A DNA stretch of 64,000 nucleotides from a virus. The notes beneath the pieces were generated by a model. The model was not told where the DNA came from and did not search any database. It saw only the letters and a list, made by a program, of their open reading frames with translations. Positions 1-64,000 of this stretch are shown here, in pieces (the first letter of the stretch is position 1; each line of letters starts with the position of its first letter). Made by a program: the position numbers and the translations under genes. The stretch covers positions 1 through 64,000 of IMG/VR virus record IMGVR_UViG_3300037054_000366; one strand, written 5' to 3'.

Positions 1-180
1 ATGAGCGAGAATAAGGATTACAACATCAAGATCCCCCTCACGTTGAGGAAGAGCACCAAGGGCACCTATGTGTTTGCCAATGAGGAGTTCGGTTTCAGTG
101 GCATCTACGTACCAAAGGGGCTGTTTCCTGAAGGTGCGGTTCCAAACTCAATCACCATGACTCTCACTCCCAATGAATGA
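1..180 (+). CDS. hypothetical protein, 59 aa
   Basis: ATG at the first base reads through to TGA at 178-180 and overlaps the next gene. The product (MSENKDYNIKIPLTLRKS...) is a small soluble protein rich in Thr, Gly and beta-formers with no motif I recognise. If the window edge cuts the gene, the true start could lie upstream; the ATG at base 1 is in frame. It opens a tightly overlapping run of small genes. Confidence 0.55.
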   Translation: MSENKDYNIKIPLTLRKSTKGTYVFANEEFGFSGIYVPKGLFPEGAVPNSITMTLTPNE

Positions 181-340
181 ACGCTGCCCCATCTGTGGTG
201 AGCACACCGTCGAACCTCACATCAAAGCGTGGGAAGGTGGGTTTGCCGCAGAAGTGGCGTATATCTGCACTACGTGTGGGATTGTTGGATGGTGGGCCTA
301 TGGTTCTTATGGTCCGAATATGCCTTTTGGGAATGTCTGA
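173..340 (+). CDS. small zinc-ribbon protein, 55 aa
   Basis: The ATG lies inside the end of the preceding gene, and the stop overlaps the ATG of the next. Two CxxC pairs (C5/C8 in CPIC and C32/C35 in CTTC) make a classic zinc ribbon, followed by a Trp/Gly/Tyr-rich tail. Such mini zinc-ribbon proteins are common in phage early regions; the role is unknown (nucleic-acid or protein contact is inferred). Confidence 0.6.
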   Translation: MNERCPICGEHTVEPHIKAWEGGFAAEVAYICTTCGIVGWWAYGSYGPNMPFGNV

Positions 341-615
341 TGAGCGAATTTGGCGATCTGCTAGACCATCTGGAAGGGGCCGATGATGAGTCCTTTGCAG
401 AGTGCTGGTCTGTGTCGATGTCTGATGAACGGGTTGCTGAAAGCTTCGCCCAGCACACACCGGAAGAGCAGGAAGAAATTCGAACCTACATCCATCAATG
501 GTGGGTGGATCACAATAAAGCTCAATTCGCCATCCTTATTGTGGATGAGGCTACCAGGGAAGTGATTGAGAAATACCGGTCCATGTTTGAAGACATTCCA
601 GGGTGGTCAGAATGA
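340..615 (+). CDS. hypothetical acidic protein with LLDHLE-type N-terminal motif, 91 aa
   Basis: Starts at the ATG overlapping the stop of the zinc-ribbon gene. The N-terminus MSEFGDLLDHLEGADD belongs to a recurring acidic motif in this window (compare the genes at 612, 841, 21490 and 35114). The rest is predicted helical with Glu/Trp-rich stretches and no recognised domain. It is followed directly by another member (ATG at 612 overlaps this stop), so the motif genes sit as a tandem run. Confidence 0.6.
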   Translation: MSEFGDLLDHLEGADDESFAECWSVSMSDERVAESFAQHTPEEQEEIRTYIHQWWVDHNKAQFAILIVDEATREVIEKYRSMFEDIPGWSE

Positions 616-857
616 ACGAGTGGGATGAACTGCTGGAGCATATCGAAGAGCATAAGGATGATCCGGTCCCCGAGAGCGAACCTGAACCTGTGCCCCAGGA
701 TGATATGTATTGGGCTGAACTGAGTAAAGACCCACATGCCTATGCGATTCGCTTAATGCAGACCGCTTGGGATCTTCGATTACCTAGAGAAGTGCAGAGT
801 AGGGCAAAGGTGCGGTTGTTCCATCTTTGTTGGGGGGAGCATGAGCGGATGGGATGA
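612..857 (+). CDS. hypothetical protein with WDELLEHIE N-terminal motif, 81 aa
   Basis: The ATG at 612 overlaps the previous TGA. The N-terminus MNEWDELLEHIEEHKDD is the clearest form of the recurring acidic helix; a short Pro/Glu linker (PVPESEPEPVP) and a helical body with several Arg residues follow. No catalytic motif is visible. The tag-plus-linker layout suggests a docking helix joined to different bodies (inference). Confidence 0.6.
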   Translation: MNEWDELLEHIEEHKDDPVPESEPEPVPQDDMYWAELSKDPHAYAIRLMQTAWDLRLPREVQSRAKVRLFHLCWGEHERMG

Positions 858-1239
858 TCTGTTTGAGCATCTGGAAGAAAACCCAAGTTGCCCTGATGTG
901 GTAGTCAGCAGGGGCGATGTCGAGAATGTGGTCGTCCAGTTGATCGTGGAGAACGAAGAGCGTCAGGACACCTACATCTCCGTGGACGATCTGGTTCATC
1001 GACGGCTGGGATTCCAGAACGTAGTGACCCAGCAGGCTACATGGTTTGGCATCTGCACAATCCGAGAGATGCGACCATGTTTCATATCAAATCTCATGTG
1101 TACCCAACGGGGCCGACAAAAGATAGCCGCATGGATCTCAGCCGGTCGGGTTCCGAATATGAATGAAGAGGACCGCAATCAAATCATTGATCGAATTGGA
1201 GAGCCGTTCAGTGCGTTGTTTGAGCCCGATCCTGAGTAA
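841..1239 (+). CDS. hypothetical protein with WDDLFEHLEENP motif, 132 aa
   Basis: Overlaps the end of the gene at 612 by 17 nt. It begins MSGWDDLFEHLEENP, the same N-terminal helix as its neighbours. The body has a possible winged-helix feel (DLVHRRLGFQNVVTQQATW, then a basic QRGRQKIAAWI helix), but I cannot assign a family. It is the third motif member in a row. Confidence 0.6.
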   Translation: MSGWDDLFEHLEENPSCPDVVVSRGDVENVVVQLIVENEERQDTYISVDDLVHRRLGFQNVVTQQATWFGICTIREMRPCFISNLMCTQRGRQKIAAWISAGRVPNMNEEDRNQIIDRIGEPFSALFEPDPE

Positions 1240-1260
1240 TAATTTAACATAGGAGTGTGT

Positions 1261-1479
1261 ATGCCGCATGATGTGAATGGAGAACTAATCTCTGACAACG
1301 ATATCGTCTGGGTGAAATGTAAGGTGAGTGGAGTATCAACTTCCGAAGAGGCTTGCAATGTCACAGTGCAGCCTGTCCTTCCGCCCTGTGGGTCCACCTA
1401 CAACCCCATCATTGTCCTCAACACCCAGCAGGTAATGAAAAATCCTGGCTGGATTGATCCATGGGACGAAGAGCACTAA
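1261..1479 (+). CDS. hypothetical protein, 72 aa
   Basis: AGGAG at 1251-1255 sits five bases before ATG 1261, which decides the start over an in-frame GTG at 1255. Probably a small beta protein (NDIVWVKCKVSGV..., VTVQPVLPPCG); no known family recognised. It ends in the acidic DPWDEEH. Confidence 0.55.
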   Translation: MPHDVNGELISDNDIVWVKCKVSGVSTSEEACNVTVQPVLPPCGSTYNPIIVLNTQQVMKNPGWIDPWDEEH

Positions 1480-1480
1480 G

Positions 1481-1729
1481 ATGGAAGTTTGGGAATGCCC
1501 CGCTGTGATTGCAGCGGGTAAGATAGCGGCGGAGCATTTGAAGTTTCACAGAAAGATGATGAGCGGTGGTATGGCAAAATACAAGGTCGAATGCTTCAGC
1601 AGAGGAGCCTGCATTTTTACCGAGACCGTAGAAGCGACCGACGAACATGAAGCCAAGCACATGGTGAACAAGATGGCCCTGGACCAGGGGCTCTTCCCAG
1701 TGCATTTTGAAGCGGTAGAGGAAAAATGA
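1481..1729 (+). CDS. hypothetical protein, 82 aa
   Basis: ATG 1481 follows the preceding stop by one base; a second plausible start is Met at about 1571 (MAKYKVECFS). The C-terminal half reads like a small beta-alpha domain (KYKVECFSRGACIFTETVEA then a helix DEHEAKHMVNKMA). Its stop overlaps the ATG of the methyltransferase gene, so the two are probably translationally coupled. Confidence 0.5.
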   Translation: MEVWECPAVIAAGKIAAEHLKFHRKMMSGGMAKYKVECFSRGACIFTETVEATDEHEAKHMVNKMALDQGLFPVHFEAVEEK

Positions 1730-2505
1730 CCAGTATCATCAATGAGGATGCACTCACCTATCTGCCCTCTATGCCTGCTCAGAGTGTAGATGTGGTTATC
1801 ACCTCCCCCCGTTATAATTTTGGGAAGAATTACCCTGGAGTTTCAGATAAAACTTCAATGGATGACTATTTTCAAGAGATGAGAGAATTGGGTAAAGGGC
1901 TTTTGCATGTAATCAAAGAGGAGGGGGTGGTTTTTCTTAATGTAGGTTGTAGAGCGGCTAATCCATTACATGATGTGAATGTAGCTCAGTGTTTCTTGGA
2001 TGTTGGGTGGGTTCTTCAAGAACGTATCATATGGCAGAAAGCTGATGAAGAGGGGAATGGCCACTTTACTCCTATAAACTCTAATGTTTATCTTAATAAT
2101 TTGTGGGAGAGTATCTTCCTCTTCTCTAAGAAGGGAAGAGTGGGGCTTGACAGACTGGCTATAGGAGTGCCCTATAAGGATCAAACCAACATAACTCGAT
2201 GGAAAAGTGGGAAAACAGTCCATTGTCGTGGGGATATCTGGAAGATCCATTATGAGACGATCCAAAGCAGAGATAAGGATAGAGCGGGGCATGAGGCGAC
2301 TTTCCCTAGGGAATTAGTTATTCGTTGCCTTCGTCTAATGGAGAAAGGCAGGACAGGTCTTACAATTCTGGATCCTTGTTGTGGGATTGGAACAGTCCCT
2401 TGTGTTGCTGAAGAACAAGGGCACATCGGAATTGGCATAGAACTAAGCCCGTGTATTGCACTAGCCGCTAGGACTAACTTACAGATTAGCCAATCATGCC
2501 CATAA
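1726..2505 (+). CDS. DNA methyltransferase, beta-type N4-cytosine or N6-adenine, 259 aa
   Basis: The catalytic motif IV appears as TSPRYNF (residues 26-32), the TSPPYN form typical of N4C/N6A DNA methyltransferases with the second Pro replaced by Arg. The SAM-binding motif I is near the C-terminus (LDPCCGIGTV, followed by GIGIELSP), the order of the beta class (DpnA/RsrI-like). Length is normal for a stand-alone phage enzyme; no cognate nuclease is adjacent. A GIY-YIG endonuclease overlaps its end by 10 nt. The most likely role is protecting or marking phage DNA. The Arg in motif IV could lower activity. Confidence 0.88.
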   Translation: MTSIINEDALTYLPSMPAQSVDVVITSPRYNFGKNYPGVSDKTSMDDYFQEMRELGKGLLHVIKEEGVVFLNVGCRAANPLHDVNVAQCFLDVGWVLQERIIWQKADEEGNGHFTPINSNVYLNNLWESIFLFSKKGRVGLDRLAIGVPYKDQTNITRWKSGKTVHCRGDIWKIHYETIQSRDKDRAGHEATFPRELVIRCLRLMEKGRTGLTILDPCCGIGTVPCVAEEQGHIGIGIELSPCIALAARTNLQISQSCP

Positions 2506-3212
2506 TTTACGACCCTAATCCAAGTTACCACTACCCTTTCTACTGTTACATCCACATGCTTCCGGATTGGACACCTTTCTATATTGGCAAAGGGAGCTAT
2601 CGACGGGCTACCTGTGTTTCACCATCTTCTAGGAATTCTCACTATAGTGAGGTAGTTAAAGAGATAGGGGTAGAGAATGTCCTTATCTTCTTGTTCCCCA
2701 CACAAACTGAAGAAGATGCATACTTGTTAGAGGTGATGGGAATATCCTGCTACACTACTGCTTTTGAACTCTGCAATAAATCTGCTGGGGGGTATGGTGG
2801 ATCACGTGGATCGAAACGTAAGCCCATTTCTGAAGAAACTCGTAGAAGGATGTCCATTGCTCAGAAGGGAAATAAAAACTCAGTTGGAAATCAAAACTGG
2901 TTAGGGAAAAAACATCAACCAGAGACTTTAGCAAAGATGGTTCACACACAATTAGGGCATGAAAACTACTTTACTGGAGAGCATACGGTAGAAGCCAGAA
3001 TTAAGATGTCTGAAGCCAATAAAGGAGTGGCTAAGTCTGAGGACCACAAGAGAAAATTGGCTGAGGCTAATATAGGAAAAAGGGCATCTGAAGTTACCAA
3101 GGAGAAGATGTCAAAATCCCGTAAGGGAGTCCCCAAATCAGAAGAGACTCGAAAAAAGATGTCTGAAGCCCGTAAACGAAGAGTATCAAATAACAAAGGA
3201 GAAACAAGATGA
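2496..3212 (+). CDS. GIY-YIG homing endonuclease with NUMOD3 repeats, 238 aa
   Basis: The N-terminal part holds a variant GIY-YIG core (YCYIH...FYIGKG at about residues 16-34, with Arg/Glu further on). The C-terminal ~110 residues are four or five copies of a NUMOD3-like DNA-binding unit (SEETRRRMSIAQKG, SEDHKRKLAEANIG, SEETRKKMSEARKR). It overlaps the methyltransferase end and is AT-richer than flanking genes, both typical of a free-standing homing endonuclease that moved in recently. Confidence 0.85.
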   Translation: MPIIYDPNPSYHYPFYCYIHMLPDWTPFYIGKGSYRRATCVSPSSRNSHYSEVVKEIGVENVLIFLFPTQTEEDAYLLEVMGISCYTTAFELCNKSAGGYGGSRGSKRKPISEETRRRMSIAQKGNKNSVGNQNWLGKKHQPETLAKMVHTQLGHENYFTGEHTVEARIKMSEANKGVAKSEDHKRKLAEANIGKRASEVTKEKMSKSRKGVPKSEETRKKMSEARKRRVSNNKGETR

Positions 3213-3424
3213 GCAAGAACGTTATCTGGCCAATCGGCCTCAAGAAGCCCTCGAAGGGGGCGCACTCAGAGCGCCAGACATCCCATCGTGAAGGCTGGTT
3301 CCAACTGATGGTGCAGACCGCCAATGGTTGGGTCGGTGGGCCGAAGTTCCAAACCCCATGGGTGCCTACCTGCATCCCCGCTGACAAGGTGTTCAACCAA
3401 GCGGAAATGATGAAGCGTAGTTAA
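3209..3424 (+). CDS. hypothetical protein, 71 aa
   Basis: The ATG overlaps the stop of the GIY-YIG gene. A basic, Trp/Gly-containing small protein (WFQLMVQTANGWVGGPKFQTP) with no recognised domain. Base composition returns to the GC-richer level of the backbone. Confidence 0.5.
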   Translation: MSKNVIWPIGLKKPSKGAHSERQTSHREGWFQLMVQTANGWVGGPKFQTPWVPTCIPADKVFNQAEMMKRS

Positions 3425-3474
3425 AATTGTATTTCTAAGGGGAATTCCCTTATTTGCTTAAAGGAGCAAAACAA

Positions 3475-4059
3475 ATGAACAAACTTCTCAAGAATGCCCT
3501 GGTCGCTGCTTCAATCCTACTGCTAGGGACTGGTGCGGCTCAGGCTCAGACGACTCAATTCGGAGTCCAGGGAACCATCTCCTTCCCTCAGTCTGATCTT
3601 GGCACTCTGGTCAATAACAATGCAGGGGCCGGGGTGGGAATCAATGCTCGTGTGGATCTGGGCAAGGGGAACTCCATCGTTCCTCGCTTGGACTACACCA
3701 GATATTCGAACACCACGGATGGTGTTGATGTCACTGCGGATGTGACCTATGTGGGAGTGGACTACAACTATTATTTCTCCCAGAAGTGTGGAGTAGGCCC
3801 TTACGTGGGACTCGGTGCGGGTTTCGCTAGCGTTCACATTGACGCCTCTGACGCCTGGGACTCCTTGTCGGTCAATGGGTCAGCCCCCTACTATGACTTC
3901 AATGCTGGCTATGCGTTCACCCGGCACTCCTCTGTTGAAGTTCGATTGATCAAGGCTACGATTAGCAACTTCACTGGGAACTTTGATGGCTACAGTGCCT
4001 ATTCGACTGAGAACTTCTCTGGTCAGACTCTGGATGTGTCCTATATCTACCGTTTCTAA
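3475..4059 (+). CDS. outer-membrane beta-barrel protein (porin/opacity type), 194 aa
   Basis: AAAGGAGC at about 3461 places the start at ATG 3475. A Sec signal peptide (MNKLLKNALVAASILLL...AQA|Q) is followed by alternating beta strands with aromatic girdles (VDYNYYF, VGPYVGLGAGF) and a C-terminal Phe (VSYIYRF), the outer-membrane sorting signal. The length fits an 8-stranded barrel. It implies a Gram-negative host; altering the host surface, for example superinfection exclusion, is inferred. A hairpin terminator follows. Confidence 0.8.
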   Translation: MNKLLKNALVAASILLLGTGAAQAQTTQFGVQGTISFPQSDLGTLVNNNAGAGVGINARVDLGKGNSIVPRLDYTRYSNTTDGVDVTADVTYVGVDYNYYFSQKCGVGPYVGLGAGFASVHIDASDAWDSLSVNGSAPYYDFNAGYAFTRHSSVEVRLIKATISNFTGNFDGYSAYSTENFSGQTLDVSYIYRF

Positions 4060-4078
4060 GCCTTAGCTCAGGCTCTGA

Positions 4079-4106
4079 CCCCAGCATGAAAGTGCCGGGG
4101 TTTTTG
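4079..4106 (+). terminator. intrinsic terminator after the beta-barrel gene
   Basis: CCCCAGCA pairs with TGCCGGGG (one mismatch) across a short AT loop, followed by TTTTTG. It lies 20 nt beyond the barrel stop. Confidence 0.65.
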
Positions 4107-4139
4107 TTTCGATGAGGTAAAAATTATTCTCGGTTTTTT

Positions 4140-4268
4140 CTTCTCGATTCGAATCAACCCTGAGTATTATGTAAACTAACATAACATAGGTTGGTCCGAT
4201 ACCTTCGAATCAGACGCTCCATGGACATCCTGTCCAATAGATCTAACGATCAACTCAAGGGAGATTAA
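4140..4268 (+). promoter_or_regulatory. putative promoter and leader of the secreted-protein gene
   Basis: This 160-nt gap after the terminator contains GAGTATTATGTA (box TATTAT 4165-4170), a -10-like element repeated at other starts in the window (20.87, 29.37 and 36.78 kb, and the CRISPR leader). A long AT-rich leader with repeated AACATAACAT follows, then AAGGGAGAT before ATG 4269. No clear -35 box. Confidence 0.4.
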
Positions 4269-4862
4269 ATGAACAAACTTAACGCACTTCTCGTCGCCAT
4301 CGTGGCAACCGCATCCATGGCTTTCGCCAAAAACCCATGGGAAATGACAGTCACTGCCGGTCAGAGCGGCCAGGGCGGGGCCTACGAGCAGAAGAACGAC
4401 AACAACTGGACTGGCGCAGGTTTCACTCAGACCAGCACGGTCACGGCCACTGGCGATGGTTATGGCCAGATCACTGCTTTCACCAGCGACAAAACCACCG
4501 TCGAGGGCTCCACTTATGTGGGTTCCAAGGATGCCTCTTCTCTGGCCACTGGCTGCATGTTCACCGATTTCAACACTGGTGGCGGGGTCAATGGGAGGAA
4601 TGATGTCACCTTCAGTGCCAGCGGAAGCATGAATCTTGGTGCCGCATCCTACTTGAACAAGGGTGCGAATTTCGTCGGTGCGGAGGCTCTCACTTCCGGT
4701 TCCTTCGATATCAACTCAGGCAAGTGCGGCAACTTCCCTCTGGGAGTTTCGGGCAACGGTCAATTGGTACAGTCAGCCTTCACTTGTGTCAACTTGGGGG
4801 CCACCTCCTTCAATGCCACTTCGGTCACAAGCTCTTTCGCTTCTGCTTGCCCTGTCAAGTAA
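4269..4862 (+). CDS. secreted protein of unknown function, 197 aa
   Basis: It begins with a clear signal peptide (MNKLNALLVAIVATASMAFA|K). The mature part is Gly/Ser/Thr/Asn-rich, strand-forming, with five Cys that could form disulfides, and resembles an exported beta-rich repeat protein. No family recognised. Flanked on both sides by other exported proteins, so it probably works at the cell surface. Confidence 0.7.
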   Translation: MNKLNALLVAIVATASMAFAKNPWEMTVTAGQSGQGGAYEQKNDNNWTGAGFTQTSTVTATGDGYGQITAFTSDKTTVEGSTYVGSKDASSLATGCMFTDFNTGGGVNGRNDVTFSASGSMNLGAASYLNKGANFVGAEALTSGSFDINSGKCGNFPLGVSGNGQLVQSAFTCVNLGATSFNATSVTSSFASACPVK

Positions 4863-4882
4863 GCTGAGTCCTCGCACTACCT

Positions 4883-4910
4883 AGGGAGGGGCCAGTCCCC
4901 TCCCTCCTTT
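4883..4910 (+). terminator. hairpin terminator after the secreted-protein gene
   Basis: AGGGAGGGG pairs perfectly with CCCCTCCCT across a 5-nt loop; a C/T-rich tail (CCTTTCCC) follows. It is also close to the ribosome-binding site of the OmpA-like gene. Confidence 0.55.
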
Positions 4911-4927
4911 CCCAGGAGACCCATCAA

Positions 4928-6157
4928 ATGAAACGATTCCTTTCTCTGGCTCTGGCAATGTGCATGGCTCCCCTGGCGTTTGCCCAGGATCCCACTCACA
5001 CTCCGCCAGTGCCCATCAGCACAAATGGTGCTACCGCCACCTCCACCAACACTGTGGGTGCGGCAATCAACCAGACCTTCGCAGCCGGTGATCCCACTAC
5101 GGGTCGCCTCTTCGTCAACCCCGTGCAGCCCTATCAGGCTCCTGTCGCTACCTATCTGGGACCATGGGCCACCGGCTCCAACATCCTGGATGACCTCCGG
5201 ACCCTTCCGGAGACCATCACCGTCGAGCAGGCCAGACTCATGTATAACGGGGGGGTGAGCGCACGGATCAATAAAATGGCCGATGGCTCATACCAATTTC
5301 GTTCCGTGCGGCTGCTCCGTCAACTCCCGCTTCGTCCCGTTCTGAACGATGGGAAGCCTGTCCTCTCGCAGGATGGCCGCTCCTACCTGATGGAGCCGGA
5401 TGAGTCCCGCTACAAGCGCATGGGCTACATCTTCCTTCAGGGCAACGCCAAGGCTACAACCTTGGATGTGATCAGCAAGGCTGTGTTGGTCGGCCTGGAC
5501 AACGGAGCCAACGAACTCTTCCTCATCAAGAAGGTCTCGAACACCCAGACCAGCAGCACCGGTTGGGGTATCGGCATCGGCTACGTCAGCGGTGGACTCA
5601 ACGGCAACGAGATGAATCAGTCTCAGGCCGCTTCGGGTGGGACGGGGTTCAACCATGCGACCGCCAAGCCCCAGTATACGGAAGGACTGATCGTCCTGGC
5701 CCTTCAGGAAACTGATGCGCCTCCTGCTGTTATTCCCCCCCTGCCGGTTATCGAGCAGCCCAAACCCATCGTGGTCCCGGCTCCCGTAGTTCTGGCTCCG
5801 GTTCCCGCTCCTGTCGTAGTCCCCAAGCTGACCAAGCTGACCCTGGATGAGAAGATGGTCCACTTTGCCAATGGCAAGGCCACACTGACTCATGAGGGAC
5901 AGGTCGTGATCGACAAGTTGGCTGCGGATCTGAACGGCAAGTCTGGCTACACCCTCTTGGTGGATGGCTACACCAGTTCGGTCGGCTCTCCGGCTCTCAA
6001 TGAGAAGCTGAGCAAAGAACGTGCTGCGGTTGTGAGTGAGGCCCTGGTCAAGGCCGGTGTGCCCCGTGAATCGATCCAGATGAACGGCAAGACCAGCAAG
6101 GATCATGCGGCCAACCGCCGAGTGGAGATCACGGTCGCCACGGCTACGATTCAGTAA
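4928..6157 (+). CDS. OmpA-family outer-membrane/peptidoglycan-binding protein, 409 aa
   Basis: CAGGAGA precedes ATG 4928. Signal peptide MKRFLSLALAMCMAPLAFA|Q; a ~270-residue N-terminal domain I do not recognise (strands, conserved Gly/Tyr); a Pro/Val hinge (PPLPVIEQPKPIVVPAP...); and a C-terminal OmpA domain from about residue 305 (HFANGKATLTHEGQ, LLVDGYTSSVG, NEKLSKERAAVVSEAL, NRRVEI). OmpA domains bind diaminopimelate in peptidoglycan, so it should tether the envelope. It may remodel the host envelope or block competing phages (inference). Confidence 0.85.
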   Translation: MKRFLSLALAMCMAPLAFAQDPTHTPPVPISTNGATATSTNTVGAAINQTFAAGDPTTGRLFVNPVQPYQAPVATYLGPWATGSNILDDLRTLPETITVEQARLMYNGGVSARINKMADGSYQFRSVRLLRQLPLRPVLNDGKPVLSQDGRSYLMEPDESRYKRMGYIFLQGNAKATTLDVISKAVLVGLDNGANELFLIKKVSNTQTSSTGWGIGIGYVSGGLNGNEMNQSQAASGGTGFNHATAKPQYTEGLIVLALQETDAPPAVIPPLPVIEQPKPIVVPAPVVLAPVPAPVVVPKLTKLTLDEKMVHFANGKATLTHEGQVVIDKLAADLNGKSGYTLLVDGYTSSVGSPALNEKLSKERAAVVSEALVKAGVPRESIQMNGKTSKDHAANRRVEITVATATIQ

Positions 6158-6173
6158 AAGATTCCTTCATCCG

Positions 6174-6210
6174 ATACCGGTGTCCTTAATTGGATGCCGG
6201 TATTAGTTTT
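6174..6210 (+). terminator. probable terminator after the OmpA-like gene
   Basis: ATACCGG and CCGGTAT form the base of a stem-loop (GTCC/GGAT extend it imperfectly), followed by TAGTTTTG. A weaker U-tract than the other terminators here. Confidence 0.5.
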
Positions 6211-6225
6211 GAAAGGAGAAGAATT

Positions 6226-6369
6226 GTGAGAGTCAAGAGCATGAATCTCCCCGTTCCCCGCCGTATTCATCCGATGATTCGCAAGCATATGAAGCGGGTC
6301 TCTGATTGGCTCCGCAAGGTAGGCTACCGGGCCTACCATTTTGAAAAGCGGGTCAACCGATATTCCTGA
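6226..6369 (+). CDS. small basic protein, 47 aa (GTG start)
   Basis: AAAGGAGAA at 6212-6220 positions the GTG start at 6226. The product is very basic (many Arg/Lys: RRIHPMIRKHMKRV, LRKVGYRAYHFEKR), so nucleic-acid binding is plausible. No family recognised. Confidence 0.55.
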   Translation: MRVKSMNLPVPRRIHPMIRKHMKRVSDWLRKVGYRAYHFEKRVNRYS

Positions 6370-6464
6370 ATAGAAGTTTTCGAAAGTTTCTGTCTACAGA
6401 TTCCCCAAGCAGAGAGTATTACATCATATGGATAAGTTCACGTAGATTTTCTTATCAGGACCAA

Positions 6465-6538
6465 GCAGCCGTAATTCATCGGTAGAATGGTTTGCTCTAA
6501 CCAGACTTAGGCGGGTTCGACTCCTGTCGGCTGCACCA
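6465..6538 (+). tRNA. amber-suppressor tRNA, anticodon CTA
   Basis: Complete cloverleaf with encoded CCA: acceptor GCAGCCG/CGGCTGC, D-stem ATTC/GAAT, anticodon stem GTTTG/CAGAC with loop CTCTAAC, T-stem GCGGG/CCTGT with loop TTCGACT. The 7-nt loop puts CTA (6497-6499) at positions 34-36 with U33 in place, so it should read UAG. The amino acid carried cannot be told from sequence. Many genes here end in TAG (9426, 13127, 18310, 21106, 34736 and others), so complete amber recoding is unlikely; regulated readthrough or use of another gene set elsewhere is more plausible. Confidence 0.88.
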
Positions 6539-6565
6539 TTGTATCAAAATTCCAAGGAGGACTCG

Positions 6566-6589
6566 ATGTCTTAGACTCGCCCACCCTAA
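6566..6589 (+). other. possible 7-codon leader ORF with in-frame amber codon
   Basis: A strong ribosome-binding site (AAGGAGG, 6554-6560) sits 5 nt before ATG TCT TAG ACT CGC CCA CCC TAA. With the amber-suppressor tRNA encoded 30 nt upstream, the TAG at codon 3 could act as a readthrough sensor. It could equally be a chance match ahead of the gene at 6651. Confidence 0.25.
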
Positions 6590-6650
6590 CCTGTGGTATG
6601 CCCCACTGAACCAAATCGCATCAAGCCATTTCGTCATAAGGAGACATATC

Positions 6651-7319
6651 ATGGCAACCATCATCGACATCAACGAAACCAAACAGCCTCATGCCCCCCG
6701 GTTCACTGAAGAACAGAAAGAAGCGTGGCAGAAGGCGAAAGCCCTTCTCAAGAGCGGAATGACCAACACCCGTGCGCTTCACATCGCCATGTCCGAACTC
6801 CGCAAAGAGAACGGTCGGAAGCACAAGGGTCCAATCGAGACTGAGCCCAAGCGTGACGGCAAGCTGACCGAATATAAGGCTAAGCTGGTGAGCAGCCAGA
6901 TGGCCGCACGGGTCGCCCAGTGGAAGGCTTATCTCCGTGATCCTGGGAGCCAGAAGCTCTTCATCATCGTCCGGAACGACCTCGAAACTTCCCAGAAGGC
7001 AGTGCAGGCCAGCCATGCGGCTGCGGAATTTTCCAAGCGCCACCCCCTCGCCCCTTGGGTCAACGGAACGATGGTCCTGCTGATCCCCGATCAGACCAGT
7101 CAGACCTTCCAGCGTTACCTGGAGGCCCCACACAGGCCAGTCAGCCCCACTTACCAGCATGATCCTTTCGAGGCATTTTGCCATGACCGCTTCTGGCCGT
7201 TCGAGTTCCAGACCGAATGGAGGGAGCCGGATCAGGGTAACCGCATCACCGCTGTGGCCGTCCTCTCCTGCTTCAACAATGAACTTTGCAGCAAGCAGCA
7301 TGGAGTGAAGCTCCTCTAA
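6651..7319 (+). CDS. PTH2-like (peptidyl-tRNA hydrolase 2 fold) domain protein, 222 aa
   Basis: The N-terminal ~90 residues are helical and basic (ALLKSGMTNTRALHIAMSELRKENGRKHKGP, HTH-like). From about residue 100 the sequence KLFIIVRNDLETSQKAVQASHAAAEF matches the start of the Pth2 fold (VRxDLxMxxGKxAAQxxHAA), with a degenerate glycine/lysine region. Pth2 enzymes free tRNA from stalled peptidyl-tRNA. It lies directly after the suppressor tRNA gene. Missing consensus residues mean activity is uncertain; the function could be RNA binding only. Confidence 0.55.
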   Translation: MATIIDINETKQPHAPRFTEEQKEAWQKAKALLKSGMTNTRALHIAMSELRKENGRKHKGPIETEPKRDGKLTEYKAKLVSSQMAARVAQWKAYLRDPGSQKLFIIVRNDLETSQKAVQASHAAAEFSKRHPLAPWVNGTMVLLIPDQTSQTFQRYLEAPHRPVSPTYQHDPFEAFCHDRFWPFEFQTEWREPDQGNRITAVAVLSCFNNELCSKQHGVKLL

Positions 7320-7337
7320 TCTGCGTGAATCAACTGA

Positions 7338-7361
7338 GCCCCGCTTCGGCGGGGCCTTTTT
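7338..7361 (+). terminator. intrinsic terminator
   Basis: Perfect GCCCCGC-TTCG-GCGGGGC tetraloop hairpin followed by CTTTTTG, 19 nt beyond the stop of the PTH2-like gene. Confidence 0.9.
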
Positions 7362-7384
7362 GTGGGTATTAGTTAGGGTGAGGT

Positions 7385-7720
7385 ATGAAGATGCAGAAGC
7401 TACGCAGAATGGATGCACGGTTGGAAGTAGATGTGACGGATGGTCAGCCTGACATAGAGGTTCTAAGAGAAATGGCCCAACGGCTGGCGATTAACCTACT
7501 CTGTGAGGATGACACAACATGCGCGGGTGTAGGGAGTGACAAATACTGCATAACCTATAACATCCGACATTACGATGTCCCAGATGGGACTCCTATATTC
7601 AATGTGGATGAGGCAGCAGACCATCTTGAACTTACAACTCCTCCAATCATTCAGCGAGTAGAAGTTCCAACTCCAGTCCCATCCCTTTCTTTTTGGGACT
7701 TCCTAGCAGGTAGGAGATAA
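7385..7720 (+). CDS. hypothetical protein, 111 aa
   Basis: Starts after GGGTGAGGT. The N-terminal half may be a small alpha/beta domain (DVTDGQPDIEVLREMAQRLAINLL); the C-terminal tail is Pro/Val-rich and ends in SFWDFLAGRR. No recognised family. The next gene starts 2 nt after the stop. Confidence 0.55.
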   Translation: MKMQKLRRMDARLEVDVTDGQPDIEVLREMAQRLAINLLCEDDTTCAGVGSDKYCITYNIRHYDVPDGTPIFNVDEAADHLELTTPPIIQRVEVPTPVPSLSFWDFLAGRR

Positions 7721-7721
7721 A

Positions 7722-7823
7722 ATGATGATAACAGCTTACAAAAATTCAGGACACGCTCTAGTCGAAGATGCCTTAGCAATCATTTTGATAACTCTTATTC
7801 TTGCGTGGACTTGGGGGCTATGA
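7722..7823 (+). CDS. single-pass membrane peptide, 33 aa
   Basis: ATG at 7722 follows TAGGAGATAA. The product (MMITAYKNSGHALVEDALAI... to LILAWTWGL) has one hydrophobic helix at its C-terminal half. The stop overlaps the ATG of the next gene. Too short to classify. Confidence 0.5.
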   Translation: MMITAYKNSGHALVEDALAIILITLILAWTWGL

Positions 7824-8089
7824 GTATGCGAATCGTCAGTGCGGCTGTGTGTTATCAAGGTGTGATCTTCAGTCTTCCGGCCCCGAATCGGCACCATCAT
7901 ATCCTTCATGCAATGCATCAGATGGGGCTGCCTAACAGTAGCCATAGGGAGCAGGGATTCCTTACGGATGAGGGGCACTACATTGATCGACTCGGAGCAT
8001 TGGAGGTCGCTCAGGCTGCTGACCAGATCATTTCAAATGAGACGACCTGGGTTCCTGCCATAGGTTTGTTTACGGAGGATTTATGGTAA
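7820..8089 (+). CDS. hypothetical phage protein (HHH motif), 89 aa
   Basis: Starts at the ATG that overlaps the preceding stop. The pattern SAAV.YQG.IFSLPAPNRHHHILH, followed by ...EQGFLTDEGHYIDRLGALEVA, is one I know from unannotated phage proteins in which Arg-His-His-His precedes a helix. No function is established. Overlaps the next gene by 7 nt. Confidence 0.6.
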   Translation: MSMRIVSAAVCYQGVIFSLPAPNRHHHILHAMHQMGLPNSSHREQGFLTDEGHYIDRLGALEVAQAADQIISNETTWVPAIGLFTEDLW

Positions 8090-8292
8090 CAGCCCCACCC
8101 TGCCCACTCTGCCAGCAGCCTCTAAAGCGAGTCACTCAAGGCCCATATTCCCCTCTGAACAGCGATCAATTTGATGCGGTGAAGGCGGGGGATTGGTTCT
8201 GCGAGTGTAGCAGTAACAGTAGGGGTCATGCCCCCTACGCCTACTTTTGGAGCAGGGAAGTAATTGTCATAGCTCCCGACTATCAGATTTAA
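8083..8292 (+). CDS. small zinc-ribbon protein, 69 aa
   Basis: Two cysteine pairs (CPLC near residue 7-10 and CEC near residue 39-41) suggest a treble-clef or zinc-ribbon fold; the rest is Ser/Tyr/Pro-rich. It overlaps the gene before it. Unknown role. Confidence 0.55.
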   Translation: MVTAPPCPLCQQPLKRVTQGPYSPLNSDQFDAVKAGDWFCECSSNSRGHAPYAYFWSREVIVIAPDYQI

Positions 8293-8307
8293 GTTAAGGG
8301 AGGGTTT

Positions 8308-8505
8308 ATGGACAACCCACATTTCACCTCAGATGATGTTCGTCGCCGCTTAGCTACGATCCGAGAAGACTTGGATCATGCTTACAAGATTGGAGCCAGG
8401 ATTGCATCCCACGAACTTAGAGGGTATGAGCAAGCCCTCCAATGGGTATTAAGCTGCATGGAGAGTAAAGATGTTCCTACAGATCCCGAGGCGAATGGTA
8501 GGTAA
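8308..8505 (+). CDS. hypothetical helical protein, 65 aa
   Basis: AGGGAGGGTTT precedes ATG 8308. Predicted as two helices (DDVRRRLATIREDLDHAYKIGARIAS, then LRGYEQALQWVLSCME). No known family. Its end overlaps the start of the next gene. Confidence 0.55.
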   Translation: MDNPHFTSDDVRRRLATIREDLDHAYKIGARIASHELRGYEQALQWVLSCMESKDVPTDPEANGR

Positions 8506-8725
8506 CTACTACGTTTGGCAAACCAGCACTTACGGCCAGGAGTTTCTGGACGGGTCGGCTCCGGCTGACATATACAAGATGAGACCGATGCCCTGCACCC
8601 CTGCGGGTGACTTGCAGGCCAGCTTCGGCACAGCCCTGGAAGCTGACCTGATGCTTTCCGCCCTGGAGAAGCTAAGTGATGAGGACAGGGAGATTGCATT
8701 CCAAATTTCCCGTACGGGTAGATAA
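8495..8725 (+). CDS. hypothetical protein, 76 aa
   Basis: The most likely start is ATG 8495 (MVGNYYVWQTSTYGQEF) within the end of the previous gene; an earlier in-frame Met would overlap it more. The N-terminal aromatic strand is followed by a C-terminal helix (LEADLMLSALEKLSDEDRE). Unrecognised. Confidence 0.5.
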   Translation: MVGNYYVWQTSTYGQEFLDGSAPADIYKMRPMPCTPAGDLQASFGTALEADLMLSALEKLSDEDREIAFQISRTGR

Positions 8726-8802
8726 ATTATTCAAGACTGCAAATAAAGGAGTTACAAATTTGCTCTGAAAAATCTTCCCGATCAGTATCTTTGCAAAAAG
8801 TT

Positions 8803-8833
8803 CTATACAAAACACCTCGAAACAGGGTATACT
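8803..8833 (+). promoter_or_regulatory. phage-class promoter: CTATAC-N19-TATACT
   Basis: CTATAC (8803-8808), 19 nt, then GGG-TATACT (8828-8833). It is one of at least eleven sites with exactly this geometry. The predicted start of transcription (~8840) rules out the ATG at 8840 as a normal start and favours ATG 8855 for the next gene. Confidence 0.7.
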
Positions 8834-8854
8834 AGATACATGGGGGAAGAGAAC

Positions 8855-9259
8855 ATGACCAAGACGAAGAAAGAAGCGATGGATCAGGTCGAAGCGAACG
8901 CCCTGATGTCGTGGAAGATCGCTGCTCAGAACGCCATCCGCGATCTCGCGGGGAACAACAAGGAATTCGTCGCTGATGATGTGTGGGGCCTGCTCCAGCG
9001 GCGTGGTGTCCCTGCTCCTCGTGAGCCTCGTGCGCTCGGCCCGATGATGAAGCTGGCGGCGGTCGCTGGAGTCATCGAGTGGACGGGTGTTCACAAGCAG
9101 TCCCGTCAGTCCCTGAACCATCAGCGTCCGGTGGTGATCTGGAAGTCCCACATCTACCGTGCCAAGCCGGTTCCGAAGGCCACCGTCACGGTCAAGCGGG
9201 GCGGGTTCCTCTCCTGGGTGAAGGCCATCTTCACCGGCAGGGATCGGGTGATCGCATGA
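8855..9259 (+). CDS. hypothetical protein with winged-helix-like segment, 134 aa
   Basis: Start chosen at ATG 8855 (MTKTKKEAMDQVEAN) because it has GGGGAAGAG upstream and leaves a leader after the promoter. AIRDLAGNNKEFVADDVWGLLQRRG followed by ALGPMMKLAAVAGVIEWTG resembles the winged-helix segment seen in many small phage proteins. The C-terminus is basic (KATVTVKRGGFLSWVKAIF). DNA binding is inferred. Confidence 0.6.
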   Translation: MTKTKKEAMDQVEANALMSWKIAAQNAIRDLAGNNKEFVADDVWGLLQRRGVPAPREPRALGPMMKLAAVAGVIEWTGVHKQSRQSLNHQRPVVIWKSHIYRAKPVPKATVTVKRGGFLSWVKAIFTGRDRVIA

Positions 9260-9426
9260 GCGAGACTCCTTACAAGGATATGGAGTTCAAGGATCTCGTG
9301 ACCGAACAGACCGGCAGAGCCCCCATGCAGTTGGGTGCGGGTTGCACCCTCAAGTCCATCATGTGGGAGGCCATGTCTACCTCTCTGATGTGGAAGCAGG
9401 AGCGTGACAAGGCTCTGAAAGAATAG
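9256..9426 (+). CDS. hypothetical protein, 56 aa
   Basis: ATG 9256 overlaps the stop of the preceding gene (GCATGA). The product MSETPYKDMEFKDLVTEQTG... contains a helical Trp/Met-rich segment (LKSIMWEAMSTSLMWKQERD). Ends with TAG. Unknown. Confidence 0.5.
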   Translation: MSETPYKDMEFKDLVTEQTGRAPMQLGAGCTLKSIMWEAMSTSLMWKQERDKALKE

Positions 9427-9434
9427 GATAAAGT

Positions 9435-9626
9435 ATGAACATCACCTTCGAAGAGAAGTTCAACGGCGGAAACCCCTGGACCCTCGTTTACCTGGGTGGT
9501 CGTCAGGTCGGCGTGATCAAGCCAGAAGCCGGGGGTTTCAAGTACTACCCTCATGGGGCCAAGAAGTATGGCCAAGGGGCAGTCTTCCCCACTCTGGCGG
9601 AGTGCAAGCGAAGTCTCAGCGAATAA
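9435..9626 (+). CDS. hypothetical protein, 63 aa
   Basis: ATG 9435 follows a purine-rich stretch (GAATAGGATAAAGT). A Gly/Tyr-rich beta protein (NPWTLVYLGGRQVGVIKPEAGGFKYYP) with a C-terminal helix (TLAECKRSLSE). This looks like the compact phage fold often left as hypothetical. It directly precedes the interrupted tRNA. Confidence 0.55.
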   Translation: MNITFEEKFNGGNPWTLVYLGGRQVGVIKPEAGGFKYYPHGAKKYGQGAVFPTLAECKRSLSE

Positions 9627-9631
9627 CCCAT

Positions 9632-9812
9632 ACCCGGTTCGTCTAAATGGTTAGGACACTCGCATTTAGGTAGTATGTTTGTGTAGGATTGCCTTGAGTA
9701 AGCAGTGTAAAGCAAACCTACCCGATACCGCATCAGCTAGTCGGGGCTACTCACCTCAGAGGATCTGATGAGGAACGAGTTATATGGGTTCGAGTCCTGT
9801 ACCGGGTTACCA
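9632..9812 (+). tRNA. tRNA (Glu-like body) with ~110-nt structured insertion in the anticodon loop
   Basis: Acceptor ACCCGGT (9632-9638) pairs with ACCGGGT (9801-9807). The D-arm GTCT...GGAC (9641-9657) is followed by 5' anticodon strand CTCGC (9659-9663). The 3' strand CGAG (9776-9779), a 4-nt variable region and T-arm ATGGG-TTCGAGT-CCTGT follow only after an insertion (about 9665-9774). The body resembles tRNA-Glu (TTCGTCTA...GGTTAGGACA). The insertion is itself foldable (CCTCA/TGAGG, TGAGTA/TACTCA, CCGA/TCGG). Splice points, and so the anticodon, cannot be fixed; it is shorter than ordinary group I introns. Confidence 0.7.
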
Positions 9813-9816
9813 ATCA

Positions 9817-9856
9817 GCATCCAGATTATAATTCGGTCTGGGTGCTTTCTTTTTGT
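9817..9856 (+). terminator. intrinsic terminator after the interrupted tRNA
   Basis: GCATCCAGA pairs with TCTGGGTGC (one G-U) across an 11-nt AT loop, followed by TTTCTTTTTG. It lies 5 nt after the tRNA 3' end. Confidence 0.85.
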
Positions 9857-9896
9857 TAAGAGTGAGTAATAGGTAAGGAGATCAAGGAGTAAGAAG

Positions 9897-10868
9897 ATGC
9901 CCTACATGCCTGTGCTGACCGCCTATGGAAGTGCTACGACTTCACTGACCGGAGGGATCCAAACTCTTGTCTGGCAGGACACCACTCCTACGGAAAATAG
10001 CTACGAGGATAATGATTCTGAAGAGGGCTATGCCAAGACGCAAAGCTCTGATATGAAGATGACGATGAAGTCCAATGCGGAATACATATCGAGTCGAACT
10101 CCCTACAGTGTGGACCTGATCTTCAGCTTCGTCAAATCGAAATTTTCCAAGCTAGAACAGCGCGAGATCGAACAGCGACTCCGGAACCTACGGTTGGTCA
10201 TCCAGTCGTGCAGCGAGACCGGACAGATCGCCCTGGCCGACCAGATGCTCATCGAACAGGCGACTGCAATCCGTCAACAGGAAGTCGCGGCAGCCGGTTA
10301 CGATACGTTCGTCACGCTCAAAGACGTAACGAAGTTTAAAGACAAGACCAAGACCCAGATCGACTGGGCTCCGTTGGAGAAATTCCCTCGGCCAATCCCA
10401 CAAGGAATCCGAAACAAGATCGCCACCGTCAAGAAGAAGAACTTGTTTGATGAACTGATGGTCCTGTTTCACAACCCCACCAAAGAGCAGCTTAGCTCTA
10501 CCAAGGAGAAGATTATCTCCAAGGATCCAATTCTGTTCGGACGGTTCGCCTATGCGCCTGAAGCCCTTTACTTCATCTGTGACTGGGAGGATGAAGTGTG
10601 CCATCTGACGATGAAAGAATTCGTCAAGCAGCTTTCTCAGGCCGACCCTGAGTTTGAAACCCAGACGGTGAAGCCGATCAGCCGCAAGGAAGCGGAAGCG
10701 ATCAAGGAACGGGCGATGGAGAAGGCTACGGTTCTCAACCGCACCAATCGTTCCTCTTACAAGGAACTTGCGGCCCTGGACGATTTGAGCAATCAAAAGT
10801 TCAGTTGGAAGCTCGTGAAGACAGTATTAAAGACTTTGTGGAAGACCAGAAAGAACGGGGCAGACTGA
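9897..10868 (+). CDS. hypothetical protein, 323 aa, upstream of the AAA+/M41 protease
   Basis: AAGGAGTAAGAAG precedes ATG 9897. The N-terminal ~60 residues are Thr/Ser/Asp-rich and probably disordered. The rest is charged and helical (SKLEQREIEQRLRNLRLVIQSC, RKEAEAIKERAMEKATVLNRTNR). No motif recognised. Its position two genes before the protease suggests a substrate adaptor or co-expressed partner (inference only). Confidence 0.6.
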   Translation: MPYMPVLTAYGSATTSLTGGIQTLVWQDTTPTENSYEDNDSEEGYAKTQSSDMKMTMKSNAEYISSRTPYSVDLIFSFVKSKFSKLEQREIEQRLRNLRLVIQSCSETGQIALADQMLIEQATAIRQQEVAAAGYDTFVTLKDVTKFKDKTKTQIDWAPLEKFPRPIPQGIRNKIATVKKKNLFDELMVLFHNPTKEQLSSTKEKIISKDPILFGRFAYAPEALYFICDWEDEVCHLTMKEFVKQLSQADPEFETQTVKPISRKEAEAIKERAMEKATVLNRTNRSSYKELAALDDLSNQKFSWKLVKTVLKTLWKTRKNGAD

Positions 10869-11182
10869 TGGCAGAAGAACCCAATAATCAGTGTAGCAAA
10901 GAAGTAGTTCTTGCTCCAATGCTTAGGTACCGTGACCCGGAGGGGGAGCAAACCTGTGCGTGTAATTTCCAGGGAGACTCCTGCCTCTACTTCGAACTTT
11001 GCAATCCCGGCACGATGTTCGCAAGGTGTGCGCTTTTGGGAGGCCCCAGACTCACACAGAGACCTTCCGGCTGTCACAGTTTCGTTCCAAGAACGGCTTG
11101 CCCACTCAAAAACCTTCCAACTCAGCCTGAATCGGTCCGGAACAACCAGATTGCGGATGACACGGATATGAATATTTACTAA
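10868..11182 (+). CDS. Cys-rich hypothetical protein, 104 aa
   Basis: ATG 10868 overlaps the preceding TGA. Nine cysteines, most in CACNFQGDSCLYFELCNPG and FARCALLG, suggest a metal-binding fold. The C-terminal third looks unstructured. Unrecognised. It is transcribed ahead of the protease gene. Confidence 0.5.
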   Translation: MAEEPNNQCSKEVVLAPMLRYRDPEGEQTCACNFQGDSCLYFELCNPGTMFARCALLGGPRLTQRPSGCHSFVPRTACPLKNLPTQPESVRNNQIADDTDMNIY

Positions 11183-11207
11183 CCAGCCCACTAATAGGAG
11201 AAATGGA

Positions 11208-13127
11208 ATGGCTTTGGATTTTGCACTGCTAGCTAAAAGGCGGCAGGACTTGCAGGACATGAAAACTCAGCTTAAATCTGAGTTTTTCGGCATGGATGAT
11301 ATCATTGATCGGGTTACGGCCTCGATTTACACATGGTACATCTTCCCAGAACTCATCACCCGACCTGTCATCGTCAATCTGTGGGGCATGACCGGAGTGG
11401 GCAAGACTTGCCTAGTCAGACGTATCAGTCAGATCCTCCACTTCTTTGATCGCTATGTGGAAATCCAGATGGACAGCACCAGCAGCGGCAGCGGATTCTA
11501 TTCGAGCAGTATTGCTACGATCCTCCGCAATTCCAGCATCGAAGAGAGCACCCCTGGCATCCTTCTGCTGGATGAGATTCAGCGATTCAAAACGGTGGGT
11601 GGTCACGGTGAGGATGCACCGGTAGAGCGGTTCCAGGATGTCTGGATGCTACTCTCCGATGGTAAGTTTGCCGCTGACAGCAGCTTGTTCCGTGAGGTTG
11701 AGGAGATGCTCAACTATCAAATGTGGAATGGCAATGGGGGAAAGTCGGACGATGAGGACGATGAACCTGAAGAGGGGAAACCCGCTAAGAAGAAAAGAGC
11801 CAAGGCTGTGGTGGTGAAGAAGTTCTTCATCAATCCGTGGGAAGCCCAGAACTTGAAGAAGATTCTGAAGCTCACTCAGCCCGTTCAGGAGATCATGACC
11901 TGGAACCTCGCCAGGGTGCAGTCCGAACTGATCAACATCCGCACCCGAACCAATACGTGGGAGACGGATTATTCGAAATTGCTGATCTTCGTCTCCGGAA
12001 ACCTGGACGAAGCGTTTAGCGGGGCCGAGGCGACTGAGGATTGTGATACGGATGCGGACATCTATCATAAACGTACCCGGAAGATCAGTCAGTCCGATAT
12101 CAAGGAAGCATTGCGGAGGCGGTTCAAGCCTGAGCAGATTGCTCGTCTGGGCAACAACCACATCATTTACCCCAGCCTATCTAAGTCCTCCTATGAGGCT
12201 CTGATTCTTCGCACTTGCAACAACTACGTGTCGGAGATGGAGCAGTTGAGCGAGTTGAAGTTTGAGTTGGACCCTGGCATCTACAAAGAAATCTACGAGA
12301 ACTCTGTCTATCCGACTCAGGGAACCCGGCCTGTCTTCAGTTCGGTTCATAAGATCTTCAGCGGAGCCCTCAGTAACATTGCCCTATGGGGTCTGGAGAA
12401 CCAGTTCCAGAGCATTCGCATCATCATGATGCCAGTGGAACAGAAGCTGGTTGGCATCTGTGGGGACCAGCGGATTGAGATTCCGATTGACCTGGATATG
12501 CGATCTACCCGTAAGCTCAACACCCTGGATTTCAATACGATGGTTGCGGTTCATGAAGCCGGTCACGCCTTGGTCTACGCATTCTTGAACCGGCAGGCCC
12601 CGGCTGAAGTGAAGATCAATCTGGCCAGCTACCAAGGAGGCTATAACACCTTGGAGCGGGGGAGCGGGTTCCCAATGAAGATTCAGGTTAAACATAGCCT
12701 CGCTACCTATTTTGGTGGGGCGGCTGCGGAAGAGATTGTTTTTGGTTCGAATCGTCGGAGCACTGGTTGCTCTCACGACATCAAGATGGCTACGTCCGTG
12801 GCGGCTCAGTATGTCCGTCAACACGGTTTCGATGGAACGATCAGTCTCATCACCGGAGAAAACGGCCTGGACACGGACTACAACACCGCTGTGGATGCTA
12901 CGAATGATGCGATTGAGAACCTCTGTCAGGAAGGACTCAAGCAGGCCAATTCGGTCATCGTTGAGCACCAGGAGGCTTTCAAACTGATCGTTAACGCTCT
13001 GCTGGACAGCAAGTGCTTGACCCCCCAGGATTTCAAACAGCTTGTGGGCCATCTGCTCGAAATCAACCTCACCGAACCCAGCAGCAACCATAACACCGCT
13101 TGGCTCAGCTACAGCCAGAAAGCCTAG
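11208..13127 (+). CDS. AAA+ ATPase fused to FtsH-type M41 metalloprotease, 639 aa
   Basis: AGGAGAAATGGA precedes ATG 11208. Walker A GMTGVGKT (60-67) and Walker B ILLLDE (118-123) form an AAA+ module that reads more like a ClpA/ClpX core than FtsH. It is interrupted by an acidic-basic linker (DDEDDEPEEGKPAKKKRAK). The M41 zinc site is intact: HEAGH (H449, E450, H453), GGAAAEEIVFG and a third-ligand Asp in GCSHDIKMAT (D524). FtsH normally has two N-terminal membrane helices; none is visible here, so this should be a soluble ATP-dependent protease. Targets might include host regulators or defence proteins (inference). Confidence 0.88.
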   Translation: MALDFALLAKRRQDLQDMKTQLKSEFFGMDDIIDRVTASIYTWYIFPELITRPVIVNLWGMTGVGKTCLVRRISQILHFFDRYVEIQMDSTSSGSGFYSSSIATILRNSSIEESTPGILLLDEIQRFKTVGGHGEDAPVERFQDVWMLLSDGKFAADSSLFREVEEMLNYQMWNGNGGKSDDEDDEPEEGKPAKKKRAKAVVVKKFFINPWEAQNLKKILKLTQPVQEIMTWNLARVQSELINIRTRTNTWETDYSKLLIFVSGNLDEAFSGAEATEDCDTDADIYHKRTRKISQSDIKEALRRRFKPEQIARLGNNHIIYPSLSKSSYEALILRTCNNYVSEMEQLSELKFELDPGIYKEIYENSVYPTQGTRPVFSSVHKIFSGALSNIALWGLENQFQSIRIIMMPVEQKLVGICGDQRIEIPIDLDMRSTRKLNTLDFNTMVAVHEAGHALVYAFLNRQAPAEVKINLASYQGGYNTLERGSGFPMKIQVKHSLATYFGGAAAEEIVFGSNRRSTGCSHDIKMATSVAAQYVRQHGFDGTISLITGENGLDTDYNTAVDATNDAIENLCQEGLKQANSVIVEHQEAFKLIVNALLDSKCLTPQDFKQLVGHLLEINLTEPSSNHNTAWLSYSQKA

Positions 13128-13135
13128 GAGACCAT

Positions 13136-13291
13136 ATGCTAACCTTGCTCCTCTTCCTGCTCTGCTTCATCGGCTGGGAGATGAACATTTTCAAGCTGGT
13201 AGGGGATGATGTCTCCATAGGCATCAGAGTGCTCCGCATCATCGGGATCTTCGTCTTCCCCCTGGGGGCTCTGATGGGCTACCTGTTCTAA
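13136..13291 (+). CDS. small membrane protein, 51 aa, paralogue of the prepilin-like protein at 14544
   Basis: TAGGAGACC precedes ATG 13136. Two hydrophobic helices: MLTLLLFLLCFIGW and a C-terminal VLRIIGIFVFPLGALMGYLF. Its C-terminal ~38 residues align with the minus-strand protein at 14544-14765 (GW..NI.KL...GI.VLR..GI.V.PLG...GY), so the two are diverged copies in opposite orientation. Function unknown. Confidence 0.6.
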   Translation: MLTLLLFLLCFIGWEMNIFKLVGDDVSIGIRVLRIIGIFVFPLGALMGYLF

Positions 13292-13301
13292 GGAGAGACC
13301 G

Positions 13302-13550
13302 ATGGCGATCTACGTTAGAGCCGTTCGACACGGCATCTTCTGGGACAAAGTTCAGTTCGTGGCCACCAAACACCACGAAGCCTACTTTGAAACCCTCATC
13401 GGAGAGAAGGTCTTCTGGGTGAACAAAGGTGATTGCGTGACCCTGCGGATGTCAAAAGACGATTTCTGGGAAGTGGGGGATAGGGCCAGATCCCTCTCTG
13501 CTTTGATCACTTGCCATAATCAGACCAAGTTCCCCTGGGATTGGGCCTAA
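13302..13550 (+). CDS. hypothetical protein, 82 aa
   Basis: AAGGAGAG precedes ATG 13302. Probably an alpha/beta protein (VRAVRHGIFWDKVQFVATKHHEAYF, VFWVNKGDCVTLRMSKDDFWEVG). No family recognised. It converges with the minus-strand gene ending at 13547 (4-nt overlap of 3' ends). Confidence 0.55.
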   Translation: MAIYVRAVRHGIFWDKVQFVATKHHEAYFETLIGEKVFWVNKGDCVTLRMSKDDFWEVGDRARSLSALITCHNQTKFPWDWA

Positions 13551-13765
13551 AGTGATCTTGGCATCCGCTGGAGACACTTCTTGCATGTGACGATCCCATT
13601 GAACGCATTCGTTAGAATGAACCAACGGTGATCCATCTCCTGACCGCATAACGTATGGCCCGAATCCATTGAACCGTGGATCGGGCCATAAGTCGTATCG
13701 TCCTTCCGACAGCGGGAGGCTGTGTAGACGCAGTTGCTGTAGGCTAGACTTTGATCTTCATGCAT
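13547..13765 (-). CDS. zinc-binding small phage protein, 72 aa
   Basis: The C-terminal half has the pattern GHTLCG...ITCKKCL-like (GHTLCGQEMDHRWF...GIVTCKKCLQRM), a treble-clef-like signature I know from many short phage/actinobacterial hypothetical proteins. The N-terminal ~28 residues are uncertain, since a later Met (MDSGHTLCG) is possible. Second gene of a minus-strand pair with 13744-13929. Confidence 0.55.
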   Translation of the reverse strand: MHEDQSLAYSNCVYTASRCRKDDTTYGPIHGSMDSGHTLCGQEMDHRWFILTNAFNGIVTCKKCLQRMPRSL

Positions 13766-13929
13766 CGGAGCATTCTCTCGTCGTAGTCGGTGAACTGGAT
13801 CTTGGGAGCGGCGTTCAGTTCGGCCACCAGACCATTCAGATCTGCTTCCGCATACCCATGAGCCTTCATGAAGCCGTCAAGAGCGGCTTCCGTATCGATA
13901 ACGGTGACTTTCCTTCGTTTGGGTTCCAT
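13744..13929 (-). CDS. hypothetical protein, 61 aa
   Basis: ATG at 13929 on the minus strand has GGAGGGGTT upstream, and a phage-class promoter lies 17 nt further up. The basic N-terminus (MEPKRRKVTVIDTEAAL) leads into helices (GFMKAHGYAEADLNGLVAELNA). Unknown function. Confidence 0.6.
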   Translation of the reverse strand: MEPKRRKVTVIDTEAALDGFMKAHGYAEADLNGLVAELNAAPKIQFTDYDERMLRCMKIKV

Positions 13930-13945
13930 AACCCCTCCATAACCT

Positions 13946-13976
13946 ATGATACCGCATTTCGAGCAAATTTGTACAT
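13946..13976 (-). promoter_or_regulatory. phage-class promoter (minus): ATGTAC-N19-TATCAT
   Basis: Read on the minus strand: ATGTAC (13976-13971), 19 nt, TATCAT (13951-13946), then GGAGGGG and ATG 13929. Same geometry as the other class members. Confidence 0.65.
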
Positions 13977-13996
13977 AAAAAAGGGGCCGAAGCCCC
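13976..13996 (-). terminator. intrinsic terminator for minus-strand genes
   Basis: On the minus strand GGGGC-TTCG-GCCCC is followed by TTTTTTATG, directly after the stop of the gene at 14001. It abuts the -35-like box of the next promoter. Confidence 0.8.
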
Positions 13997-14000
13997 AGAT

Positions 14001-14144
14001 TTATTTAGCACTTTCCAAGTGCTGTCGAGTCGTCCGACTCTTTGGCTTAGCCTTGAGCTTATTCGGAACCCGACGAGTCCCCAGAGCCAAGCCCTTGGTC
14101 AGACTCCGACCATGCTTCTTGAGGGCTTTGACTTGGGAACACAT
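14001..14144 (-). CDS. small very basic protein, 47 aa
   Basis: AAAGGAGATGAG sits before minus-strand ATG 14144. The product MCSQVKALKKHGRSLTKG... has about 14 Lys/Arg, strongly suggesting nucleic-acid binding. A longer reading from an upstream Met is possible but lacks a ribosome site. Confidence 0.55.
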   Translation of the reverse strand: MCSQVKALKKHGRSLTKGLALGTRRVPNKLKAKPKSRTTRQHLESAK

Positions 14145-14154
14145 CTCATCTCCT

Positions 14155-14535
14155 TTAGATATTTTCAAACTTCTGACGAAGCCGTTCATATTCGCGCAGT
14201 TCGGCCCCCGCCTTAGCTTCAACTGCGGCTCTCGCTTTTATGAGCACCTCAGCCGCATGGACATCTTTTGCCGTCTGTATTGGATCTTCAGCATCAAAGA
14301 CGGATTGCGGAATGGTCACCATCCCCTCCATCCGCTCATGCCAGCCGTCCTCCCAGGAGTAGGAAACTTCAACTACATCATTAGAGAACTCCACGGTGTC
14401 CACTGTGAACCCACTGATGACCCCGTATGCTTTCATGATGGGGTCCACTACAGCATCTCGGTGCTGCTTCTCGTGATCGAGAATTGCTTCAGCCCTTTCG
14501 ACCCTGGCTTGAAGCTGTCTGAGGTTAAGACTCAT
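14155..14535 (-). CDS. coiled-coil-flanked hypothetical protein, 126 aa
   Basis: Minus strand, GGAGATGAG upstream. N-terminal heptads (LRQLQARVERAEAILDHEKQHRD), a central beta domain (GFTVDTVEFSNDVVEVSYSWEDGWHER) and C-terminal heptads (AAVEAKAGAELREYERLRQKFEN). Probably an oligomeric protein; no family recognised. Its neighbours are small membrane proteins. Confidence 0.6.
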   Translation of the reverse strand: MSLNLRQLQARVERAEAILDHEKQHRDAVVDPIMKAYGVISGFTVDTVEFSNDVVEVSYSWEDGWHERMEGMVTIPQSVFDAEDPIQTAKDVHAAEVLIKARAAVEAKAGAELREYERLRQKFENI

Positions 14536-14543
14536 CTCATCTC

Positions 14544-14765
14544 CTACATGTAGCCGAGAACACAGCCCAGCGGCACGACGAGAATGCCGACGACCCGCAG
14601 CACGGCGATCCCGGTGATGGGCTCGAACGAGGTGTGGGCCAGCTTGATGATGTTGTTGACCCAGCCGAACACACAGGCCGGTCCAACGACCAGCAGGGCC
14701 AGGGCGAAGATCAGTTCCACCAGAGTGAAACCTGCCTGCGAGATCTTATTCTTCATACGGTTCAT
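14544..14765 (-). CDS. prepilin-like small membrane protein, 73 aa
   Basis: GGAGGG then ATG 14765 (minus). The N-terminus MNRMKNKISQAGFTLVELIFALALL carries a textbook type IV prepilin site: basic leader, cleavage point G|F, Glu at +5 and a hydrophobic helix. The remainder (GWVNNIIKLAHTSF...LRVVGILVVPLGCVLGYM) is homologous to the 13136 membrane protein, not to a pilin globular domain. It may have captured a prepilin export/assembly signal, or the match may be convergent. Confidence 0.65.
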   Translation of the reverse strand: MNRMKNKISQAGFTLVELIFALALLVVGPACVFGWVNNIIKLAHTSFEPITGIAVLRVVGILVVPLGCVLGYM

Positions 14766-14784
14766 CGGAACCCTCCATACACAT

Positions 14785-14815
14785 AGTATACCCAGGCTTG
14801 GAGAGTTTTGTATAG
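14785..14815 (-). promoter_or_regulatory. phage-class promoter (minus): CTATAC-N19-TATACT
   Basis: Minus strand: CTATAC (14815-14810), AAAACTCTCC...CTGGG (19 nt), TATACT (14790-14785), followed by GGAGGG and the prepilin-like gene. Confidence 0.72.
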
Positions 14816-14817
14816 TA

Positions 14818-14961
14818 TTATTCGTGGAAAAGCTCGTAGGCCAGGATAAGTCCTAGACCTAGCAGTAATATAGCGCCGGGGCTGTGCAGCGCACCCGCCA
14901 GCACCACCCCCACCACTGCTCCGAAACAGAAGGGCTTAATTGCTGCTTGATTCTTGAGCAT
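14818..14961 (-). CDS. small membrane protein, 47 aa
   Basis: Minus-strand ATG 14961 lies within the 3' end of the gene at 14936. The product (MLKNQAAIKPFCFGAVVGVV...) has two hydrophobic segments (GAVVGVVLAGAL and GAILLLGLGLILAYELF) and a short acidic end. Fits the local set of small membrane proteins. Confidence 0.5.
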   Translation of the reverse strand: MLKNQAAIKPFCFGAVVGVVLAGALHSPGAILLLGLGLILAYELFHE

Positions 14962-15121
14962 TTAAGTAAGTCTTTCTGGCATTCCACCACCAATACAGGC
15001 ACCACACACTCACCGCACCGTTGAAACCAGCCAGTCCCCAGGTGTGCTGGCAGATAGAGTTGATCGCGCAGGCCGCATTCAGGGCTGACATCACCAAATC
15101 CAAATACATTACGAATTTCAT
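14936..15121 (-). CDS. small membrane protein, 61 aa
   Basis: GGAGG five bases before minus-strand ATG 15121 fixes the start. Hydrophobic, Trp/Cys-rich (MKFVMYLDLVMSALNAACAIN..., SVWCLYWWWNARK), probably two membrane helices. Divergent from the plus-strand gene at 15202; the promoters for both lie between 15126 and 15184. Confidence 0.6.
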   Translation of the reverse strand: MKFVMYLDLVMSALNAACAINSICQHTWGLAGFNGAVSVWCLYWWWNARKTYLNAQESSSN

Positions 15122-15153
15122 CTGATCCTCCGATACATAATACCCAACTTCCC

Positions 15154-15184
15154 CTATACATCTGAAGTGAAATCTGGGTATATT
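15154..15184 (+). promoter_or_regulatory. phage-class promoter: CTATAC-N19-TATATT
   Basis: CTATAC (15154-15159), 19 nt ending in TGGG, TATATT (15179-15184). Drives 15202 rightward; a TATTAT box on the other strand (about 15136-15141) probably serves the leftward membrane genes, making this a back-to-back control region. Confidence 0.7.
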
Positions 15185-15201
15185 ATTAGTAGAGGTGAAC
15201 G

Positions 15202-15462
15202 ATGACCCAGACATTTGTTGAAGCGATGGAAGTGGCAAAGGCGGAGGTTGCACAGCATCTGCCTCAGTGCTGCGAGGAGATTCTGCATTGGCATGACACC
15301 GGCATCCTCATCGACGGCTATGTGAGAAGCATCGCGGCCAAACTGCTGCCCTTTGAAACCTCCCATCACCTGGGAATCATCGAAGCAATGATCAACTCTC
15401 AGGCAATGCACCAAGTCGTGGCCCAGGATAAGATTGGACAGGAGGGGTCGGATGGACTTTAA
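15202..15462 (+). CDS. hypothetical helical protein, 86 aa
   Basis: AGAGGTGAACG precedes ATG 15202. Mostly helical (FVEAMEVAKAEVAQHLPQCCEEILHW...), with a His/Cys cluster (CCEEILHWH). Unrecognised. Overlaps the next gene start by 11 nt. Confidence 0.55.
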   Translation: MTQTFVEAMEVAKAEVAQHLPQCCEEILHWHDTGILIDGYVRSIAAKLLPFETSHHLGIIEAMINSQAMHQVVAQDKIGQEGSDGL

Positions 15463-15655
15463 GGTGGAGGAGCGACTTCACAAGAACTGCCCTGCCTGTG
15501 AGAGGGCCGCATACGCTGCTTCGTGGGCCGCGATGATCATGGGCTGGCCGACCGCCACCTATGAGGAGGTCAAATGTGGGAAAAGGGGTGTGCGAATCGT
15601 GGGGCATTCGGCTCGGGTGGGGGTGCGGAATGACGATTCCTTGGCTCGGGGGTAA
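15452..15655 (+). CDS. hypothetical protein with CxxC, 67 aa
   Basis: GGAGGGG precedes ATG 15452. MDFKVEERLHKNCPACERAAYAASWAAM has one CPAC pair and a helix; the C-terminus is basic and probably loose (RGVRIVGHSARVGVRN). Single CxxC only, so metal binding would need a partner. Confidence 0.5.
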   Translation: MDFKVEERLHKNCPACERAAYAASWAAMIMGWPTATYEEVKCGKRGVRIVGHSARVGVRNDDSLARG

Positions 15656-15821
15656 GCCCATCTATCAAAATGGCCTTCAGGTATGCGAGGTTCTTCGGAG
15701 TCAGGGGTTTGTGATCCGCAACCTCCGACCCAATGGGACGGTTGGGGTCTGCTACACCACCAAAGTGGCGGAGGACATTCACTCATGGTTGGATGAAAAT
15801 TACCCTGGCTGGACTCAGTGA
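15630..15821 (+). CDS. hypothetical protein, 63 aa
   Basis: ATG 15630 (MTIPWLGGKPIYQNGLQ) overlaps the previous gene end. A compact alpha/beta protein (VCEVLRSQGFVIRNLRPNGTVGVCY, then VAEDIHSWLDENY). No family identified. Confidence 0.5.
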   Translation: MTIPWLGGKPIYQNGLQVCEVLRSQGFVIRNLRPNGTVGVCYTTKVAEDIHSWLDENYPGWTQ

Positions 15822-15863
15822 TTGAGTAATAAGTTGTAGCGTTTAGACGCTTTTGGAGGACAG

Positions 15864-16220
15864 ATGATTTATTCGAAATTGCAAATCGCGGATGCGATTC
15901 ATACGTATGTGAATATGCGAAAATCCTACATCGCATGGAAGCGACAGGTGGAGCATGATAAGGTGCTCCGTAGTGAACCTGCGTTCATGGAGTGCAAGAC
16001 GGAACTTAAGAACAAGGAAGCAGAGCTTCAACAGATGGCCATGAATCTGGGAATGGATGAGTGGGATGCAACTCAAGGGGCCGCAGCTTTAGGATTTCTG
16101 GATGGATTTTTGGCTGGTCTGGGCTGTCTTCCGGCTTACCGGGCTCAACGGACTCTCGGGGAAACACCTCAATCGATCAATCCGATGGGCGATGATTATT
16201 ATGAAGAGGATTATGTATAA
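15864..16220 (+). CDS. hypothetical protein, 118 aa
   Basis: GGAGGACAG precedes ATG 15864. An N-terminal helical coil (YVNMRKSYIAWKRQVEHDKVLRSE, KTELKNKEAELQQMAMN), then a glycine-rich hydrophobic stretch (AAALGFLDGFLAGLGCLPAYR) and an acidic Asp/Tyr tail (DDYYEEDYV). Unknown function. Confidence 0.55.
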   Translation: MIYSKLQIADAIHTYVNMRKSYIAWKRQVEHDKVLRSEPAFMECKTELKNKEAELQQMAMNLGMDEWDATQGAAALGFLDGFLAGLGCLPAYRAQRTLGETPQSINPMGDDYYEEDYV

Positions 16221-16533
16221 CAAATACCAACGACTCCAAATGGAACTGGAACAGACCGGCACGGGCCGGATGAAATGCTTCGGATCTAGTATGACACCGA
16301 TCTTACCTTCCGGGGGAGTGATGACTACCTATCGGAAGCAGGATGATTACGAGGTAGGGGATATCGTGTTTTGTCGAGTCCATGGAAGATTTATAGATGC
16401 TCATTTGATTACCAAGAAGGCCGAGTGCGGCTTTCTGATCAGCAACAACCACGGTCACGACAATGGCTGGACGAAACAGGTCTTCGGCAAGGTGGTTCAG
16501 GTTGAGTGGAACGGTGGGGGCAGGACTTTTTGA
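16213..16533 (+). CDS. S24/S26 peptidase-fold protein (LexA/signal-peptidase-like), 106 aa
   Basis: ATG 16213 lies in the end of the previous gene. The segment CFGSSMTPILPSGGVMTTYR matches the catalytic-Ser signature GxSMxPxLxxGD of S24/S26 peptidases, followed by EVGDIVFCRVHGRF and a C-terminal GKVV strand. The usual catalytic Lys motif is not clear (HLITKKAE). Small S24-like proteins of this size are frequent in phages; the role may be regulatory rather than proteolytic. Confidence 0.7.
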   Translation: MYNKYQRLQMELEQTGTGRMKCFGSSMTPILPSGGVMTTYRKQDDYEVGDIVFCRVHGRFIDAHLITKKAECGFLISNNHGHDNGWTKQVFGKVVQVEWNGGGRTF

Positions 16534-16540
16534 GGTGGGT

Positions 16541-16768
16541 ATGGCCAAAATAAATATCAATGATACGGTTCGGTTCAGGCTGACTCCGCACGGTGAAGCC
16601 ATCTGGCAAGCCTATCGGAGTCAGCGTGGAATCCCGTTCACCCCATTCAACGCAGCAGATTCTTGTGGCAGAACAGAGATGCAATTATGGGAAATGATGC
16701 ACATCTTCGGTCCTGCCCTCTACATGGGGTCAGAGCAGATCATCGTAGACAATGAGGTTATCGTATGA
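16541..16768 (+). CDS. hypothetical phage protein (LTPHGE type), 75 aa
   Basis: GAGGTGGGT precedes ATG 16541. The layout DTVRFRLTPHGEAIWQAY, then ...LWEMMHIFGPALYMGSEQIIVDNEVIV is one I know from many unannotated phage proteins that begin with a 'V.LT..G' strand and end in a short beta hairpin. Function unknown. Confidence 0.6.
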   Translation: MAKININDTVRFRLTPHGEAIWQAYRSQRGIPFTPFNAADSCGRTEMQLWEMMHIFGPALYMGSEQIIVDNEVIV

Positions 16769-17022
16769 AAATCAGAATCAACGTCGAAGAAATCAGGGCC
16801 ATGAACAAACGGAGGGCTGAGATCAATGCCCTGGAGTTCAAGGATATCGAATGGTTAGAAGATGGGAAGCCCATCCAGATCGACCCATCCGTTACGGAGG
16901 ACTGGGATTTTACCGGCATGGGAAACTATAGCTTCGTGGAGTATGTGATCGATTCCGATCCTGAACATCCACGAATGTCTGTGATGTACCTCTGGAAAGA
17001 GGAAGAAGATGAGAAGAAATAG
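16765..17022 (+). CDS. hypothetical protein, 85 aa
   Basis: The ATG overlaps the preceding stop. It starts with a basic helix (VEEIRAMNKRRAEINALEF), continues as acidic strands, and ends in EEEDEKK. Stop is TAG. No family recognised. Confidence 0.5.
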   Translation: MKIRINVEEIRAMNKRRAEINALEFKDIEWLEDGKPIQIDPSVTEDWDFTGMGNYSFVEYVIDSDPEHPRMSVMYLWKEEEDEKK

Positions 17023-17032
17023 AAAAGATTTC

Positions 17033-17063
17033 CTATCTATTTGAGGTGGATTTGGGGTATCAT
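17033..17063 (+). promoter_or_regulatory. phage-class promoter: CTATCT-N19-TATCAT
   Basis: CTATCT (17033-17038), 19 nt ending GGGG, TATCAT (17058-17063), 36 nt ahead of the antirepressor gene with GAGGAGAG in the leader. Confidence 0.68.
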
Positions 17064-17098
17064 ACTTAAAGCCCCTTAGTGGCTGAGGAGAGACACAC

Positions 17099-18310
17099 AT
17101 GACCATCAATCAGATCAGCACCTCTCGTGGACCTCTGGAAGAGGTTCGGAATGAGAAAGGGCGGTCTATCACCGCGATCAGCATCACCAATTTGCTCGGC
17201 CTCACCCTCGCTGTCTTTCAGACCCGCTTGGGCCTGCATCTCAAGACCGAAGAGAAGCAGAAGGTCGTGCCGCTGAGCAACCTGCGTGAACTGATGTTCA
17301 AGGTGTACGAGAGCGATGTCCCGTATGAGAAGCGGCCCATCCTGCGGTTCCTTCAGCAGGAAGCTCAGGATGAGATCCAGTTCATGCCTCAGCCGGATCG
17401 TCCCCCTTCGGCGGAATACAAGCCTGCGGCTGAGCGAATGCCCAACCCCATGCCGGTGATCTCGCTGGCCCCTATTGGCCCCGATGAGATCAATACGGTG
17501 AACGGACGAGACCTTCATCTCTCCCTTCAGGAGTCCCAGCCCTATGAATCGTGGATCACCGAAGCCATCACTCTCAGTCGGATGAAGGGGCGGAGCGGGT
17601 GGGTGGAGAACGAAGACTACGCCGTCTTCGAATCCAAGATGTTCCCCAGCAACAAGAAGATCAGGGAGTATGCGCTCTCCTTGGATATGGCCAAGGAACT
17701 GGCCATGATGAGCACGGGTATGAGGGGTGAGCAGGTTCGCCGCTACTTCATCGCTCAGGAGAAGAAGCTCAACCAAATCGGTGGAGTCATGCAGACTCTC
17801 AAGGGAATGGGGGCCACGATCATCGAAGCGGTCAGCAACATCTTCGGATCCCGCATGGACCAGAGCGACAAGATGCAGCAACTGATGTACAGCCAGCAGG
17901 TTGAGCACAGCAATCAGATGAACCTGCTGCTCCAGGGTCAGCGGGATCTGAGCAATCTGATCTGCGAACTGATCCCCCTCATCCCCGACAAGCCTTCCGA
18001 AGACGAGGCTCCCGCTCCTGAACCGGTGCGGCCCAGGATCAAGCCCGACACCTACGTTCAGACCTATCTGGGGCAGGATGTCTCCAGGCTTCTGAATCTC
18101 CCGGTCAAGAACTCCTCTCTGGGCCGAAGTGCGCTCGGACTGGCGGGTGATATGGGGTGGATGGAACCTTACGGGGAGCATTACTGGAAGACGACCCCAA
18201 TGGGTCGGGCCAATAGTTATGTCTCCCATGGTACGCCTAACGCTCACTTCACTCAGAAGGGTCTGGACACCCTGCGGGAAGTGGTGGAGAAGAAGAACAT
18301 CAAGGTCTAG
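17099..18310 (+). CDS. AntA-type antirepressor-like protein, 403 aa
   Basis: A central AntA/AntB domain is evident: VNGRDLHLSLQ, YESWITEAI, GWVENEDYAVFE, YALSLDMAKELAMMSTGMRGEQVRRYFIAQEKKL (about residues 140-230). The N-terminal 100 residues resemble the regulatory part of Rha/AntA-type proteins. A central glutamine/methionine-rich coil (MQQLMYSQQVEHSNQMNLLL) and a C-terminal KilA-C-like DNA-binding module (SSLGRSALGLAGDMGW) follow. In temperate phages such proteins inactivate repressors; here it may control a developmental switch. It has its own promoter and terminator. Confidence 0.82.
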   Translation: MTINQISTSRGPLEEVRNEKGRSITAISITNLLGLTLAVFQTRLGLHLKTEEKQKVVPLSNLRELMFKVYESDVPYEKRPILRFLQQEAQDEIQFMPQPDRPPSAEYKPAAERMPNPMPVISLAPIGPDEINTVNGRDLHLSLQESQPYESWITEAITLSRMKGRSGWVENEDYAVFESKMFPSNKKIREYALSLDMAKELAMMSTGMRGEQVRRYFIAQEKKLNQIGGVMQTLKGMGATIIEAVSNIFGSRMDQSDKMQQLMYSQQVEHSNQMNLLLQGQRDLSNLICELIPLIPDKPSEDEAPAPEPVRPRIKPDTYVQTYLGQDVSRLLNLPVKNSSLGRSALGLAGDMGWMEPYGEHYWKTTPMGRANSYVSHGTPNAHFTQKGLDTLREVVEKKNIKV

Positions 18311-18654
18311 CTCTTATCAGGACACCTAGTTGCTACCCATGGAAACAAATCTTCCATGGGTATTTTGTATACCATCTCACCATAATACCATGTGTAATTC
18401 CAATCCTTGAAGATTGCTTCCTCGCCTTCAGGCCAAGGCCGATGCAGCACATCTCTCGCATAAGCCAACGCAGGCCCCGCACCCTTGGCGATTGCCTCCT
18501 CACCCTCTGGCCAACGGTGATGTAACACCTTCTGAGCATACCAAAAAGCTGTGGTGGGATTACGGCTGATAGCTTCTAGTAGCCTTTTGCTAACTAGGTT
18601 ATTTTTGCCTAGTGCTTGAATCACATTGGATCGTAAGGATTTGGTCTGGCTCAT
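18307..18654 (-). CDS. WPEGE tandem-repeat protein, 115 aa
   Basis: After a basic N-terminus come copies of a ~26-residue unit: TAFWYAQKVLHHRWPEGEEAI and ALAYARDVLHRPWPEGEEAI, then a degenerate third. Two more genes on the minus strand (28961, 36300) carry the same unit. The repeat looks like a helical solenoid module known from other large phages as uncharacterised protein. Function unknown; binding is likely. Confidence 0.68.
   Translation of the reverse strand: MSQTKSLRSNVIQALGKNNLVSKRLLEAISRNPTTAFWYAQKVLHHRWPEGEEAIAKGAGPALAYARDVLHRPWPEGEEAIFKDWNYTWYYGEMVYKIPMEDLFPWVATRCPDKS
18334..18366 (+). terminator. intrinsic terminator after the antirepressor
   Basis: TACCCATGGAA pairs perfectly (11 bp) with TTCCATGGGTA across a 7-nt loop, followed by TTTTG. 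It lies within the 3' end of the convergent gene 18307-18654. Confidence 0.8.
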
Positions 18655-18682
18655 ACGAAAGAGTCAGAAAGCTTGAATTTTG

Positions 18683-18713
18683 CTATACGAATCAGTTCGG
18701 ATGTGGGTATAAT
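18683..18713 (+). promoter_or_regulatory. phage-class promoter: CTATAC-N19-TATAAT
   Basis: CTATAC (18683-18688), 19 nt ending GTGGG, TATAAT (18708-18713). The clearest -10 box of the class; ATG 18731 follows with GAGGAGG. Confidence 0.75.
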
Positions 18714-18730
18714 AAATAGAGGAGGTCCGC

Positions 18731-19030
18731 ATGGACATGGATGGAGTTGACGCAATCCATCAAGGAGATGGTCTGAAGCCACGAACCGTGGATAAGATTC
18801 TGGCGTGGGCGGATTTTGTGAGGACTGACTTCACTTGTCAACTACTCCCGAGTGAAATGGCACACCGGGATATTTTTGTGCTGACTGATGAAGTCAAAAT
18901 CCTACGGAGCAGGGTTGCAGAATTGGAAGTTGATATTCGCCGCACCAAATCGGCATACGATTACGTTTGCTGGCTCACAAAGCAAGATAGTAATGCAATT
19001 TACGACAAAATCGTCAACGGAGAGGGTTAG
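18731..19030 (+). CDS. hypothetical protein with coiled coil, 99 aa
   Basis: GAGGAGGTCCGC precedes ATG 18731. A helical C-terminal half with heptads (LTDEVKILRSRVAELEVDIRRTKSAY). First gene after a strong promoter. No family recognised. Confidence 0.6.
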   Translation: MDMDGVDAIHQGDGLKPRTVDKILAWADFVRTDFTCQLLPSEMAHRDIFVLTDEVKILRSRVAELEVDIRRTKSAYDYVCWLTKQDSNAIYDKIVNGEG

Positions 19031-19032
19031 AA

Positions 19033-19443
19033 ATGAAGCAAATCTACCCCATCTACCTGGACGAACGGATCGCACGAGATCTGTGTGACCAGCATTGCCG
19101 TGCGGAATTCGATAGGGAGACCCGTTTCCACCCCAGAACTTGCCGGGTACGCTACGATTTCACGGCTCGTCTGCTCCGAACCGGAGAAGTGGAACTGTGG
19201 GTCACTTATGACTATGACGATGGGTTCCGCATGGCTGCGGGTAATGTCCTGCGACAAACTCTTCAACCTTTCACTAAGGAGCAAATCGCTCAGATCGTGG
19301 GTGGGGAGAAATTCCGACTGGCAAAGGCCGCTTACGACGAACGTAAGCGTAAGCAAGAAGAACGTGCAATTCGTAAACTCATGGGGAAGATGTTCCCTAC
19401 CAAAAGGAGAGCCCGTGAAATACATCCGCTACGACAGTCTTGA
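19033..19443 (+). CDS. hypothetical protein, 136 aa
   Basis: Starts 3 nt after the previous stop. Probably a small alpha/beta protein (CRVRYDFTARLLRTGEVELWVTYDYDDG) with a long basic C-terminal helix (ERKRKQEERAIRKLMGKMFPTKRRAR). Nucleic-acid contact is possible. Its end overlaps the GTG start of the next gene. Confidence 0.55.
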   Translation: MKQIYPIYLDERIARDLCDQHCRAEFDRETRFHPRTCRVRYDFTARLLRTGEVELWVTYDYDDGFRMAAGNVLRQTLQPFTKEQIAQIVGGEKFRLAKAAYDERKRKQEERAIRKLMGKMFPTKRRAREIHPLRQS

Positions 19444-19723
19444 CATCATCATGTTCGGGGATCACGTGCCCCACAGCACCATTCATCAATGCCTGAGTTG
19501 CCGTTCTGACCTCATTAGCGCAGGGTTTGTCAACCCTCAGACCTGGGAATGCTACGGTGAGTCCGTCAGCCTGAAACGCGCCTCGCTCAAGGAGGACACG
19601 GACATCTTGCGAATCCAGAACCATATTCATGACATCCCCCACCCCAAAGCTGACTATCAGCGAGGGTATGATGCGGGATTCGACGCTGCGACCGGAGCGG
19701 ATGACCCCAATCCGATGTGCTGA
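19415..19723 (+). CDS. hypothetical protein with CxxC, 102 aa (GTG start)
   Basis: AGGAG at 19405-19409 and GTG 19415 give MKYIRYDSLDIIMFGDHVPHST. A single CLSC pair near residue 28 and a His-rich segment (HIHDIPHP) suggest a metal site; the C-terminus has a ...YQRGYDAGFDAATG motif seen in small phage proteins. Overlaps the previous gene by 29 nt. Confidence 0.55.
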   Translation: MKYIRYDSLDIIMFGDHVPHSTIHQCLSCRSDLISAGFVNPQTWECYGESVSLKRASLKEDTDILRIQNHIHDIPHPKADYQRGYDAGFDAATGADDPNPMC

Positions 19724-19724
19724 G

Positions 19725-20096
19725 ATGGGGCTAGCGGATAAGTGGATGCCCTTGATAGAGCATATTGTCTCTCACTATAAATTCGGAACGTTGAATAAGG
19801 TTTCGGTGAGACCAGTGTTTCGGCCTGATCAAACTCGTGTTCTTCTTTTCCGTATCTGCATGGAAGTGGTCCCGAATAATGGAAAAATGTTCCAGATCGT
19901 GTCCACTCCAGCCGTGATTCCGATGGAACAGGACTGCTTCACCAAGGCTAAAGTCATTTGTACGGCGAAGGCCGCATGTCGGAGGGTCAAGGATCACTAT
20001 GACATTAAACGACTTTTTGATTCACCATCTTCATCCATGCATATCAACCAAATCAGAATCTCCCCAACCGGAAGGGTGCCCTATGAGTATGAGTAA
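19725..20096 (+). CDS. hypothetical protein, 123 aa
   Basis: ATG 19725 starts 2 nt after the previous stop. Alpha/beta composition (WMPLIEHIVSHYKFG, RVLLFRICMEVVP) with a basic end. Unrecognised. Confidence 0.5.
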   Translation: MGLADKWMPLIEHIVSHYKFGTLNKVSVRPVFRPDQTRVLLFRICMEVVPNNGKMFQIVSTPAVIPMEQDCFTKAKVICTAKAACRRVKDHYDIKRLFDSPSSSMHINQIRISPTGRVPYEYE

Positions 20097-20301
20097 GAAA
20101 AGCTATCCTATCCGTTGGTATGACTGGAGGAGAGGGCGAATCAGTCTCAGTTGGCTGGTCTGGCGACAGAGACCTTATGGTTGGAGTGGCACGGAGCAGA
20201 GCTTTCTGGAGTTCGAGGATAACGATTACCGTAGCCTATGGGTGCATGTCATCCTGGGGGTTTGGTGGAGAAGGTGTAGGACTCAAGAGTCACATTGCTA
20301 A
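20083..20301 (+). CDS. hypothetical Trp/Arg-rich protein, 72 aa
   Basis: ATG 20083 lies within the end of the previous gene. Unusually many Trp and Arg residues (IRWYDWRRGRISLSWLVWRQ, VHVILGVWWRRC). This is a strand-rich small protein of a type seen in phages; function unknown. Confidence 0.5.
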   Translation: MSMSKKSYPIRWYDWRRGRISLSWLVWRQRPYGWSGTEQSFLEFEDNDYRSLWVHVILGVWWRRCRTQESHC

Positions 20302-20310
20302 GGAGCGAAA

Positions 20311-20589
20311 ATGTTCTGGGTCGTTCAGGATAACATATTCAGCGAAGCAGGCCACGAAGCCCTATTGCAGGCCCTGGAGACGGGCCACATCGATTATGTG
20401 CTGTGCCGGTTCCTTCCCCATACCCACAAGCTCGTCCCACACGACCCTGACCTTTCTCAGTATGAAAATACTGATCAGATGCCAGAAATACAAGTTCCGC
20501 AGAACCGTCTCATCATGGTTTGCGGAGCTACGTTGATGAACGTAGTGGCGAAGGAACGGGGCTGGGTGCCGGGGATGCGGAATCCATAG
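20311..20589 (+). CDS. ATP-grasp-like N-terminal fragment, 92 aa
   Basis: AAGGAGCGAAA precedes ATG 20311. The sequence (MFWVVQDNIFSEAGHEALLQAL, VMVCGATLMNVVAKERGWVPG-like) resembles the N-terminal ~90 residues of phage ATP-grasp proteins, which normally continue for another ~180 residues to the ATP site. Here it stops at RNP-TAG, so it is either truncated or a solo N-domain. The last 115 nt overlap a minus-strand gene, pointing to a deletion or fusion at this spot. Confidence 0.5.
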   Translation: MFWVVQDNIFSEAGHEALLQALETGHIDYVLCRFLPHTHKLVPHDPDLSQYENTDQMPEIQVPQNRLIMVCGATLMNVVAKERGWVPGMRNP

Positions 20590-20771
20590 AAACCATATGG
20601 TTCATAGATTTCCTTTCCTTTCGGCTGCCCCTTATCGACAGGGAAATAAGCAGCCTTGTCTTTGATCTTATGTTTTAGCTCTCCGGTCCCGCCCCACGTA
20701 GCCGCATGCTCAACCGCTGGACTCAAAAGACCCAATCGTTTCAAGGTTGCGATTATAGGGTATAGCTTCAT
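20475..20771 (-). CDS. hypothetical protein, 98 aa, related to the gene at 28437
   Basis: Minus-strand ATG 20771 has CGGAGTAAATC upstream. The N-terminus (MKLYPIIATLKRLGLLSPAV) resembles that of the 28437-28958 protein (II.VLKRTGLMSP), also on the minus strand. The second half overlaps antisense to the 20311 gene and may be frayed by a rearrangement. Confidence 0.45.
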   Translation of the reverse strand: MKLYPIIATLKRLGLLSPAVEHAATWGGTGELKHKIKDKAAYFPVDKGQPKGKEIYEPYGFYGFRIPGTQPRSFATTFINVAPQTMMRRFCGTCISGI

Positions 20772-20893
20772 GATTTACTCCGATGCTGCAAGACCCAGCC
20801 GTTGACGAATACGTTATCCATATCTAGCCGCATCCTAACCTCATAGAAGAGTGCGGAAGTTGCGGAATCCAGTAATATGTATGAGGAGTCAGA

Positions 20894-21106
20894 ATGAAAG
20901 AGCGTATGACCAAAGAAAAGCTTATCCGTTTGCTCCATGACCCTCGGATTCCCGATGACACACTCGTATGGATAGTTTCGGGTTCGGATGAGGAATGGCC
21001 AGCCTATGCGTTACGACTCGAACACCCTTCCACCTATTTCGCCAATCGGTTGGTTCTATCGGATCAGGATGAGCAGGGATTGGGTGATGAGGGGTATGCA
21101 GACTAG
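20894..21106 (+). CDS. hypothetical phage protein, 70 aa
   Basis: GAGGAGTCAGA precedes ATG 20894, and GTAATATGTATG upstream resembles the alternative -10 box. The sequence (TKEKLIRLLHDPRIPDDTLVWI) is of a common short phage type (KxxLIxxLxxxPxDxxVxI). Stop is TAG. Confidence 0.55.
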   Translation: MKERMTKEKLIRLLHDPRIPDDTLVWIVSGSDEEWPAYALRLEHPSTYFANRLVLSDQDEQGLGDEGYAD

Positions 21107-21120
21107 CCGGATGGTGGACA

Positions 21121-21288
21121 GTGAGTAAGCGGCCAGAACGAATCGAGCAAATTATCATATATGGGACTCCAGTCGTATATGATGGAGAATGTTGGTGTGG
21201 GCACAGACGGTTAGTCAGATTCAAAGGTGCGTTGTTCTGCGAGAAATGTCATAAACTCAATATGGTCATCTGTTCGGAGTGGCTCTGA
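21121..21288 (+). CDS. small zinc-binding protein, 55 aa (GTG start)
   Basis: GTG 21121 opens a frame ending in TGA at 21286-21288, overlapping the next ATG. CWCGH...FCEKCH give a CxC/CxxC metal site in the second half. The first 20 residues are basic. Too short for automatic calling, but the cysteine pattern and ATGA overlap support it. Confidence 0.5.
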   Translation: MSKRPERIEQIIIYGTPVVYDGECWCGHRRLVRFKGALFCEKCHKLNMVICSEWL

Positions 21289-21500
21289 TGCTCCGATTCC
21301 AAATCGTTAAGGCCAACAGTCAAGCAGAACTTGACAGCTTAGTCGGCAGAGCCGAGTCGGAAGGGTGGAGTCGGGTTGGAGGCCAGAGCGGGATCCTCAG
21401 CTACAAAGGCTCGAAGCTGACCGCGAAGAACTTCATCGGTGAGGAAAAGCATCAATTGATGCGGCGAGAAGAACCAGAGGAACGTAAGTATGACCAATGA
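21288..21500 (+). CDS. hypothetical protein, 70 aa
   Basis: ATG 21288 overlaps the previous TGA. An alpha/beta mini-domain (MLRFQIVKANSQAELDSLV, GWSRVGGQSGILSYKG) with a charged tail (MRREEPEERKYDQ). Resembles the 'YKVxxxxSxxELExxVNxxLxxGWxxxGG' type of phage protein of unknown function. Confidence 0.6.
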   Translation: MLRFQIVKANSQAELDSLVGRAESEGWSRVGGQSGILSYKGSKLTAKNFIGEEKHQLMRREEPEERKYDQ

Positions 21501-21741
21501 GTGGGATGAATTGTTTGACCATCTGGAGCAGAACCCCGTAGAGAAGGAAGAGACGGAGGATCCGATAGAAGATTGCGATTCAGAATGCTTCGAGGGGACA
21601 GAGGTCGCAACCCCCAGTCCCATCCGCCCACGACCCAGAGGCTATGGGGGAGAAACAATTGAGGATTATTGGGGAGAACGAGCCGAACAGTTCAGAAGAG
21701 AGTATCAGAACGGAGCATCCGCAGGAGGATTTGGTGTGTGA
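21490..21741 (+). CDS. hypothetical acidic protein with WDELFDHLEQNP motif, 83 aa
   Basis: ATG 21490 overlaps the preceding gene. The N-terminus MTNEWDELFDHLEQNP is nearly identical in pattern to the genes at 612 and 841, followed by an acidic linker (EKEETEDPIEDCDSE) and a Pro/Arg-rich stretch. A dispersed member of the motif family. Confidence 0.6.
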   Translation: MTNEWDELFDHLEQNPVEKEETEDPIEDCDSECFEGTEVATPSPIRPRPRGYGGETIEDYWGERAEQFRREYQNGASAGGFGV

Positions 21742-21898
21742 GGAAACGATTCAAGTTCGTATTTCAGATCTCTCCCCTGTCCAAATAGGGTTGAGCCCTC
21801 TGCCTTCAGATCTGAGTCATGCGGAGAAGAAGGAGTTGGTCTGGGCTCTGCTACGTATCGGTAGGGGGTTGGAGCAGCTACCAGATCTGAACGGTTAG
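21734..21898 (+). CDS. hypothetical protein, 54 aa (GTG start)
   Basis: AGGAGG at 21722-21727 positions GTG 21734, overlapping the previous stop. MCEETIQVRISDLSP...EKKELVWALLRIGRGLEQLP: short strand then an amphipathic helix. Ends with TAG, converging with 21895-22254. Confidence 0.5.
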   Translation: MCEETIQVRISDLSPVQIGLSPLPSDLSHAEKKELVWALLRIGRGLEQLPDLNG

Positions 21899-22254
21899 TC
21901 TGTCATTCGGAGCAATGACCAAGCCGCCTCTTCCTGAAGCCGCCGGACTTCTTCTCGATGACTCCGCATCCATTTCACTCTGGTCAGCGGAGTCGCTGGG
22001 TGGGACTCATTCCAAGCCTGAGCTTTTGCAGAGACCGAAGCCACCCAAGCCTTATGAGCGGCCCTGCTGGCTTCGTAGGCTTTCCTATGAGCCTCTCGCT
22101 GAGCCCTGCTGGCATTAGGATGGGAACTGAACCATAGGCGGTTCTCTTCCTCTGAACGACAATCTTCGCACCGCTTGAACAGGGGCCACGAAGGATTCTC
22201 CTTCTCGAACTGACTCTCATCCTTCAGGATTCCGCAACTGATACACTTTCGCAT
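21895..22254 (-). CDS. zinc-ribbon protein with long basic helix, 119 aa
   Basis: AGGAGGCTAAG precedes minus ATG 22254. MRKCISCGILKDESQF...RCEDCRSEEENR has two CxxC pairs as in the N-terminal zinc finger of phage HNH/endonuclease VII relatives, but the nuclease core (D-H...N) is absent; instead a long Ala/Arg/His helix follows (RAQREAHRKAYEASRAAHKA). Possibly a nuclease remnant or DNA-binding protein. Confidence 0.6.
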   Translation of the reverse strand: MRKCISCGILKDESQFEKENPSWPLFKRCEDCRSEEENRLWFSSHPNASRAQREAHRKAYEASRAAHKAWVASVSAKAQAWNESHPATPLTRVKWMRSHREEVRRLQEEAAWSLLRMTD

Positions 22255-22290
22255 CTTAGCCTCCTAGTTGGCCTTGCCAACTCTTGACTG

Positions 22291-22321
22291 ATTATACCAT
22301 AGGTTGAGGGCGGATGATATA
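22291..22321 (-). promoter_or_regulatory. phage-class promoter (minus): TATATC-N19-TATAAT
   Basis: Minus strand: TATATC (22321-22316), 19 nt ending ATGG, TATAAT (22296-22291), 37 nt upstream of the zinc-ribbon gene ATG. It starts right after the CRISPR array terminator. Confidence 0.65.
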
Positions 22322-22358
22322 AAAAAAGGCCGGTGCCGATTTGAATCGCACTGGCCTT
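22321..22358 (-). terminator. intrinsic terminator of the CRISPR array (minus direction)
   Basis: On the minus strand AAGGCCAGTGC pairs with GCACCGGCCTT (one mismatch) and is followed by TTTTT. It contains one copy of the dispersed GGCCGGTGC element and lies 26 nt after the last array unit, which supports leftward transcription of the array. Confidence 0.8.
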
Positions 22359-22383
22359 AATCATGCCCTTAAAGATGCTATGT

Positions 22384-23167
22384 ATGTTATCAGCTTGGTT
22401 TGCAAGCTCACACAGTTAGGGCTTCTTGGAAGACTTGTCGTTCTACCCTAGTGTCGTTAGCTTCGGTTAGAAGCTCACACTAATGTCATTAGCTTCGGTT
22501 AGAAGCTCACACAGTTAGGGGGCATTCTGGGGGCATCCATACAAACTCTTGGCTCGTGTCATTAGCTTCGGTTAGAAGCTCACACAGTTAGGTGGTTATT
22601 CGAACATGGTTACTGCCGGTTTCAGGTGTGTCATTAGCTTCGGTTAGAAGCTCACACAGTTAGTTGATCCGGTCATCGTGGGGGACCAACCCAAGCAGCC
22701 CTGTGTCATTAGCTTCGGTTAGAAGCTCACACAGTTAGGGGGCATTCTGACGCCCTTCAAGGTCCGGCAGATATCGTGTCATTAGCTTCGGTTAGAAGCT
22801 CACACAGTTAGCGTCCTCAACAGGTTCGACGGGGGCGGACGTGTCGCGTGTCATTAGCTTCGGTTAGAAGCTCACACAGTTAGCAGACCCCGCCATTCGG
22901 CCTCGCCGCACCCACCGACGTGTCATTAGCTTCGGTTAGAAGCTCACACAGTTAGTTTCCATTAGCAGATGTCTCCCATTGACCAGTGTCATTAGCTTCG
23001 GTTAGAAGCTCACACAGTTAGACCTTCTCGTCATCCCCTGCCGGACCGGTGACGCCGAGTGTCATTAGCTTCGGTTAGAAGCTCACACAGTTAGGCCAAA
23101 CCGGAATTCCAAGCCTGCCATTCTGCTGCGCGTGTCATTAGCTTCGGTTAGAAGCTCACACAGTTAG
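22384..23167 (-). CRISPR. CRISPR array, 12 repeat units of 36 nt, 10 spacers of 30-39 nt
   Basis: Ten almost identical repeats start (plus coordinates) at 22483, 22556, 22628, 22703, 22776, 22848, 22920, 22986, 23059 and 23132. On the minus strand each begins CTAACTGTGTG and ends AATGACAC, with stem AGCTTC/GAAGCT. A truncated copy (22451-22482) abuts the 22483 repeat without a spacer, and a divergent copy (22384-22419) ends the array. Spacers: 31, 37, 36, 39, 37, 36, 36, 30, 37, 37 nt. Degenerate units lie at the far end from cas, so the leader end is at 23167 and transcription is leftward, with the hairpin in the 3' half of the repeat as usual for type V. Confidence 0.97.
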
Positions 23168-23363
23168 GGGTTGACTCACAAATAGCGGCAATCATGGAGT
23201 TTATGATAGCGATTTCGAGCAGTCTAGTCATTTCTTTGGAAACTTCTGGAATGGCCCTCATTCGCACAGCCTAAATAGCTGATACGTATGATTCGAGCGA
23301 CTCCCAGGCCCCCCTCACCTAACCTCTCGCCAAATTGTCAAAGATCCTCACCCTACATAATAC
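23168..23363 (-). promoter_or_regulatory. CRISPR leader with promoter-like box
   Basis: This 196-nt gap between cas stop and the first repeat has no ORF. On the minus strand GAGTATTATGTAGGG (TATTAT 23362-23357) directly follows the cas stop and matches the alternative -10 motif before other genes here, for example at 4165. A TTGACA occurs 24 nt further on. The array may therefore have its own transcript besides readthrough from cas. Confidence 0.55.
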
Positions 23364-26147
23364 TCAGAACGGCATCTTCTCGATCTCGACCCGTTGCTTG
23401 AGCAGATCTCGCCGCAGATTACGCTCCGTCTTGTCAATCCACTCCACCCCATCCAGATACCATGTGGGTCCGGTTCCGGTCAGATGTGTCCTGGCCGCTT
23501 CGAGCGATCCGAATTGATAGAGGAGGCAGCCCTTCATTCGCTTCGCTCCCTCGTCCGAACCCTTCAGATAGACCTGATGCAGATCCGTATGTCGGGAAAA
23601 GAATCGGTGGCCGATGTTCTTCGCTGCGTTGATGTCAGACGGCACCGATTCGATTTGGCCATCCGGCGTGAGGAAGAACAAATCCCGACCCTTCCGGTAC
23701 CCAATCCGACCACTCTCATGATGCACCTGAGAGGTCTGAGCCTCAGAGACGGTTACGACTCCGATCCCATACCACTGAGCCGCATTAATGATCGCATCCT
23801 TAACTCGTTTTGGAGACCAGAAAGCAGTGAGGAAGTTCTCATCCCGCTGATTCAGAGTCTTGCCATACCCCTCAAGGTCTTCTAGCACGATCAGGCAGCA
23901 ATCATTCTGATGAGCGATACGGACGATCTTCGAAGCAAGTTGCTTGAGGAAGTTATCCTTGCAGCCATTGTAATCCAGCTTCTGCTGTTCCAAACAGATG
24001 GGAATGCGAGAGTTATCCGTACCCAGATAGCTGAGGGATCGGGTGACCCGTTTCCGCTGTTCAAGGATGTTGAGCCACTTGAAATCCTGATCGAACTTCT
24101 GATCAGCCATTTGGTTCTGGGACAGATACGACCGCCTCCGATTCCGCAACGCTCCGAACTGGAGTGTCACATACTTGAACAGAATATTGATGAGGAAGCT
24201 GAAATCCTTCTTGACAGACTCCAAGTTGTTTTCGTACCGCTTCATCATCTGATCCATCTGATACAAAGGATCCGGATCCTTGCTGAACTGTTCGAAGATC
24301 TGACTCCTTCGCTGACCCGCCACCTTGTAGTCAGCGAAGAACCGCTGAACCGTATGAATCATATCAACCAGATGAGAGTCAGCCTTCAGACCTTTGCCCT
24401 TCGAACTGGATTTGACCTGACCGATCAGATGACCCAGGTTCTTATATGCGTAGAACAATTCCGTGTAATCCGGGTCATCAGCAATCTCCATCTCTCCACT
24501 GTTCAGAATTTGAGACGGATTCGCCACACCTGTGATGGTTGATTCGGTGACGGCCCAGGCGAAAGGACTGCGGATACCCAGGTCCACTGACATCACCTTA
24601 TAGGTCTTACCCTGAATCAGATTGAACCGTTCAACCGTCTTCTCCGTATCCTTCGACAGATCTGAACCCGTAGCCGCTGCGGAAAGGTAATACTGCAAGG
24701 CAATGTGTTCCTCAGAGGCTCTCATCCCCTCTACGGACATACTGAGCCGCAGGAAGAACGCTCCGTTCCGATAAACCAGAACCGGTTCCTTGCAAATAGC
24801 CGAACGCTCCGTTCCCTTGCGAACAAAGTTCAGGTAGGTGGATTCACCTTCTGGATTAGACCAGATTTGGAGATCCTGAAGATAAGAAGTGGGCTTCAGA
24901 GTTGAACGATGCCCTCGGAGTCCCTTGGTGTTCATCGCTATGGTATAAACTTCAAAGTTGAAGTTCTCTTTCCGGTCCCCAACCTTGACATACAGCCGCT
25001 CCACCTTTCGACCGTTCCGCATCAACACATCCTTGTCGTTATCCCAAATCACTCGATCAGGAAGCTCAGAGCCCGTAGCACTGATCAGATGCTTGGTGTA
25101 ATTCCCACCCAGCAGGTAATAGAACCGATGGTAGTCAGCCTCACCGACAAACGCATAAGCGGCAGTCTTCCGATGAGCCCGATGGGACATGATGGCTTCG
25201 AGCAGATGGAGATGTTTGAGGATCAGGGGCTTGGGGATCAGATCATCCTCAGAGGTCTCCAACGTGTTCCACAGTTCCGGCATTTCAGCTAGCAATTCGT
25301 AGAACTTAATATCCAGGCTAAAGTCAATATGCTTCTGCCCCACATCCTTTCGATTCGATTTCAGATAGAAATGCTCGGTCGGAATCGTGCGTTGCTGAAG
25401 AGCCGGGATGATACAATCCCTCAGATAGTGATGAACCCGCTCATCGAAATGACCGATCAGGTTCAGACCGATACAGGTATCAAAGAACCGCAACAGGCTC
25501 TGCCGAATCCGAACCGGAACCTCAGCTTTCATCTGCTGGATTTGAACCTCTTCCGCCGCATAGGACTCTTCGGTCATCCGCTTCATTTCGATCCAACCCT
25601 TCAGATCAGACATCACATCCTTAGTGATGGCTTTCCGTTCTGGGGCGAACAGCGTAGCGGTGAAAGGAGGGCGGGAGAAGAAGCCGATATGCTTCAACGT
25701 ATTGGAGACCCGAAACAAGAATTGACTGTTGTGGCTCTTCGGATCCGCCACATATTCGGTCAGAACGGCCCAATCCTCGGCGGTCATCTGATCCGTCTGG
25801 ATTGCCCCTTCGAACAACTTCGTATACATATGATTGCCTTGCTGACAGTTCAGCAGGCCCAACCACAAAGCCTTCAGGCAATTGCTGAATTGCTCGTAAC
25901 TGATGGTCCGGTCGGTCCGCTCGTAGAGAGCCTTACGCTGAGCCGTCAGATCCACCCTTTCACATCCGAGTTCTCGGCTGGTCTGATTCTGGGTCTTCTG
26001 CTCCACCCAATCCAGCCCCCAGCAGGGGACTTCATTGTAAAGTGCATGATATGTCTTGAAGCACCGCTCATACCGATCCCAGAACTGGTCCTTCCGCAGA
26101 TCGGTCTTCAGTTCGATCACTCTTACTCCACTCAACTCCTTTGTCAT
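23364..26147 (-). CDS. cas12: type V CRISPR effector, Cas12-like RuvC nuclease, 927 aa
   Basis: Start set at minus ATG 26147 (AAAGGAGAGCCAGAC upstream; an earlier in-frame Met lies before the promoter). A three-part RuvC site is clear: MSVDLGIRSPFAWAV (D522), CCLIVLEDLEGYG (E756), DINAAKNIGHRFF (D838). The arginine-rich bridge-helix and REC-like N-terminal ~500 residues are divergent and helical. Between E756 and D838, where Cas12/TnpB usually have CxxC pairs, the sequence is TSQVHHESGRIGYRKGRDLFFL with no Cys. The size exceeds Cas12j or Cas12l and is below Cas12i; the subtype is unresolved. No cas1, cas2 or cas4 is present. Likely role: RNA-guided cutting of competing mobile elements or host DNA. 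Confidence 0.93.
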   Translation of the reverse strand: MTKELSGVRVIELKTDLRKDQFWDRYERCFKTYHALYNEVPCWGLDWVEQKTQNQTSRELGCERVDLTAQRKALYERTDRTISYEQFSNCLKALWLGLLNCQQGNHMYTKLFEGAIQTDQMTAEDWAVLTEYVADPKSHNSQFLFRVSNTLKHIGFFSRPPFTATLFAPERKAITKDVMSDLKGWIEMKRMTEESYAAEEVQIQQMKAEVPVRIRQSLLRFFDTCIGLNLIGHFDERVHHYLRDCIIPALQQRTIPTEHFYLKSNRKDVGQKHIDFSLDIKFYELLAEMPELWNTLETSEDDLIPKPLILKHLHLLEAIMSHRAHRKTAAYAFVGEADYHRFYYLLGGNYTKHLISATGSELPDRVIWDNDKDVLMRNGRKVERLYVKVGDRKENFNFEVYTIAMNTKGLRGHRSTLKPTSYLQDLQIWSNPEGESTYLNFVRKGTERSAICKEPVLVYRNGAFFLRLSMSVEGMRASEEHIALQYYLSAAATGSDLSKDTEKTVERFNLIQGKTYKVMSVDLGIRSPFAWAVTESTITGVANPSQILNSGEMEIADDPDYTELFYAYKNLGHLIGQVKSSSKGKGLKADSHLVDMIHTVQRFFADYKVAGQRRSQIFEQFSKDPDPLYQMDQMMKRYENNLESVKKDFSFLINILFKYVTLQFGALRNRRRSYLSQNQMADQKFDQDFKWLNILEQRKRVTRSLSYLGTDNSRIPICLEQQKLDYNGCKDNFLKQLASKIVRIAHQNDCCLIVLEDLEGYGKTLNQRDENFLTAFWSPKRVKDAIINAAQWYGIGVVTVSEAQTSQVHHESGRIGYRKGRDLFFLTPDGQIESVPSDINAAKNIGHRFFSRHTDLHQVYLKGSDEGAKRMKGCLLYQFGSLEAARTHLTGTGPTWYLDGVEWIDKTERNLRRDLLKQRVEIEKMPF

Positions 26148-26192
26148 GTCTGGCTCTCCTTTGAGCGTGTGCTGCGATGAGCATCTATAGGG

Positions 26193-26223
26193 ATGATACC
26201 ACATCTTGCGAGAGTTTGGATAC
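26193..26223 (-). promoter_or_regulatory. promoter of the Cas12 gene (minus): GTATCC-N19-TATCAT
   Basis: Minus strand GTATCC (26223-26218), 19 nt ending ATGTGG, TATCAT (26198-26193). Same phage promoter class as the housekeeping phage genes, so the effector is wired into the phage programme. Confidence 0.7.
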
Positions 26224-26273
26224 AAAAATTTCTGAGACATTTCAAGAAAGTAAAAGTCTAACAATAGTTTATT

Positions 26274-26316
26274 AAAAGGCCGGTGCCGACTCTACGGAGA
26301 AGACACCGGCCTTTTA
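26274..26316. terminator. bidirectional hairpin made of the GGCCGGTGC element
   Basis: AAAAGGCCGGTG and CACCGGCCTTTT form a perfect 12-bp stem with A-run and T-run on the two sides, so it can terminate in either direction. It separates the cas promoter from the rightward zinc-ribbon gene. Confidence 0.75.
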
Positions 26317-26505
26317 ATATGAACCTTCGCAGGCCGGTGCCGATTTGGGGTCGGGAAGAATTCCTCATCAGGTGGACCAGAGTGGGTCAGAATGGCCAAA
26401 AGTGGAAAAATCCCAGGCTCGTAGTCTGCACCGGCACATTTTACCCACTCCTAATTGCCCGGCATTTTCTATCTACTCATTCCGTTTATGAGGAGACCGG
26501 CAAAA

Positions 26506-26904
26506 ATGGCAGCGTTTGGAGTCTGTGGACAATGTGGGCAAATTTTACTGTGCAAGACCTGTGCGGCGAAGAAAGGCACCTGTCTGGACTGTGGGAAACC
26601 TGTGACTCGACCGGGCACCCGATGTCACCGATGTCAAGGAAAGATTAATTATGCGAAGTACCTGAAACCCGCACCGGCCCTGGATATCATCTGGCCCTCC
26701 GTGGATGAGCTTGAGCAGCGTATCTGCGTGGCCGGTCAGACTGAGACGGCTCGGTATCTGGGGATCAGCCGCACCGCTCTGCTGGCGAACTTCAAACGAC
26801 TCAAGGCTGCGGAACTTGACGCTTGGCTTGACGGAAAGCTCGTAGGGGCCGGTGCCGATTTACAATCTGTCAAGGATTCTGATTCTGGCTCTGAGACGGA
26901 ATGA
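26506..26904 (+). CDS. zinc-ribbon plus helix-turn-helix protein, 132 aa
   Basis: ATG 26506 has GAGGAG upstream at some distance; an in-frame ATG at 26488 is possible. Cysteine pairs GVCGQCGQ, LCKTCAAKKGTCLDCGKP and RCHRCQGK make two to three zinc ribbons, followed by an HTH (QTETARYLGISRTALLANFKRL). A GGCCGGTGC element overlaps its C-terminal codons (LVGAGADLQ). It lies next to cas12 and could be a regulator of the island, possibly through the repeat element (inference). Confidence 0.65.
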   Translation: MAAFGVCGQCGQILLCKTCAAKKGTCLDCGKPVTRPGTRCHRCQGKINYAKYLKPAPALDIIWPSVDELEQRICVAGQTETARYLGISRTALLANFKRLKAAELDAWLDGKLVGAGADLQSVKDSDSGSETE

Positions 26905-26914
26905 CAAAGTGTAA

Positions 26915-26953
26915 AATCCGCACCGGCCCTGATGAGTGAGGCCGGTGCGGATT
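26915..26953. repeat. perfect 14-bp inverted repeat of the island element
   Basis: AATCCGCACCGGCC (26915-26928), 11-nt loop, GGCCGGTGCGGATT (26940-26953). It sits between the 3' ends of the convergent genes 26506 and 26999 and has little T-tract, so it looks more like a paired element than a terminator. Confidence 0.8.
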
Positions 26954-26998
26954 GGGGTATTGCCACAAGTTTCCAAATAGAGTTGTGGCATCAGCGAA

Positions 26999-27547
26999 TC
27001 AGAGTCCTGCCAGATACCTGGGGTTTGCCTCTTTCTTCGCCTTAGCTCTCAGATTCCCCAATGTGTATTTGTTCATCCCCCATCTGACAGCCAGATATCT
27101 GAGGCATCTCCATGAAGGAGGAAGAGCAAGCAGAAGTTCTAGCTGATGAGGCTTGATCTTCGTGAGGGCTTCCGCACTCCAGTTCCCCAGTTGTTCTCTG
27201 GCTAATCGGATGTTCTGAGCGTGAGTCACGAGTCTGAGATTAGTAATGAGGTTGTTGGCTTTGTTCATATCCATATGGTCTATCTCCAAACCAATCGGCA
27301 CCGGCCCATTGTGGGTCTCCCATACGACATTGTGGAGGCGTAGGAACCGCCGCTTACCATCCGGCAGCTTCCAATTCATCATGATATACCCTGCGTCATC
27401 AGGCACACCTTCGGGCTGGATCCAATCCATGTGCTTCAGGTTGAACCATTCGATGAAGTCCCCACAGATACGGAACGGCCATTCATTTCCGGCTGGGGTT
27501 TCCTTCGGTCTGTAGAGCAAGCGATGCGGCATCATCAGAGCCTCCAT
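26999..27547 (-). CDS. HNH homing endonuclease, 182 aa
   Basis: The HNH core reads LRLHNVVWETHNGPVP...LEIDHMDMNKANNLITNLRLVTHAQN (about residues 70-115), the HNH_3 type in which Asp-His and Asn chelate metal. A C-terminal helix-turn-helix (LRYLAVRWGMNKYTLGNLRAKA) gives DNA binding. N-terminal ~60 residues may be a NUMOD-like recognition part. A free-standing mobile gene inside the CRISPR island; one copy of the island element lies in its coding sequence. Confidence 0.85.
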   Translation of the reverse strand: MEALMMPHRLLYRPKETPAGNEWPFRICGDFIEWFNLKHMDWIQPEGVPDDAGYIMMNWKLPDGKRRFLRLHNVVWETHNGPVPIGLEIDHMDMNKANNLITNLRLVTHAQNIRLAREQLGNWSAEALTKIKPHQLELLLALPPSWRCLRYLAVRWGMNKYTLGNLRAKAKKEANPRYLAGL

Positions 27548-27745
27548 CTATATGATACCCTGTTTCGGCTGAATCGATAACATGAATCTCGTAACTTTCG
27601 ATTACGCATATTATGTTACATTGTTTATAACAGCTAAGTGTTGATCAGATAGCAGTTAAGATAATTCTTATTAATAGATTAACAGGCAGAAATTGCCTTT
27701 ATGAATCAGCAGATCGGCACCGGCCCCTGCCTACTCCCTTTACTC
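27548..27745. other. AT-rich intergenic DNA
   Basis: Beyond the promoter this 198-nt stretch is strongly AT-rich (ATTATGTTACATTGTTTATAA, then AATTCTTATTAATAGATTAA) and ends in an island element at 27712. No gene seen. Such DNA could unwind easily; replication or regulatory use is only a guess. Confidence 0.5.
27552..27581 (-). promoter_or_regulatory. probable promoter of the HNH gene
   Basis: Minus strand TATCAT (27557-27552) preceded by CAGGG and, 18 nt upstream, GTTATC. One base off the usual 19-nt spacing. Confidence 0.4.
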
Positions 27746-27964
27746 TCAGCGCCACACCTCTTGCTCGGGGCAGCCATGCGAACATCGCCAATCAACTACT
27801 TTATCTAGGATGAGGTCACTGGGTAGAGTTAGAGATATGAGCCCTTGCTCCTGCATATACTCTACGGTGGAGTCCCAACTATACACCCGCTCCAGCGCAG
27901 TCCGTAGCTGGGGGCTGCACAGCTTGGTGCGGGTGAGCGTGACGGCAGAGAACGGTGTGAGCAT
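27746..27964 (-). CDS. hypothetical protein, 72 aa
   Basis: An open frame from minus ATG 27964 (MLTPFSAVTLTRTKLCSPQL) with balanced composition (VEYMQEQGLISLTLPSDLILDKVVDW). No convincing ribosome site. It is flanked by island repeats. Kept as a moderate call because its codon use resembles neighbours. Confidence 0.4.
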   Translation of the reverse strand: MLTPFSAVTLTRTKLCSPQLRTALERVYSWDSTVEYMQEQGLISLTLPSDLILDKVVDWRCSHGCPEQEVWR

Positions 27965-28265
27965 ATCAGAGGATCGAAAAGTTGCGAAGGCCGGTGCCGA
28001 TTATTTCTTGCCCAGGAAAAATTCGCAGCATATTTTTTGCACCGTGCAGATATGGCCGATGGGTAAATTTAGCACCCCCAAACGTAAACTAGGCATAAAA
28101 TGCCGGGAGGGGCCTATGGGTCGGACCATTTTCCTAAAATTTTTCGAGTTTTTGGTTCGGCAAAATAGGCCATCAAAAAAAATCGCGCATATTTTTTCTC
28201 AATTTTCGATTCGGCGTTTTACAAAACTCGGCACCGGCCTCAGTATTATGTTAGCGGAGGTTCAT
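27965..28265. other. AT-rich non-coding block with repeated ATATTTTTT motifs
   Basis: About 300 nt without a credible gene, bounded by two inverted island elements (27989 GGCCGGTGCCGATT and 28229 CGGCACCGGCC). Inside are GCAGCATATTTTTTGCAC and GCGCATATTTTTTCTCAA, plus TTTTCGAGTTTTTGGTTCGG and ATTTTCGATTCGGCG, i.e. repeated motifs with T-runs. It ends in CAGTATTATGTTAG, a -10-like box for the 28266 gene. Confidence 0.6.
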
Positions 28266-28433
28266 ATGTCCACCCATAGCTTTGAAGAAGATGAAGAGAT
28301 ACGGCGTTGCATGAGTCCTGAAGAGTGGAAAGAGTGCAAAGAGTGCAAGCTGATGATGCCGAAAGAATCGGAGAACTGCCCTTACTGTAGCGGTCGGTGG
28401 GACAAACCTTGTGATGTCCGGTGGAGTCGGTAA
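28266..28433 (+). CDS. small zinc-ribbon protein, 55 aa
   Basis: GCGGAGGTTCAT precedes ATG 28266. WKECKECKLMMPKESENCPYCSGRW holds two CxxC pairs (CKEC, CPYC), a rubredoxin-like zinc knuckle. The acidic N-terminus (SFEEDEEIRRCMSPEE) recalls the window's acidic tags. TATTAT with an island element at the -35 position lies just upstream. Confidence 0.6.
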   Translation: MSTHSFEEDEEIRRCMSPEEWKECKECKLMMPKESENCPYCSGRWDKPCDVRWSR

Positions 28434-28436
28434 GCC

Positions 28437-28958
28437 TTACTCCCCCACCCCCTCCACATCTCTCGGCAGCTTCGGATCAAGCTCCCAACCGCACTCTCCA
28501 CACATATCCATATCTGGGTCATCCTCGCTGATATACCTTGTTCGGTTCAGGTTGGACCAACAGCCAGGGCACAACTCCGTCCAGGATAGCGATTGCATTG
28601 CTCTGACAAGTTCAGGATTATACGCATAGACCAACGCTACGGTATGGCCATCCCAATCCTCCATCTCCACCCTCCGAGGATCAAGCAGGGCAGCTACCTG
28701 TTTATTGATCTTGGACCCGAAGATATGATTCGGGGGATCGAAGTTGCCGTCCAGATCCCCCAGAAGGAAGTATTGGGTGTCCCATGCGCACACCACTTCC
28801 ACATCAGTCTGACCCATCTGTTCGGGTTCGCAGAAGATCCATACCTTCACCCCCTGGCCGCACATCGGCTCCGTCCATTCGGCTATGCGCTGTTTGATAC
28901 GGGGGCTCATCAGGCCGGTGCGTTTCAATACTCTGATTATATGAATGAAGCTGTCCAT
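28437..28958 (-). CDS. hypothetical protein with C-terminal zinc ribbon, 173 aa
   Basis: Minus ATG 28958 has AGAGGACTAGTA upstream and lies 2 nt from the preceding stop. N-terminus MDSFIHIIRVLKRTGLMSPR resembles the 20475 protein. Middle part acidic/aromatic (GQTDVEVVCAWDTQYFLLGDLDG). C-terminus has a zinc ribbon (CPGCWSN...CGECGWE). No function known. Second gene of a leftward pair. Confidence 0.62.
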   Translation of the reverse strand: MDSFIHIIRVLKRTGLMSPRIKQRIAEWTEPMCGQGVKVWIFCEPEQMGQTDVEVVCAWDTQYFLLGDLDGNFDPPNHIFGSKINKQVAALLDPRRVEMEDWDGHTVALVYAYNPELVRAMQSLSWTELCPGCWSNLNRTRYISEDDPDMDMCGECGWELDPKLPRDVEGVGE

Positions 28959-28960
28959 TA

Positions 28961-29317
28961 CTAGTCCTCTTGGATTTGTTGCTTGGTGATGCCCTGCTGC
29001 ATTCGCCATCGGTTGACGATCTTTTCATCCGTGCCCGTATCTATGCCAATCCGAACCCCCATCAGTTGCATCATATAGTAATAGGAGACGTTATACTTCT
29101 TCGCAATCAACGGCTCCGCGATGGGCCATACGTCCCGCAGAACGAACTTCGCATAGTAGAACGCCTCATATGGATTCCGCAGGGCTCTGGCTTCCGTCAA
29201 CTTGCGAACCTGATCGGAGTATAGTTTCTTCTCAGATAAGACCCTCAGAACTCTGAACCATACGTCCCCGTGCCTCACCGCTCCATTCATATTAGGGTTT
29301 GGAAGCCGAATGAACAA
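28961..29317 (-). CDS. WP-repeat family protein, 118 aa
   Basis: Contains one good copy of the repeat unit found in 18307 and 36300 (PYEAFYYAKFVLRDVWPIAEPLI) and a degenerate second (VSYYYMMQLMGVRI). N-terminus resembles a helical cap (VWFRVLRVLSEKKLYSDQVRKL). Ends with TAG 2 nt before the 28437 gene starts, so both form one leftward transcript. Confidence 0.6.
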   Translation of the reverse strand: MFIRLPNPNMNGAVRHGDVWFRVLRVLSEKKLYSDQVRKLTEARALRNPYEAFYYAKFVLRDVWPIAEPLIAKKYNVSYYYMMQLMGVRIGIDTGTDEKIVNRWRMQQGITKQQIQED

Positions 29318-29389
29318 AATTTCTTGTTCCCACAGGGTAGATAAGAAGTTCCGACCGGCCCGAGTATTATCTTATGATGAGGAGTAAGG

Positions 29390-29743
29390 ATGACCGAGTT
29401 TGACGTTGAGGGTTTCAAGTTTTGTGCAGCTATGGCTGAACAGTCCAGAGAGACGTTACAAATCGCACGGGATCATGGGTGGGAAGACCCGAATCAGAAC
29501 GATGGGGAATTGATTTGTCTGATGCATTCCGAACTGTCCGAGGCGTTGGAAGCGTTGCGGCATGGTAATCCTCCGTCCGAGCATATTCCTGAGTTCAGCG
29601 GAGTAGAGGAAGAGTTGGCCGATGCGGTGATCCGAATCATGAATTATGCGGCGAACAAAGGGCATCGGTTGCCCGAAGCCATCCTGGCGAAGAAGGAGTT
29701 CAACCGTAACCGGCCTTATAGGCATGGTGGAAAGGCTTTTTGA
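29390..29743 (+). CDS. mazG: MazG-like nucleotide pyrophosphohydrolase, 117 aa
   Basis: GAGGAGTAAGG precedes ATG 29390; a TATTAT box lies at 29369. The MazG core is clear: ICLMHSELSEALEALRHGN (E-E helix), then EEELADAVIRIMNYAANKG (ExxD), and a C-terminal KEFNRNRPYRHGGKAF. MazG enzymes hydrolyse NTPs and in phages may lower (p)ppGpp or clean nucleotide pools. Normal length. Confidence 0.9.
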   Translation: MTEFDVEGFKFCAAMAEQSRETLQIARDHGWEDPNQNDGELICLMHSELSEALEALRHGNPPSEHIPEFSGVEEELADAVIRIMNYAANKGHRLPEAILAKKEFNRNRPYRHGGKAF

Positions 29744-29864
29744 TGATGTGGCTGTTGGGTTGGTTTTGTTTGATTTGTGGTGGCGGAGCGGGACCGACTG
29801 AAGGAGTGGCATCCGGAGGAAAGTTGGGATTATGGGATGTTGGTAGAGTTCCTCCGCAGGGCTG
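29742..29864 (+). CDS. possible small hydrophobic protein, 40 aa
   Basis: ATG 29742 overlaps the mazG stop (TGATG) and encodes MMWLLGWFCLICGGGAGPTEG, a hydrophobic start with a Cys-Gly site, then a loose tail. It overlaps the next gene in another frame; either one or both may be expressed. Confidence 0.3.
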
Positions 29865-30076
29865 AGTCGGATATTCAGATGGACGAGCAGAATCAGACGG
29901 ATCCGGAGTTTGACCCACAAGAGGAGCATGTGTGGTTTGAAGAAATAACCAAACAGAGTTCTGAAACCAGCACGATTGGTTATTTTGATCCAGACCAGCC
30001 GTGGAAGGAAGCCAAAGCCTACTGGTCGAAATGGTGGGCGATGCCAGCCAGCCAAACCATACATTTTGTGGAGTGA
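29777..30076 (+). CDS. hypothetical acidic protein, up to 99 aa
   Basis: Frame open from GTG 29777; ATG 29837 (MLVEFLRRAESDIQMDEQ) is an alternative start. Acidic with several Trp (EEHVWFEEIT, WKEAKAYWSKWWAMP). Unrecognised. It ends 2 nt before the next gene. Confidence 0.5.
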   Translation: MVAERDRLKEWHPEESWDYGMLVEFLRRAESDIQMDEQNQTDPEFDPQEEHVWFEEITKQSSETSTIGYFDPDQPWKEAKAYWSKWWAMPASQTIHFVE

Positions 30077-30078
30077 GA

Positions 30079-30450
30079 ATGGCAAAGGTGTATGGAGCAA
30101 GCAAAGTTAAACATGCTCCCATGTGGCAAAGCCTAAGAGCATCTGGAATCAATATCATATCCACCTGGATTGATGAGGCCGAAAAGGGGGTCACATTAGA
30201 TTTTGCGGATCTGACAAATCGATGCTTTCGGGAAGTAGCCGAAGCGGATGTCATTCTACTCTACTGCCTGCCAGGGGAGATCCTCAAAGGAGCCCTGATG
30301 GAAGTCGGGGCCGCTCTAGCTCTAGGGAAGCCCATCTACTGCGTAGGGGATTGTGAATCGCTGAGTCCTGTGTTCCGCCATCATCCCCTTTGGCACACTT
30401 ATGATTCTATCGAGGCTGCCTTAGCTGAAGTGAAAAATCTGAGTATTTGA
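30079..30450 (+). CDS. nucleoside 2-deoxyribosyltransferase-like protein, 123 aa
   Basis: GGAGTGAGA precedes ATG 30079. MAKVYGASKVKHAPMWQSLRASG... then RCFREVAEADVILLYC, and EILKGALMEVGAALALGKPIYCVG match the Rossmann-like nucleoside 2-deoxyribosyltransferase family (catalytic Glu in the E.G.A..lGkpI motif). Such phage enzymes rearrange or salvage (deoxy)nucleosides; NAD-metabolite cleavage is an alternative role for this fold. Confidence 0.78.
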   Translation: MAKVYGASKVKHAPMWQSLRASGINIISTWIDEAEKGVTLDFADLTNRCFREVAEADVILLYCLPGEILKGALMEVGAALALGKPIYCVGDCESLSPVFRHHPLWHTYDSIEAALAEVKNLSI

Positions 30451-30465
30451 TCAATGGAGTGAGAA

Positions 30466-30777
30466 ATGGAAAATAAGGAATCGGTTTACGACAAGCGGCT
30501 CAGCCCTCTGATGACCGAAATCATCCGTATCTGTAAGGAAGAGGAGATTCCATTCTTCGCATCCTTCGAGTTCGCGGATGGGGCATTCTGTACGTCAGCG
30601 ATTGATACGGGCCATCCGATCATCGAACATTACCGTGCGCTGTCCCAGTGTGCGGCGGGTGGCGGGGTCAACGTGGACAAATACATGTTCTGGGTGGCAA
30701 AGACAGCCCGTAAGGAGGGGCACTCTAGTTTAGTGTTGCACCAGATGGGGGTTCCAGAAACACCCGAGGAGAGCTAA
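30466..30777 (+). CDS. hypothetical protein, 103 aa
   Basis: GGAGTGAGAA precedes ATG 30466. Alpha/beta (LMTEIIRICKEEEIPFFASFEFADG), then a Gly/Asn-rich turn (CAAGGGVNVDKYMFWVAKTARK). Resembles short phage proteins of unknown role. Stop overlaps the next ATG. Confidence 0.58.
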   Translation: MENKESVYDKRLSPLMTEIIRICKEEEIPFFASFEFADGAFCTSAIDTGHPIIEHYRALSQCAAGGGVNVDKYMFWVAKTARKEGHSSLVLHQMGVPETPEES

Positions 30778-30869
30778 TGGATCAGATAGAGAAGTTGGAA
30801 AAGATTTCTGTTGAGGAGGGCCTGCCCCTAGTTTGTGCGAGACGTAAGGAGCAGAGTTGGATCATCTGA
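30777..30869 (+). CDS. tiny protein, 30 aa
   Basis: ATG 30777 overlaps the preceding TAA. MDQIEKLEKISVEEGLPLVC... is short, charged, with no motif. Included because start-stop coupling continues without a break through this operon. Confidence 0.35.
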   Translation: MDQIEKLEKISVEEGLPLVCARRKEQSWII

Positions 30870-30946
30870 TCAGCCCTCATGCGAAGGATCGAATGGGTCT
30901 CCTGCTGAATGCCGCATTAGAAATTGCAAAGACAGAGGCGGAGTGA
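30857..30946 (+). CDS. tiny helical protein, 29 aa (TTG start)
   Basis: AAGGAG (30846-30851) is five bases ahead of TTG 30857. The frame (MDHLISPHAKDRMGLLLNAA...) is a clean amphipathic helix and its TGA overlaps ATG 30946 of the next gene. No ATG is available, so the TTG start is inferred from the ribosome site. Confidence 0.35.
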   Translation: MDHLISPHAKDRMGLLLNAALEIAKTEAE

Positions 30947-31158
30947 TGGAGTTTCCAATCTTTGGTTCGGACCCCAAAACTAATGTGAAAATTAACGAGG
31001 TGACGTTGACGGTTCGGCAGTATATAAACTCCGAAAGAGAGTCCCTGCCCAATCAATATCAGATCATTGCAAATCGGCCAGGAGAACATCCGGTCGATTT
31101 CACCACCTCTGATCTGCATCTAGCTCTTCAGGGCTTACTGAATCGAATCATCAGATGA
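30946..31158 (+). CDS. hypothetical protein, 70 aa
   Basis: ATG 30946 overlaps the previous stop. Beta-rich (VKINEVTLTVRQYINSERESLPNQY, YQIIANRPGEHPVDF) with a C-terminal helix (LHLALQGLLNRI). Unknown. Confidence 0.52.
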   Translation: MEFPIFGSDPKTNVKINEVTLTVRQYINSERESLPNQYQIIANRPGEHPVDFTTSDLHLALQGLLNRIIR

Positions 31159-31556
31159 GTGAAGAGAGTGAGTTCCAGAAAGAACTAGCCAGCTTTTATG
31201 AAGAGCTTCAGGCCAGACAAAAGCAGATGGACCCGGTAGCCGCCAAGGCGTTATACGAAAATCTAGCTTATCTGTATAGCTATTCGGATGAACGGCAGGG
31301 TGGGAGGACTAGTTTACAGATGTGTATGGCCCCAGCGTGTGCGGTATACATCTGGTGCAACTTCCACCTCTACTACCCTAGGAAGTTGGCTGAGCATTTG
31401 AACCGAAAGGACTTACAAATCGTAGACCCCCATTGGCTTGAGGGAATGGATTGGCGGGGTCGGTGGTTCAGTGGGGTGGTTGTGGACCATGCGGCCCATC
31501 TGACTGAGCCGCAGGGGATGTGGTTTGAGGCGGTGTTGGCCCGAATAGAAAAATAA
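31155..31556 (+). CDS. hypothetical protein, 133 aa
   Basis: ATG overlaps the previous stop. Helical N-terminus (EFQKELASFYEELQARQKQM), a Cys-containing centre (LQMCMAPACAVYIWCNFHLYY) and an aromatic C-terminus. No family recognised. A promoter for the next transcription unit begins 8 nt after the stop. Confidence 0.55.
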   Translation: MSEESEFQKELASFYEELQARQKQMDPVAAKALYENLAYLYSYSDERQGGRTSLQMCMAPACAVYIWCNFHLYYPRKLAEHLNRKDLQIVDPHWLEGMDWRGRWFSGVVVDHAAHLTEPQGMWFEAVLARIEK

Positions 31557-31563
31557 AAAGTTT

Positions 31564-31594
31564 TGTACCCAATTACCAATTTTCGCGGTATCAT
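31564..31594 (+). promoter_or_regulatory. phage-class promoter: TGTACC-N19-TATCAT
   Basis: TGTACC (31564-31569), 19 nt, TATCAT (31589-31594). The predicted transcript starts near 31601, leaving only the AUU codon at 31614 as a start behind TCGGAGG. Confidence 0.62.
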
Positions 31595-31613
31595 ATCCTA
31601 TCGGAGGTGTACC

Positions 31614-33191
31614 ATTTCTCATTTTACTGTACTCGTGATCGGTAATGATCCGGAAACTCAACTCGCCCCCTATCAGGAAAACAACATGGGGGATTGTCCG
31701 AAGGAATATCTGGCCTTCAACGACTCGGAAGAAGAGATGCTGAAGCAGTATCAGACTGAGACCTCCGAGCGAGTTGTCATGCCGGATGGTCGGCTCCTCA
31801 GTCTCTACGACGACTGCTTCAAGGTGCCAGATACGAGGCCCGGTTCCTTCAGTTTCTCCACCACCTTCGAGGTGCCGGAAGACCTGGAGCAGAAGGAGAT
31901 GCCATTCACCGAGATTTACCCCACCTTCGAAGATTTTGCCACGGACTGGCATGGTTCCAGTGAGCGGGATCCAGAGATGAACCGGTATGGCTACTGGGAA
32001 AACCTGGACCGAAACAAAGTAACTGTATGTTTAGGACTTTCCAATCCCATGAATGAAGGGATTGGTTATGCCAAAAGGTCATCCAGTGAATCGTCAGAAT
32101 ACCCCGGTGGGGATGAAACTGTGCCCCAGGTGTGGAGTGACAAAGAAATTAGAGAATTTCTCGCTGGCGAAGAAAAGCGCGGACGGAAGATTCACCTACT
32201 GTCGCCAGTGTATGACGGAGAAGAATTTGGAGAGGACTCCGGAACTCCGACAAAAATGGCATCACTTTGCGAAGTACAAGATAACTCCGGAACAGTATCA
32301 GAGACTGCTAGAGGCTCAAAGTGGGAAGTGTGCGATATGCAAGAGAGGGGAAGGGGGGAAGGAACTCTGCAAGAACGGGAAGTGGAGATACCTTGCGGTG
32401 GACCACTCTCACCAGACAGGGCAAGTTCGGGGGCTTTTATGCTCAAATTGCAACACGCTTTTGGGGCTGGTGGAGGGGAACTTCGAATTGCTTCTTGTAA
32501 TGAAGTCTTACCTCATGGACCCCACATCTTCAAGAATGAAGTGATTGGTGGGGCCAAGTGGGACTGGTTCCAGATGGGTGGTCGGTGGACTGGCTTCTTC
32601 AAGCTGAAGGAAGCGGTCGCTCATATCGGTGGGGTGCTGGGCACTCCTGGCCTGATGACTCCTGAAGCTGAAGCTGGACATGCGGATCAACTGATAGCCG
32701 GGGATGTGGATTTCGAAGGAATGCGAACCCAGGCTGCGGTCAAGGCGTTCCAGCAGTATGAGGATGTGGCCCATGCGTTCGGCGGAGAGATCCCCAAGAT
32801 CGAACGCCTCTGGAAAGAAGTGGTCGAGGACCAGACCATCGGTGATATCCAAGCCCGAAGGGACTTCTACCATGCTCAGCCTGCCCTGGTAAGGCTGAGC
32901 ATGGTAGAAGTCCAGGATGCCAAGGCCATGCCGGAGTCGGTGGATCGTTTCTTCTTCGATCTGGAAGAGTTCCAGTGCGACGAAGAAGCTTACGTCGAAC
33001 GGGCCAAGAACTCTGCCTGTGTGCCCTTCGCCTTCGTGAAAGAGGGGCAGTGGTATGAGAGGGGCCGGATGGGCTGGTGGGCCTGTGTGAGCAACGAGAA
33101 GGACCGTGACGAGTGGAACCGTCAGTTCAACAAGATGATGGACGAACTTCCGGCCAACACGCTCCTGACCCTGGTTGATTGCCACATCTGA
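31614..33191 (+). CDS. conserved phage protein (SHFTVLVIG family) with AUU start, split by a 537-bp endonuclease insertion
   Basis: CGGAGG (31602-31607) lies 6 nt before ATT 31614, giving (M)SHFTVLVIGNDPETQLAPY, a start I know from uncharacterised phage proteins; no ATG/GTG/TTG fits after the promoter. The N-part runs to YGYWENLDRN (codon ending 32015) and resumes at AKWDWFQMGGRWTGFF (32553); related proteins have GYWENPNAKWDW continuous. The 537-nt insert between them holds an endonuclease gene in another frame, yet the host frame stays open for all 179 codons. The C-part also holds a 22-bp inverted repeat. Function unknown. Confidence 0.7.
   Translation: MSHFTVLVIGNDPETQLAPYQENNMGDCPKEYLAFNDSEEEMLKQYQTETSERVVMPDGRLLSLYDDCFKVPDTRPGSFSFSTTFEVPEDLEQKEMPFTEIYPTFEDFATDWHGSSERDPEMNRYGYWENLDRNKVTVCLGLSNPMNEGIGYAKRSSSESSEYPGGDETVPQVWSDKEIREFLAGEEKRGRKIHLLSPVYDGEEFGEDSGTPTKMASLCEVQDNSGTVSETARGSKWEVCDMQERGRGEGTLQEREVEIPCGGPLSPDRASSGAFMLKLQHAFGAGGGELRIASCNEVLPHGPHIFKNEVIGGAKWDWFQMGGRWTGFFKLKEAVAHIGGVLGTPGLMTPEAEAGHADQLIAGDVDFEGMRTQAAVKAFQQYEDVAHAFGGEIPKIERLWKEVVEDQTIGDIQARRDFYHAQPALVRLSMVEVQDAKAMPESVDRFFFDLEEFQCDEEAYVERAKNSACVPFAFVKEGQWYERGRMGWWACVSNEKDRDEWNRQFNKMMDELPANTLLTLVDCHI
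32068..32544 (+). CDS. endonuclease VII-like (HNH superfamily) homing endonuclease, 158 aa
   Basis: ATG 32068 follows GAAGGGATTGGTT. N-terminal zinc finger (LCPRCGVTKKLENFSLAKK...YCRQCMTEKN), then the endonuclease VII core: CAICKR, YLAVDHSHQTGQVRGLLCSNCNTLLGL. This fold cuts DNA junctions in T4 gp49, and free-standing relatives act as homing enzymes. It lies entirely within the coding sequence of the 31614 gene in the +1 frame; the whole insertion (32016-32552) is too small to hold a group I intron core as well. Confidence 0.85.
   Translation: MPKGHPVNRQNTPVGMKLCPRCGVTKKLENFSLAKKSADGRFTYCRQCMTEKNLERTPELRQKWHHFAKYKITPEQYQRLLEAQSGKCAICKRGEGGKELCKNGKWRYLAVDHSHQTGQVRGLLCSNCNTLLGLVEGNFELLLVMKSYLMDPTSSRMK
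32861..32913. repeat. perfect 22-bp inverted repeat inside coding sequence
   Basis: GGACTTCTACCATGCTCAGC.. (32861-32882) is the exact reverse complement of 32892-32913, loop 9 nt. On mRNA it would make a very stable hairpin in the middle of a reading frame (RDFYHAQP...RLSMVEV). May come from template-switch repair, or be functional. Confidence 0.9.
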
Positions 33192-33535
33192 TGGGAACCT
33201 ACTACGTCAGAGATCGGCATAACGACACGCTGGTGGACATCGAGGTCTCTCAGAAGGATGGGATCGTCCTGGATGTCTCCAGCGATGTGGACCTTCGAAT
33301 GTATACGCAGATTCTCCTAACCGAACCATGGGGGAACCTGACCGACCAGATTCGCTACATTGAACAAATGTGCGGCTGGAGCGAGTTCCGAGGCTACTGG
33401 TGGGAGTCGTTCGTCATGCCCAAGGGTAAAGACTTCGTGCCTACGGCTGATGATATGGATCAAATGATCCGTTTGCTCGTAGCCGAACTGGCTGATCTGA
33501 TCCCCAGCCGAGGCTTCTGCATCGTCACCGACTGA
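33191..33535 (+). CDS. hypothetical protein, 114 aa
   Basis: ATG 33191 overlaps the stop of the 31614 gene. Alpha/beta composition (MGTYYVRDRHNDTLVDIEVSQ, WGNLTDQIRYIEQMCGWSEFRGYWWESFV). No family recognised. Confidence 0.55.
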   Translation: MGTYYVRDRHNDTLVDIEVSQKDGIVLDVSSDVDLRMYTQILLTEPWGNLTDQIRYIEQMCGWSEFRGYWWESFVMPKGKDFVPTADDMDQMIRLLVAELADLIPSRGFCIVTD

Positions 33536-33559
33536 GTAATAACCCTATAAGGAGAAAGA

Positions 33560-34084
33560 ATGCTTTTTTATCTAATTATCGTCGCCTACATCGTTTGGAT
33601 CTGCGTGGCTTTCTACAAAGCTCACACTGGGGAGTGGGATGATGGATCTGGGGTAATGACCCTTTTGTTTGGAGGAATGCTGACCGGTTTGCTAACCCTC
33701 ATGGTTGCGGCAATCTTCAGCAGCAGCACGACTAAAGAGGTGACTCGGCATAACGTCTGTCCCATCGTATCCTTACGAGGCGCTTCTGAGGTAAGCGGGA
33801 TCTTCGTTTTGGGCTGTGGCCACATCGGAACGGATGAGAAATACTATTTCATGTATGATCTGGGCAACCAAACCTACCGGAGGGGTCAGATCAATACGTG
33901 GGAGACGCTGGTCAGGGAGACGGCTGCGGAGAAGCCTAACTTTTCCTACGATGAGACGCTGGAGACCAATCGGAAGTGCTACAAGTGGTGGCCCCAATGG
34001 TATGTTCAGGAGACCGCTCGAAACGAGAATTTCTTCCTCAACGTCCCTCCCGGCACGATTATTCAAAAGTTCGAGGTGCAATAA
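33560..34084 (+). CDS. membrane protein with exported/extracytoplasmic domain, 174 aa
   Basis: AAGGAGAAAGA precedes ATG 33560. Two hydrophobic helices (FYLIIVAYIVWICVAFY; VMTLLFGGMLTGLLTLMVAAIF) then a ~110-residue beta domain (GIFVLGCGHIGTDEKYYFMYD, NVPPGTIIQKFEVQ). Small phage proteins with this architecture are common and uncharacterised; related to energy-coupling or superinfection blocks only by guess. Confidence 0.65.
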   Translation: MLFYLIIVAYIVWICVAFYKAHTGEWDDGSGVMTLLFGGMLTGLLTLMVAAIFSSSTTKEVTRHNVCPIVSLRGASEVSGIFVLGCGHIGTDEKYYFMYDLGNQTYRRGQINTWETLVRETAAEKPNFSYDETLETNRKCYKWWPQWYVQETARNENFFLNVPPGTIIQKFEVQ

Positions 34085-34251
34085 TGGCTGAATCTAGATC
34101 CACTGATAAGCTGAAGCTCGTCACCGAGATGATAGATCGGATGCCCAAAGATAAGCTGGCCAAGCTGAAAGCTTTCACCATAGACTGGCAGCAGGTAGGG
34201 ATCATCGACCCCATCTACGCCCCCATTGTAAAAATCGAGTTTTTCCCATAA
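34084..34251 (+). CDS. small hypothetical protein, 55 aa
   Basis: ATG overlaps the preceding stop (ATAATGG). MAESRSTDKLKLVTEMIDRMPKDKLAKLKAF... is a charged helical protein. Unknown. Confidence 0.5.
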   Translation: MAESRSTDKLKLVTEMIDRMPKDKLAKLKAFTIDWQQVGIIDPIYAPIVKIEFFP

Positions 34252-34260
34252 GGAGAAGTG

Positions 34261-34461
34261 ATGCAAGAAACCAGATACGAAGGTAATTTGGAGCAGAAGG
34301 TCTATTCGGGTAAGGATCAGGATGAGGTCAGGGAGAAGATGATCGCTGCCCTCCGACCCGGTGAGGAAGTGATTCGTCGTCGTGAACTCTCCTTGGCTGA
34401 AGTCCACGCATGGCATAAGCGTAACACTGACAATAATAAGGCCAAACGGAAGAAGAAATGA
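34261..34461 (+). CDS. basic hypothetical protein, 66 aa
   Basis: AAGGAGAAGTG precedes ATG 34261. Mixed alpha/beta start (TRYEGNLEQKVYSGKDQDEVREKM) and a Lys/Arg-rich C-terminus (NNKAKRKKK). Stop overlaps the next ATG. Confidence 0.5.
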   Translation: MQETRYEGNLEQKVYSGKDQDEVREKMIAALRPGEEVIRRRELSLAEVHAWHKRNTDNNKAKRKKK

Positions 34462-34736
34462 ACATCTTTCAGTTACTCTTCGGAGGACATCCGAGAGGGC
34501 GGGTCACAATCCAACTGAGACGGGATACCAATGCTCGTTGGGTAGATGCAGACCCGATCTTGCTCGAAGGGGAGCCCAGCTATGTGACGGATACCAAGCG
34601 GGTGAAGGTGGGGGATGGAACCACACCTTGGAGCAAATTACCCTTCGTTGGCCTGATCGCACCGGAGGGGATAGTTCAGGGGGACTGGCAAGGACCGTGT
34701 AGCCGGATCATCGGATTCAAGGGAACAACTGAGTAG
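34458..34736 (+). CDS. tail-fibre trimerisation/hyaluronidase-type repeat protein, 92 aa
   Basis: The central pattern RRDTNARWVDADPILLEGEPSYVTDTKRVKVGDGTTPWSKLPF matches the short module found at the N-terminus of many phage tail fibres and receptor-binding proteins (RRxTxxxWxxxNPxLxxGExGxxTDTxxxKxGDGxxxWxxLxY). Here it stands alone in a small gene, so it may be an attachment adaptor or a fragment. Ends with TAG. Confidence 0.75.
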   Translation: MNIFQLLFGGHPRGRVTIQLRRDTNARWVDADPILLEGEPSYVTDTKRVKVGDGTTPWSKLPFVGLIAPEGIVQGDWQGPCSRIIGFKGTTE

Positions 34737-34758
34737 TATACTTTAAAGGAGCAATATC

Positions 34759-35112
34759 ATGAATCCAGAAGCAGTGAAGCAAATTCTTGACACTATCCAG
34801 CAGGGCGGAACAGTCGCACTGAACGGCATCGCAGCCAATGCGGTGATGCAATCGTGGGGCAACATTGGTATGATGCTCTTCTTGGTTTTGGTCACTATTG
34901 GGGTCGGCTGGCTGGCCAAGTGGTTTATTCAGAAGACCATGGCCTGCCACTCCTGTGACAACGAGGGCTGGATCGTCGGATCAGTGGTCGCTTCTGTTGC
35001 GACCATCATCCTATTCGTCTGCTCGTTGGTGCAGATCAGCAACCTCCCCTCCGAGATCGCAACCATCCAGAACCCCCAGGCGGCGGCAATTCGAATCCTC
35101 ATTGGGCGGTAA
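34759..35112 (+). CDS. membrane protein, 117 aa
   Basis: AAGGAGCAAT precedes ATG 34759. Two strong hydrophobic helices (GNIGMMLFLVLVTIGVGWLAKWF; WIVGSVVASVATIILFVCSLV) separated by a short Cys-containing loop. Holin-like topology, but it is far from the lysis genes; role open. Confidence 0.62.
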   Translation: MNPEAVKQILDTIQQGGTVALNGIAANAVMQSWGNIGMMLFLVLVTIGVGWLAKWFIQKTMACHSCDNEGWIVGSVVASVATIILFVCSLVQISNLPSEIATIQNPQAAAIRILIGR

Positions 35113-35113
35113 G

Positions 35114-35683
35114 ATGAAAGTCGCCACTACTGAAGACTATGAGGATATGCCTGCGGGTTCATGTCTTCAAGAAGCCAAGCTCATAAACAAGGGAAGATTT
35201 TTTGTCGGGCTGTGGTGTAGTTATGGGGGAAGTTATAGGGTGAAAGTTCCGGCTGAGATATGTAAGGAGTGGAAGGATCCGTTCGAAGAGCTATTTGAAT
35301 ATCTAGAACAGAATCCTCCTGAACCTGAGCCCACGGAAGAGCCAGAGGGATTGACTGGTGATGAACGCAATTGCCTCCTTGAAGAGATATTTAAAGCCTT
35401 GGAGATACAAGGAGTTGCCTATCCTGATGTGACGATTACCACATTTCCTGATGATAAGGGGCCTACCATTGAGTTTGAAATAACGGTATGGCACTATGGT
35501 CAAGCGCACTCAATGACACTTAAAATAATGAAACGACAACTTGTTGAAAGACGTTACGATATCCTCAAGCGTATGGCTCAAATCGCCGTAATGGACATGT
35601 TTCCGAAGATGCCACAGAAGGAATCCACACTTGACAGATATTTCGAAGAACGGGAAAAGAAAGAGAGGAGAGAAAATGGATAA
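35114..35683 (+). CDS. hypothetical protein with internal EELFEYLEQNP motif, 189 aa
   Basis: ATG 35114 begins 2 nt after the preceding stop. Residues ~48-66 (EWKDPFEELFEYLEQNPPEP) repeat the acidic tag of the 612/841/21490 family, but here behind a ~45-residue N-terminal beta domain (GRFFVGLWCSYGGSYRVKVP). The C-terminal part (IEFEITVWHYGQAHSMTLK, then helices) is unknown. Suggests the tag is a mobile module. Confidence 0.6.
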   Translation: MKVATTEDYEDMPAGSCLQEAKLINKGRFFVGLWCSYGGSYRVKVPAEICKEWKDPFEELFEYLEQNPPEPEPTEEPEGLTGDERNCLLEEIFKALEIQGVAYPDVTITTFPDDKGPTIEFEITVWHYGQAHSMTLKIMKRQLVERRYDILKRMAQIAVMDMFPKMPQKESTLDRYFEEREKKERRENG

Positions 35684-35927
35684 ATCAATTCTAGGGACTC
35701 ATTACCATCGAATCCCAGAGCAGATCAACTGGGTCATCAGCCCTCTGCCCCTCTATACGGCAGAGTGGGGCAGGCAACTGAGCATGACTCAGGGGGGACC
35801 GATGTGTATTCTTGGGTTTCACAAGTCCTCCATGGAACTGAAACACACCTACGGCCCATTCCCCACCCCAGAGGATATGGTGCGCTTTGCTAGAGAACAT
35901 CACATTACCCTACCGGGTATGAACTAA
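35676..35927 (+). CDS. hypothetical protein, 83 aa
   Basis: GAGAGGAGAGAAA precedes ATG 35676, overlapping the previous gene end. MDKSILGTHYHRIPEQINWVIS...WGRQLSMTQGGP: aromatic, strand-rich; C-terminal helix PEDMVRFAREHHI. Unrecognised. Confidence 0.52.
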   Translation: MDKSILGTHYHRIPEQINWVISPLPLYTAEWGRQLSMTQGGPMCILGFHKSSMELKHTYGPFPTPEDMVRFAREHHITLPGMN

Positions 35928-35937
35928 AGGAGGGACA

Positions 35938-36303
35938 ATGACACAGATCGATCCATTTGCTGAATGGGTGGAAGCCTATATCAACTCGTTGCATTGAAGT
36001 TTCGGGACTTCTGACTACGAAAAAACTCTTGTAGCTGGTAATCTTCGGGGCATGGCCTCCTGGATCAACGCTAACCTCCTTAAGCCTGCGATGGAGCCCC
36101 GCCTCGTTTATGTAGTAGGGGACATGCTGCCGGGTGGCACATGGGGCTGTGCGGGAGTGTTTAGCACTGAAGAACAAGCCTGCCTGTGTTGCATCTATCA
36201 CGACAACTACTTCGTTGGTCCGATCATGGGGGACACGTTCCTTGAGACTGACGACGATTGGCCAGAGGCGTTCTACCCCGCAGAGGGGAAGCTCTACGAC
36301 TAA
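35938..36303 (+). pseudogene. gene with one in-frame TGA at codon 20, 121 codons plus stop
   Basis: AAAGGAGGGACA precedes ATG 35938. The frame MTQIDPFAEWVEAYINSLH is closed by TGA (35995-35997) but continues in the same frame without another stop: SFGTSDYEKTLVAGNLRGMASWINANL... to ...AEGKLYD-TAA at 36303. A single TGG-to-TGA change would restore LHWSFG. It may be a broken gene, UGA readthrough, or restart at Met 36052 (MASWINAN). Confidence 0.6.
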
Positions 36304-36740
36304 AGCGGACCACCCCTATCAAGCTCTTCGAAGGGGTCTCCCGGTTCTGTTTTGTAATAGGCTCGACGGAGGAATTGGTCATACACATTTGAGCAGTACA
36401 TCTCAGATCTGATGGCCGGTTCCCCTTCGGGCCATGGCCCTTTTATAACAAAAAGTGCGTAGTCTACCGCAGAATAAGGTTCTGTAGCGATAGTCGGCTC
36501 GGCCTCTGGCCATCTTCCCTTAATCACTTCATTTGCGTAAACCACCGAGTCATACGGATCTTTCATGATTGTAGGCTCACCCTTTGGCCATCTTCCCTTA
36601 ACTACTCGTCTGGCGTATAGAAGGCTACCCCAGGGGCTACCCAGAACCTTGTTCATGAAGCTCTGAGGCAGCATATCATTCTGCGCTAGACAGATGATCA
36701 TCTTCCAAGTAAAATGGGACCGGAGCCATGTAGTTGCCAT
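36300..36740 (-). CDS. WPEGE tandem-repeat protein, 146 aa
   Basis: At least three copies of the ~27-residue unit: LLYARRVVKGRWPKGEPTI, VVYANEVIKGRWPEAEPTI and VDYALFVIKGPWPEGEPAI, flanked by degenerate ends. C-terminus ...PGDPFEELD recalls the acidic tag. The best-preserved member of the three-gene minus-strand family. Confidence 0.68.
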   Translation of the reverse strand: MATTWLRSHFTWKMIICLAQNDMLPQSFMNKVLGSPWGSLLYARRVVKGRWPKGEPTIMKDPYDSVVYANEVIKGRWPEAEPTIATEPYSAVDYALFVIKGPWPEGEPAIRSEMYCSNVYDQFLRRAYYKTEPGDPFEELDRGGPL

Positions 36741-36799
36741 TTAATCTTTGCCTCACCAAAGAATCCGGAAGTTCCAGTATTATGTATCAGGAGAAAATC

Positions 36800-37096
36800 A
36801 TGACCGAAGCGGAAGCAATCACCCTAGCTGATTCTAAGTTCTGGGAGACAATGACCATGCGGGAAAGGGCTGTTTTTCAGATATTCGAGAGTCGTCTATG
36901 TATGCCATTTAGTGTGTTCCACGAAGCTATGGAGGCCACTTTGGGCCGTCCGGTGTGGACGCATGAGTTTGGGTTGAATGCGGACGGCCTGAAGAAAGAG
37001 CTTCTTGGCACCGGCCCCGCTCCCACGTTCGAGGAGATCATGGACCTGATCCCTGCGGAGAAGCGCATCGTTGTCACCTTCGGTGATGATGTATGA
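36800..37096 (+). CDS. hypothetical protein, 98 aa
   Basis: A TATTAT box at 36776 and CAGGAGAAAATC precede ATG 36800. Mostly helical (TEAEAITLADSKFWETMTMRERAVFQIFESRL, FSVFHEAMEATLGRPVW); reads like a small HTH-type regulator, but no certain family. Stop overlaps next ATG. Confidence 0.58.
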   Translation: MTEAEAITLADSKFWETMTMRERAVFQIFESRLCMPFSVFHEAMEATLGRPVWTHEFGLNADGLKKELLGTGPAPTFEEIMDLIPAEKRIVVTFGDDV

Positions 37097-37308
37097 CCCG
37101 CAGAGAGGGTGCAAAGCTCATAATCGAGCAGACCGAGCCAACCACATGCTTCTACTGCCACAAAGTGGCTGAACTCAGGCCCTATGGCCCTCAAGGGCAG
37201 TCCATTTGTTTTGATTGTGGGATGCACAATCCAGAAGAAACAGAGCGGCAATTTCTCAAATTACTGGAGGGCTGTAATGGGTTTTCTGACCCGACTGTTC
37301 GGGAGTGA
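37093..37308 (+). CDS. zinc-ribbon protein, 71 aa
   Basis: ATGA overlap with the previous gene. TTCFYCHKVAELRPYGPQGQSICFDCGM contains two CxxC pairs 18 residues apart, a zinc ribbon as in many small phage proteins. Acidic C-terminal helix. Confidence 0.6.
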   Translation: MTRREGAKLIIEQTEPTTCFYCHKVAELRPYGPQGQSICFDCGMHNPEETERQFLKLLEGCNGFSDPTVRE

Positions 37309-37486
37309 AGGGGTGGTCCGTTATGAGGGGGAGTGCATGAATGGGCAAACCTTTAGGGGGAAGTGCTCCATCGAAGTCATCGGTATGGATTGGCCGGAGA
37401 TTGAAGAGAGTATCAAGAACATGCTCTATGTAGAAAAAGGGCTTAGAATCCGATCCCTTCGGGTTACAGGTTTCTACGAAACTTGA
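37277..37486 (+). CDS. hypothetical protein, 69 aa
   Basis: TGGAGG (37265-37270) precedes ATG 37277 within the end of the previous gene. MGFLTRLFGSEGVVRYEGECMNGQTFRG...: beta-rich with a helix (WPEIEESIKNML). Typical of small phage beta-alpha-beta proteins; unknown. Confidence 0.55.
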   Translation: MGFLTRLFGSEGVVRYEGECMNGQTFRGKCSIEVIGMDWPEIEESIKNMLYVEKGLRIRSLRVTGFYET

Positions 37487-37510
37487 GTAATAACCACTGA
37501 GGAGTATCTC

Positions 37511-37780
37511 ATGACCCGACTGGCAACCGAAATTTCTAACAGCACGATGAGCGAGGATGGTATCCTTAGCTCCTCCATTGATATCGATGGGGTGACGTTG
37601 GAGATCAGAATCAAGGGCACTGAAGTGTCCTATCGGCACACCGAACTCTCCAACTGGAGTTCCTGGGAGCGAATTGATGAAGCTCTGAAGGGAATGCGAA
37701 CCTGGGTCAGTTACCAGAAGGAAGCGGCTCAACAGACCCGTGAAACCTACGACTCCTTACTGAAGTTGATCTCCCAGTGA
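37511..37780 (+). CDS. hypothetical protein, 89 aa
   Basis: GAGGAGTATCTC precedes ATG 37511. Beta-rich first half (SSSIDIDGVTLEIRIKGTEVSYRH), helical second half. Unrecognised. Stop overlaps a GTG start. Confidence 0.52.
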   Translation: MTRLATEISNSTMSEDGILSSSIDIDGVTLEIRIKGTEVSYRHTELSNWSSWERIDEALKGMRTWVSYQKEAAQQTRETYDSLLKLISQ

Positions 37781-37902
37781 GCTTACAGACTATCAGCAAC
37801 CCCCTCTGCCTATTCACTTTTTGCACCCTCGTGGCCGCTGTTCCTTTGAGTATTTTCTGGGGAGTTACGGCCACACTTCATTATTTTAAAAGAAAGCACT
37901 AA
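37777..37902 (+). CDS. single-pass membrane protein, 41 aa (GTG start)
   Basis: GTG 37777 overlaps the previous TGA (GTGA). MSLQTISNPLCLFTFCTLVAAVPLSIFWG... has one long hydrophobic helix and a basic end (HYFKRKH). The TAA overlaps the next ATG (TAATG). Confidence 0.5.
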   Translation: MSLQTISNPLCLFTFCTLVAAVPLSIFWGVTATLHYFKRKH

Positions 37903-38183
37903 TGTCCGGACCCATACTTAAACTTGAACATTTTGTTCCGACTGAGGATGGGGGGCTTCAGATATGGATGTTTCGAAGTAAAAATCTGGAGCGATTGGCT
38001 AAGGAAGCTGGGCATCTATGTAGTAATGACCCTACTTTACCAACCGGAGAGAGGATGTTATTTCAGTTCGCCGCAGATGTGAGGCTAGGAGATTTCTTGG
38101 CCTTTTGCACAGCTTTTGACACCACTTACTGGAGTCAACATGGTCCAAGGAGGTCCAATGCGAATCCCAATCGCACTACTTGA
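37902..38183 (+). CDS. hypothetical protein, 93 aa
   Basis: Start overlaps the preceding stop. Alpha/beta (LKLEHFVPTEDGGLQIWMFRSKNLERLAKEAGH); unrecognised. Its end overlaps the next gene by 26 nt. Confidence 0.5.
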   Translation: MSGPILKLEHFVPTEDGGLQIWMFRSKNLERLAKEAGHLCSNDPTLPTGERMLFQFAADVRLGDFLAFCTAFDTTYWSQHGPRRSNANPNRTT

Positions 38184-38337
38184 AGCAGTTCTGAGAAGTA
38201 ACGAAAACGCTGAAGGTGAATATTTTTCGTTGAGGGGCAACAGATTCGTCTGGGCTAAATCAGTCTGGGTGGATGTGGAGGGACGGGTTCATCGGGTCGT
38301 TGATGTAGAACTCAACCCAGAAGAGCCCCCTAGATAA
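38158..38337 (+). CDS. hypothetical protein, 59 aa
   Basis: AAGGAGGTCCA precedes ATG 38158. MRIPIALLEAVLRSNENAEGEYFSLRG, then beta strands (WAKSVWVDVEGRVHRVVDVEL). Unknown. Confidence 0.52.
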   Translation: MRIPIALLEAVLRSNENAEGEYFSLRGNRFVWAKSVWVDVEGRVHRVVDVELNPEEPPR

Positions 38338-38344
38338 AACAAAA

Positions 38345-38377
38345 GTATACCCAAACTGCCCTGACTTAGGGTATAAT
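38345..38377 (+). promoter_or_regulatory. promoter: GTATAC-N21-TATAAT
   Basis: GTATAC (38345-38350) and TATAAT (38372-38377) flank 21 nt ending AGGG, a looser spacing than the 19-nt class. The predicted transcript favours ATG 38395 (GGGGGATCGC upstream) as the start of the next gene. Confidence 0.55.
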
Positions 38378-38394
38378 AAGATATGGGGGATCGC

Positions 38395-38775
38395 ATGACC
38401 GACTACAACGTCTACGAAACCGATGCACTGAAGGCCCTGCTGGATGGAAAGCAGGCGAAACGTAACGACCTGGACTACGAGATCAAGCAGATCAGCACGA
38501 TCCTCAACACCCGTCTGGCTCAGACCTACCGGTTCATCCGGTTCACGGCGATGAAGCAGGGGCAGTTGGACTGCATCAAGACGCTGCGTAACGCTTCCTG
38601 TGCCCCAGGCGGGTGCTACATGGGGCTGAAGGAGGCCAAAGAATTGACCGATCAGCTTAAGGGCCAGTTCATCCGCCCGTTCACCGTGGAGTTCAGGCAC
38701 CTCAGCGATATGCCGGAGGTCATCCAGGCCCTGCACGAATGCTTCGAGTGTGTGCCGGTTGAGGGCGGGGAGTAA
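38395..38775 (+). CDS. hypothetical helical protein, 126 aa
   Basis: N-terminal coil (TDALKALLDGKQAKRNDLDYEIKQISTIL), middle basic segment, C-terminal Cys/Glu-rich end (HECFECVPVEGGE). Overlaps the macrodomain gene by one base. Unrecognised. Confidence 0.55.
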   Translation: MTDYNVYETDALKALLDGKQAKRNDLDYEIKQISTILNTRLAQTYRFIRFTAMKQGQLDCIKTLRNASCAPGGCYMGLKEAKELTDQLKGQFIRPFTVEFRHLSDMPEVIQALHECFECVPVEGGE

Positions 38776-39155
38776 TGTCCAACCCTGTGTTCTGCTTCGG
38801 ATCCAATCTGGCAGGAAGGCACGGGGCTGGAGCAGCCCTGTACGCTGTCCGAACCCAAGGGGCTGTGTGGGGCTGTGGAATCGGCCACCATGGGGATAGC
38901 TATGCGATTCCGACCAAGGGCTGTCATCTGGAAGTGTTGGGTCTGGAGGAGATTGGGGATTACATCACCAACTTCCTCTCTTATGCGGCTCGTCATCCAG
39001 AACTGACATTCAATGTCACCCGGATTGGATGTGGTCTCGCAGGCTATGCGGATGACCAGATGGCCCCGCTGTTCTCACCCGTGGAAAACTGTTTCTACCC
39101 TACCGAATGGAAACCTTGGCTGGGAGAGGCGGCTCACTATCACGATCTTCACTAA
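38775..39155 (+). CDS. macrodomain-like phage protein (A1S_2505 type), 126 aa
   Basis: MSNPVFCFGSNLAGRHGAGAALYAV, GDSYAIPTKGC, and FNVTRIGCGLAGYADDQMAPLF match the A1S_2505-type phage non-structural family, which has a macrodomain-like fold with FGSNLxGxHGxGAA as the nucleotide loop. Macrodomains bind or remove ADP-ribose; possible role in countering ADP-ribose based defence or in NAD metabolism (inference). Full length. Confidence 0.85.
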   Translation: MSNPVFCFGSNLAGRHGAGAALYAVRTQGAVWGCGIGHHGDSYAIPTKGCHLEVLGLEEIGDYITNFLSYAARHPELTFNVTRIGCGLAGYADDQMAPLFSPVENCFYPTEWKPWLGEAAHYHDLH

Positions 39156-39165
39156 AGGCCATCTT

Positions 39166-39282
39166 ATGTTCCCAAAAATTGTAGTAATCTGTGGCAGCAG
39201 TAGATTTGTCGATGTAATGTCGGTGATTAGCTGGTGGATCGAGCGAGACGAGGAAAGAATCACATCTGGAATGTTTGACTAG
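39166..39282 (+). pseudogene. truncated nucleotide/deoxyribosyltransferase-like gene, 38 aa
   Basis: MFPKIVVICGSSRFVDVMSV...ERITSGMFD-TAG matches only the first ~40 residues of the family with KIVxLCGSTRF...xTxxGxIVL..G.F, related to DUF4406 and deoxyribosyltransferases. The remaining ~80 residues are missing. Either a decayed copy or a mini-protein. Confidence 0.5.
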
Positions 39283-39326
39283 CCAATTCAGCCCAATCCT
39301 GGGTATCATAGGGTAAGGAGACAAGA

Positions 39327-39527
39327 ATGCAACCAATTCAAATCAACGATTCTCGTCTGGGGTTCAAGACCCCATCCATGAGTGAACTGCTCCCGCCATA
39401 TGCGGAGATCCCGAAGGAATTCAAGGATTTCAACGGTCGCAACAAATGGCTTCAGACGACTACCGACTGGTTCTTCTGTGGCCTGAAGGGGGCTCAATTT
39501 GACCCCTCCTCTTTTCTGGCCATATAG
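39327..39527 (+). CDS. hypothetical protein, 66 aa (possibly frameshifted into 39503-39739)
   Basis: TATCAT (39304-39309) and AAGGAGACAAGA precede ATG 39327. The part NKWLQTTTDWFFCGLKGAQF resembles a common phage W...WFF.GL motif, then the frame ends at TAG. The -1 frame continues as a membrane/helical protein directly across the end (see next entry), so these may be one gene broken by an indel or joined by frameshifting near a CCTCTTTTCT run. Confidence 0.5.
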   Translation: MQPIQINDSRLGFKTPSMSELLPPYAEIPKEFKDFNGRNKWLQTTTDWFFCGLKGAQFDPSSFLAI

Positions 39528-39739
39528 CCTTCGCTGTAGCCAATATTCCGTGCATACTGACCTATGCGATTTTGGATCGAGAGCGGCACCTTCTGGAGCA
39601 CATTATCGAACTCCATCGTATTGGAGATCAGGTGCGAGAGCAGTTTGATAAGTTCATTAAGTGTGAGGAAAGGGCCAAACAGATGGAGGCGGAGGCCAGA
39701 AACACTCCGTTGGTCTTTGATTTCAAATCCAAAGAATAG
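39503..39739 (+). CDS. open frame with membrane helix and coiled C-terminus, start unclear
   Basis: From after TGA 39500-39502 the frame reads LLFSGHIAFAVANIPCILTYAIL (membrane helix) then DRERHLLEHIIELHRIGDQVREQF and EERAKQMEAEARN to TAG 39739. Codon use is protein-like but no ATG/GTG exists upstream; TTG 39572 is the only near start and would lose the helix. Suggests expression by frameshift from 39327 or a sequencing/assembly indel. Confidence 0.45.
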   Translation, partial: PLLFSGHIAFAVANIPCILTYAILDRERHLLEHIIELHRIGDQVREQFDKFIKCEERAKQMEAEARNTPLVFDFKSKE

Positions 39740-39746
39740 CGATAGC

Positions 39747-39803
39747 AAAATTTCAGGCATATGGAGCCCTTAAGTAGACGGAGCCCATATGCCTGAAATT
39801 TTT
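39747..39803 (+). repeat. 17-bp inverted repeat covering the start of the 39789 gene
   Basis: AAATTTCAGGCATATGG (39748-39764) is the exact complement of CCATATGCCTGAAATTT (39785-39801) and is followed by TTC. The loop carries ACGGAG, the ribosome site for ATG 39789, and the ATG is in the stem. It can act as a terminator for upstream mRNA or as a translational switch. Confidence 0.75.
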
Positions 39804-40004
39804 CAATTAACTCTGAACCTGACCACCGCAGGGACCGATCAGGCTCTAGCCCCCCAGGATATCGCTACGGTGCTGCAAAATGCCGCCAATTTGCTTCTGC
39901 AATACGGGTATCAGAATAACATCTTAGTGTATCAGAATATGGGAATGGTGGGTGATTATAAATTCAAGCCCTCTCCACCTCAAGGTAGCTCAGCACTAAA
40001 CTAA
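39789..40004 (+). CDS. hypothetical protein, 71 aa, paralogue of 40035
   Basis: ATG 39789 after ACGGAGCCCAT in the hairpin. MPEIFQLTLNLTTAGTDQA..., helix (DIATVLQNAANLLLQYG), then beta end (MGMVGDYKFKP). Aligns with the next protein (FQLxxxLTxAGxDxxxxxxxAxxLxxAA), so a tandem duplication. Unknown function. Confidence 0.58.
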   Translation: MPEIFQLTLNLTTAGTDQALAPQDIATVLQNAANLLLQYGYQNNILVYQNMGMVGDYKFKPSPPQGSSALN

Positions 40005-40034
40005 GCTACCAAATTCTCAGATAGGAGACCACTC

Positions 40035-40247
40035 ATGTATACCAATTTCCAATTAAATATTTCACTCACGAACGCTGCCGGTTCAGATCTAACCACCACA
40101 CAGGTGGCTGCAATTCTGACTGCCGCCGCCTCTACGGTCAGCACCAACCTCTATACGAATGAGCCATTGATCTATTCCGGCCAGTTAGTAGGCCATTACT
40201 GCTGGCAGCCCACTGGATCGGCTGGGACTCCTGGAAATGGGGATTAA
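40035..40247 (+). CDS. hypothetical protein, 70 aa, paralogue of 39789
   Basis: TAGGAGACCACTC precedes ATG 40035. MYTNFQLNISLTNAAGSDLT..., helix (QVAAILTAAASTVSTNL), then SGQLVGHYCWQP. Same layout as 39789. The 45966 protein is of similar size and may be a third, more distant relative. Confidence 0.58.
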   Translation: MYTNFQLNISLTNAAGSDLTTTQVAAILTAAASTVSTNLYTNEPLIYSGQLVGHYCWQPTGSAGTPGNGD

Positions 40248-40256
40248 GGCCGTCTA

Positions 40257-40697
40257 ATGCGACTCAACGCCAAGTTGCTGTGTAAAACAGCCGATGAAGA
40301 CACAAAAGAAAAACTTATCGAAAAAGATAAAAATGAAGATTATGGAATGGAGGCCATTTTTGACTTGCATAATATCCGTAGCGAGCTTATAACAGTTGAG
40401 AGAATTAGAAGGTTTGCTTCTGACCTGTGTGATAAAATATCTATGGAAAAAGGACCAGCGTTTACATGGGGGACAGACTCTAATAAAGACGAAATGAAGA
40501 ACCCTAAAGCTATGGGGATATCCCACTTGCAGTTTGTACATAGTTCCTCTATTACCATGCACTGTTTAGATAAAATAGGTAAAGTTTTTATAAATATTTT
40601 TAGTTGTAAATCTTTTGACGACAAAATTGCCCGAGATTTTGTAATTAAAACTTGGGGTGGTGATATTGTCTCTGAACATGTGATCACCAGAAAATGA
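40257..40697 (+). CDS. AdoMet decarboxylase-like protein, 146 aa
   Basis: The pattern GMEAIFDLHNI...RRFASDLCDKI, then LQFVHSSSITMHCLDKIGKVFINIFSCKSFD, matches the SAM decarboxylase (SpeH/SpeD-type) fold, including the serine-rich self-cleavage region (VHSSSITMH) and the strand before CKSFD. Phage members may make decarboxylated SAM or act on SAM to evade restriction or modification. AT-rich compared with flanks, like the next gene. Confidence 0.68.
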   Translation: MRLNAKLLCKTADEDTKEKLIEKDKNEDYGMEAIFDLHNIRSELITVERIRRFASDLCDKISMEKGPAFTWGTDSNKDEMKNPKAMGISHLQFVHSSSITMHCLDKIGKVFINIFSCKSFDDKIARDFVIKTWGGDIVSEHVITRK

Positions 40698-41389
40698 GTA
40701 AAGACCTACCTCATCCCACTTCTGGTGTTTATAGAATAACTAACATTATAGATGGAAAGTTTTATATTGGGTCTTCTCAGAGTATACGAGTTAGATGGAA
40801 TAGGCATAAACTTTACTTGGGAAGGGGGATTCACCCCAACCGCTATTTACAGAATGCCTGGAATCTTTATGGGGGGAGTTCATTTGAATTCTGTGTTATT
40901 ACTTATTGCGAAGTTTCTTTATTAAAAGACAAAGAACAGGAACTTTTAGACAAATATTGGGATAACTGTGAAAGTTGTTATAATATATCAAAAGATGCCA
41001 CATGTCCAATGCGTGGGAGGCATTTAACTGAAGAACAACTATATAGAATGCCATTAAGGTTAAAAGGGAGAAAACAGAGTGAGGAATGGGTAGCAAATAG
41101 TGCAAAATCTCGTAATGGTTTGAAGCGGTCTGCGGCTTTTTGTGAAGCTAACTCATTACGTCAAAAGGGAATGAAGCGGCCTACAAACCATTGCAATAGT
41201 ATATCTAAAGCAACAACGGGCGAGAAAAACCCTAATGCAAAAGTTACAGAAGAAATTGTAACAAGTATAAGAACTGATTATAGATTGGGAATGACATATA
41301 ATCAGTTAAAAAACAAATATGACACTACTTATACTATTGCTAGAAATATCTGTTTAAATATAACCTGGAGGGGGTCTGCACATGAATAA
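40694..41389 (+). CDS. GIY-YIG homing endonuclease, 231 aa
   Basis: Start overlaps the previous stop. GIY-YIG core: SGVYRITNIIDGKFYIGSSQSIRVRWNRH (Tyr, Tyr, Arg) with the catalytic Glu in LLKDKEQELLDKYW. NUMOD3-like middle (MRGRHLTEEQLYRM, KGRKQSEEWVANSAKSR) and C-terminal helix-turn-helix for DNA binding. AT-rich (long A/T runs), indicating recent arrival. Overlaps the DUF3326 gene by 8 nt. Confidence 0.88.
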   Translation: MSKDLPHPTSGVYRITNIIDGKFYIGSSQSIRVRWNRHKLYLGRGIHPNRYLQNAWNLYGGSSFEFCVITYCEVSLLKDKEQELLDKYWDNCESCYNISKDATCPMRGRHLTEEQLYRMPLRLKGRKQSEEWVANSAKSRNGLKRSAAFCEANSLRQKGMKRPTNHCNSISKATTGEKNPNAKVTEEIVTSIRTDYRLGMTYNQLKNKYDTTYTIARNICLNITWRGSAHE

Positions 41390-42392
41390 ACTAGTTGGTG
41401 CCGCTATTTTTCCAACTGGCATTGGACTGTCCATTGGAGGAGATGCTTCGGCTGGTGCAGTTATCCCATTACTTGCTTCTTGTTCGAAAAAGTTAATAGT
41501 CAATCCAAATGGAGTGAATGCGAGTGACTTAGTAGCCTGGGCTGACAACGTTCTCTATGTGGAAGGATCTACGATTGATCGCTTCCTTGAGGGCTCTATT
41601 AACCTTAAAGAATGCAGAACTTACAATAAGATTCTCTGTGTGGTAAATAAGCCGATGTCCATCGCATCTCAAAATGCTGTCAATGCGGCTCGTTGGACGT
41701 TGGGTGCGGATATCGAATTGCTGGAGCTTGACACTCCACTGCGGATGACAGCATTTATCAATCCAGACGGAACGGCTGGGGGTAAACTCTCTGGCCATCA
41801 CGAGTTAGTTAAGCAGATTAAGGATGCAAATATTGATTATGATATCCTTACGGTGCATACTCCAATTGACTGTCCGGATGAAATCGCCAATGCTTACTGG
41901 CGACAAGAGATTCTGGTCAATCCCTGGGGTCGAGTCGAAGCCTTATTAAGTAAATTTCTTTCCTTCGCACTAGACAAACAGGCTGTCCACTCTCCAGTGG
42001 AGTTCTTGGCTGACCCACTCTTTAACAGAATTGCGGTGAAACCGTCCGAGGCCGCTGAAGTAATTTCGAATACGTTTGCTTGGTGTATGTTCAAGGGAAC
42101 CCACCGAGCCCCGATGATAGACCCGGATCGTAATCCTCGTAACCTATCCAATCAGGACATGGATTTTCTCATTTCTCCCTCAGACTGTTGGGGCCGACCC
42201 CATGATGCCTGCCTTCAGAACCACATTCCCATTCTAATCGTCAAAGAAAACACCACATGTTTCAAAGATTTCAAGTATCCGATGGTGGCTCTTGAAAGTT
42301 CCAGGGTAATCTTTGTTGAAAATTACCTTGAAGCGGCTGGGATGCTGATGGCTTGGAACGCTGGAATCGACCCACGGATCATCAGGGCTTGA
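41382..42392 (+). CDS. DUF3326 family protein, 336 aa
   Basis: GGAGGGGGTC precedes ATG 41382. The N-terminal pattern GAAIFPTGIGLSIGGDASAGAVIPLLASCSKKLIVNPNGVNASDL...VLYVEGSTIDRFLEG is that of DUF3326, a family known mainly from cyanobacteria and some other bacteria, with no established reaction. The full family length is present, unusual in a phage; likely metabolic cargo gained by transfer. Ends before a phage-type promoter. Confidence 0.8.
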   Translation: MNKLVGAAIFPTGIGLSIGGDASAGAVIPLLASCSKKLIVNPNGVNASDLVAWADNVLYVEGSTIDRFLEGSINLKECRTYNKILCVVNKPMSIASQNAVNAARWTLGADIELLELDTPLRMTAFINPDGTAGGKLSGHHELVKQIKDANIDYDILTVHTPIDCPDEIANAYWRQEILVNPWGRVEALLSKFLSFALDKQAVHSPVEFLADPLFNRIAVKPSEAAEVISNTFAWCMFKGTHRAPMIDPDRNPRNLSNQDMDFLISPSDCWGRPHDACLQNHIPILIVKENTTCFKDFKYPMVALESSRVIFVENYLEAAGMLMAWNAGIDPRIIRA

Positions 42393-42399
42393 AACTACC

Positions 42400-42430
42400 T
42401 GTAGACAAAGCTCCCTGATCTGGGTATTAT
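42400..42430 (+). promoter_or_regulatory. promoter: TGTAGA-N19-TATTAT
   Basis: TGTAGA (42400-42405), 19 nt ending CTGGG, TATTAT (42425-42430). Fits the class spacing with a weaker first box. Confidence 0.5.
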
Positions 42431-42447
42431 AAATCATGGAGGGACCG

Positions 42448-42630
42448 ATGCGTTTCAAAGCTGAGATGGACACCACCACCAACCGCATGGTGTATCGTCG
42501 GGCACGGAAGCATGAATTGGAGAACAGGGGCTTGATCCACTGCTCTTATTGCCGCTACCACAAGGGCGAGAACTCTGGCCCCTACAAGAAGCATGTCGCC
42601 AAGCCGAAGGGTCGTGACCATCGTGATTAA
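42448..42630 (+). CDS. small CxxC protein, 60 aa
   Basis: GGAGGGACCG precedes ATG 42448. MRFKAEMDTTTNRMVYRRARKHELENRG...HCSYCRYHKGENSGP: one CSYC with nearby His/His, a possible zinc site, basic overall. Overlaps the next gene. Confidence 0.55.
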   Translation: MRFKAEMDTTTNRMVYRRARKHELENRGLIHCSYCRYHKGENSGPYKKHVAKPKGRDHRD

Positions 42631-42805
42631 GAATCGTCCCATCAAACACGCTGTAGTTCATGGTATGATTAGCCAGAATCCCGATTATAGTCCAGCGTTC
42701 ATGAACGGGGTAGCGGCTGGAATCTTGACCTACCATCGAGAAGTGATCAAGCCTCTGGAAGAGCGCATCAAAGAGTTGGAGAGGCGGCTCAATGATAAGG
42801 ACTAA
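42614..42805 (+). CDS. hypothetical protein, 63 aa (GTG start)
   Basis: AAGGG before GTG 42614 gives MTIVIKNRPIKHAVVHGM..., ending in a heptad coil (REVIKPLEERIKELERRLND). Overlaps both neighbours. Unknown; coiled coil suggests dimerisation. Confidence 0.5.
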   Translation: MTIVIKNRPIKHAVVHGMISQNPDYSPAFMNGVAAGILTYHREVIKPLEERIKELERRLNDKD

Positions 42806-43055
42806 GACCTACCATTCCCCTCGTGGAGAGGAGGTCACTCGAACCGACTATACAGAAGAGGGGCGGCTCCACCGTGAGGATGGCCCTGCCATTATCTGTT
42901 CAGATGGTTTGGTCGCTTGGTACCGGGAGGGGCGGCTCCACCGTGAGGATGGCCCTGCCATCTGTTGTGAGGGCTACCAGGGCTGGTTCCTGAATGGCAT
43001 CTGCCAACGAGCAGAATTTGCTTCAGGAACAATTTTCTCTATACAAAAAGACTGA
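42792..43055 (+). CDS. RLHREDGPA-repeat (MORN-like/YwqK-type) protein, 87 aa
   Basis: Two copies of EGRLHREDGPAI separated by ICSDGLVAWYR. These repeats occur in bacterial and phage proteins with MORN/YwqK-like beta hairpins. The two copies are identical over about 36 nt, so the duplication is recent or under gene conversion. Function unknown. Confidence 0.7.
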   Translation: MIRTKTYHSPRGEEVTRTDYTEEGRLHREDGPAIICSDGLVAWYREGRLHREDGPAICCEGYQGWFLNGICQRAEFASGTIFSIQKD

Positions 43056-43069
43056 ATATCGGGTATACT
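43039..43069 (+). promoter_or_regulatory. phage-class promoter: CTATAC-N19-TATACT
   Basis: CTATAC (43039-43044), 19 nt ending ATCGGG, TATACT (43064-43069). Drives the 43085/43261 pair. Confidence 0.72.
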
Positions 43070-43084
43070 AGTGTAGGGGGATTT

Positions 43085-43261
43085 ATGAAGCTCACTGCGT
43101 CCGAACTCAAAACTGCCTTCGCCAAGATGAGCCGTGTCGATCTCCAGGACGAAATTACCCATCTGGAACACATGAAGGCTGATACGCTCAGCAGGGTGGC
43201 TGGTGCGGATGTTTCCGAACTGGACTGCTGCATCAATCTCCGCAAGGAGGCTCTGAAGTAA
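43085..43261 (+). CDS. small protein upstream of RelE-like gene, possible antitoxin, 58 aa
   Basis: GGGGGATTT precedes ATG 43085. MKLTASELKTAFAKMSRVDLQDEI... is mainly helical, acidic/basic mixed. Its TAA overlaps the ATG of the RelE-like gene (TAATG), an arrangement usual for antitoxin-toxin pairs. No DNA-binding fold evident, so the antitoxin role is inferred from position. Confidence 0.45.
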   Translation: MKLTASELKTAFAKMSRVDLQDEITHLEHMKADTLSRVAGADVSELDCCINLRKEALK

Positions 43262-43596
43262 TGGAATACGAGGTCGGAGATCGCATCATCAAAGAGTTGA
43301 AGAAAAATCCGGCCCTCCGGAAGCCCTTCGAAGCAGTATGTGAAAAAATCAAAACCATGACGGAGGAACAGATTCGAGTCTCACCAGGACTCGATCCCCA
43401 TCCGATTGATGTAAAACCCCCCTATTGGTCTCTCAAGATGAGCCGAGGGCAACGAGTAGTATTCGCCTTCACCGGGGGGAAAGTTTACCTTTACGACATC
43501 CCTGAATCTCACGAGAAAGCCTACCGTCAGGGCAGTGAAGCCGCTCAATTGACTGAAATGGTTCTGGCCGAACTGGAGCGCCAGTCGGTAACCTAA
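43261..43596 (+). CDS. RelE/ParE-like protein, 111 aa
   Basis: IIKELKKNPALRKPFEAVCEKI, then YWSLKMSRGQRVVFAFTGGKVYLYDIPESHEKAY follows the RelE superfamily order: helices, a core strand with basic residues (WSLKMSRGQRVVF) and a closing VYLYDI.ESH..AY strand-helix as in many plasmid-type toxins. Catalytic residues cannot be confirmed. Candidate ribosome-dependent RNase or gyrase-binding toxin. Confidence 0.55.
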   Translation: MEYEVGDRIIKELKKNPALRKPFEAVCEKIKTMTEEQIRVSPGLDPHPIDVKPPYWSLKMSRGQRVVFAFTGGKVYLYDIPESHEKAYRQGSEAAQLTEMVLAELERQSVT

Positions 43597-43633
43597 ATCC
43601 CCACAATCAAACAACTTGCTTAAAGGAGAAGAA

Positions 43634-44014
43634 ATGCATCAGCCGAATCTGTTTGCCTGCATCTGTGACGCGACCGAAGAGGTTCCGGTCGGCACTGAGG
43701 GATCCCAGAATGTGGAGTTCTTCGGAGTCCGCACCGACCGAACCAAGGTCACTGCCGAAGAGGTGCGTGGCCTGATCCAGAACCACATCGGTGAGTTCGA
43801 TCAGTGCAACCCCTTCGACGGAGAGGAGCACTCCTACATCGAACTCGGGGGTTTCGTGGGCGACCAGGAAGGTGCGCTGCGCCTCATGGCCATGGGGGCT
43901 GAACTGGGTCTCTGGACCCTTCTGACCCCCACCAGCCTCATGCCGTTCCTGCCGGAAGAGCTTCGTATGCAGATGGCCGGTGCCGGTTTCGTCTGCATCA
44001 AGGCGGGGGTCTGA
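43634..44014 (+). CDS. hypothetical protein, 126 aa
   Basis: AAAGGAGAAGAA precedes ATG 43634. MHQPNLFACICDATEEVPVG..., a conserved-looking Ile/Gly-rich centre (YIELGGFVGDQEGALRLMAMGAELG) and C-terminal FVCIKAGV. Resembles phage proteins of unknown function. A GGCCGGTGCCGG string (43976) occurs inside the gene. Confidence 0.58.
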   Translation: MHQPNLFACICDATEEVPVGTEGSQNVEFFGVRTDRTKVTAEEVRGLIQNHIGEFDQCNPFDGEEHSYIELGGFVGDQEGALRLMAMGAELGLWTLLTPTSLMPFLPEELRMQMAGAGFVCIKAGV

Positions 44015-44015
44015 G

Positions 44016-44186
44016 ATGTGGAAAGGTCTGCAACAGTTCGTCTTCACCCCCTTCGCCAGCGTCTACACGATCCTTGTGGCGAGTGTGGTCCTCTGTGCTC
44101 TTCATGACCACTGCTATCTTGCGGCTGCACTGATCCTGGTTGTCGGAGGGGTCGTTGGAGCCCTCCTTGAGCCCAAGCATGAATAA
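44016..44186 (+). CDS. small membrane protein, 56 aa
   Basis: Starts 1 nt after the previous stop. MWKGLQQFVFTPFASVYTIL... has two hydrophobic segments (ASVYTILVASVVLCAL; LAAALILVVGGVVGALL). Its end overlaps the next gene. Confidence 0.52.
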   Translation: MWKGLQQFVFTPFASVYTILVASVVLCALHDHCYLAAALILVVGGVVGALLEPKHE

Positions 44187-44367
44187 TTTGGATCTCATCG
44201 CTAGGCTCAGGGCCGAGCTAAGCTGGGCCGTTGCTCGTAAGGCTGACAATCCAGCCGTGCAGGCCATGCTAGAAATGCGGAAGGCTGAGGATCCCACTTT
44301 CGTCAACCCTCTCGTTACCGATCAGAACATCAGGGAACTTCTTTTCGATCTAAGGAGCGTCAGATGA
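44179..44367 (+). CDS. hypothetical helical protein, 62 aa
   Basis: ATG 44179 lies within the previous gene end. MNNLDLIARLRAELSWAVARKADNPAVQAM... all helical. Unknown. Overlaps the next ATG by 4 nt. Confidence 0.5.
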   Translation: MNNLDLIARLRAELSWAVARKADNPAVQAMLEMRKAEDPTFVNPLVTDQNIRELLFDLRSVR

Positions 44368-44783
44368 TCAACCTTGCAAGGCATTTTGACCGTGAACACC
44401 CCGTGGCTGACCCAGAGGTTCAGGAGACCGTCAGGGCTGAACTGACGGAGGCGGGAGTCAAGATAGAGGAGCACGAGTTCCTGCTCGATAGTTGCGGGGA
44501 AGTCCCCACCTCTATTATGGGAGTGGCGTGTCACTGGAGTTTCAGACGGGCGTGGTACTACTGGGTCGCCAAGGGGCCTGGAATCCCCGTGGAGTGGGCC
44601 GAGGATTTCAACAAGCGATGGGGGAAGGAAGTAAGGGCAGAGGGAGATTGTGGATGCCGTGGGCCACTGTTCTGGAACGAGGGCTTTGGGACGGGAAATT
44701 ACCACATCGATTCCCAAGCCGGTCTGAGTGCTTTTGTAGAACTTTTGAAGCTGATTCACGTTCCCAGGAAAAAAGAAGACTGA
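44364..44783 (+). CDS. hypothetical protein, 139 aa
   Basis: ATGA-type overlap. Contains WSFRRAWYYWVAKGPGIPVEWAEDFNKRWGKEVRAEGDCGCRGP and an LLKLIHVP end, a pattern seen in uncharacterised phage proteins with conserved Trp/Arg and Cys. Last protein gene before the tRNA cluster. Confidence 0.6.
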   Translation: MINLARHFDREHPVADPEVQETVRAELTEAGVKIEEHEFLLDSCGEVPTSIMGVACHWSFRRAWYYWVAKGPGIPVEWAEDFNKRWGKEVRAEGDCGCRGPLFWNEGFGTGNYHIDSQAGLSAFVELLKLIHVPRKKED

Positions 44784-44820
44784 GGATTCGAAATATCGAG
44801 TATCATCTATACAGAGCACT

Positions 44821-44895
44821 GCGGGTATGATGTAATGGTCAGCCTGAAACCTTGCCATGGTTTACGAAGGAGTTCGATTCTCCTTACCCGCTCCA
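44821..44895 (+). tRNA. tRNA-Gly, anticodon GCC
   Basis: Acceptor GCGGGTA/TACCCGC, anticodon stem AAACC/GGTTT with loop TTGCCAT (GCC at 34-36), T-arm AGGAG-TTCGATT-CTCCT, discriminator T and encoded CCA. The D-stem is weak. First tRNA of the cluster. Confidence 0.85.
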
Positions 44896-44913
44896 GTTCC
44901 AGATCTTTCTCAT

Positions 44914-45031
44914 TTAGACTCTAACAGCACCACCTATCTCAAACTGCGATTTGTGGGTTCGATTCCCACCTCTGCGCCTTGCGCGGAGTGGCCAAACTGG
45001 AAAAGGCAGCAGTCCCGAAATACGAGTCTAG
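44914..45031 (+). tRNA. candidate circularly permuted tRNA (3' half before 5' half)
   Basis: The 3' half comes first: anticodon 3' strand ACTGC (44943-44947), 5-nt variable GATTT, T-arm GTGGG-TTCGATT-CCCAC, acceptor 3' strand CTCTGCG (44970-44976). After CCTTG the 5' half follows: acceptor CGCGGAG (44982-44988), TG, D-arm GCC-AAACTGGAAAA-GGC, A, anticodon 5' strand GCAGT (45009-45013). Acceptor (7-8 bp) and anticodon stem (5 bp) pair perfectly only in permuted order, and flanks TTAGACTC (44914-44921) and GAGTCTAG (45024-45031) extend the anticodon arm by 8 bp. All canonical spacings hold. The anticodon depends on the joining site. Confidence 0.7.
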
Positions 45032-45038
45032 TTTTATA

Positions 45039-45115
45039 TATCCGGATGCCTGGAGTGGTATCAGGTCTCTGTCACATGGAGAAACACGTGGGTTCAAATC
45101 CCACTCCGGATACCA
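45039..45115 (+). tRNA. tRNA-Val, anticodon CAC
   Basis: Acceptor TATCCGG/CCGGATA + CCA, D-stem GCCT/AGGT, anticodon stem TCTCT/GGAGA with loop GTCACAT (CAC), T-arm GTGGG-TTCAAAT-CCCAC. Starts 7 nt after the permuted tRNA. Confidence 0.75.
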
Positions 45116-45116
45116 T

Positions 45117-45192
45117 GCACCCGTAACTCAGCGGACAGAGTGGTTGGCTTCGAACCAACTGGTCGGGGGTTCGATCCCCTCCGGGTGTACCA
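45117..45192 (+). tRNA. tRNA-Arg, anticodon TCG
   Basis: Acceptor GCACCCG/CGGGTGT, D-stem ACTC/GAGT, anticodon stem GTTGG/CCAAC with loop CTTCGAA (TCG), T-arm GGGGG-TTCGATC-CCCTC, encoded ACCA. Confidence 0.9.
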
Positions 45193-45195
45193 AAT

Positions 45196-45270
45196 GCCCA
45201 AGTAGTGATAACGGTAGCACGAAGGTTTCGTACTCCTTCAGAGACGGTTCGATTCCGTTCTTGGGCTCCA
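45196..45270 (+). tRNA. tRNA-Thr, anticodon CGT
   Basis: Acceptor GCCCAAG/CTTGGGC + TCCA, D-stem GTG/CAC, anticodon arm AAGGT-TTCGTAC-TCCTT (one mismatch at the loop end; CGT), T-arm GACGG-TTCGATT-CCGTT. Confidence 0.8.
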
Positions 45271-45286
45271 TTTAAAGGATCAACGC

Positions 45287-45541
45287 ATGAGTCAAGAGGA
45301 TAAGCATCAGCACATCATCCAGCGTCTCACCTGTCTTAAGGACTCTTCATTGATCCAGACGGGAATGACGCTGGATTTGTATCAGCGAGAGGGGACGGAT
45401 CGAAGTGTCTTCTTTGTCAAGATCCCGGCTCTGGCTGATCAACTTTTCGAGGTGTTCGACAACCATCATGGTTTTTCCTTTGAAGAATGTCGAGCATACA
45501 TTCGAATTGTGCTAGGTATTAAGGAGCAGCCCTTTGACTAA
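45287..45541 (+). CDS. hypothetical protein, 84 aa
   Basis: AAAGGATCAACGC precedes ATG 45287, 16 nt after the tRNA-Thr CCA. Alpha/beta (DKHQHIIQRLTCLKD, SVFFVKIPALADQLFEVF). Overlaps the PTH2 gene by 8 nt. Confidence 0.55.
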   Translation: MSQEDKHQHIIQRLTCLKDSSLIQTGMTLDLYQREGTDRSVFFVKIPALADQLFEVFDNHHGFSFEECRAYIRIVLGIKEQPFD

Positions 45542-45929
45542 ACAAATGATTGTAATGCGAAAAGATCTCAATATGCGTAAGGGCAAGATGGTGGCTCAGG
45601 GGGCTCATGCCTCTGTGGCTGTTTTGCTAAACGCCGGAGAGTTCGGTGGCGATGGTCCCGTTGATTTTACCCTTCATTTCGAAACTGAAGATGATCCACT
45701 TTACTGTTGGATAAGGGGGTTATTCACCAAAATTTGTGTTTCCGTAGACTCCGAGGAAGAGCTTATGGAAGTATACGGCAAAGCTAAAGAAGCAGGCTTG
45801 CTCTGCACTCTCATAACCGACTGTGGTCTGACCGAGTTCAACGGAGTGCCAACCAAAACTTGCTGTGCGATAGGACCGGCCACTGATGAACAACTTCAGC
45901 CAATCACCGGACACCTCAAACTTCTGTAA
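45534..45929 (+). CDS. pth2: peptidyl-tRNA hydrolase 2 family protein, 131 aa
   Basis: MTKQMIVMRKDLNMRKGKMVAQGAHASVAVLL is the Pth2 signature (VxRxDLxMxxGKxxAQxxHA), followed by KICVSVDSEEELMEVYGKAKEAGLLCTLITDCGLTEF and PTKTCCAIGP, the conserved D-AGxT-and-Gly end. Cleaves peptidyl-tRNA to recycle tRNA. It is the first full enzyme after the tRNA cluster, a functional link with phage tRNAs. Normal length. Confidence 0.92.
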   Translation: MTKQMIVMRKDLNMRKGKMVAQGAHASVAVLLNAGEFGGDGPVDFTLHFETEDDPLYCWIRGLFTKICVSVDSEEELMEVYGKAKEAGLLCTLITDCGLTEFNGVPTKTCCAIGPATDEQLQPITGHLKLL

Positions 45930-45965
45930 TAAATGACTATCTGATTCCTCTTCAGAGGAACCACG

Positions 45966-46229
45966 ATGTCCACACAAGCCTATATCTTCAATGAGTATAT
46001 CTACGTTGGTGGTGAGCAGGCAGATAACAGCCAGCCTGCCGCCATTTTTATGTCTACTGGGGACTATGGGAGCTACGACAACTCTTCTCTCAAGTTTTCC
46101 CTCTACCCGTCCGCTGGGGCCTATGGGGTCATCCTGTACGTGCCGTTGCCGGTTGTCGCCTCCATGGTCAGCACTGGAGTCATCGGCACCACTGCGGGGC
46201 TCACAGGCAGCCTACCGACCCCTCATTAA
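45966..46229 (+). CDS. hypothetical protein, 87 aa
   Basis: AGAGGAACCACG precedes ATG 45966. MSTQAYIFNEYIYVGGEQADNS...: Gly/Ser/Tyr-rich beta strands and a short helix (LPVVASMVSTGVIG). Similar in style to the 39789/40035 pair. Unknown; possible virion decoration. Confidence 0.55.
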   Translation: MSTQAYIFNEYIYVGGEQADNSQPAAIFMSTGDYGSYDNSSLKFSLYPSAGAYGVILYVPLPVVASMVSTGVIGTTAGLTGSLPTPH

Positions 46230-46240
46230 GGCTAGTTCAG

Positions 46241-46840
46241 ATGAAACGGATCAGAGCACACTTCTCAGCTAGGCTCCTGGCTGCCCCAATTGAAGGGGAT
46301 TTGCCAATTGAGGATGAAGAGGATAAGCAGGAGTTCAGTGGCAAGGATACGAGCCTAACTCCGGCTCAAATGAAGAATAGTGTTCCGGCTTTATTCAACA
46401 AAATCCCTTGGCAATCTAGGATCCGAGTGTTTGACATCGGAGCAGGTAAACCATTGATGGCTGACGCACTTAAGCAGTGGTTCGAACTCAAGGACATCAC
46501 CTACCTCCCCTATGACAAGTTCAATGGTGAGTCGTACAACTTTGAAACTGTAAATCAGATTCGAAGGGGTAAGGCAGATGTGGCGACTGCTTCTAATCTA
46601 CTCAATGTCATTGCTGAACCCAAGAGCCGTTTAACTGTCTACAAACAGATGTATAATGCACTTAAGGCTGGTGGAAAATTCTACATCTCTGTCTACTATG
46701 ATCCAAATAGACGTCCAGGGCAATCCGGCAAGGACAAATGGCAGAACCACATTCCCGCCAAAGCGTATCTCGAAGAGGTTCAGACCGTCTTCCCTGATGC
46801 TAGAATCCAGAACGGCCTGATCACCGGGACCAAGATCTGA
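46241..46840 (+). CDS. SAM-dependent methyltransferase-fold protein, 199 aa
   Basis: After ~60 variable residues (a start MKRIRAHFSARLLAA recurring in phage proteins), the class I methyltransferase order follows: RVFDIGAGKPLMADAL (motif I), YLPYDKFN (acidic end of beta 2), VATASNLLNVI (motif IV region) and AGGKFYISVYYD (motif post). No DNA-specific motif, so substrate unknown. Confidence 0.78.
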   Translation: MKRIRAHFSARLLAAPIEGDLPIEDEEDKQEFSGKDTSLTPAQMKNSVPALFNKIPWQSRIRVFDIGAGKPLMADALKQWFELKDITYLPYDKFNGESYNFETVNQIRRGKADVATASNLLNVIAEPKSRLTVYKQMYNALKAGGKFYISVYYDPNRRPGQSGKDKWQNHIPAKAYLEEVQTVFPDARIQNGLITGTKI

Positions 46841-46872
46841 GTAATAATCCTTGAGGGGTCTCAGGGAGCAAC

Positions 46873-47256
46873 ATGGTATCAGAGAAGTATATAAGTATCC
46901 AGGAGGCCAAATACCTTCTGGCTAAACATGTTCCTACGGTGATGGGAGCGTTGATGCTTGAGCGGTTCGAACTGCACCCGCAGAGCCTATATGGAATGGC
47001 GGAAATGGTGATCAGCTACTACTCAATCCTGACCCACAAGCTCTACGGATTCAGCCAGCCGGTAGAATATGAGATGATCAAAAACAGACCGGATCTGGTG
47101 AAATACTACCTGGACCGAGTGTTTGAACACATCTTCCACGATCTATATCAGAAGGAGATGGAGGACCAGGAAGATCTCCTTCTAAAACGAGTGGAGAACG
47201 AGGTTGCGAGGGAACTTGAGGAGAGGATGGGGGCACCGCTTGAATCTGGACAGTGA
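46873..47256 (+). CDS. hypothetical helical protein, 127 aa
   Basis: CAGGGAGCAAC precedes ATG 46873. All helical (SIQEAKYLLAKHVPTVMGALMLERF...) with an acidic coiled C-terminus (EMEDQEDLLLKRVENEVARELEERM). Unrecognised. Confidence 0.55.
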   Translation: MVSEKYISIQEAKYLLAKHVPTVMGALMLERFELHPQSLYGMAEMVISYYSILTHKLYGFSQPVEYEMIKNRPDLVKYYLDRVFEHIFHDLYQKEMEDQEDLLLKRVENEVARELEERMGAPLESGQ

Positions 47257-47548
47257 CTTCGACGTTTTGCATTATGAGATTGATCTTGGCTACGGCCCCG
47301 TGAATTGGGCTGATAAGAATGCCATCATTGAGGTGCATAAGTGCCAGAACGGCTATCTAAAGCACCTCCCGTCCTTGCTTTGCAGTCTGTGCTCTCATGC
47401 CGTAACATTTCGAGTCACGATCCATGAATATGAAGCGAGGAATGAAGCAATCTGTAAATGGAGGAGATCAGAGAACATGCTATCTAAGTTCTCCTTCTCT
47501 GAGGACGAGCGCAATTTTGAAAGTCAAATGGACCTGGGTAGAAGTTAA
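47240..47548 (+). CDS. hypothetical protein with Cys pair, 102 aa (TTG start)
   Basis: No ATG fits; TTG 47240 behind GGGGGCACC gives MNLDSDFDVLHYEIDLGYG.... A CSLCSH motif near the middle and a C-terminal charged helix. Overlaps the previous gene end by 17 nt. Start uncertain. Confidence 0.45.
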   Translation: MNLDSDFDVLHYEIDLGYGPVNWADKNAIIEVHKCQNGYLKHLPSLLCSLCSHAVTFRVTIHEYEARNEAICKWRRSENMLSKFSFSEDERNFESQMDLGRS

Positions 47549-47563
47549 TCTAAAGGAGCAAGA

Positions 47564-47860
47564 ATGTTACAAGACCCAAAGGAGCGGCTAGTCCAGCTTT
47601 TCATGAAACCCGTCTCTCGTGAGAAGGCTGAAGCACTTGCCCAGGCTCTGCTCGTAGACGTTGCAGAGCTTAAATTAGACGGTCTAGAATCTATGGAGCG
47701 AGTCGAACGGGCCTATGAGGCGGGGTTCTACGATGGCAGGCATGGGACTCCGTGTGAGCAGATTGAGGCTCAAAATGAGGCAGAGAACGCTAAGTTTGAG
47801 TTGAACTACCTGAAGGTTGCCCTAGAAAAAAGAGGGATTCCTCTCCCCGAATCCTTCTAG
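47564..47860 (+). CDS. hypothetical helical protein, 98 aa
   Basis: AAAGGAGCAAGA precedes ATG 47564. SREKAEALAQALLVDVAELK..., YEAGFYDGRHGTPCEQ (the AYxAGFxDG motif of small phage proteins) and a C-terminal coil. Stop is TAG. Confidence 0.58.
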   Translation: MLQDPKERLVQLFMKPVSREKAEALAQALLVDVAELKLDGLESMERVERAYEAGFYDGRHGTPCEQIEAQNEAENAKFELNYLKVALEKRGIPLPESF

Positions 47861-47905
47861 CCGGTAGGCTGAAAAATAACTTCGCTTCTCTCTAGTGGAG
47901 AAGCC

Positions 47906-48574
47906 ATGAAATCACCCCTTTTTGAAAAGAGTAAAACTGCCATTCAAGTCGAATATGAATTTAGCACGACCCAAGCCATCTATGATGGAGCCACTACCAG
48001 AGATTTACTAGATTTTATACACAACACAATTCAGGATGAAGATGTGTATGTGGATGAAACGGATGGAATCAAAGGCAAGGAACGTAAGCCTCATATTACT
48101 CTGCTTTACGGAATCAGAGAACGCAAACCAGATATTCCGAAGTTAGAGCAGCTAATTCAGAACCACCCGGCTCTCAATCATGTAAATTGGATTGGGTTGA
48201 GTAAATTCGAATCTGTAAAGCATGATGTGTTAGTAATCCTAATCGAATCAGAAGAAGCTCAAGAACTTTTCACAGACCTAATGGCTATGTATCCGGATAA
48301 TGCAAACAGTTTTCCAGATTATCAGCCTCACACCACCCTGGCTTACTTGAAGAAGGGAATGGCGGATAAGTATATTGAGAAGTTCTTTGACTCCTTTGTG
48401 GACTCTCCGGTTCCGATCAAGCACCTAGAATTTGAGAATAATGGGGATATTGTGGTCTTCGACCCCAATTCAGCCCAGATGAAAAAGGTCATTACCGCTG
48501 CCGAGCTACTCACCAAGAAAAGAGCGGAACTGGAGCCCAAAACAGCTTACGAACGCTGGGTATCAGGTGATTAA
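47906..48574 (+). CDS. 2H phosphoesterase (2'-5' RNA ligase/Acb1-like), 222 aa
   Basis: Two HxT motifs define the family: PHITLLYGI (H63, T65) and PHTTLAYLK (H142, T144). The wording HITLLYG...HTTLAYLK is that of phage 2H proteins, among which T4 Acb1 degrades cyclic nucleotides of CBASS defence. The C-terminal ~70 residues extend beyond Acb1. Anti-CBASS or other cyclic-oligonucleotide or RNA-end activity is plausible but unproven. Terminator follows. Confidence 0.78.
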   Translation: MKSPLFEKSKTAIQVEYEFSTTQAIYDGATTRDLLDFIHNTIQDEDVYVDETDGIKGKERKPHITLLYGIRERKPDIPKLEQLIQNHPALNHVNWIGLSKFESVKHDVLVILIESEEAQELFTDLMAMYPDNANSFPDYQPHTTLAYLKKGMADKYIEKFFDSFVDSPVPIKHLEFENNGDIVVFDPNSAQMKKVITAAELLTKKRAELEPKTAYERWVSGD

Positions 48575-48575
48575 T

Positions 48576-48600
48576 AAAAAGGCCCCCGAAGGGGCCTTTA
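48576..48600. terminator. intrinsic bidirectional terminator
   Basis: AAAAAGGCCCC-CGAA-GGGGCCTTTACTTT: 6-bp GC stem with A-run and T-run, between convergent genes 47906 and 48623. Confidence 0.82.
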
Positions 48601-48622
48601 CTTTACTTTGCCTAGCAGCCTA

Positions 48623-48844
48623 TTAGGGCTTCACGACCTTGGGGACGATGGGCTTGACTTCCTTCTTCTGAGGAGCAGCCTTGACAGCAGCCTTGGGGGC
48701 TACCTTCTTTGCCTTCTTGACGGGCTTCTTTGCCTTGGGGGCTACTTTGACCACTGGGGCCTTGGAGGCGGCGGGAGCAGGGGCCTGCGCGAATGCGATG
48801 GATCCGAGGGCGAGAGCTAGAACTACGAGTGAGAGTCTCTTCAT
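48623..48844 (-). CDS. exported Lys/Ala/Pro-rich protein, 73 aa
   Basis: AAGGAGATAAT precedes minus ATG 48844. Signal peptide MKRLSLVVLALALGSIAFA|Q then a low-complexity body of APKAKKPVKKAKKVAPKA type. Very basic, disordered; might bind peptidoglycan, LPS or nucleic acid in the periplasm. Common style in some Gram-negative hosts. Confidence 0.65.
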   Translation of the reverse strand: MKRLSLVVLALALGSIAFAQAPAPAASKAPVVKVAPKAKKPVKKAKKVAPKAAVKAAPQKKEVKPIVPKVVKP

Positions 48845-49021
48845 ATTATCTCCTTAAAAGAAATGAAGTTGAGACATAGAATATGCAGGTTCCATGCCAG
48901 TCTAGTAACTTAGTAATTGCAAGGGTTACATAGCTGGGTCTTTAATTAGGTGTTGCAGGATGCCTCACATGAGGCAATCCGCATGTTCTCGACTTTTTGG
49001 TATATTTGTAAGGAGAAGGAC
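48845..49021. other. intergenic region between divergent genes
   Basis: 177 nt separating 48623 (minus) and 49022 (plus). AAGGAGAAGGAC lies before ATG 49022, and AT-rich stretches suggest promoters for both, but no class-type box pair with 19-nt spacing is evident. Confidence 0.4.
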
Positions 49022-49360
49022 ATGGATAAACCCTCAGATGTAGAAGTAATTCAAGAAAGTGTAGTAAAGTTAGGGGCCATTCTCTGTAGCAAACTGAACC
49101 TCCTGAAGGGGGTGAATGATGAGGTTATGGAGCAGATTGAAGACATTCGAACAGCCCTTGAAGCCTCCCTTGAATCTCATTCCGAGATCAGACAGAACCA
49201 GACCCAAATCCAAATGACCCAAGCGAAGTATATGACAGAGCATGAGCGAATGAATGAAAGTGTAGTAGCCATATTGGCTGGGCTAAGGGGCTCTATCAAC
49301 GGGCTAGGTGTTCAGATGAGGGAAATCAAGGGACTCCTGGAGAAAGACAGGTCAGTTTAA
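49022..49360 (+). CDS. coiled-coil protein, 112 aa
   Basis: AAGGAGAAGGAC precedes ATG 49022. MDKPSDVEVIQESVVKLGAIL..., then long heptad segments (EVMEQIEDIRTALEASLESHSEIRQ..., LGVQMREIKGLLEKD). Probably an oligomeric rod; spanin or tail-chaperone roles cannot be told apart. Confidence 0.6.
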   Translation: MDKPSDVEVIQESVVKLGAILCSKLNLLKGVNDEVMEQIEDIRTALEASLESHSEIRQNQTQIQMTQAKYMTEHERMNESVVAILAGLRGSINGLGVQMREIKGLLEKDRSV

Positions 49361-49403
49361 AAATCGTAATACCCCGTCCCTTAGTAGAATCTCGGGAGGG
49401 ATT

Positions 49404-50174
49404 ATGCACACTCCACGCTACGGCTGGCACCCAGACTTACCTGATTTCCGTGACTTCCGTTTAACTGCGGCAGCCGCACACACGACCACCCCAGATGTGC
49501 TGGATCTCCGTCCAAAGATGCCCGTGGTTTACGACCAGGGTGATTTAGGAAGCTGCACTGGTAACTCTAGTGCCGCTGCATTCGAGTACGATTTGATTAG
49601 GCAAGGATTGCCTAGCTGGACTCCAAGTCGTCTGGGCATCTACTATGATGAACGAGTCCTTGAAGGGACTGTCAGCACAGATGCGGGGGCACAAATTCGT
49701 GATGCTGTCAAAGTCCTAGCCACGAATGGGGCCGCACCTGAGACTTTGTGGCCTTATGTCCCAGCAAATTTCGCTATGGCCCCTCCGGCTGTCTATGTGA
49801 AGACGGCTGCTCAGGACTTAGCCCTCCAGTATGCCCGTGTCGATCAATCTCAGCTTGGAATTGAAGGATGCCTGTCTAAGGGCTATCCGGTTATTTTCGG
49901 GTTTACCGTATACTCTTCATTTGAATCAGAGGCCGTAGCACGGACAGGGGTCATGCCGATGCCCTCCTCCAAGGAAAAATGCTTAGGGGGCCACGCAGTG
50001 CTTTGTGTCGGCTACGAGCGTTCCAAGCGGATGTTCATTATCCGTAACTCATGGGGAGTGGGGTGGGGGGATAAGGGATACTTCTATATGCCTTATAACT
50101 ACCTACTCAACGCTAACCTAGCTGATGACCTTTGGGCTCTCTACACGGTCGAAGAGGCAGGTAAGCAAGCCTAG
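49404..50174 (+). CDS. papain-family (C1) cysteine protease, 256 aa
   Basis: CGGGAGGGATT precedes ATG 49404. Catalytic layout intact: oxyanion Gln45 and Cys51 in DQGDLGSCTGNSSAAAFE, His197 in GGHAVLCVGYE, Asn215 in IIRNSWGVGWGDKGYFYMPYNYL. No signal peptide. Phage C1 proteases are seen in large genomes and are thought to process virion proteins or act on host proteins; it lies upstream of Dps-like and lysis genes. Confidence 0.92.
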   Translation: MHTPRYGWHPDLPDFRDFRLTAAAAHTTTPDVLDLRPKMPVVYDQGDLGSCTGNSSAAAFEYDLIRQGLPSWTPSRLGIYYDERVLEGTVSTDAGAQIRDAVKVLATNGAAPETLWPYVPANFAMAPPAVYVKTAAQDLALQYARVDQSQLGIEGCLSKGYPVIFGFTVYSSFESEAVARTGVMPMPSSKEKCLGGHAVLCVGYERSKRMFIIRNSWGVGWGDKGYFYMPYNYLLNANLADDLWALYTVEEAGKQA

Positions 50175-50233
50175 GATCTAGACCAGACACAGGGTGGGAA
50201 AGTGACTATTCACTTCTAGAAGTGGAGGCTGTT

Positions 50234-50965
50234 ATGAAACAAGCCAAAGTCAATCTCGATGGAGCAGCCCTTTCTCTACTCCACCCACTAGTGAGCGGGG
50301 CCACCACCCTGGCTCTACGCTGCCGTGAGGCACACTGGAATGTCAAGGGACCAAATTTCGGTCCTCTCCATGAACTGTTTGGTGACTTTTACGACTTCAT
50401 GAACGATTGGGCTGACACCCTTGCCGAACGAGTCGTTCAGCAAGGAGGAGCCGCTTGGGCTCTGGATAGCTATACGGGGCCTGGGCTCATCGGGGACGAG
50501 AAGTTTCTACTGGAAAATATCGCTATCGCAGGGAATTCCCTGGCTACAATTGTGCATACTACTATCCCTAAGCTAGGGGACGATGAGACTAGCAAGGATG
50601 TGCTGATTGAATTTGGCCGAGAGCTTGAGAAATGGGTTTGGAAGATTGAGGCGCATCTGATGGAGTTTAAACGGTTAGGTGAGGCTAAACCTGAAACAGA
50701 AGTAGCGGAAGAGACCATCGCAGGCCCTGTTAAAGGCACTGGGCGATTCCTCACGGAGGGGGAAATCAGGGCAGCCGCACAGACCCCCACTAAAGACTTC
50801 AGCGCCATCGTAACAGCTAGATCTATTCTGGTTAAATCTGCATCAGGGCACATTTATGCATTTGATGAGAACGTGATGCCGATTTCCAAGGCAAAAGATC
50901 CTTCCGAACAGGATGAGGCTCAGCGGTGGTTACAGGAAAACTTCAATGAGGTTCTTGGCGATTGA
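50234..50965 (+). CDS. dps: Dps-like ferritin-fold protein with C-terminal extension, 243 aa
   Basis: AGTGGAGGCTGTT precedes ATG 50234. Residues ~10-155 follow Dps: LSLLHPLVSGATTLALRCREAHWNVKGPNFGPLHELFGDFYDFMNDWADTLAERVVQQGG, with the ferroxidase His/Asp/Glu pattern (AHW, LHE.F..FYD....D..AER). An extra ~85 residues (TGRFLTEGEIRAAAQTP..., an Ile/Val-rich module) are not in normal Dps. Dps protects DNA and stores iron; in a phage it may guard DNA from oxidative or Fenton damage. Confidence 0.85.
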   Translation: MKQAKVNLDGAALSLLHPLVSGATTLALRCREAHWNVKGPNFGPLHELFGDFYDFMNDWADTLAERVVQQGGAAWALDSYTGPGLIGDEKFLLENIAIAGNSLATIVHTTIPKLGDDETSKDVLIEFGRELEKWVWKIEAHLMEFKRLGEAKPETEVAEETIAGPVKGTGRFLTEGEIRAAAQTPTKDFSAIVTARSILVKSASGHIYAFDENVMPISKAKDPSEQDEAQRWLQENFNEVLGD

Positions 50966-50997
50966 CCAGAACGCAGTAACATCCCTAAGAGGCCGTA

Positions 50998-51327
50998 ATG
51001 GAAATCTCCAAGAAATCTGAATTGCTCAACCATGATTTGGTCAACATGCTCCAGACAAACGTCGAAGGGCAATTGAGTTTCAAGAATATGAACAAAATCG
51101 AGTGGAACAACCTTAGCCCAGAGTCCAAGGCCGAGTTCTTTATGAGAAATGTGTTTCACGATGGTGTGGACCCCCGCATAAAAGATCAGATTAACGGGGA
51201 AATTGACAAACGGGTAGACGTTGCAAAGAACGACCTACTCCAAAAGGTGGATAACGAAGTCCGCAACGGTGCGATGTCTGAAGTGATCAAACAACTCGTT
51301 TCAGAAATCAATTTTACGGAGATTTGA
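50998..51327 (+). CDS. hypothetical protein, 109 aa
   Basis: Starts 32 nt after Dps with AAGAGGCCGTA upstream. Acidic/Asn-rich helices (SELLNHDLVNMLQTNVEGQL, RVDVAKNDLLQKVDNEVRN). Unrecognised. Confidence 0.55.
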   Translation: MEISKKSELLNHDLVNMLQTNVEGQLSFKNMNKIEWNNLSPESKAEFFMRNVFHDGVDPRIKDQINGEIDKRVDVAKNDLLQKVDNEVRNGAMSEVIKQLVSEINFTEI

Positions 51328-51347
51328 AATAGTTTTGTATAATAATT

Positions 51348-51378
51348 GTATTCAAAACTGAACAAATCAAGGTATAAT
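51348..51378 (+). promoter_or_regulatory. phage-class promoter: GTATTC-N19-TATAAT
   Basis: GTATTC (51348-51353), 19 nt, TATAAT (51373-51378). A second TATAAT lies at 51338-51343. Drives the transglycosylase gene. Confidence 0.65.
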
Positions 51379-51425
51379 ACTAGAGCAGGGGTCGCATCCT
51401 TGCTCTTTTCCAACTAAGGAGAAAC

Positions 51426-52091
51426 ATGAGCGAAGAACCAACGATTCACCAAGTAGTCCCCATTTCCATCCTCAAGACCTCCCACATTCCCAGCAGCATC
51501 ATCTCTGCTCTGGTGAGCGCCCTGGTCGTCCTTGCTGGGTTGTTTGGTGTCTACACCATGATTCGGAATGCCCAGAAGGACCACATGGAACTGGTCGCGG
51601 CACTGAGTCAGAACAATCAGGAAGCAGTATTGCTTAAAGTTGTCGATGAAAAACTGTCTCTTCCAATGGAGACCAAAGTCCTCATCGCTAGAACTCTGAA
51701 GAACATGGTCACAGTCAAACAAATCCCCCTTTCCCTGGCCTGTGGCCTAATTCACGTAGAGACAGGGGGCACCTGGAGGACCGATCTGATCAGTCCAGCG
51801 GGTGCGACTGGCCTCCTACAGGTCATGCCAGCTACCGGGAAACCCTACCTGCGATCAGAGCGGATCGATCCGACTAAGAAGGCTCTGATGGATCCGATCA
51901 ATAGCATCATCGCTGGCATTGGAGCCCTGGCAGACTTTCATGATATGGCCGTGGACCTTGGGTTGGAGAAGTCGGACCAGTATGGTGTAAGTCTGGCCAT
52001 GTATAACCAGGGTCCAAAAGTAAATCGGCCCACTCAATACTCCAAAGAAGTGCTGGAAGCCTCAAAGTTGTATAAGGCCATGGGGCTGTAA
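51426..52091 (+). CDS. membrane-anchored lytic transglycosylase, 221 aa
   Basis: AAGGAGAAAC precedes ATG 51426. One N-terminal membrane helix (IISALVSALVVLAGLFGVYTMI), then an SLT domain: catalytic Glu112 in LIHVETGGTWRTDLISPAGATGLLQVMPATGK, and VSLAMYNQGP. Cuts peptidoglycan with 1,6-anhydro product; likely used in lysis or entry. It converges with a second transglycosylase at 52395. Confidence 0.9.
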   Translation: MSEEPTIHQVVPISILKTSHIPSSIISALVSALVVLAGLFGVYTMIRNAQKDHMELVAALSQNNQEAVLLKVVDEKLSLPMETKVLIARTLKNMVTVKQIPLSLACGLIHVETGGTWRTDLISPAGATGLLQVMPATGKPYLRSERIDPTKKALMDPINSIIAGIGALADFHDMAVDLGLEKSDQYGVSLAMYNQGPKVNRPTQYSKEVLEASKLYKAMGL

Positions 52092-52120
52092 ACGAGTAAT
52101 AAGTAAAAGGAGTTTTACCT

Positions 52121-52390
52121 ATGCATATTGTCACTCTTCCGAATAAAGAACACTACGAGTATCTAATGTTTGTTTTTCACAAACACGCAGGATCTGGTCT
52201 CGATCCGGAAGAGTTGGCGATTGCGGGGCAAGTATGGAGCTTCCTGAAAAATTCCAGAGAAATTCTGCCCCCTGCCCAAGAAAAAGGTGAGCCGGAGACC
52301 ATTCAGATTCCTGGGCCACTACAGATCGTCCACGAAGGGGACGTAAGTATGCCGTCCAATGAGGTGGGTCGTTCCGAGAGAGGGCAGTAA
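52121..52390 (+). CDS. hypothetical protein, 89 aa
   Basis: AAAAGGAGTTTTACC precedes ATG 52121. MHIVTLPNKEHYEYLMFVFHKHAGSGLDPEE...: helical domain, then a Pro/Glu-rich tail. Unrecognised. Confidence 0.55.
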   Translation: MHIVTLPNKEHYEYLMFVFHKHAGSGLDPEELAIAGQVWSFLKNSREILPPAQEKGEPETIQIPGPLQIVHEGDVSMPSNEVGRSERGQ

Positions 52391-52394
52391 CCCG

Positions 52395-52931
52395 CTAGCT
52401 TTTCCCCAGTTTTGCTAGAATCTCAGCCTTGTACTGATGAATTCGTTTAACGTAATCAATGGTTTGCTGAGCATTTTTGTGTGTGATATTCGGTAAGGCT
52501 TGCTGCCAAGTCGTATTTCCACCAAGTTGCTCAGCTAACCATACAGCTTTATCATAATTTCCAGGTCCAGCATTGTAGCTGGCCAAAGCTCCATCCCAAG
52601 TATTCGTTGGATCTATCCTGACAGCACCTTCTTCAAGATATACCATGTAACGAGAGTTGGCACTGATGGACGCCTCGGGGTTCTTAGGGTCGGCCCCTTT
52701 TGGCTTCCCCCAGATTTTCCATGTGTCCATGGTGAATTGGGATAAGCCGAAGGCACAGGGGACTTTCTCCCCTTTCTTGTTGATGATAAAGGACTGGGCA
52801 TTGGGGTTGAAATTAGACTCCGCCTTAATTTGGCTGGCCCTATCCACCCATCTGGCTCCGTCATACTGCACAAGCAAGCTCTGGTAAGGGACCACCAGAA
52901 CCACACTGAAGCATAGATTGCGGAACCACAT
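52395..52931 (-). CDS. exported lytic transglycosylase (SLT family), 178 aa
   Basis: AGGGGGCCTT precedes minus ATG 52931. Hydrophobic N-terminus (RNLCFSVVLVVPYQSLLV), then SLT motifs: IKAESNFNPNAQ (catalytic Glu), CAFGLSQFTMDTW, ALASYNAGPGNYDKA. Soluble periplasmic transglycosylase. With the 52941 membrane protein downstream of the same promoter region it forms a probable lysis pair. Confidence 0.88.
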   Translation of the reverse strand: MWFRNLCFSVVLVVPYQSLLVQYDGARWVDRASQIKAESNFNPNAQSFIINKKGEKVPCAFGLSQFTMDTWKIWGKPKGADPKNPEASISANSRYMVYLEEGAVRIDPTNTWDGALASYNAGPGNYDKAVWLAEQLGGNTTWQQALPNITHKNAQQTIDYVKRIHQYKAEILAKLGKS

Positions 52932-52940
52932 AAGGCCCCC

Positions 52941-53375
52941 TTATTTGAGCAAAGCCTGAATGAGGGAGTTCAAAATTGCACCAACCAGAGCGGCGAGGAG
53001 TATGCCTCCGTTGGAGATCTTTCGACTCTTTACCTCTTCAGAATCTTCTTCAATTGGCTCTAAATACTGCTTACCCAGGCGGGAGTTTTCTGCTATATTA
53101 AATAGCGTAGCGGCAGAGAGAAACCCCAGAGCGATAACCGGAAGTGCCATCAGCAACCTCACTAAAGTGAGACGAGCACTAACTACTGCTTGCCACCATG
53201 CAGAGTCTGAAGTGACAGGAGTATGGGAAGCATAGGCAGCCAATGCGACAAAAAATGCTAGAAGACCGCAGGCTACCCAAATCAATATTTTGTTGATATG
53301 AGATCTACGCTGGGGATCGATTTTTGAACTGTCGGAGAACAGATCTTTGATTAAACTTTTTGCCCACTTATTCAT
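52941..53375 (-). CDS. three-helix membrane protein, holin candidate, 144 aa
   Basis: Minus ATG 53375 with GAGGAGTCTC upstream. Three hydrophobic segments (ILIWVACGLLAFFVALAAYA; LLMALPVIALGFLSAATLF; ILLAALVGAILNSLIQALL) with charged loops. Directly upstream of the exported transglycosylase in the same operon, the usual place of a holin. Sequence alone does not prove it. Confidence 0.6.
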   Translation of the reverse strand: MNKWAKSLIKDLFSDSSKIDPQRRSHINKILIWVACGLLAFFVALAAYASHTPVTSDSAWWQAVVSARLTLVRLLMALPVIALGFLSAATLFNIAENSRLGKQYLEPIEEDSEEVKSRKISNGGILLAALVGAILNSLIQALLK

Positions 53376-53405
53376 TTGAGACTCCTCACCCTGGTATCAG
53401 AAAGT

Positions 53406-54482
53406 TTAAGTTGTTGCTGTATCTATAAAAATGAAGTCCTTAACAAAATCTACGTTCAAAACTACTAAGGCCGTGGACCCTGTTCCGGGGGCGGGAGAAA
53501 ATGTTACTGATAGAACACCTGAGCTAAAGTCCACACTACTAGGGATAAAAGCAGCCCCAGAGATACCAAACGTATCCGAGTAGGCACTACTCACTCCTTT
53601 TTTAAATATCATCCACATACTCATGTTGTCCACCTGATCCAAGATAGCAATAGACTGGTCGGTCACAAGGATCAAGGCGTTTGTAGGGAACCCTTGTGTG
53701 TCCCCTCTAGTGGTCTTATCACCCCCTCCGGTAGCCTCCGAGAACCATGGAGCAATCAGGGTTGGATTTTGAACTCCAGAAGTGTAGTAAAACCCGTCTG
53801 CCGCATAACCAGTCAACCCACCGGCAAACGTTGGGTTATAAAATAAATCTGTGCTTTGTGCAGGGACCAGACAAGAGCAATATACATTATTTCCGTATAG
53901 TTGGATATCCCCCAGGAGATCCTGAGAAAAACTGGAAATAAGGGGGGGATAAGATGAAACGGGGAGATTCAGAATGGTGCTAACATAAACATTATCAATA
54001 TTAAATGTAATGCCTTGATTAAAGAATAGCTGAGTAGAAGTGAAAATCAGCGTAATAGTTTGTCCAGCAAACATTGATAAATCATACACACCCTGTTGCA
54101 CCCAGCCCTTACCTACAAGTGGACTTCCGATGTTGTAAGTCGCCACAGTAGTGTAGTTACTGAAATGGTCTTCCACTTCGACGGTTAAGCTACAAGAGGG
54201 GTTGAGCAGGCTATCAGGGTGGGTTAGGCTATCGTCTATCTGTAAAACATAGGAGAGGGAGGCCGTGGAGAGGGGGGGGATGGTGAGGGACTGATAAATT
54301 ATATCTATCTGGTTGTCTGAAATATTATGTCCACATAAAGAGGCGCACCATTGCCCTGAGTAGGCTTCAGTATGGTTCATTAAAATATAAGGGGACTCAA
54401 CGGTCCAGGCGGAGGGGTTGGACCCATCTGGATTATTCTGAATCTCGAATCCTGGGTTTACAATGAGTTGTTGGGTAATCAT
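53406..54482 (-). CDS. beta-sandwich (carbohydrate-binding-like) virion protein, 358 aa
   Basis: The N-terminus MITQQLIVNPGFEIQNNPDGSNPSAWTVES is the NPGFE...W opening of CBM4/9-like jelly-roll domains, continuing with YQSLTIPPLSTASLSYVLQID and ITLIFTSTQLFF. A second beta domain with Ser/Gly/Thr turns follows. No catalytic site. Probably an adhesin or tail-associated glycan binder. Codes leftward, divergent from the tail genes at 54545. Confidence 0.7.
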   Translation of the reverse strand: MITQQLIVNPGFEIQNNPDGSNPSAWTVESPYILMNHTEAYSGQWCASLCGHNISDNQIDIIYQSLTIPPLSTASLSYVLQIDDSLTHPDSLLNPSCSLTVEVEDHFSNYTTVATYNIGSPLVGKGWVQQGVYDLSMFAGQTITLIFTSTQLFFNQGITFNIDNVYVSTILNLPVSSYPPLISSFSQDLLGDIQLYGNNVYCSCLVPAQSTDLFYNPTFAGGLTGYAADGFYYTSGVQNPTLIAPWFSEATGGGDKTTRGDTQGFPTNALILVTDQSIAILDQVDNMSMWMIFKKGVSSAYSDTFGISGAAFIPSSVDFSSGVLSVTFSPAPGTGSTALVVLNVDFVKDFIFIDTATT

Positions 54483-54544
54483 GTGCGCTCCACATAAAAG
54501 GAATACAGAGTTCTTTCTTGAAGCTGATTTTTAAGGTGGCGTTC

Positions 54545-57500
54545 ATGTCCCAAAAGATTTACCCATTAGGATCTACCAGCAGAACCTTGGACCCCAGCGG
54601 ACGAAGTTTTACAACGGTAGTCGGCAAGCATGACAAACGCATCACCGATGCGGATATCAATCTAATCCAGGACTTGCAGGATCTGAAAAGATACCTGCTC
54701 ACGGAGAATATGGTCTTTTCTGGAGCACTCCAGGCTAACCCCTATATTTTCAACGAAGCGCAGGAACAGGTGTTCCTCATTCCTGCTTTCGATGTGATGT
54801 TTAATGGTGAGACTGTGACACTGGGTGGGTGCCGCTCCACAGACTTAGCTATGAACAAAGTAGTCTTACCGGCCCCTAATCCCTGGTCTTATGGAGAGGG
54901 CTCAGACTCGGCAGCTATTTATGTGGTCTTTGCAGAGCTTTGGTATCAGGCCCTAAACCCCTCTAATGGACAAGGTTACTTCGTTGATGTGACTGGGGCC
55001 AGATGGATATATGCGTTAGGCTGCATCGACTGTGACCCCTCTAATTTGATTGCTGATGATGTGTTGGATCCGTTCCAAGGCTTGAACACAACTTCTCGGG
55101 CGCAAGTTCAATGGAATATTCGTATCGTCCGAGTACCTCTCAGCTACGATTTCACTCAACGCAGATTTGGACTCGACTCTTTGGGGACCACAGAGGATGC
55201 GGTCTTCGGACAGGCGATGCTGGCATCCCCTCCGGCGCAGATTATCCCTGACCAAGACGCTGGTTATCCGTTTGTAAACATGGGTCAGGTCAACGGCGAT
55301 TTTGGCCTCTGGCAGGCTGGAACAGGGATCCCGACATCCGGAGCCCCTCCCATCCCCACTCTGGACGGCTACAGCTACGCTATGCCCCTTGCAGTGGTGT
55401 TCCAGCGCAATCTTGGGGTATTTGACCCCTCAGTGAACCCTAATGGCTGTGCTAGCTCTCAGATCTCCAATAGCGGTCTTCTGGCCTCTGGTGTGTCGGG
55501 GCGCTATGATTACAAATATGCAGATGCAGTTTATCCAGAAGATGTGGTAGACACCCGACTGTCAGTCAGCCTCAACGGCTACGATTGGGATAAACTTCTA
55601 CAAAGCGGGTTTGTGGATATCGTTAACGGGAACATCGCTCAGAAAATTGGAAGAGGTGAAATCCCAGGAGCCTCCCCTTCTGTTATGGGGTCGGTCCTTC
55701 CATATACAGTGACACTTGGCCCCCAGGATACCTCTAATACAGACTATCTCGGGCCATTTGACGGCTATATGAATGGCTTTGGTGCAGATATTCGAACCTT
55801 CTATTCAATTCAGGCCATCTCAATCAACGAGAAAGTAACGGGAACCAATGGGGTCAGATGGAGCAAAGGTGATAGTATCACCATTAATCTGGACAGCACG
55901 AACACTCGACTCGGTGCCACCATCTCTTACTTAATGGTGCAGGCTCAGGTTACTCAAACAAACGGCTCAATTAACCCAGTCCTCCTTCTGAGTGGTCAAA
56001 TAACCACCACCGGAGTGGGGGGCCGCACTGCCACCGCAACCTTTAACAGTAACCTATCTGGCACCGCTTTTGATCCGGGTGTAAATGATCTTTATGTGAC
56101 AATTGGAGTCCTCTACCCCGCAGGGTCTAATTATTCATTACGCCAGATCCCCACCAGCATCATGGGGGGCTCACTCTATGACGGTCAGATTAACAAAACC
56201 TTCCCAATCTTTGGCGTCTCAGAGTACGAGACATTCCAGCCGATTACTAATCAAAATAACCCATTGAGTGCTTACAACCCCTTGTACTCTAACAAAATAT
56301 TTGGCACCAGGGCGAGTATTCCTGTGCCTGCCTCTAGCGGAGTCCCCACTACCTACGATAGCCTAAGTGTCTTGGAATTCACCATCCCTAGAACAAACAT
56401 TAATGGCTATGTAAACTTCAATGGGATTTTCATTGTAAGCGCCACTGACTTAGCCTCTGGGGCAAATTATTCCATCTATTACACAGCAGTGGACGCGACT
56501 AATTTATATGTGATGACCCAACAGGTTCCATCCACTATAAACCTTGTGTTCACTGTACTGCTGAATCAAACAGCCCAACTCAGTTACAACCCAGCCGTCA
56601 AAGCTGTGTCTTCTATCAGTGAAACTGTGTTGTTTGGAAACTACCAGAACTCCTCTAGCAGTCTGTTCCCCCTGGACCCCAGAATTAGCCTTCTCAGTTC
56701 CACTCAGATTGGCACCGGCTCCACGGCCACCACTTCGCTGATCTTCGGAACCACCGATGGGACACTTACGGGCGTGGGTGGCAGCCCTCTCAACAAATAC
56801 ATTTTTGTTGCGGATGACCCATCATTCCCTCAAAAATTCAAGGCTTACCCATTATTGAGTGTTCAATTTTTCAACGGAATCACTACTGTAACTGTTCCAG
56901 CCACGGCAAATGTCGCAGTCTACCCCTACTTTATGGTGGGCTCTGTTAACCCCTCCTTTAGCATAAACTCTTCTTTGGCCATAGCCATGGAGTACCTACC
57001 CTACCAAGGTGAAGGGGACGCTACCCATACTTACACACTTCTTCATTCAGAAGATACAGCCATGGTGACGACCAATGGAACGGGAGCCGCCCCCATCGTC
57101 GGGCTAAAGGATGTGTATCCTTATAATAGAGAGCTTCCAATTATCACCACTTTGCCCTCCCAACCTACTTGGAATGACTCGGACCTCACCAATCAGGCCA
57201 TCGGAAATTATTTTGGCAATAACTACGAGGCGAAACGCTTTAATAACGTGGAACATACTTTCTTCACCCCCCTTCACACCAACGATTTCATCGAGCCGGT
57301 TGGTGGCTGGAAGCGTAAATTAATTCAATTATCGTACCCAGCGGGTCGTGGTTTTGCGAAAATCGCCCCCCATGTAGGATTTGCCATCACTTCTCCGACC
57401 CCTGAGTCCTCTCTCTCCAATGGAGGTGTCATGACTATCGCCCCCATCAATCTATACGTTAACAACGTTAGCGGGAATGACGGGAATGACGGTCTTACCG

Positions 57501-58354
57501 CTCAGACACCGAAATTGACAATATACGGTGCGCTATCTGTTCTCCCTCCGATCCTTCTTCATCCGTGTGCAGTGTATCTGGTGCAGACCGGAACCCCATT
57601 CTCTGTGCAAAATCTGTTCAACACCTCTAGTCTTAGGGATGTCTTCCTAGGGGATGGCACAATTTCTCCGGTGGCGAACTCTTGCATCGCGGGTCTCTCC
57701 TACACCGTTCAGGATGAGGGACGCCTTTATATTGGCAGAGCCCCAGGCGACTCGGGATATATGACTATTACGGCAGTAGGTTATACCCCAAATGACACCC
57801 CACTCTCCGCCTTTGTTATAAATAATTCCCGTGTGTTGTTCAATGGGGTAGCCTTTGATTCATTCCCTGCTGGTAACCCCGCAATTTATGGAGTTGACGC
57901 ACAAATTGATTTTTCAGATTGTAAATGGACAAATAATCAGCAGGCAGGGGGATTTGTAGATTGCTCTGTTAACGTAAGCAAGGGCACCCTTTCAATTGGA
58001 ACTGGAGTCGGATTTTATCTGAGCGATTCCTCAATGACTGTTTCAGGACTGCAACTTATGGCCGCTGGATCCCCAAACAGTCCCGTCTTCTTTGATATAG
58101 AACTCACTTCTAATCTAACTCTTGAGAACCATGGAGTCGGGGAAGAGATGAATGTGACTAACGTGACTCCGGTTGTCTTGGCCTCCTTGGGCTCTACGGT
58201 AGTTTGCAACAGTCAGTCACCATGGACCTCAAACGGCTCTGCTACCATCACTACTCGTTCCACCCTTGTAAGATCGGCCAACGCAACCCCATTTGCGGGA
58301 GGAGTTCTGATTGATAGCAGTTCTACTCAACTGACAGACAACTCCAATTCCTGA
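54545..58354 (+). CDS. large tail/baseplate or tailspike-like structural protein, 1269 aa
   Basis: AAGGTGGCGTTC precedes ATG 54545; an upstream TTG at 54518 is less likely. The N-terminus (SQKIYPLGSTSRTLDPSGRSFTTVVGKHDKRITDADINLIQDLQD) resembles phage structural proteins with an N-terminal attachment domain. The body is beta-rich (Ser/Thr/Asn/Gly). Near residue 975, INLYVNNVSGNDGNDGLTAQTPKLTIYGAL is the typical start of a right-handed beta-helix (pectate-lyase/DUF1565 style) as in tailspikes. Likely binds or cuts host polysaccharide. Confidence 0.8.
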   Translation: MSQKIYPLGSTSRTLDPSGRSFTTVVGKHDKRITDADINLIQDLQDLKRYLLTENMVFSGALQANPYIFNEAQEQVFLIPAFDVMFNGETVTLGGCRSTDLAMNKVVLPAPNPWSYGEGSDSAAIYVVFAELWYQALNPSNGQGYFVDVTGARWIYALGCIDCDPSNLIADDVLDPFQGLNTTSRAQVQWNIRIVRVPLSYDFTQRRFGLDSLGTTEDAVFGQAMLASPPAQIIPDQDAGYPFVNMGQVNGDFGLWQAGTGIPTSGAPPIPTLDGYSYAMPLAVVFQRNLGVFDPSVNPNGCASSQISNSGLLASGVSGRYDYKYADAVYPEDVVDTRLSVSLNGYDWDKLLQSGFVDIVNGNIAQKIGRGEIPGASPSVMGSVLPYTVTLGPQDTSNTDYLGPFDGYMNGFGADIRTFYSIQAISINEKVTGTNGVRWSKGDSITINLDSTNTRLGATISYLMVQAQVTQTNGSINPVLLLSGQITTTGVGGRTATATFNSNLSGTAFDPGVNDLYVTIGVLYPAGSNYSLRQIPTSIMGGSLYDGQINKTFPIFGVSEYETFQPITNQNNPLSAYNPLYSNKIFGTRASIPVPASSGVPTTYDSLSVLEFTIPRTNINGYVNFNGIFIVSATDLASGANYSIYYTAVDATNLYVMTQQVPSTINLVFTVLLNQTAQLSYNPAVKAVSSISETVLFGNYQNSSSSLFPLDPRISLLSSTQIGTGSTATTSLIFGTTDGTLTGVGGSPLNKYIFVADDPSFPQKFKAYPLLSVQFFNGITTVTVPATANVAVYPYFMVGSVNPSFSINSSLAIAMEYLPYQGEGDATHTYTLLHSEDTAMVTTNGTGAAPIVGLKDVYPYNRELPIITTLPSQPTWNDSDLTNQAIGNYFGNNYEAKRFNNVEHTFFTPLHTNDFIEPVGGWKRKLIQLSYPAGRGFAKIAPHVGFAITSPTPESSLSNGGVMTIAPINLYVNNVSGNDGNDGLTAQTPKLTIYGALSVLPPILLHPCAVYLVQTGTPFSVQNLFNTSSLRDVFLGDGTISPVANSCIAGLSYTVQDEGRLYIGRAPGDSGYMTITAVGYTPNDTPLSAFVINNSRVLFNGVAFDSFPAGNPAIYGVDAQIDFSDCKWTNNQQAGGFVDCSVNVSKGTLSIGTGVGFYLSDSSMTVSGLQLMAAGSPNSPVFFDIELTSNLTLENHGVGEEMNVTNVTPVVLASLGSTVVCNSQSPWTSNGSATITTRSTLVRSANATPFAGGVLIDSSSTQLTDNSNS

Positions 58355-58385
58355 ATACCGACCGCTCTTATGAGGACTTGAAACG

Positions 58386-61300
58386 ATGGCCTTAACACTC
58401 TCTGCCGCAACGACTGATAAACAAAATGTGCTTCTGACGCTAAATGCTGATAACGAGGGGGCAATTGTAAGGATTGCGGCCTTGCAAACAGCCTATCTGA
58501 TAACCCTGACGGCTGTGAATCCGGCCAGCACGGTTAGCTGGGGCCTCTTTCTAAACCCCTCCTGGTTGACCTTAGAGACAAACTCTGCAACTAATACGGC
58601 TCAGGTGAAATTCACCAGCCCCAGTGCTGACACTAGATTGTTCCAGTGCTATGTGAAAGCGGACGATGGGGTAACCCAAACGTATTATCCATTGGCCATT
58701 GAAGTTCTAGAGTCGCTATCCATCGTGGTTTCGGGTAGGACAAATAACTACTTAGCCTACGATTCCGCCGCCACCCCTGTCACACTTCAGGCACTGGGCT
58801 TGAACGGCACTCCCATTTCTAACGGACAAGTGAGCTACGTCACACCCATAGGGTTGCCGAACGGCCTCTCGCTCATCACCGCAGACGGGAACTCCGCCTC
58901 GCTTCAGGTTACCCAGCCGAACATCAACTCCATCTCCGGAGGGGTCACAGCCTCCTCTCCCGCTACCTATGATTTTCTCGCCTTCTGCCCTGGCACTCTT
59001 TACGATTCCCTGACCTACCCATACGATCTTAGTCTAGTGGTCGGCACTCTGGCAACCAAAGTGGGTATCCTAGATGCTGCGATGTCCTGCTATTTTGACA
59101 ACACGAATCACTATATGGTACTCAACATCCAATCTGATTATTTGGATGGACTGGGCGGGGGCCTAGCTTTCAATTGGAACACCTCTGGCACAGCTACGGG
59201 TATCGTTACCGATGGGGGAACCTCCACTTCTTCCTTTATGAATTGGACCCCAACTACGGCTGGAACCATTCAATTCCAAGTGGCAGTGCAGGATTCTGTA
59301 ACAGGGAATACCATTACCAACCTCAACTTCGGCCCCTTCCAAGTCGGCCCAGCTAGCGGAGTTTGGACTTCTACAAGTGCCATTAAATTACAAGTGGATG
59401 CGCCATTTAAAACTGGCCCTGCGGGGAGTTCTGTGCCATTCATTGTTTCTGTTCCTACAGGAGAATTCCAGGGTGGGGAGACAATTAACGTCACGGTAAG
59501 CCTCATTTCAGCTAACGGCGAACCTGCCATCACCCCCCCATCCACGTTCGCTCTAACATCTATTGCTCCCTCCAGCACCTTTAATTTGACTATTCCCGCC
59601 AATGCTCAATTTAAGGGTAAGTGGACTGTGGTCGCCACAGCGAACAATAGCCTCATCTCCCCAACTCGAACCGGGCAGTTGAGCACCGTATTGCTCTCAA
59701 CTGGGCTTCCAACATTCAGCATCAATAATAATGCCATTATCACTCTAAATCAAGTAACCGGAAGCAATATCACCCCAGTGTCTCTGGTGGCCACCAATAG
59801 TGGAACCCTGCAACCTATCACCGATGTGAAGTTCTCCTTGGTAAACGCCCCTCCAGGACTCTCCATTGTAAACAACCAAATCGTAGGGGCTGTCCCCCAG
59901 GTGGGGAGTTTTAATTTCCAAGTAATGGGAACCGAGCCCAACTACTCCAATTCATTCACAAACGTGTCTTTGGTTGTCACCGGCTCTGCCTCCCCGCTTA
60001 CGATTACTAGTTTTGGCTCCACCGTTGCCCAAACTCCGGATAATACACAGTTCAACGTCAACTGGGGGGTTACTGGTTCCCCAGTCTCTCTAACGCTTCA
60101 GAGAAATGCGGATGTTCCTCTCAGTGTTCTCAATTCGGTACAGAGCACTCAGACCATTGTCGGCACGAGTGTGTTCACCCTCATAGGGTCAGATTACCGC
60201 ACCAGCGTCTATTCGATCCCATCCATCGTGGTTTCTAATAGCTCTGTCAACGCCACACAGCTTTCGGGAGCCCCCGCTATTGCGGAGATTGATGACTCCA
60301 ATTTACTGACCATTATCTGGAACCCCCCACAGGTTAACAATGCCTACAATCTTTACTTGGGTTGGAACATTCAGCTATCTGATAATGGGGCTGCTCCGGT
60401 TCAGATTTTAAATAAATCAGGTCTACCACCCACCGGGTTAGAAATCAGCACTGCTACAAACGACTCTCGACTCTTCACCTACCAGCTAGCTAACAATGAT
60501 AGCTATACGATGAACATGACGGCTCTGTCATCCAATCGTGGGGCTATTCTAGACTCCAACCCATGGTCCCAATTCTTGGCGTTCCCTGGACCAGTGAACA
60601 ACTCTCTGGTGAGCCTGAGCAGTTCAACTTTATCTATTAGTCAGTCCCTTACCATCACTTTAAGTCAGTCTTATGCTGCCGCCGACTATTGGCGTATTAC
60701 CTACAGTGATGGAACAAATACCGGATGGCTCCCAATCAGTCAGAAAACCCAGGCCAAGGCGTTCAACACCCCTGGAAGTCAGACTATTTTTGTCGAATTT
60801 TCAAATGACTTTTCCACCCTCACCCCTCCAATTTACCTTCGCCGTTCCCTAGCTCTTAGCGTTTTTGTTCAAAATCAGGTCTATAACTCTACCACCGCAG
60901 GCGTGATCGGAACTGGGAATGTGGGACTAGGAGGTGAGGCAGGATTTGAAATTGCCTCTTCCAGTAGCTCTACTTACAAACCCCAGCCCTACATGGTCAT
61001 TGTTAAGGCCCTGGTACAGGACAATATGACCCAAGAATTAAAAATTCTGGTAGCCACGAGCCGAACCAACAACGCCTCCTCGCTGTTAAACACCATGTCA
61101 GCGGATGTGTTCCCTATTGTTTACCGCCCAAATCTCAAAGATTTGATTATTCCACCACTGAACTTCTCTTCCAACTTAGCCCTAGTTACCCCTGTATCCA
61201 TTGCTACTACAGCCCTTCCAGACGCTATCGTGGGTCAGCCGATGGCAGAAGTCCAGCTTTCGGCTTCGGGCGGAACCGCACCCTACGACTGGTACTCCGA

Positions 61301-64000
61301 TTCACTCCCATTTGGGTTAAACTTGTCTCTAGATGGAACGCTCAGTGGGACTCCACTGACTGTAGGAGTCTATAACATCAACTTCTCCGTGCAAGACGCC
61401 ACTGTCCCAGCTTTCATTGCTGAGGCCACAGTGATGCTCACGATTGAGTCAGATCTAGCTGTTCAAGTCATCACTCCTCCATCAGCTAGAGTAGGGACAT
61501 ATTACCAGTCTCAACTTACGGCTACGGGGGGGCTCCCACCTTACTCTTGGAATGTAGTAGATGGTGCGCTACCTCTTGGACTCTCTCTTGATGCTGGGAC
61601 TGGTTTGATCAGCGGCTACCCCGTCACTTACAATTCAGATTCTGATTTTGACACTCCGTTTGTTTTTGTCACGGAAGTAGTGGATTCCATAGGTTCTTAC
61701 TCTTCGGTCAGTTTCTCCATGAGTTTGCTGCCGATGAATCTAACTCTAGGGAATATGGATCAAACCATCATCTCCGAGGGAATGGATTTCAAGATGGCCA
61801 TTCCGGTCTTTGGGGGTCGAAGCCCTTATACTATCGCCTCCTTCACTTCTGATAATTCCATTGGAAACGCCCTATCAATTATCTCCCCAGAGGCCGTGGA
61901 TGTGGTTTCGGGACTTGGAACTCCTGCTCTCACCATCATGACCGGAGATCAGGTGTTTAGCCCAACCGCTTATCCATATGTTGTCTCCTTCCCGCTTTCA
62001 GCTACGGGTGGAGTGGCCCCCTATGTGTGGAGTCTGGACATCTCCACCCCCTCACTTAATACAATTTTGAGCCCCATTGTCAGTGCTTCTCTAGCAGGCG
62101 GCACCTTCCTTGCAGATGGGGCTTACGCCATTGTAGCCCATGTGGTGGACCAGACCGGAGCCTCTGTCTCCAAGATCATCAATTTGACCTCTACTCTCAA
62201 GGGTGGGTCAGGCGGAACTGGACCCTCTGCTCTTGAGTATGTCATCATCAACAAGAACAGCAGTTCTTATACGACTGATTGGACTTTCACTCCCCTGAGT
62301 AACCTGCCAGATGCCCAGCAGGGGTCTCCCTACCTTCCACCATCACTCCCCGGATCTTTCTTTGGGATTGCCGTGTGGAACCCAACTTCCAACCAAATTT
62401 ATGATCTTCGAACTGAGGCTACCCAGATTCAATTCACTAACCTCTACTCTACGGTTGGTGGGGCAGGGCAGTCCAATAACAGTAAGTTTATTGTGGATGC
62501 TACGGCAACTGGTCTAGGCCAGGGTTTTTCTGGAATCCTGCAATCTCTCTTCTCCACTTCGAATAGCACTCTGGTAGACCCCACCACCGGAGCCCCTTAT
62601 CCCGCTCAATGGCAGGATATTTATGATCCGATCATCACCGTCCATCAGCCCAATCTACCAGCCGATCAGCAAGTCTACACGTGGAGTATCGGTGGGGCTA
62701 CCACCATTCCCTATCCCACTTTCTCCGGAATCAACTCTGCCGGGGAGACAGTCGTAGGGCCAGTGGTGACGACCTCCACCGGAACCGTTAACTTGGTCCC
62801 CACTACCCTGCTGACCAGTTTCTTCACCACTCCAGCTTTAGCAGCGTCTAATCCCTATGTGCTAGAGATCGTCGCAACTGATACCAACGCCAATACCTAC
62901 TCTACCCAATTTGCTTTCTACCCAGTCGCTGGTGGGACCATAACCAGCACTCAAACCAGTGGAAAGACTGTGGTTAACGAAGTGTTCCCAGGCATCTCCC
63001 TCCTGACCCCCAGTGAAGCTGGAGCTATTAGTTCTGGTGCAGTGGCGCAGAGTGTGACCTCTCAGCAGAGTGGGGTTACCACTCCTTACTTCCCCATGGG
63101 GGTAGCCTACTACCAGGGTGACTATTCAAATCTGGCCCACACTCAAATGAGAGCAGCCGATATGGCAGCCATCACCCCCACTCAGGGTGTCACCACTACG
63201 GCTCTGGGCTCCAATCCTTACACATTCGTCATTTTGGATGACATCGGAACTTCACCTTCAAACTCCACCATAAGCAACCTTGGGAACTTCACGTTAGGCA
63301 CTGTGGTAACAAATAACAATTTATCCAAGGAAATGAGTGTGCATTGCTCCGTTCTGGGAGGGGGAGGTGGGAATACCACCACTCCTGTTGTCACCATTAC
63401 CACCGTGCAGGGGGATACTCTGAATGCAGCCGCACTGGGGTATCAGGCCAACACAACTTACGTGAATTGGTTCTATATCCTGAATGCCACTGGTGGGACC
63501 GCCCCCTACACATTCTCTCTGGTAAATGGCACCACCTTCCCAGGTGTGACGGTCCACAACAACCAGACCACCACCACTTTCCTCAACCCTACTGGAACCT
63601 CCGCGCAGACCCCATATACCGGATCCTTCTTGCTGGTTAACAGCCTTCCAACCGTATCGGCCAATTCCTTAAACTCAACCCTCAACTACACAGTTCAGGT
63701 TCGAGCGACCGATGCGAATGGTAATCAATCTACGGTCGCTACCGTCCCCTTCACAGTTATCCCAATGACTACTTCAAGCTCCGGTTTGGCTCCGGCCCTT
63801 CAAACTCTGACCAATACGCTGACCGGTGGACCACTCTGGGCTGGGGTGAATGTGGCTCCTCTCGCACAATCCATCACCCTCAGCACCAACGCCACATGGA
63901 CTCTAGACAGCCAGCTTCCGGCTGGATTATTGCTGGCAGACCCAAGCGGAACCGTTCTGATGCATGGAACCTCCATTTCCGGAGGGGGTAATGCCACGGC
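58386..64000 (+). CDS. giant Ig-like-repeat adhesin/tail protein, partial (at least 1871 aa, open at window end)
   Basis: ATG 58386 follows GAGGACTTGAAACG; the frame has no stop up to 64000, checked codon by codon. The sequence is Thr/Ser/Asn/Gly-rich with repeated putative-Ig (He_PIG-like) units: ASGGTAPYDWYSDSLPFGLNLSLDGTLSGTP, LPPYSWNVVDGALPLGLSLDAGTGLISGYP, TGGTAPYTFSLVNGTTFPGV. Such repeats form extended fibres on phage tails or surfaces. N-terminal part (ALTLSAATTDKQNVLLTLN) may attach to the virion. Confidence 0.85.
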   Translation, partial: MALTLSAATTDKQNVLLTLNADNEGAIVRIAALQTAYLITLTAVNPASTVSWGLFLNPSWLTLETNSATNTAQVKFTSPSADTRLFQCYVKADDGVTQTYYPLAIEVLESLSIVVSGRTNNYLAYDSAATPVTLQALGLNGTPISNGQVSYVTPIGLPNGLSLITADGNSASLQVTQPNINSISGGVTASSPATYDFLAFCPGTLYDSLTYPYDLSLVVGTLATKVGILDAAMSCYFDNTNHYMVLNIQSDYLDGLGGGLAFNWNTSGTATGIVTDGGTSTSSFMNWTPTTAGTIQFQVAVQDSVTGNTITNLNFGPFQVGPASGVWTSTSAIKLQVDAPFKTGPAGSSVPFIVSVPTGEFQGGETINVTVSLISANGEPAITPPSTFALTSIAPSSTFNLTIPANAQFKGKWTVVATANNSLISPTRTGQLSTVLLSTGLPTFSINNNAIITLNQVTGSNITPVSLVATNSGTLQPITDVKFSLVNAPPGLSIVNNQIVGAVPQVGSFNFQVMGTEPNYSNSFTNVSLVVTGSASPLTITSFGSTVAQTPDNTQFNVNWGVTGSPVSLTLQRNADVPLSVLNSVQSTQTIVGTSVFTLIGSDYRTSVYSIPSIVVSNSSVNATQLSGAPAIAEIDDSNLLTIIWNPPQVNNAYNLYLGWNIQLSDNGAAPVQILNKSGLPPTGLEISTATNDSRLFTYQLANNDSYTMNMTALSSNRGAILDSNPWSQFLAFPGPVNNSLVSLSSSTLSISQSLTITLSQSYAAADYWRITYSDGTNTGWLPISQKTQAKAFNTPGSQTIFVEFSNDFSTLTPPIYLRRSLALSVFVQNQVYNSTTAGVIGTGNVGLGGEAGFEIASSSSSTYKPQPYMVIVKALVQDNMTQELKILVATSRTNNASSLLNTMSADVFPIVYRPNLKDLIIPPLNFSSNLALVTPVSIATTALPDAIVGQPMAEVQLSASGGTAPYDWYSDSLPFGLNLSLDGTLSGTPLTVGVYNINFSVQDATVPAFIAEATVMLTIESDLAVQVITPPSARVGTYYQSQLTATGGLPPYSWNVVDGALPLGLSLDAGTGLISGYPVTYNSDSDFDTPFVFVTEVVDSIGSYSSVSFSMSLLPMNLTLGNMDQTIISEGMDFKMAIPVFGGRSPYTIASFTSDNSIGNALSIISPEAVDVVSGLGTPALTIMTGDQVFSPTAYPYVVSFPLSATGGVAPYVWSLDISTPSLNTILSPIVSASLAGGTFLADGAYAIVAHVVDQTGASVSKIINLTSTLKGGSGGTGPSALEYVIINKNSSSYTTDWTFTPLSNLPDAQQGSPYLPPSLPGSFFGIAVWNPTSNQIYDLRTEATQIQFTNLYSTVGGAGQSNNSKFIVDATATGLGQGFSGILQSLFSTSNSTLVDPTTGAPYPAQWQDIYDPIITVHQPNLPADQQVYTWSIGGATTIPYPTFSGINSAGETVVGPVVTTSTGTVNLVPTTLLTSFFTTPALAASNPYVLEIVATDTNANTYSTQFAFYPVAGGTITSTQTSGKTVVNEVFPGISLLTPSEAGAISSGAVAQSVTSQQSGVTTPYFPMGVAYYQGDYSNLAHTQMRAADMAAITPTQGVTTTALGSNPYTFVILDDIGTSPSNSTISNLGNFTLGTVVTNNNLSKEMSVHCSVLGGGGGNTTTPVVTITTVQGDTLNAAALGYQANTTYVNWFYILNATGGTAPYTFSLVNGTTFPGVTVHNNQTTTTFLNPTGTSAQTPYTGSFLLVNSLPTVSANSLNSTLNYTVQVRATDANGNQSTVATVPFTVIPMTTSSSGLAPALQTLTNTLTGGPLWAGVNVAPLAQSITLSTNATWTLDSQLPAGLLLADPSGTVLMHGTSISGGGNAT

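Follow-up and report, generated by a model that had tools for sequence, protein, structure and literature searches.

The window, a stretch of 64,000 nucleotides of viral DNA (positions 1 to 64,000 of IMG/VR record IMGVR_UViG_3300037054_000366), carries inside its tRNA cluster, between tRNA-Gly(GCC) and tRNA-Val(CAC), a 118-nt unit (44914-45031, plus strand) in which the two halves of a tRNA are encoded in swapped order. The permutation is confirmed as real and not a product of chance, and the unit probably encodes a phage Y RNA of YrlA type, a Ro-bound mimic of tRNA, rather than being a hidden tRNA gene. The computed evidence comprises the permutation itself, a modular family of eight such units in one phage genome, covariation of their basal stem, a gene of predicted Ro60 fold with family members upstream of it, and an association between units and this gene across phages. 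The window comes from a virus record of 96,435 bp, which runs collinearly with the end of the 313,597-bp record of a jumbo phage (G001); the offset of 217,162 is the same whether taken from the tRNA at 6465 or from the Gly tRNA. Identical copies of the unit were found in two more IMG/VR records (G001 and G002; loci L002 and L003). The unit was reported neither by ARAGORN run on the window nor by Rfam at gathering thresholds.

Read base by base, the unit begins with the 5' strand of a closing (basal) stem, TTAGACTC (44914-44921), adjoined by a conserved motif, TAACAGCA (44922-44929), which together with the last C of the stem forms CTAACAGCA. If the halves make up one tRNA, anticodon-loop nucleotides 33 to 38 (TCTCAA, with the anticodon CTC at 44938-44940) and the 3' strand of the anticodon stem follow at 44937-44947; this strand, ACTGC (44943-44947), is separated by a variable region, GATTT, from the T-arm GTGGG-TTCGATT-CCCAC (44953-44969), to which a partial RF00005 match corresponds (44952-44969). 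Next, according to the reading, the folding and the halves-fit test, the acceptor stem forms a closed hairpin (44970-44988), composed of the 3' strand CTCTGCG (44970-44976), the linker CCTTG and the 5' strand CGCGGAG (44982-44988), and then come TG, a D-arm of 3 bp with an 11-nt loop containing GG (GCC-AAACTGGAAAA-GGC, 44991-45007), A26, the 5' strand of the anticodon stem GCAGT (45009-45013), CCCGAAATAC, and the 3' strand of the closing stem, GAGTCTAG (45024-45031). Thus the order described in the initial annotation, with T-arm, variable region and acceptor 3' strand ahead of acceptor 5' strand, D-arm and anticodon 5' strand, was reproduced base by base, as was its observation that only CCTTG, between 44976 and 44982, parts the halves. 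The stems that it listed are also present: an acceptor of 7 bp with one G.U (8 bp counting the next pair), the ACTGC/GCAGT anticodon stem, and an 8-bp flank stem with one terminal G.U, so that the acceptor strands lie 5 nt apart while the outer ends of the unit are paired. Its canonical spacing can likewise be read in the sequence (TG, A26, a 5-nt variable region and the 7-nt T-loop TTCGATT). By eye, 10 and 21 unpaired nucleotides lie between the anticodon stem and the basal stem, with no 3-4-3 pattern seen.

A chance resemblance made by neighbouring tRNA pieces has practically no probability left, being already refuted by the halves-fit and shuffle counts. Tandem tRNAs naturally place a T-arm before a D-arm, and one junction at an ordinary tRNA on another locus of the same phage (L008) reached 21.8 bits with the YrlA model; against this, the window has a single instance of CTAACAGCA together with a 7-bp closing stem, and 200 order-1 shuffles of the window yielded two instances between them (an expectation of about 0.01 per shuffled window), and the acceptor strand of the unit is fitted best by its own 5' half, which none of 90 5' halves from other units equalled. 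The folding energy of the unit is unimpressive (z -1.69, with 8 of 200 shuffles folding as well), and its minimum-energy fold retains the closing stem and the acceptor hairpin and loses the T-arm; the permutation is therefore not evident from free energy alone.

The jumbo-phage genome contains a family of such units. A relaxed motif scan found 11 sites in G001 and 4 in the reversed sequence; eight of the 11 share the stem AGAC.C/G.GTCT, and the remaining three look like chance. These eight members were picked by eye and seven paired positions were required by the scan, which imposed no pair types, and across the members stem pair 2 occurs as GC, CG, AT and TA, all four Watson-Crick types, and pair 7 as TA and AT. 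The 7-bp stem and TAACAGCA are constant in all eight, and the insert varies: by eye it is a permuted tRNA at 203520, 204081 and 262084 (the unit of the window), a T-arm alone at 203893 and 207894, and devoid of tRNA features at 2155, 13132 and 201537. Directly upstream of a gene for a 475-aa Ro-like protein lie the 2155 copy and a variant (TTGCAGCAA), recognised by eye, that would be the ninth. Two members on locus L018 of the same genome (5548 and 6110) are better YrlA matches, with flanks of AAGAC.C, TAACAGCA and then G.GTCTTG. When four other members were folded, the z values were -0.06, -0.36 and -1.56, not clearly better than shuffles, and -2.90. A non-functional tRNA, decayed or rearranged and left behind by recombination, would suit the position of the unit in a tRNA cluster, such clusters being prone to rearrangement in phages. 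This origin is nevertheless very improbable, being disfavoured by the covariation of the closing stem: eight paralogues retain stem and motif, with compensatory changes, and the stem is perfect in 54 of 56 permuted units elsewhere.

The family extends to many phages. A search pattern of motif plus T-loop, scanned over IMG/VR, matched at least 119 stretches, with 114 distinct sites in the loci analysed. Cloverleaf scoring of these sites gave 56 strong permuted and 35 strong linear units; the 23 weak-scoring sites were left out of the halves-dealing, class, CCA, joined-halves and anticodon counts, and a further 8 of the 91 strong units gave no anticodon arm in the analysis of that arm. When the 114 sites were sorted by the position of the closing stem, 75 came out as permuted, 23 as linear and 16 as other, so that the linear count depends on the method (35 by cloverleaf score, 23 by stem position, that is, with an upstream hairpin). 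The search for homologous permuted units that the initial annotation had proposed thus shows the permutation recurring in many phages, with 56 strong cases. A linear unit is a tRNA in ordinary order whose anticodon arm is interrupted by a hairpin and then CTAACAGCA; the two orders are one fold with different ends, the acceptor being open and the hairpin closed in linear units, and the reverse in permuted ones. Among the 56 permuted units, picked for the stem test by acceptor and D-arm only, 54 have a perfect 6-bp closing stem, with 28 distinct stems represented, whereas with 5' strands dealt among units the number of perfect stems averaged 12.6 and never exceeded 21. Selecting loci by the motif gave 118, counting duplicates, with 196 motifs; a 7-bp stem accompanies 130 of these motifs, and in 41 of the 130 the insert measures at most 60 nt and lacks a T-arm. 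No unit was found in 79 control tRNA-bearing loci or in reversed loci.

The 41 records searched for DUF2828 do not count as independent: units are shared between L003 and L031, which look like the same phage, and L054/L076, L058/L116, L114/L137 and two Enterococcus phages are apparent close relatives. L031 (IMGVR_UViG_3300037243_000095, 106,154 bp) is probably a further fragment of the jumbo phage or of a very close one, since each of its three motif sites duplicates one in G001. Variants escape scans for the exact motif, among them the ninth copy, upstream of the Ro-like gene, and the introns of BUCT-ZZ01, a phage of Synechococcus elongatus PCC 7942, which lie in its linear tRNA-Asn and tRNA-Met with the joint expected at 29/30. 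No feature is annotated at the stretch in the records of EfV12-phi1, EA1, JoeDirt, LP-124, CPX and BUCT-ZZ01. A similarity search of INPHARED with the whole tRNA island returned five records, every match being at ordinary tRNAs, and a search of IMG/VR for relatives through the neighbouring Pth2 protein returned only two near-identical records; no report on permuted tRNA genes in phages was found in the open-licence literature. The motif also occurs in bacterial assemblies (L180-L239), where the stem, permuted or linear, accompanies 24 of 62 sites; three or more of the 24 have an unformed T-stem and look like chance. Many of these bacterial sites are in assemblies of Lachnospiraceae, Oscillospiraceae and Clostridia, possibly on phage contigs.

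The 475-aa protein of G001 matches phrog_850, 'RNA-binding protein' (E 1e-143), and Pfam DUF2828 over its cut-off, and a vWA-type D.S.S motif is invariant in 12 of its homologues. It is predicted to have a Ro60-like fold: in an AlphaFold2 model (mean pLDDT 78.9, pTM 0.67), all eight Foldseek matches in the PDB at E <= 1e-3 are Ro60/TROVE structures, including Ro60 of Thermus phage phiLo, the similarity being moderate (TM-scores 0.37-0.57). An ordinary Pfam TROVE partner, which was considered as well, was found at the sequence level in none of three and then none of 41 records, the partner being DUF2828. Homologues occur in 677 of 50,697 INPHARED records, and several mycobacteriophage records name theirs 'Ro-like RNA binding protein'. 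The accessible part of Iyer and others (PMC7824862) records that a small subset of jumbo phages encodes an RNA-binding protein of TROVE type, which in cells works with a tRNA-like partner; no report on phage DUF2828 was found in the open-licence literature.

DUF2828 was found in 33 of 39 long carrier records and in 3 of 22 tRNA-bearing controls, a small set (contigs of at least 50 kb among 80 listed, the carrier L030 left out) whose three positives are all among its 10 members of at least 100 kb. Two records with chance-like sites, L040 with DUF2828 and L082 without it, bring the total to 34 of 41. In 13 of 30 records (the 34 positives minus three isolates and L040) DUF2828 lies within 5 kb of a unit, as compared with 1.9 expected. 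A family member is 0.2 kb upstream of the Ro-like gene in G001; the unit of the window is elsewhere, about 260 kb from this gene, which by the offset falls outside the 96-kb record of the window, and the distance would be about 52 kb if the ends of the G001 record meet. Units or short siblings adjoin the Ro-like gene in phages of Enterococcus, Mycobacterium, Bacillus, Listeria and Campylobacter. In JoeDirt, a phage of Mycobacterium smegmatis mc2 155, a permuted unit lies about 115 nt past the Ro-like gene. No credible unit was found in the stretches around DUF2828 in KVP40, wV8, GAP32, Staphylococcus S-CoN_Ph12, Lak-B5 and Aeh1, and none around DUF2828 in the control records L359, L360 and L361. 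RNA ligase genes are near the Ro-like gene in Listeria phage LP-124 (RtcB) and Cronobacter phage GAP32. In Campylobacter phage NCTC 12673, the short gene gp012 is likened in a record note to KVP40.0300, the Ro-like gene of KVP40, and an unannotated abundant 158-nt RNA is described in the accessible part of a report as the most densely transcribed feature of the phage (PMC6024767). This RNA (L363:811-968; phage 7110-7267) adjoins gp012 and is a lead only; at its locus the motif scan found no TAACAGCA unit, and there was no credible RNA family match.

A constant stem plus TAACAGCA around a variable insert is the building plan of Y RNAs, which favours that reading of the family. As outlined in the accessible part of a paper, this plan combines a basal stem for Ro with an effector body, and the body of bacterial YrlA receives tRNA-type modifications and binds PNPase (PMC8394870). 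In a permissive Rfam scan, YrlA (RF02553) matched the unit at 44945-45011, model positions 23-85, which are those of the tRNA-like module, with 25.0 bits, below the gathering threshold of 69. The model matched 8 of 11 loci tried (E <= 0.0011), with full-length matches in L147 (45.2 bits, the best relative and also short of the threshold), JoeDirt (39.8), L053 and its duplicate L087 (39.5), L105 (39.5) and L048 (37.4), and with no match in L115, L138 and L170. Considering these scores and the 21.8 bits at an ordinary-tRNA junction, the YrlA model alone is not decisive. In architecture the unit has what characterizes YrlA and its relatives: a permuted body in which a T-arm, a capped acceptor-like stem and a D-arm are present, a long covarying stem formed by the two ends (8 bp in the window), and a Ro60-family protein in the same genome, here predicted from the fold of DUF2828/phrog_850. 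The phage units differ from YrlA in carrying their own motif, TAACAGCA, which is not visible in the YrlA consensus, in being present in several copies per genome with DUF2828 and not Pfam TROVE as the partner, and in keeping an anticodon arm, which is not named for YrlA in the accessible part of that paper (PMC8394870).

The short phage siblings, with stem and motif and no tRNA part, resemble YrlB-like Y RNAs when compared by architecture, YrlB not being known to carry a tRNA module. YrlB is the second Y RNA of the Salmonella rsr-yrlBA-rtcBA operon, an RNA-repair operon of Ro and Y RNA whose authors, in the part of the paper available, raise the possibility that an anticodon nuclease is inhibited by YrlA (PMC7790460). 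By analogy with bacterial Y RNAs, a stable RNA of about 118 nt would be made from the phage unit, its paired ends (basal stem plus TAACAGCA) would serve as a handle for the Ro60-like ring protein DUF2828/phrog_850, and its body would act as a circularly permuted mimic of tRNA, presenting T-arm, capped acceptor stem and D-arm. Such a body may engage PNPase, tRNA modification enzymes and anticodon nucleases, with a putative role in RNA quality control or, in the infected cell, as a decoy for host defences that cut tRNAs. Likely Y RNAs near Ro60 were reportedly noted in more than 250 bacterial and phage species by Chen in 2014, which limits the novelty of Y RNAs in phages as such.

The initial annotation had called the unit a permuted tRNA gene, and the circular permutation and the tRNA-like character of the joined halves hold (52 of the 56 permuted units, once joined, are read as a tRNA by ARAGORN), but 'tRNA gene' is not the best description. 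Nor is the maturation by end joining that it proposed the best reading, given the tRNA-less inserts, the Ro60-like protein, the YrlA architecture and the absence of encoded CCA in 23 of 27 permuted units whose neighbours encode CCA. A permuted pre-tRNA of this kind would be cut at the anticodon arm, its ends joined by an RNA ligase and the resulting circle opened at the acceptor to yield tRNA-Glu(CTC), the linear siblings containing the same intron in ordinary order and the Ro-like protein perhaps recognising the stem plus TAACAGCA in the role of a chaperone. This is judged unlikely, even with considerable evidence on its side. The reversed halves do join to a complete tRNA: 83 of the 91 units, that of the window as Glu(CTC), are read as full-length tRNAs by ARAGORN after joining, as compared with 10 of 90, 10 of 90 and 16 of 91 when halves are dealt at random, the joint being chosen for the best anticodon arm in real and dealt halves alike; the raw stretches are read as tRNA in none of the 56 permuted and one of the 35 linear units. 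A strand of the anticodon stem is split in 44 of the 91 units (class i), after nucleotide 29 in 29 of these, and T33 is kept in 39 of the 44; such normal anticodon loops count against a pure mimic, which would not need them. The same stem and motif are inserted into tRNAs of ordinary order (35 by cloverleaf score, 23 by upstream hairpin), and a match to the RNA_ligase family was found in 24 of 41 records (20 over the cut-off, G001 included), a count made with no control set. RtcB was considered as a general partner and set aside, being present in only 5 of the 41 records, again counted with no control set.

Several observations weigh against conversion of the units to tRNAs, besides the missing CCA of the permuted units. 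The stem and motif also enclose inserts without a tRNA part, CCA is encoded in only 4 of 35 linear units, and 26 of the 91 units fit neither class i nor class ii. In class ii, to which the unit of the window belongs and in which the split is in the loop, a T at nucleotide 33 of the 3' half is present in no more than 6 of 21 units, that of the window among them; some other class ii units carry a T on the 5' half by eye. An ordinary tRNA-Glu(CTC) is already present in G001, and no splicing signal of a known type was recognised in the unit. Permuted tRNA genes occur in algae and archaea, and with these the phage units share a 3' half placed first, a break at the anticodon arm and a short acceptor linker, but the phage family has tRNA-less siblings and a Ro-like partner, and no bulge-helix-bulge was recognised by eye. 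The processing of circularly permuted tRNA genes is mentioned in the accessible part of PMC10085705. The tRNAs of Lak megaphages carry introns, which as small insertions in phage tRNAs are comparable to the linear units, and the accessible part of the report describing them does not mention permuted genes (PMC6784885); unlike in the linear units, TAACAGCA was not seen by eye in the Lak-B5 stretches examined.

Linear tRNAs of the Aeh1 type have CCA in the gene and are preserved across an alignment of five Aeromonas phages, which is in keeping with functional tRNAs; the exact motif is absent from them, and they may be placed in the family by analogy. One such gene, of 122 nt (L171:8190-8311), is annotated as tRNA-Val in Aeromonas phage Aeh1 and as a joined tRNA-Leu in PX29; it looks like a single linear, intron-like tRNA, on the amino acid of which the annotations disagree. 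Conceivably, in a single system, the Ro-like protein would read the stem plus CUAACAGCA, hold the anticodon arm and, with a phage RNA ligase, remove the insert, so that linear and permuted genes alike would give working tRNAs; such a system seems doubtful. If it were true, Y RNAs would originate as substrates of tRNA splicing, and, to our knowledge, neither tRNA splicing with the help of a protein nor permuted tRNA genes would have a precedent in phages of bacteria.

Y RNAs have been known for decades and their purpose in bacteria is still uncertain. Here predicted Y RNAs are present in many large phages, eight or nine in one genome, alongside tRNAs, RNA ligases and a Ro-like protein, and the interchangeable linear and permuted forms with recognisable anticodons make the roles considered for Y RNAs (decoy against tRNA-cutting immunity, tether for RNA decay, relic of splicing) directly testable in phages that infect laboratory hosts. 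Programs for finding tRNAs overlook such genes; the Aeh1-type gene, in contrast, is annotated as an ordinary tRNA.

The G001 genome (loci L008, L018, L019 and L021) has, according to ARAGORN, 49 tRNAs and a tmRNA, a near-complete set in which, by eye, several tRNAs show a long variable region and some of the Leu and Ser forms are of class I size. The anticodons Ser(CGA), Asn(GTT) and Val(TAC) seemed absent by ARAGORN, and the unit, whose 5' half reads CCCGAAA, was considered as a supplier of the missing Ser(CGA); the idea was dropped when ordinary Ser(CGA), Val(TAC) and Asn(GTT) genes missed by ARAGORN were seen by eye, those for Ser and Asn having a second support from the permissive Rfam scan. 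A tRNA-Asn-like gene (L018:11450-11565; G001:209450-209565) has an interruption of about 40 nt in the anticodon loop without TAACAGCA, which is a second kind of small insertion. For L019:8994-9170 (G001:226794-226970; about 9632-9808 of the window), ARAGORN proposes a tRNA-Lys(TTT) with a 106-nt intron. Among the joined units, Thr(TGT) is the commonest anticodon (11 of 83). Beside the permuted unit of L105, a weak tmRNA match (1206-1562) overlaps a group I intron match (1555-1770), together spanning L105:1206-1770. Within the window, the tRNA with anticodon CTA at 6465-6538, called Pyl by ARAGORN, is probably an amber suppressor tRNA, and a 131-aa protein resembling phage peptidyl-tRNA hydrolases is encoded just past the tRNA cluster (45534-45929).
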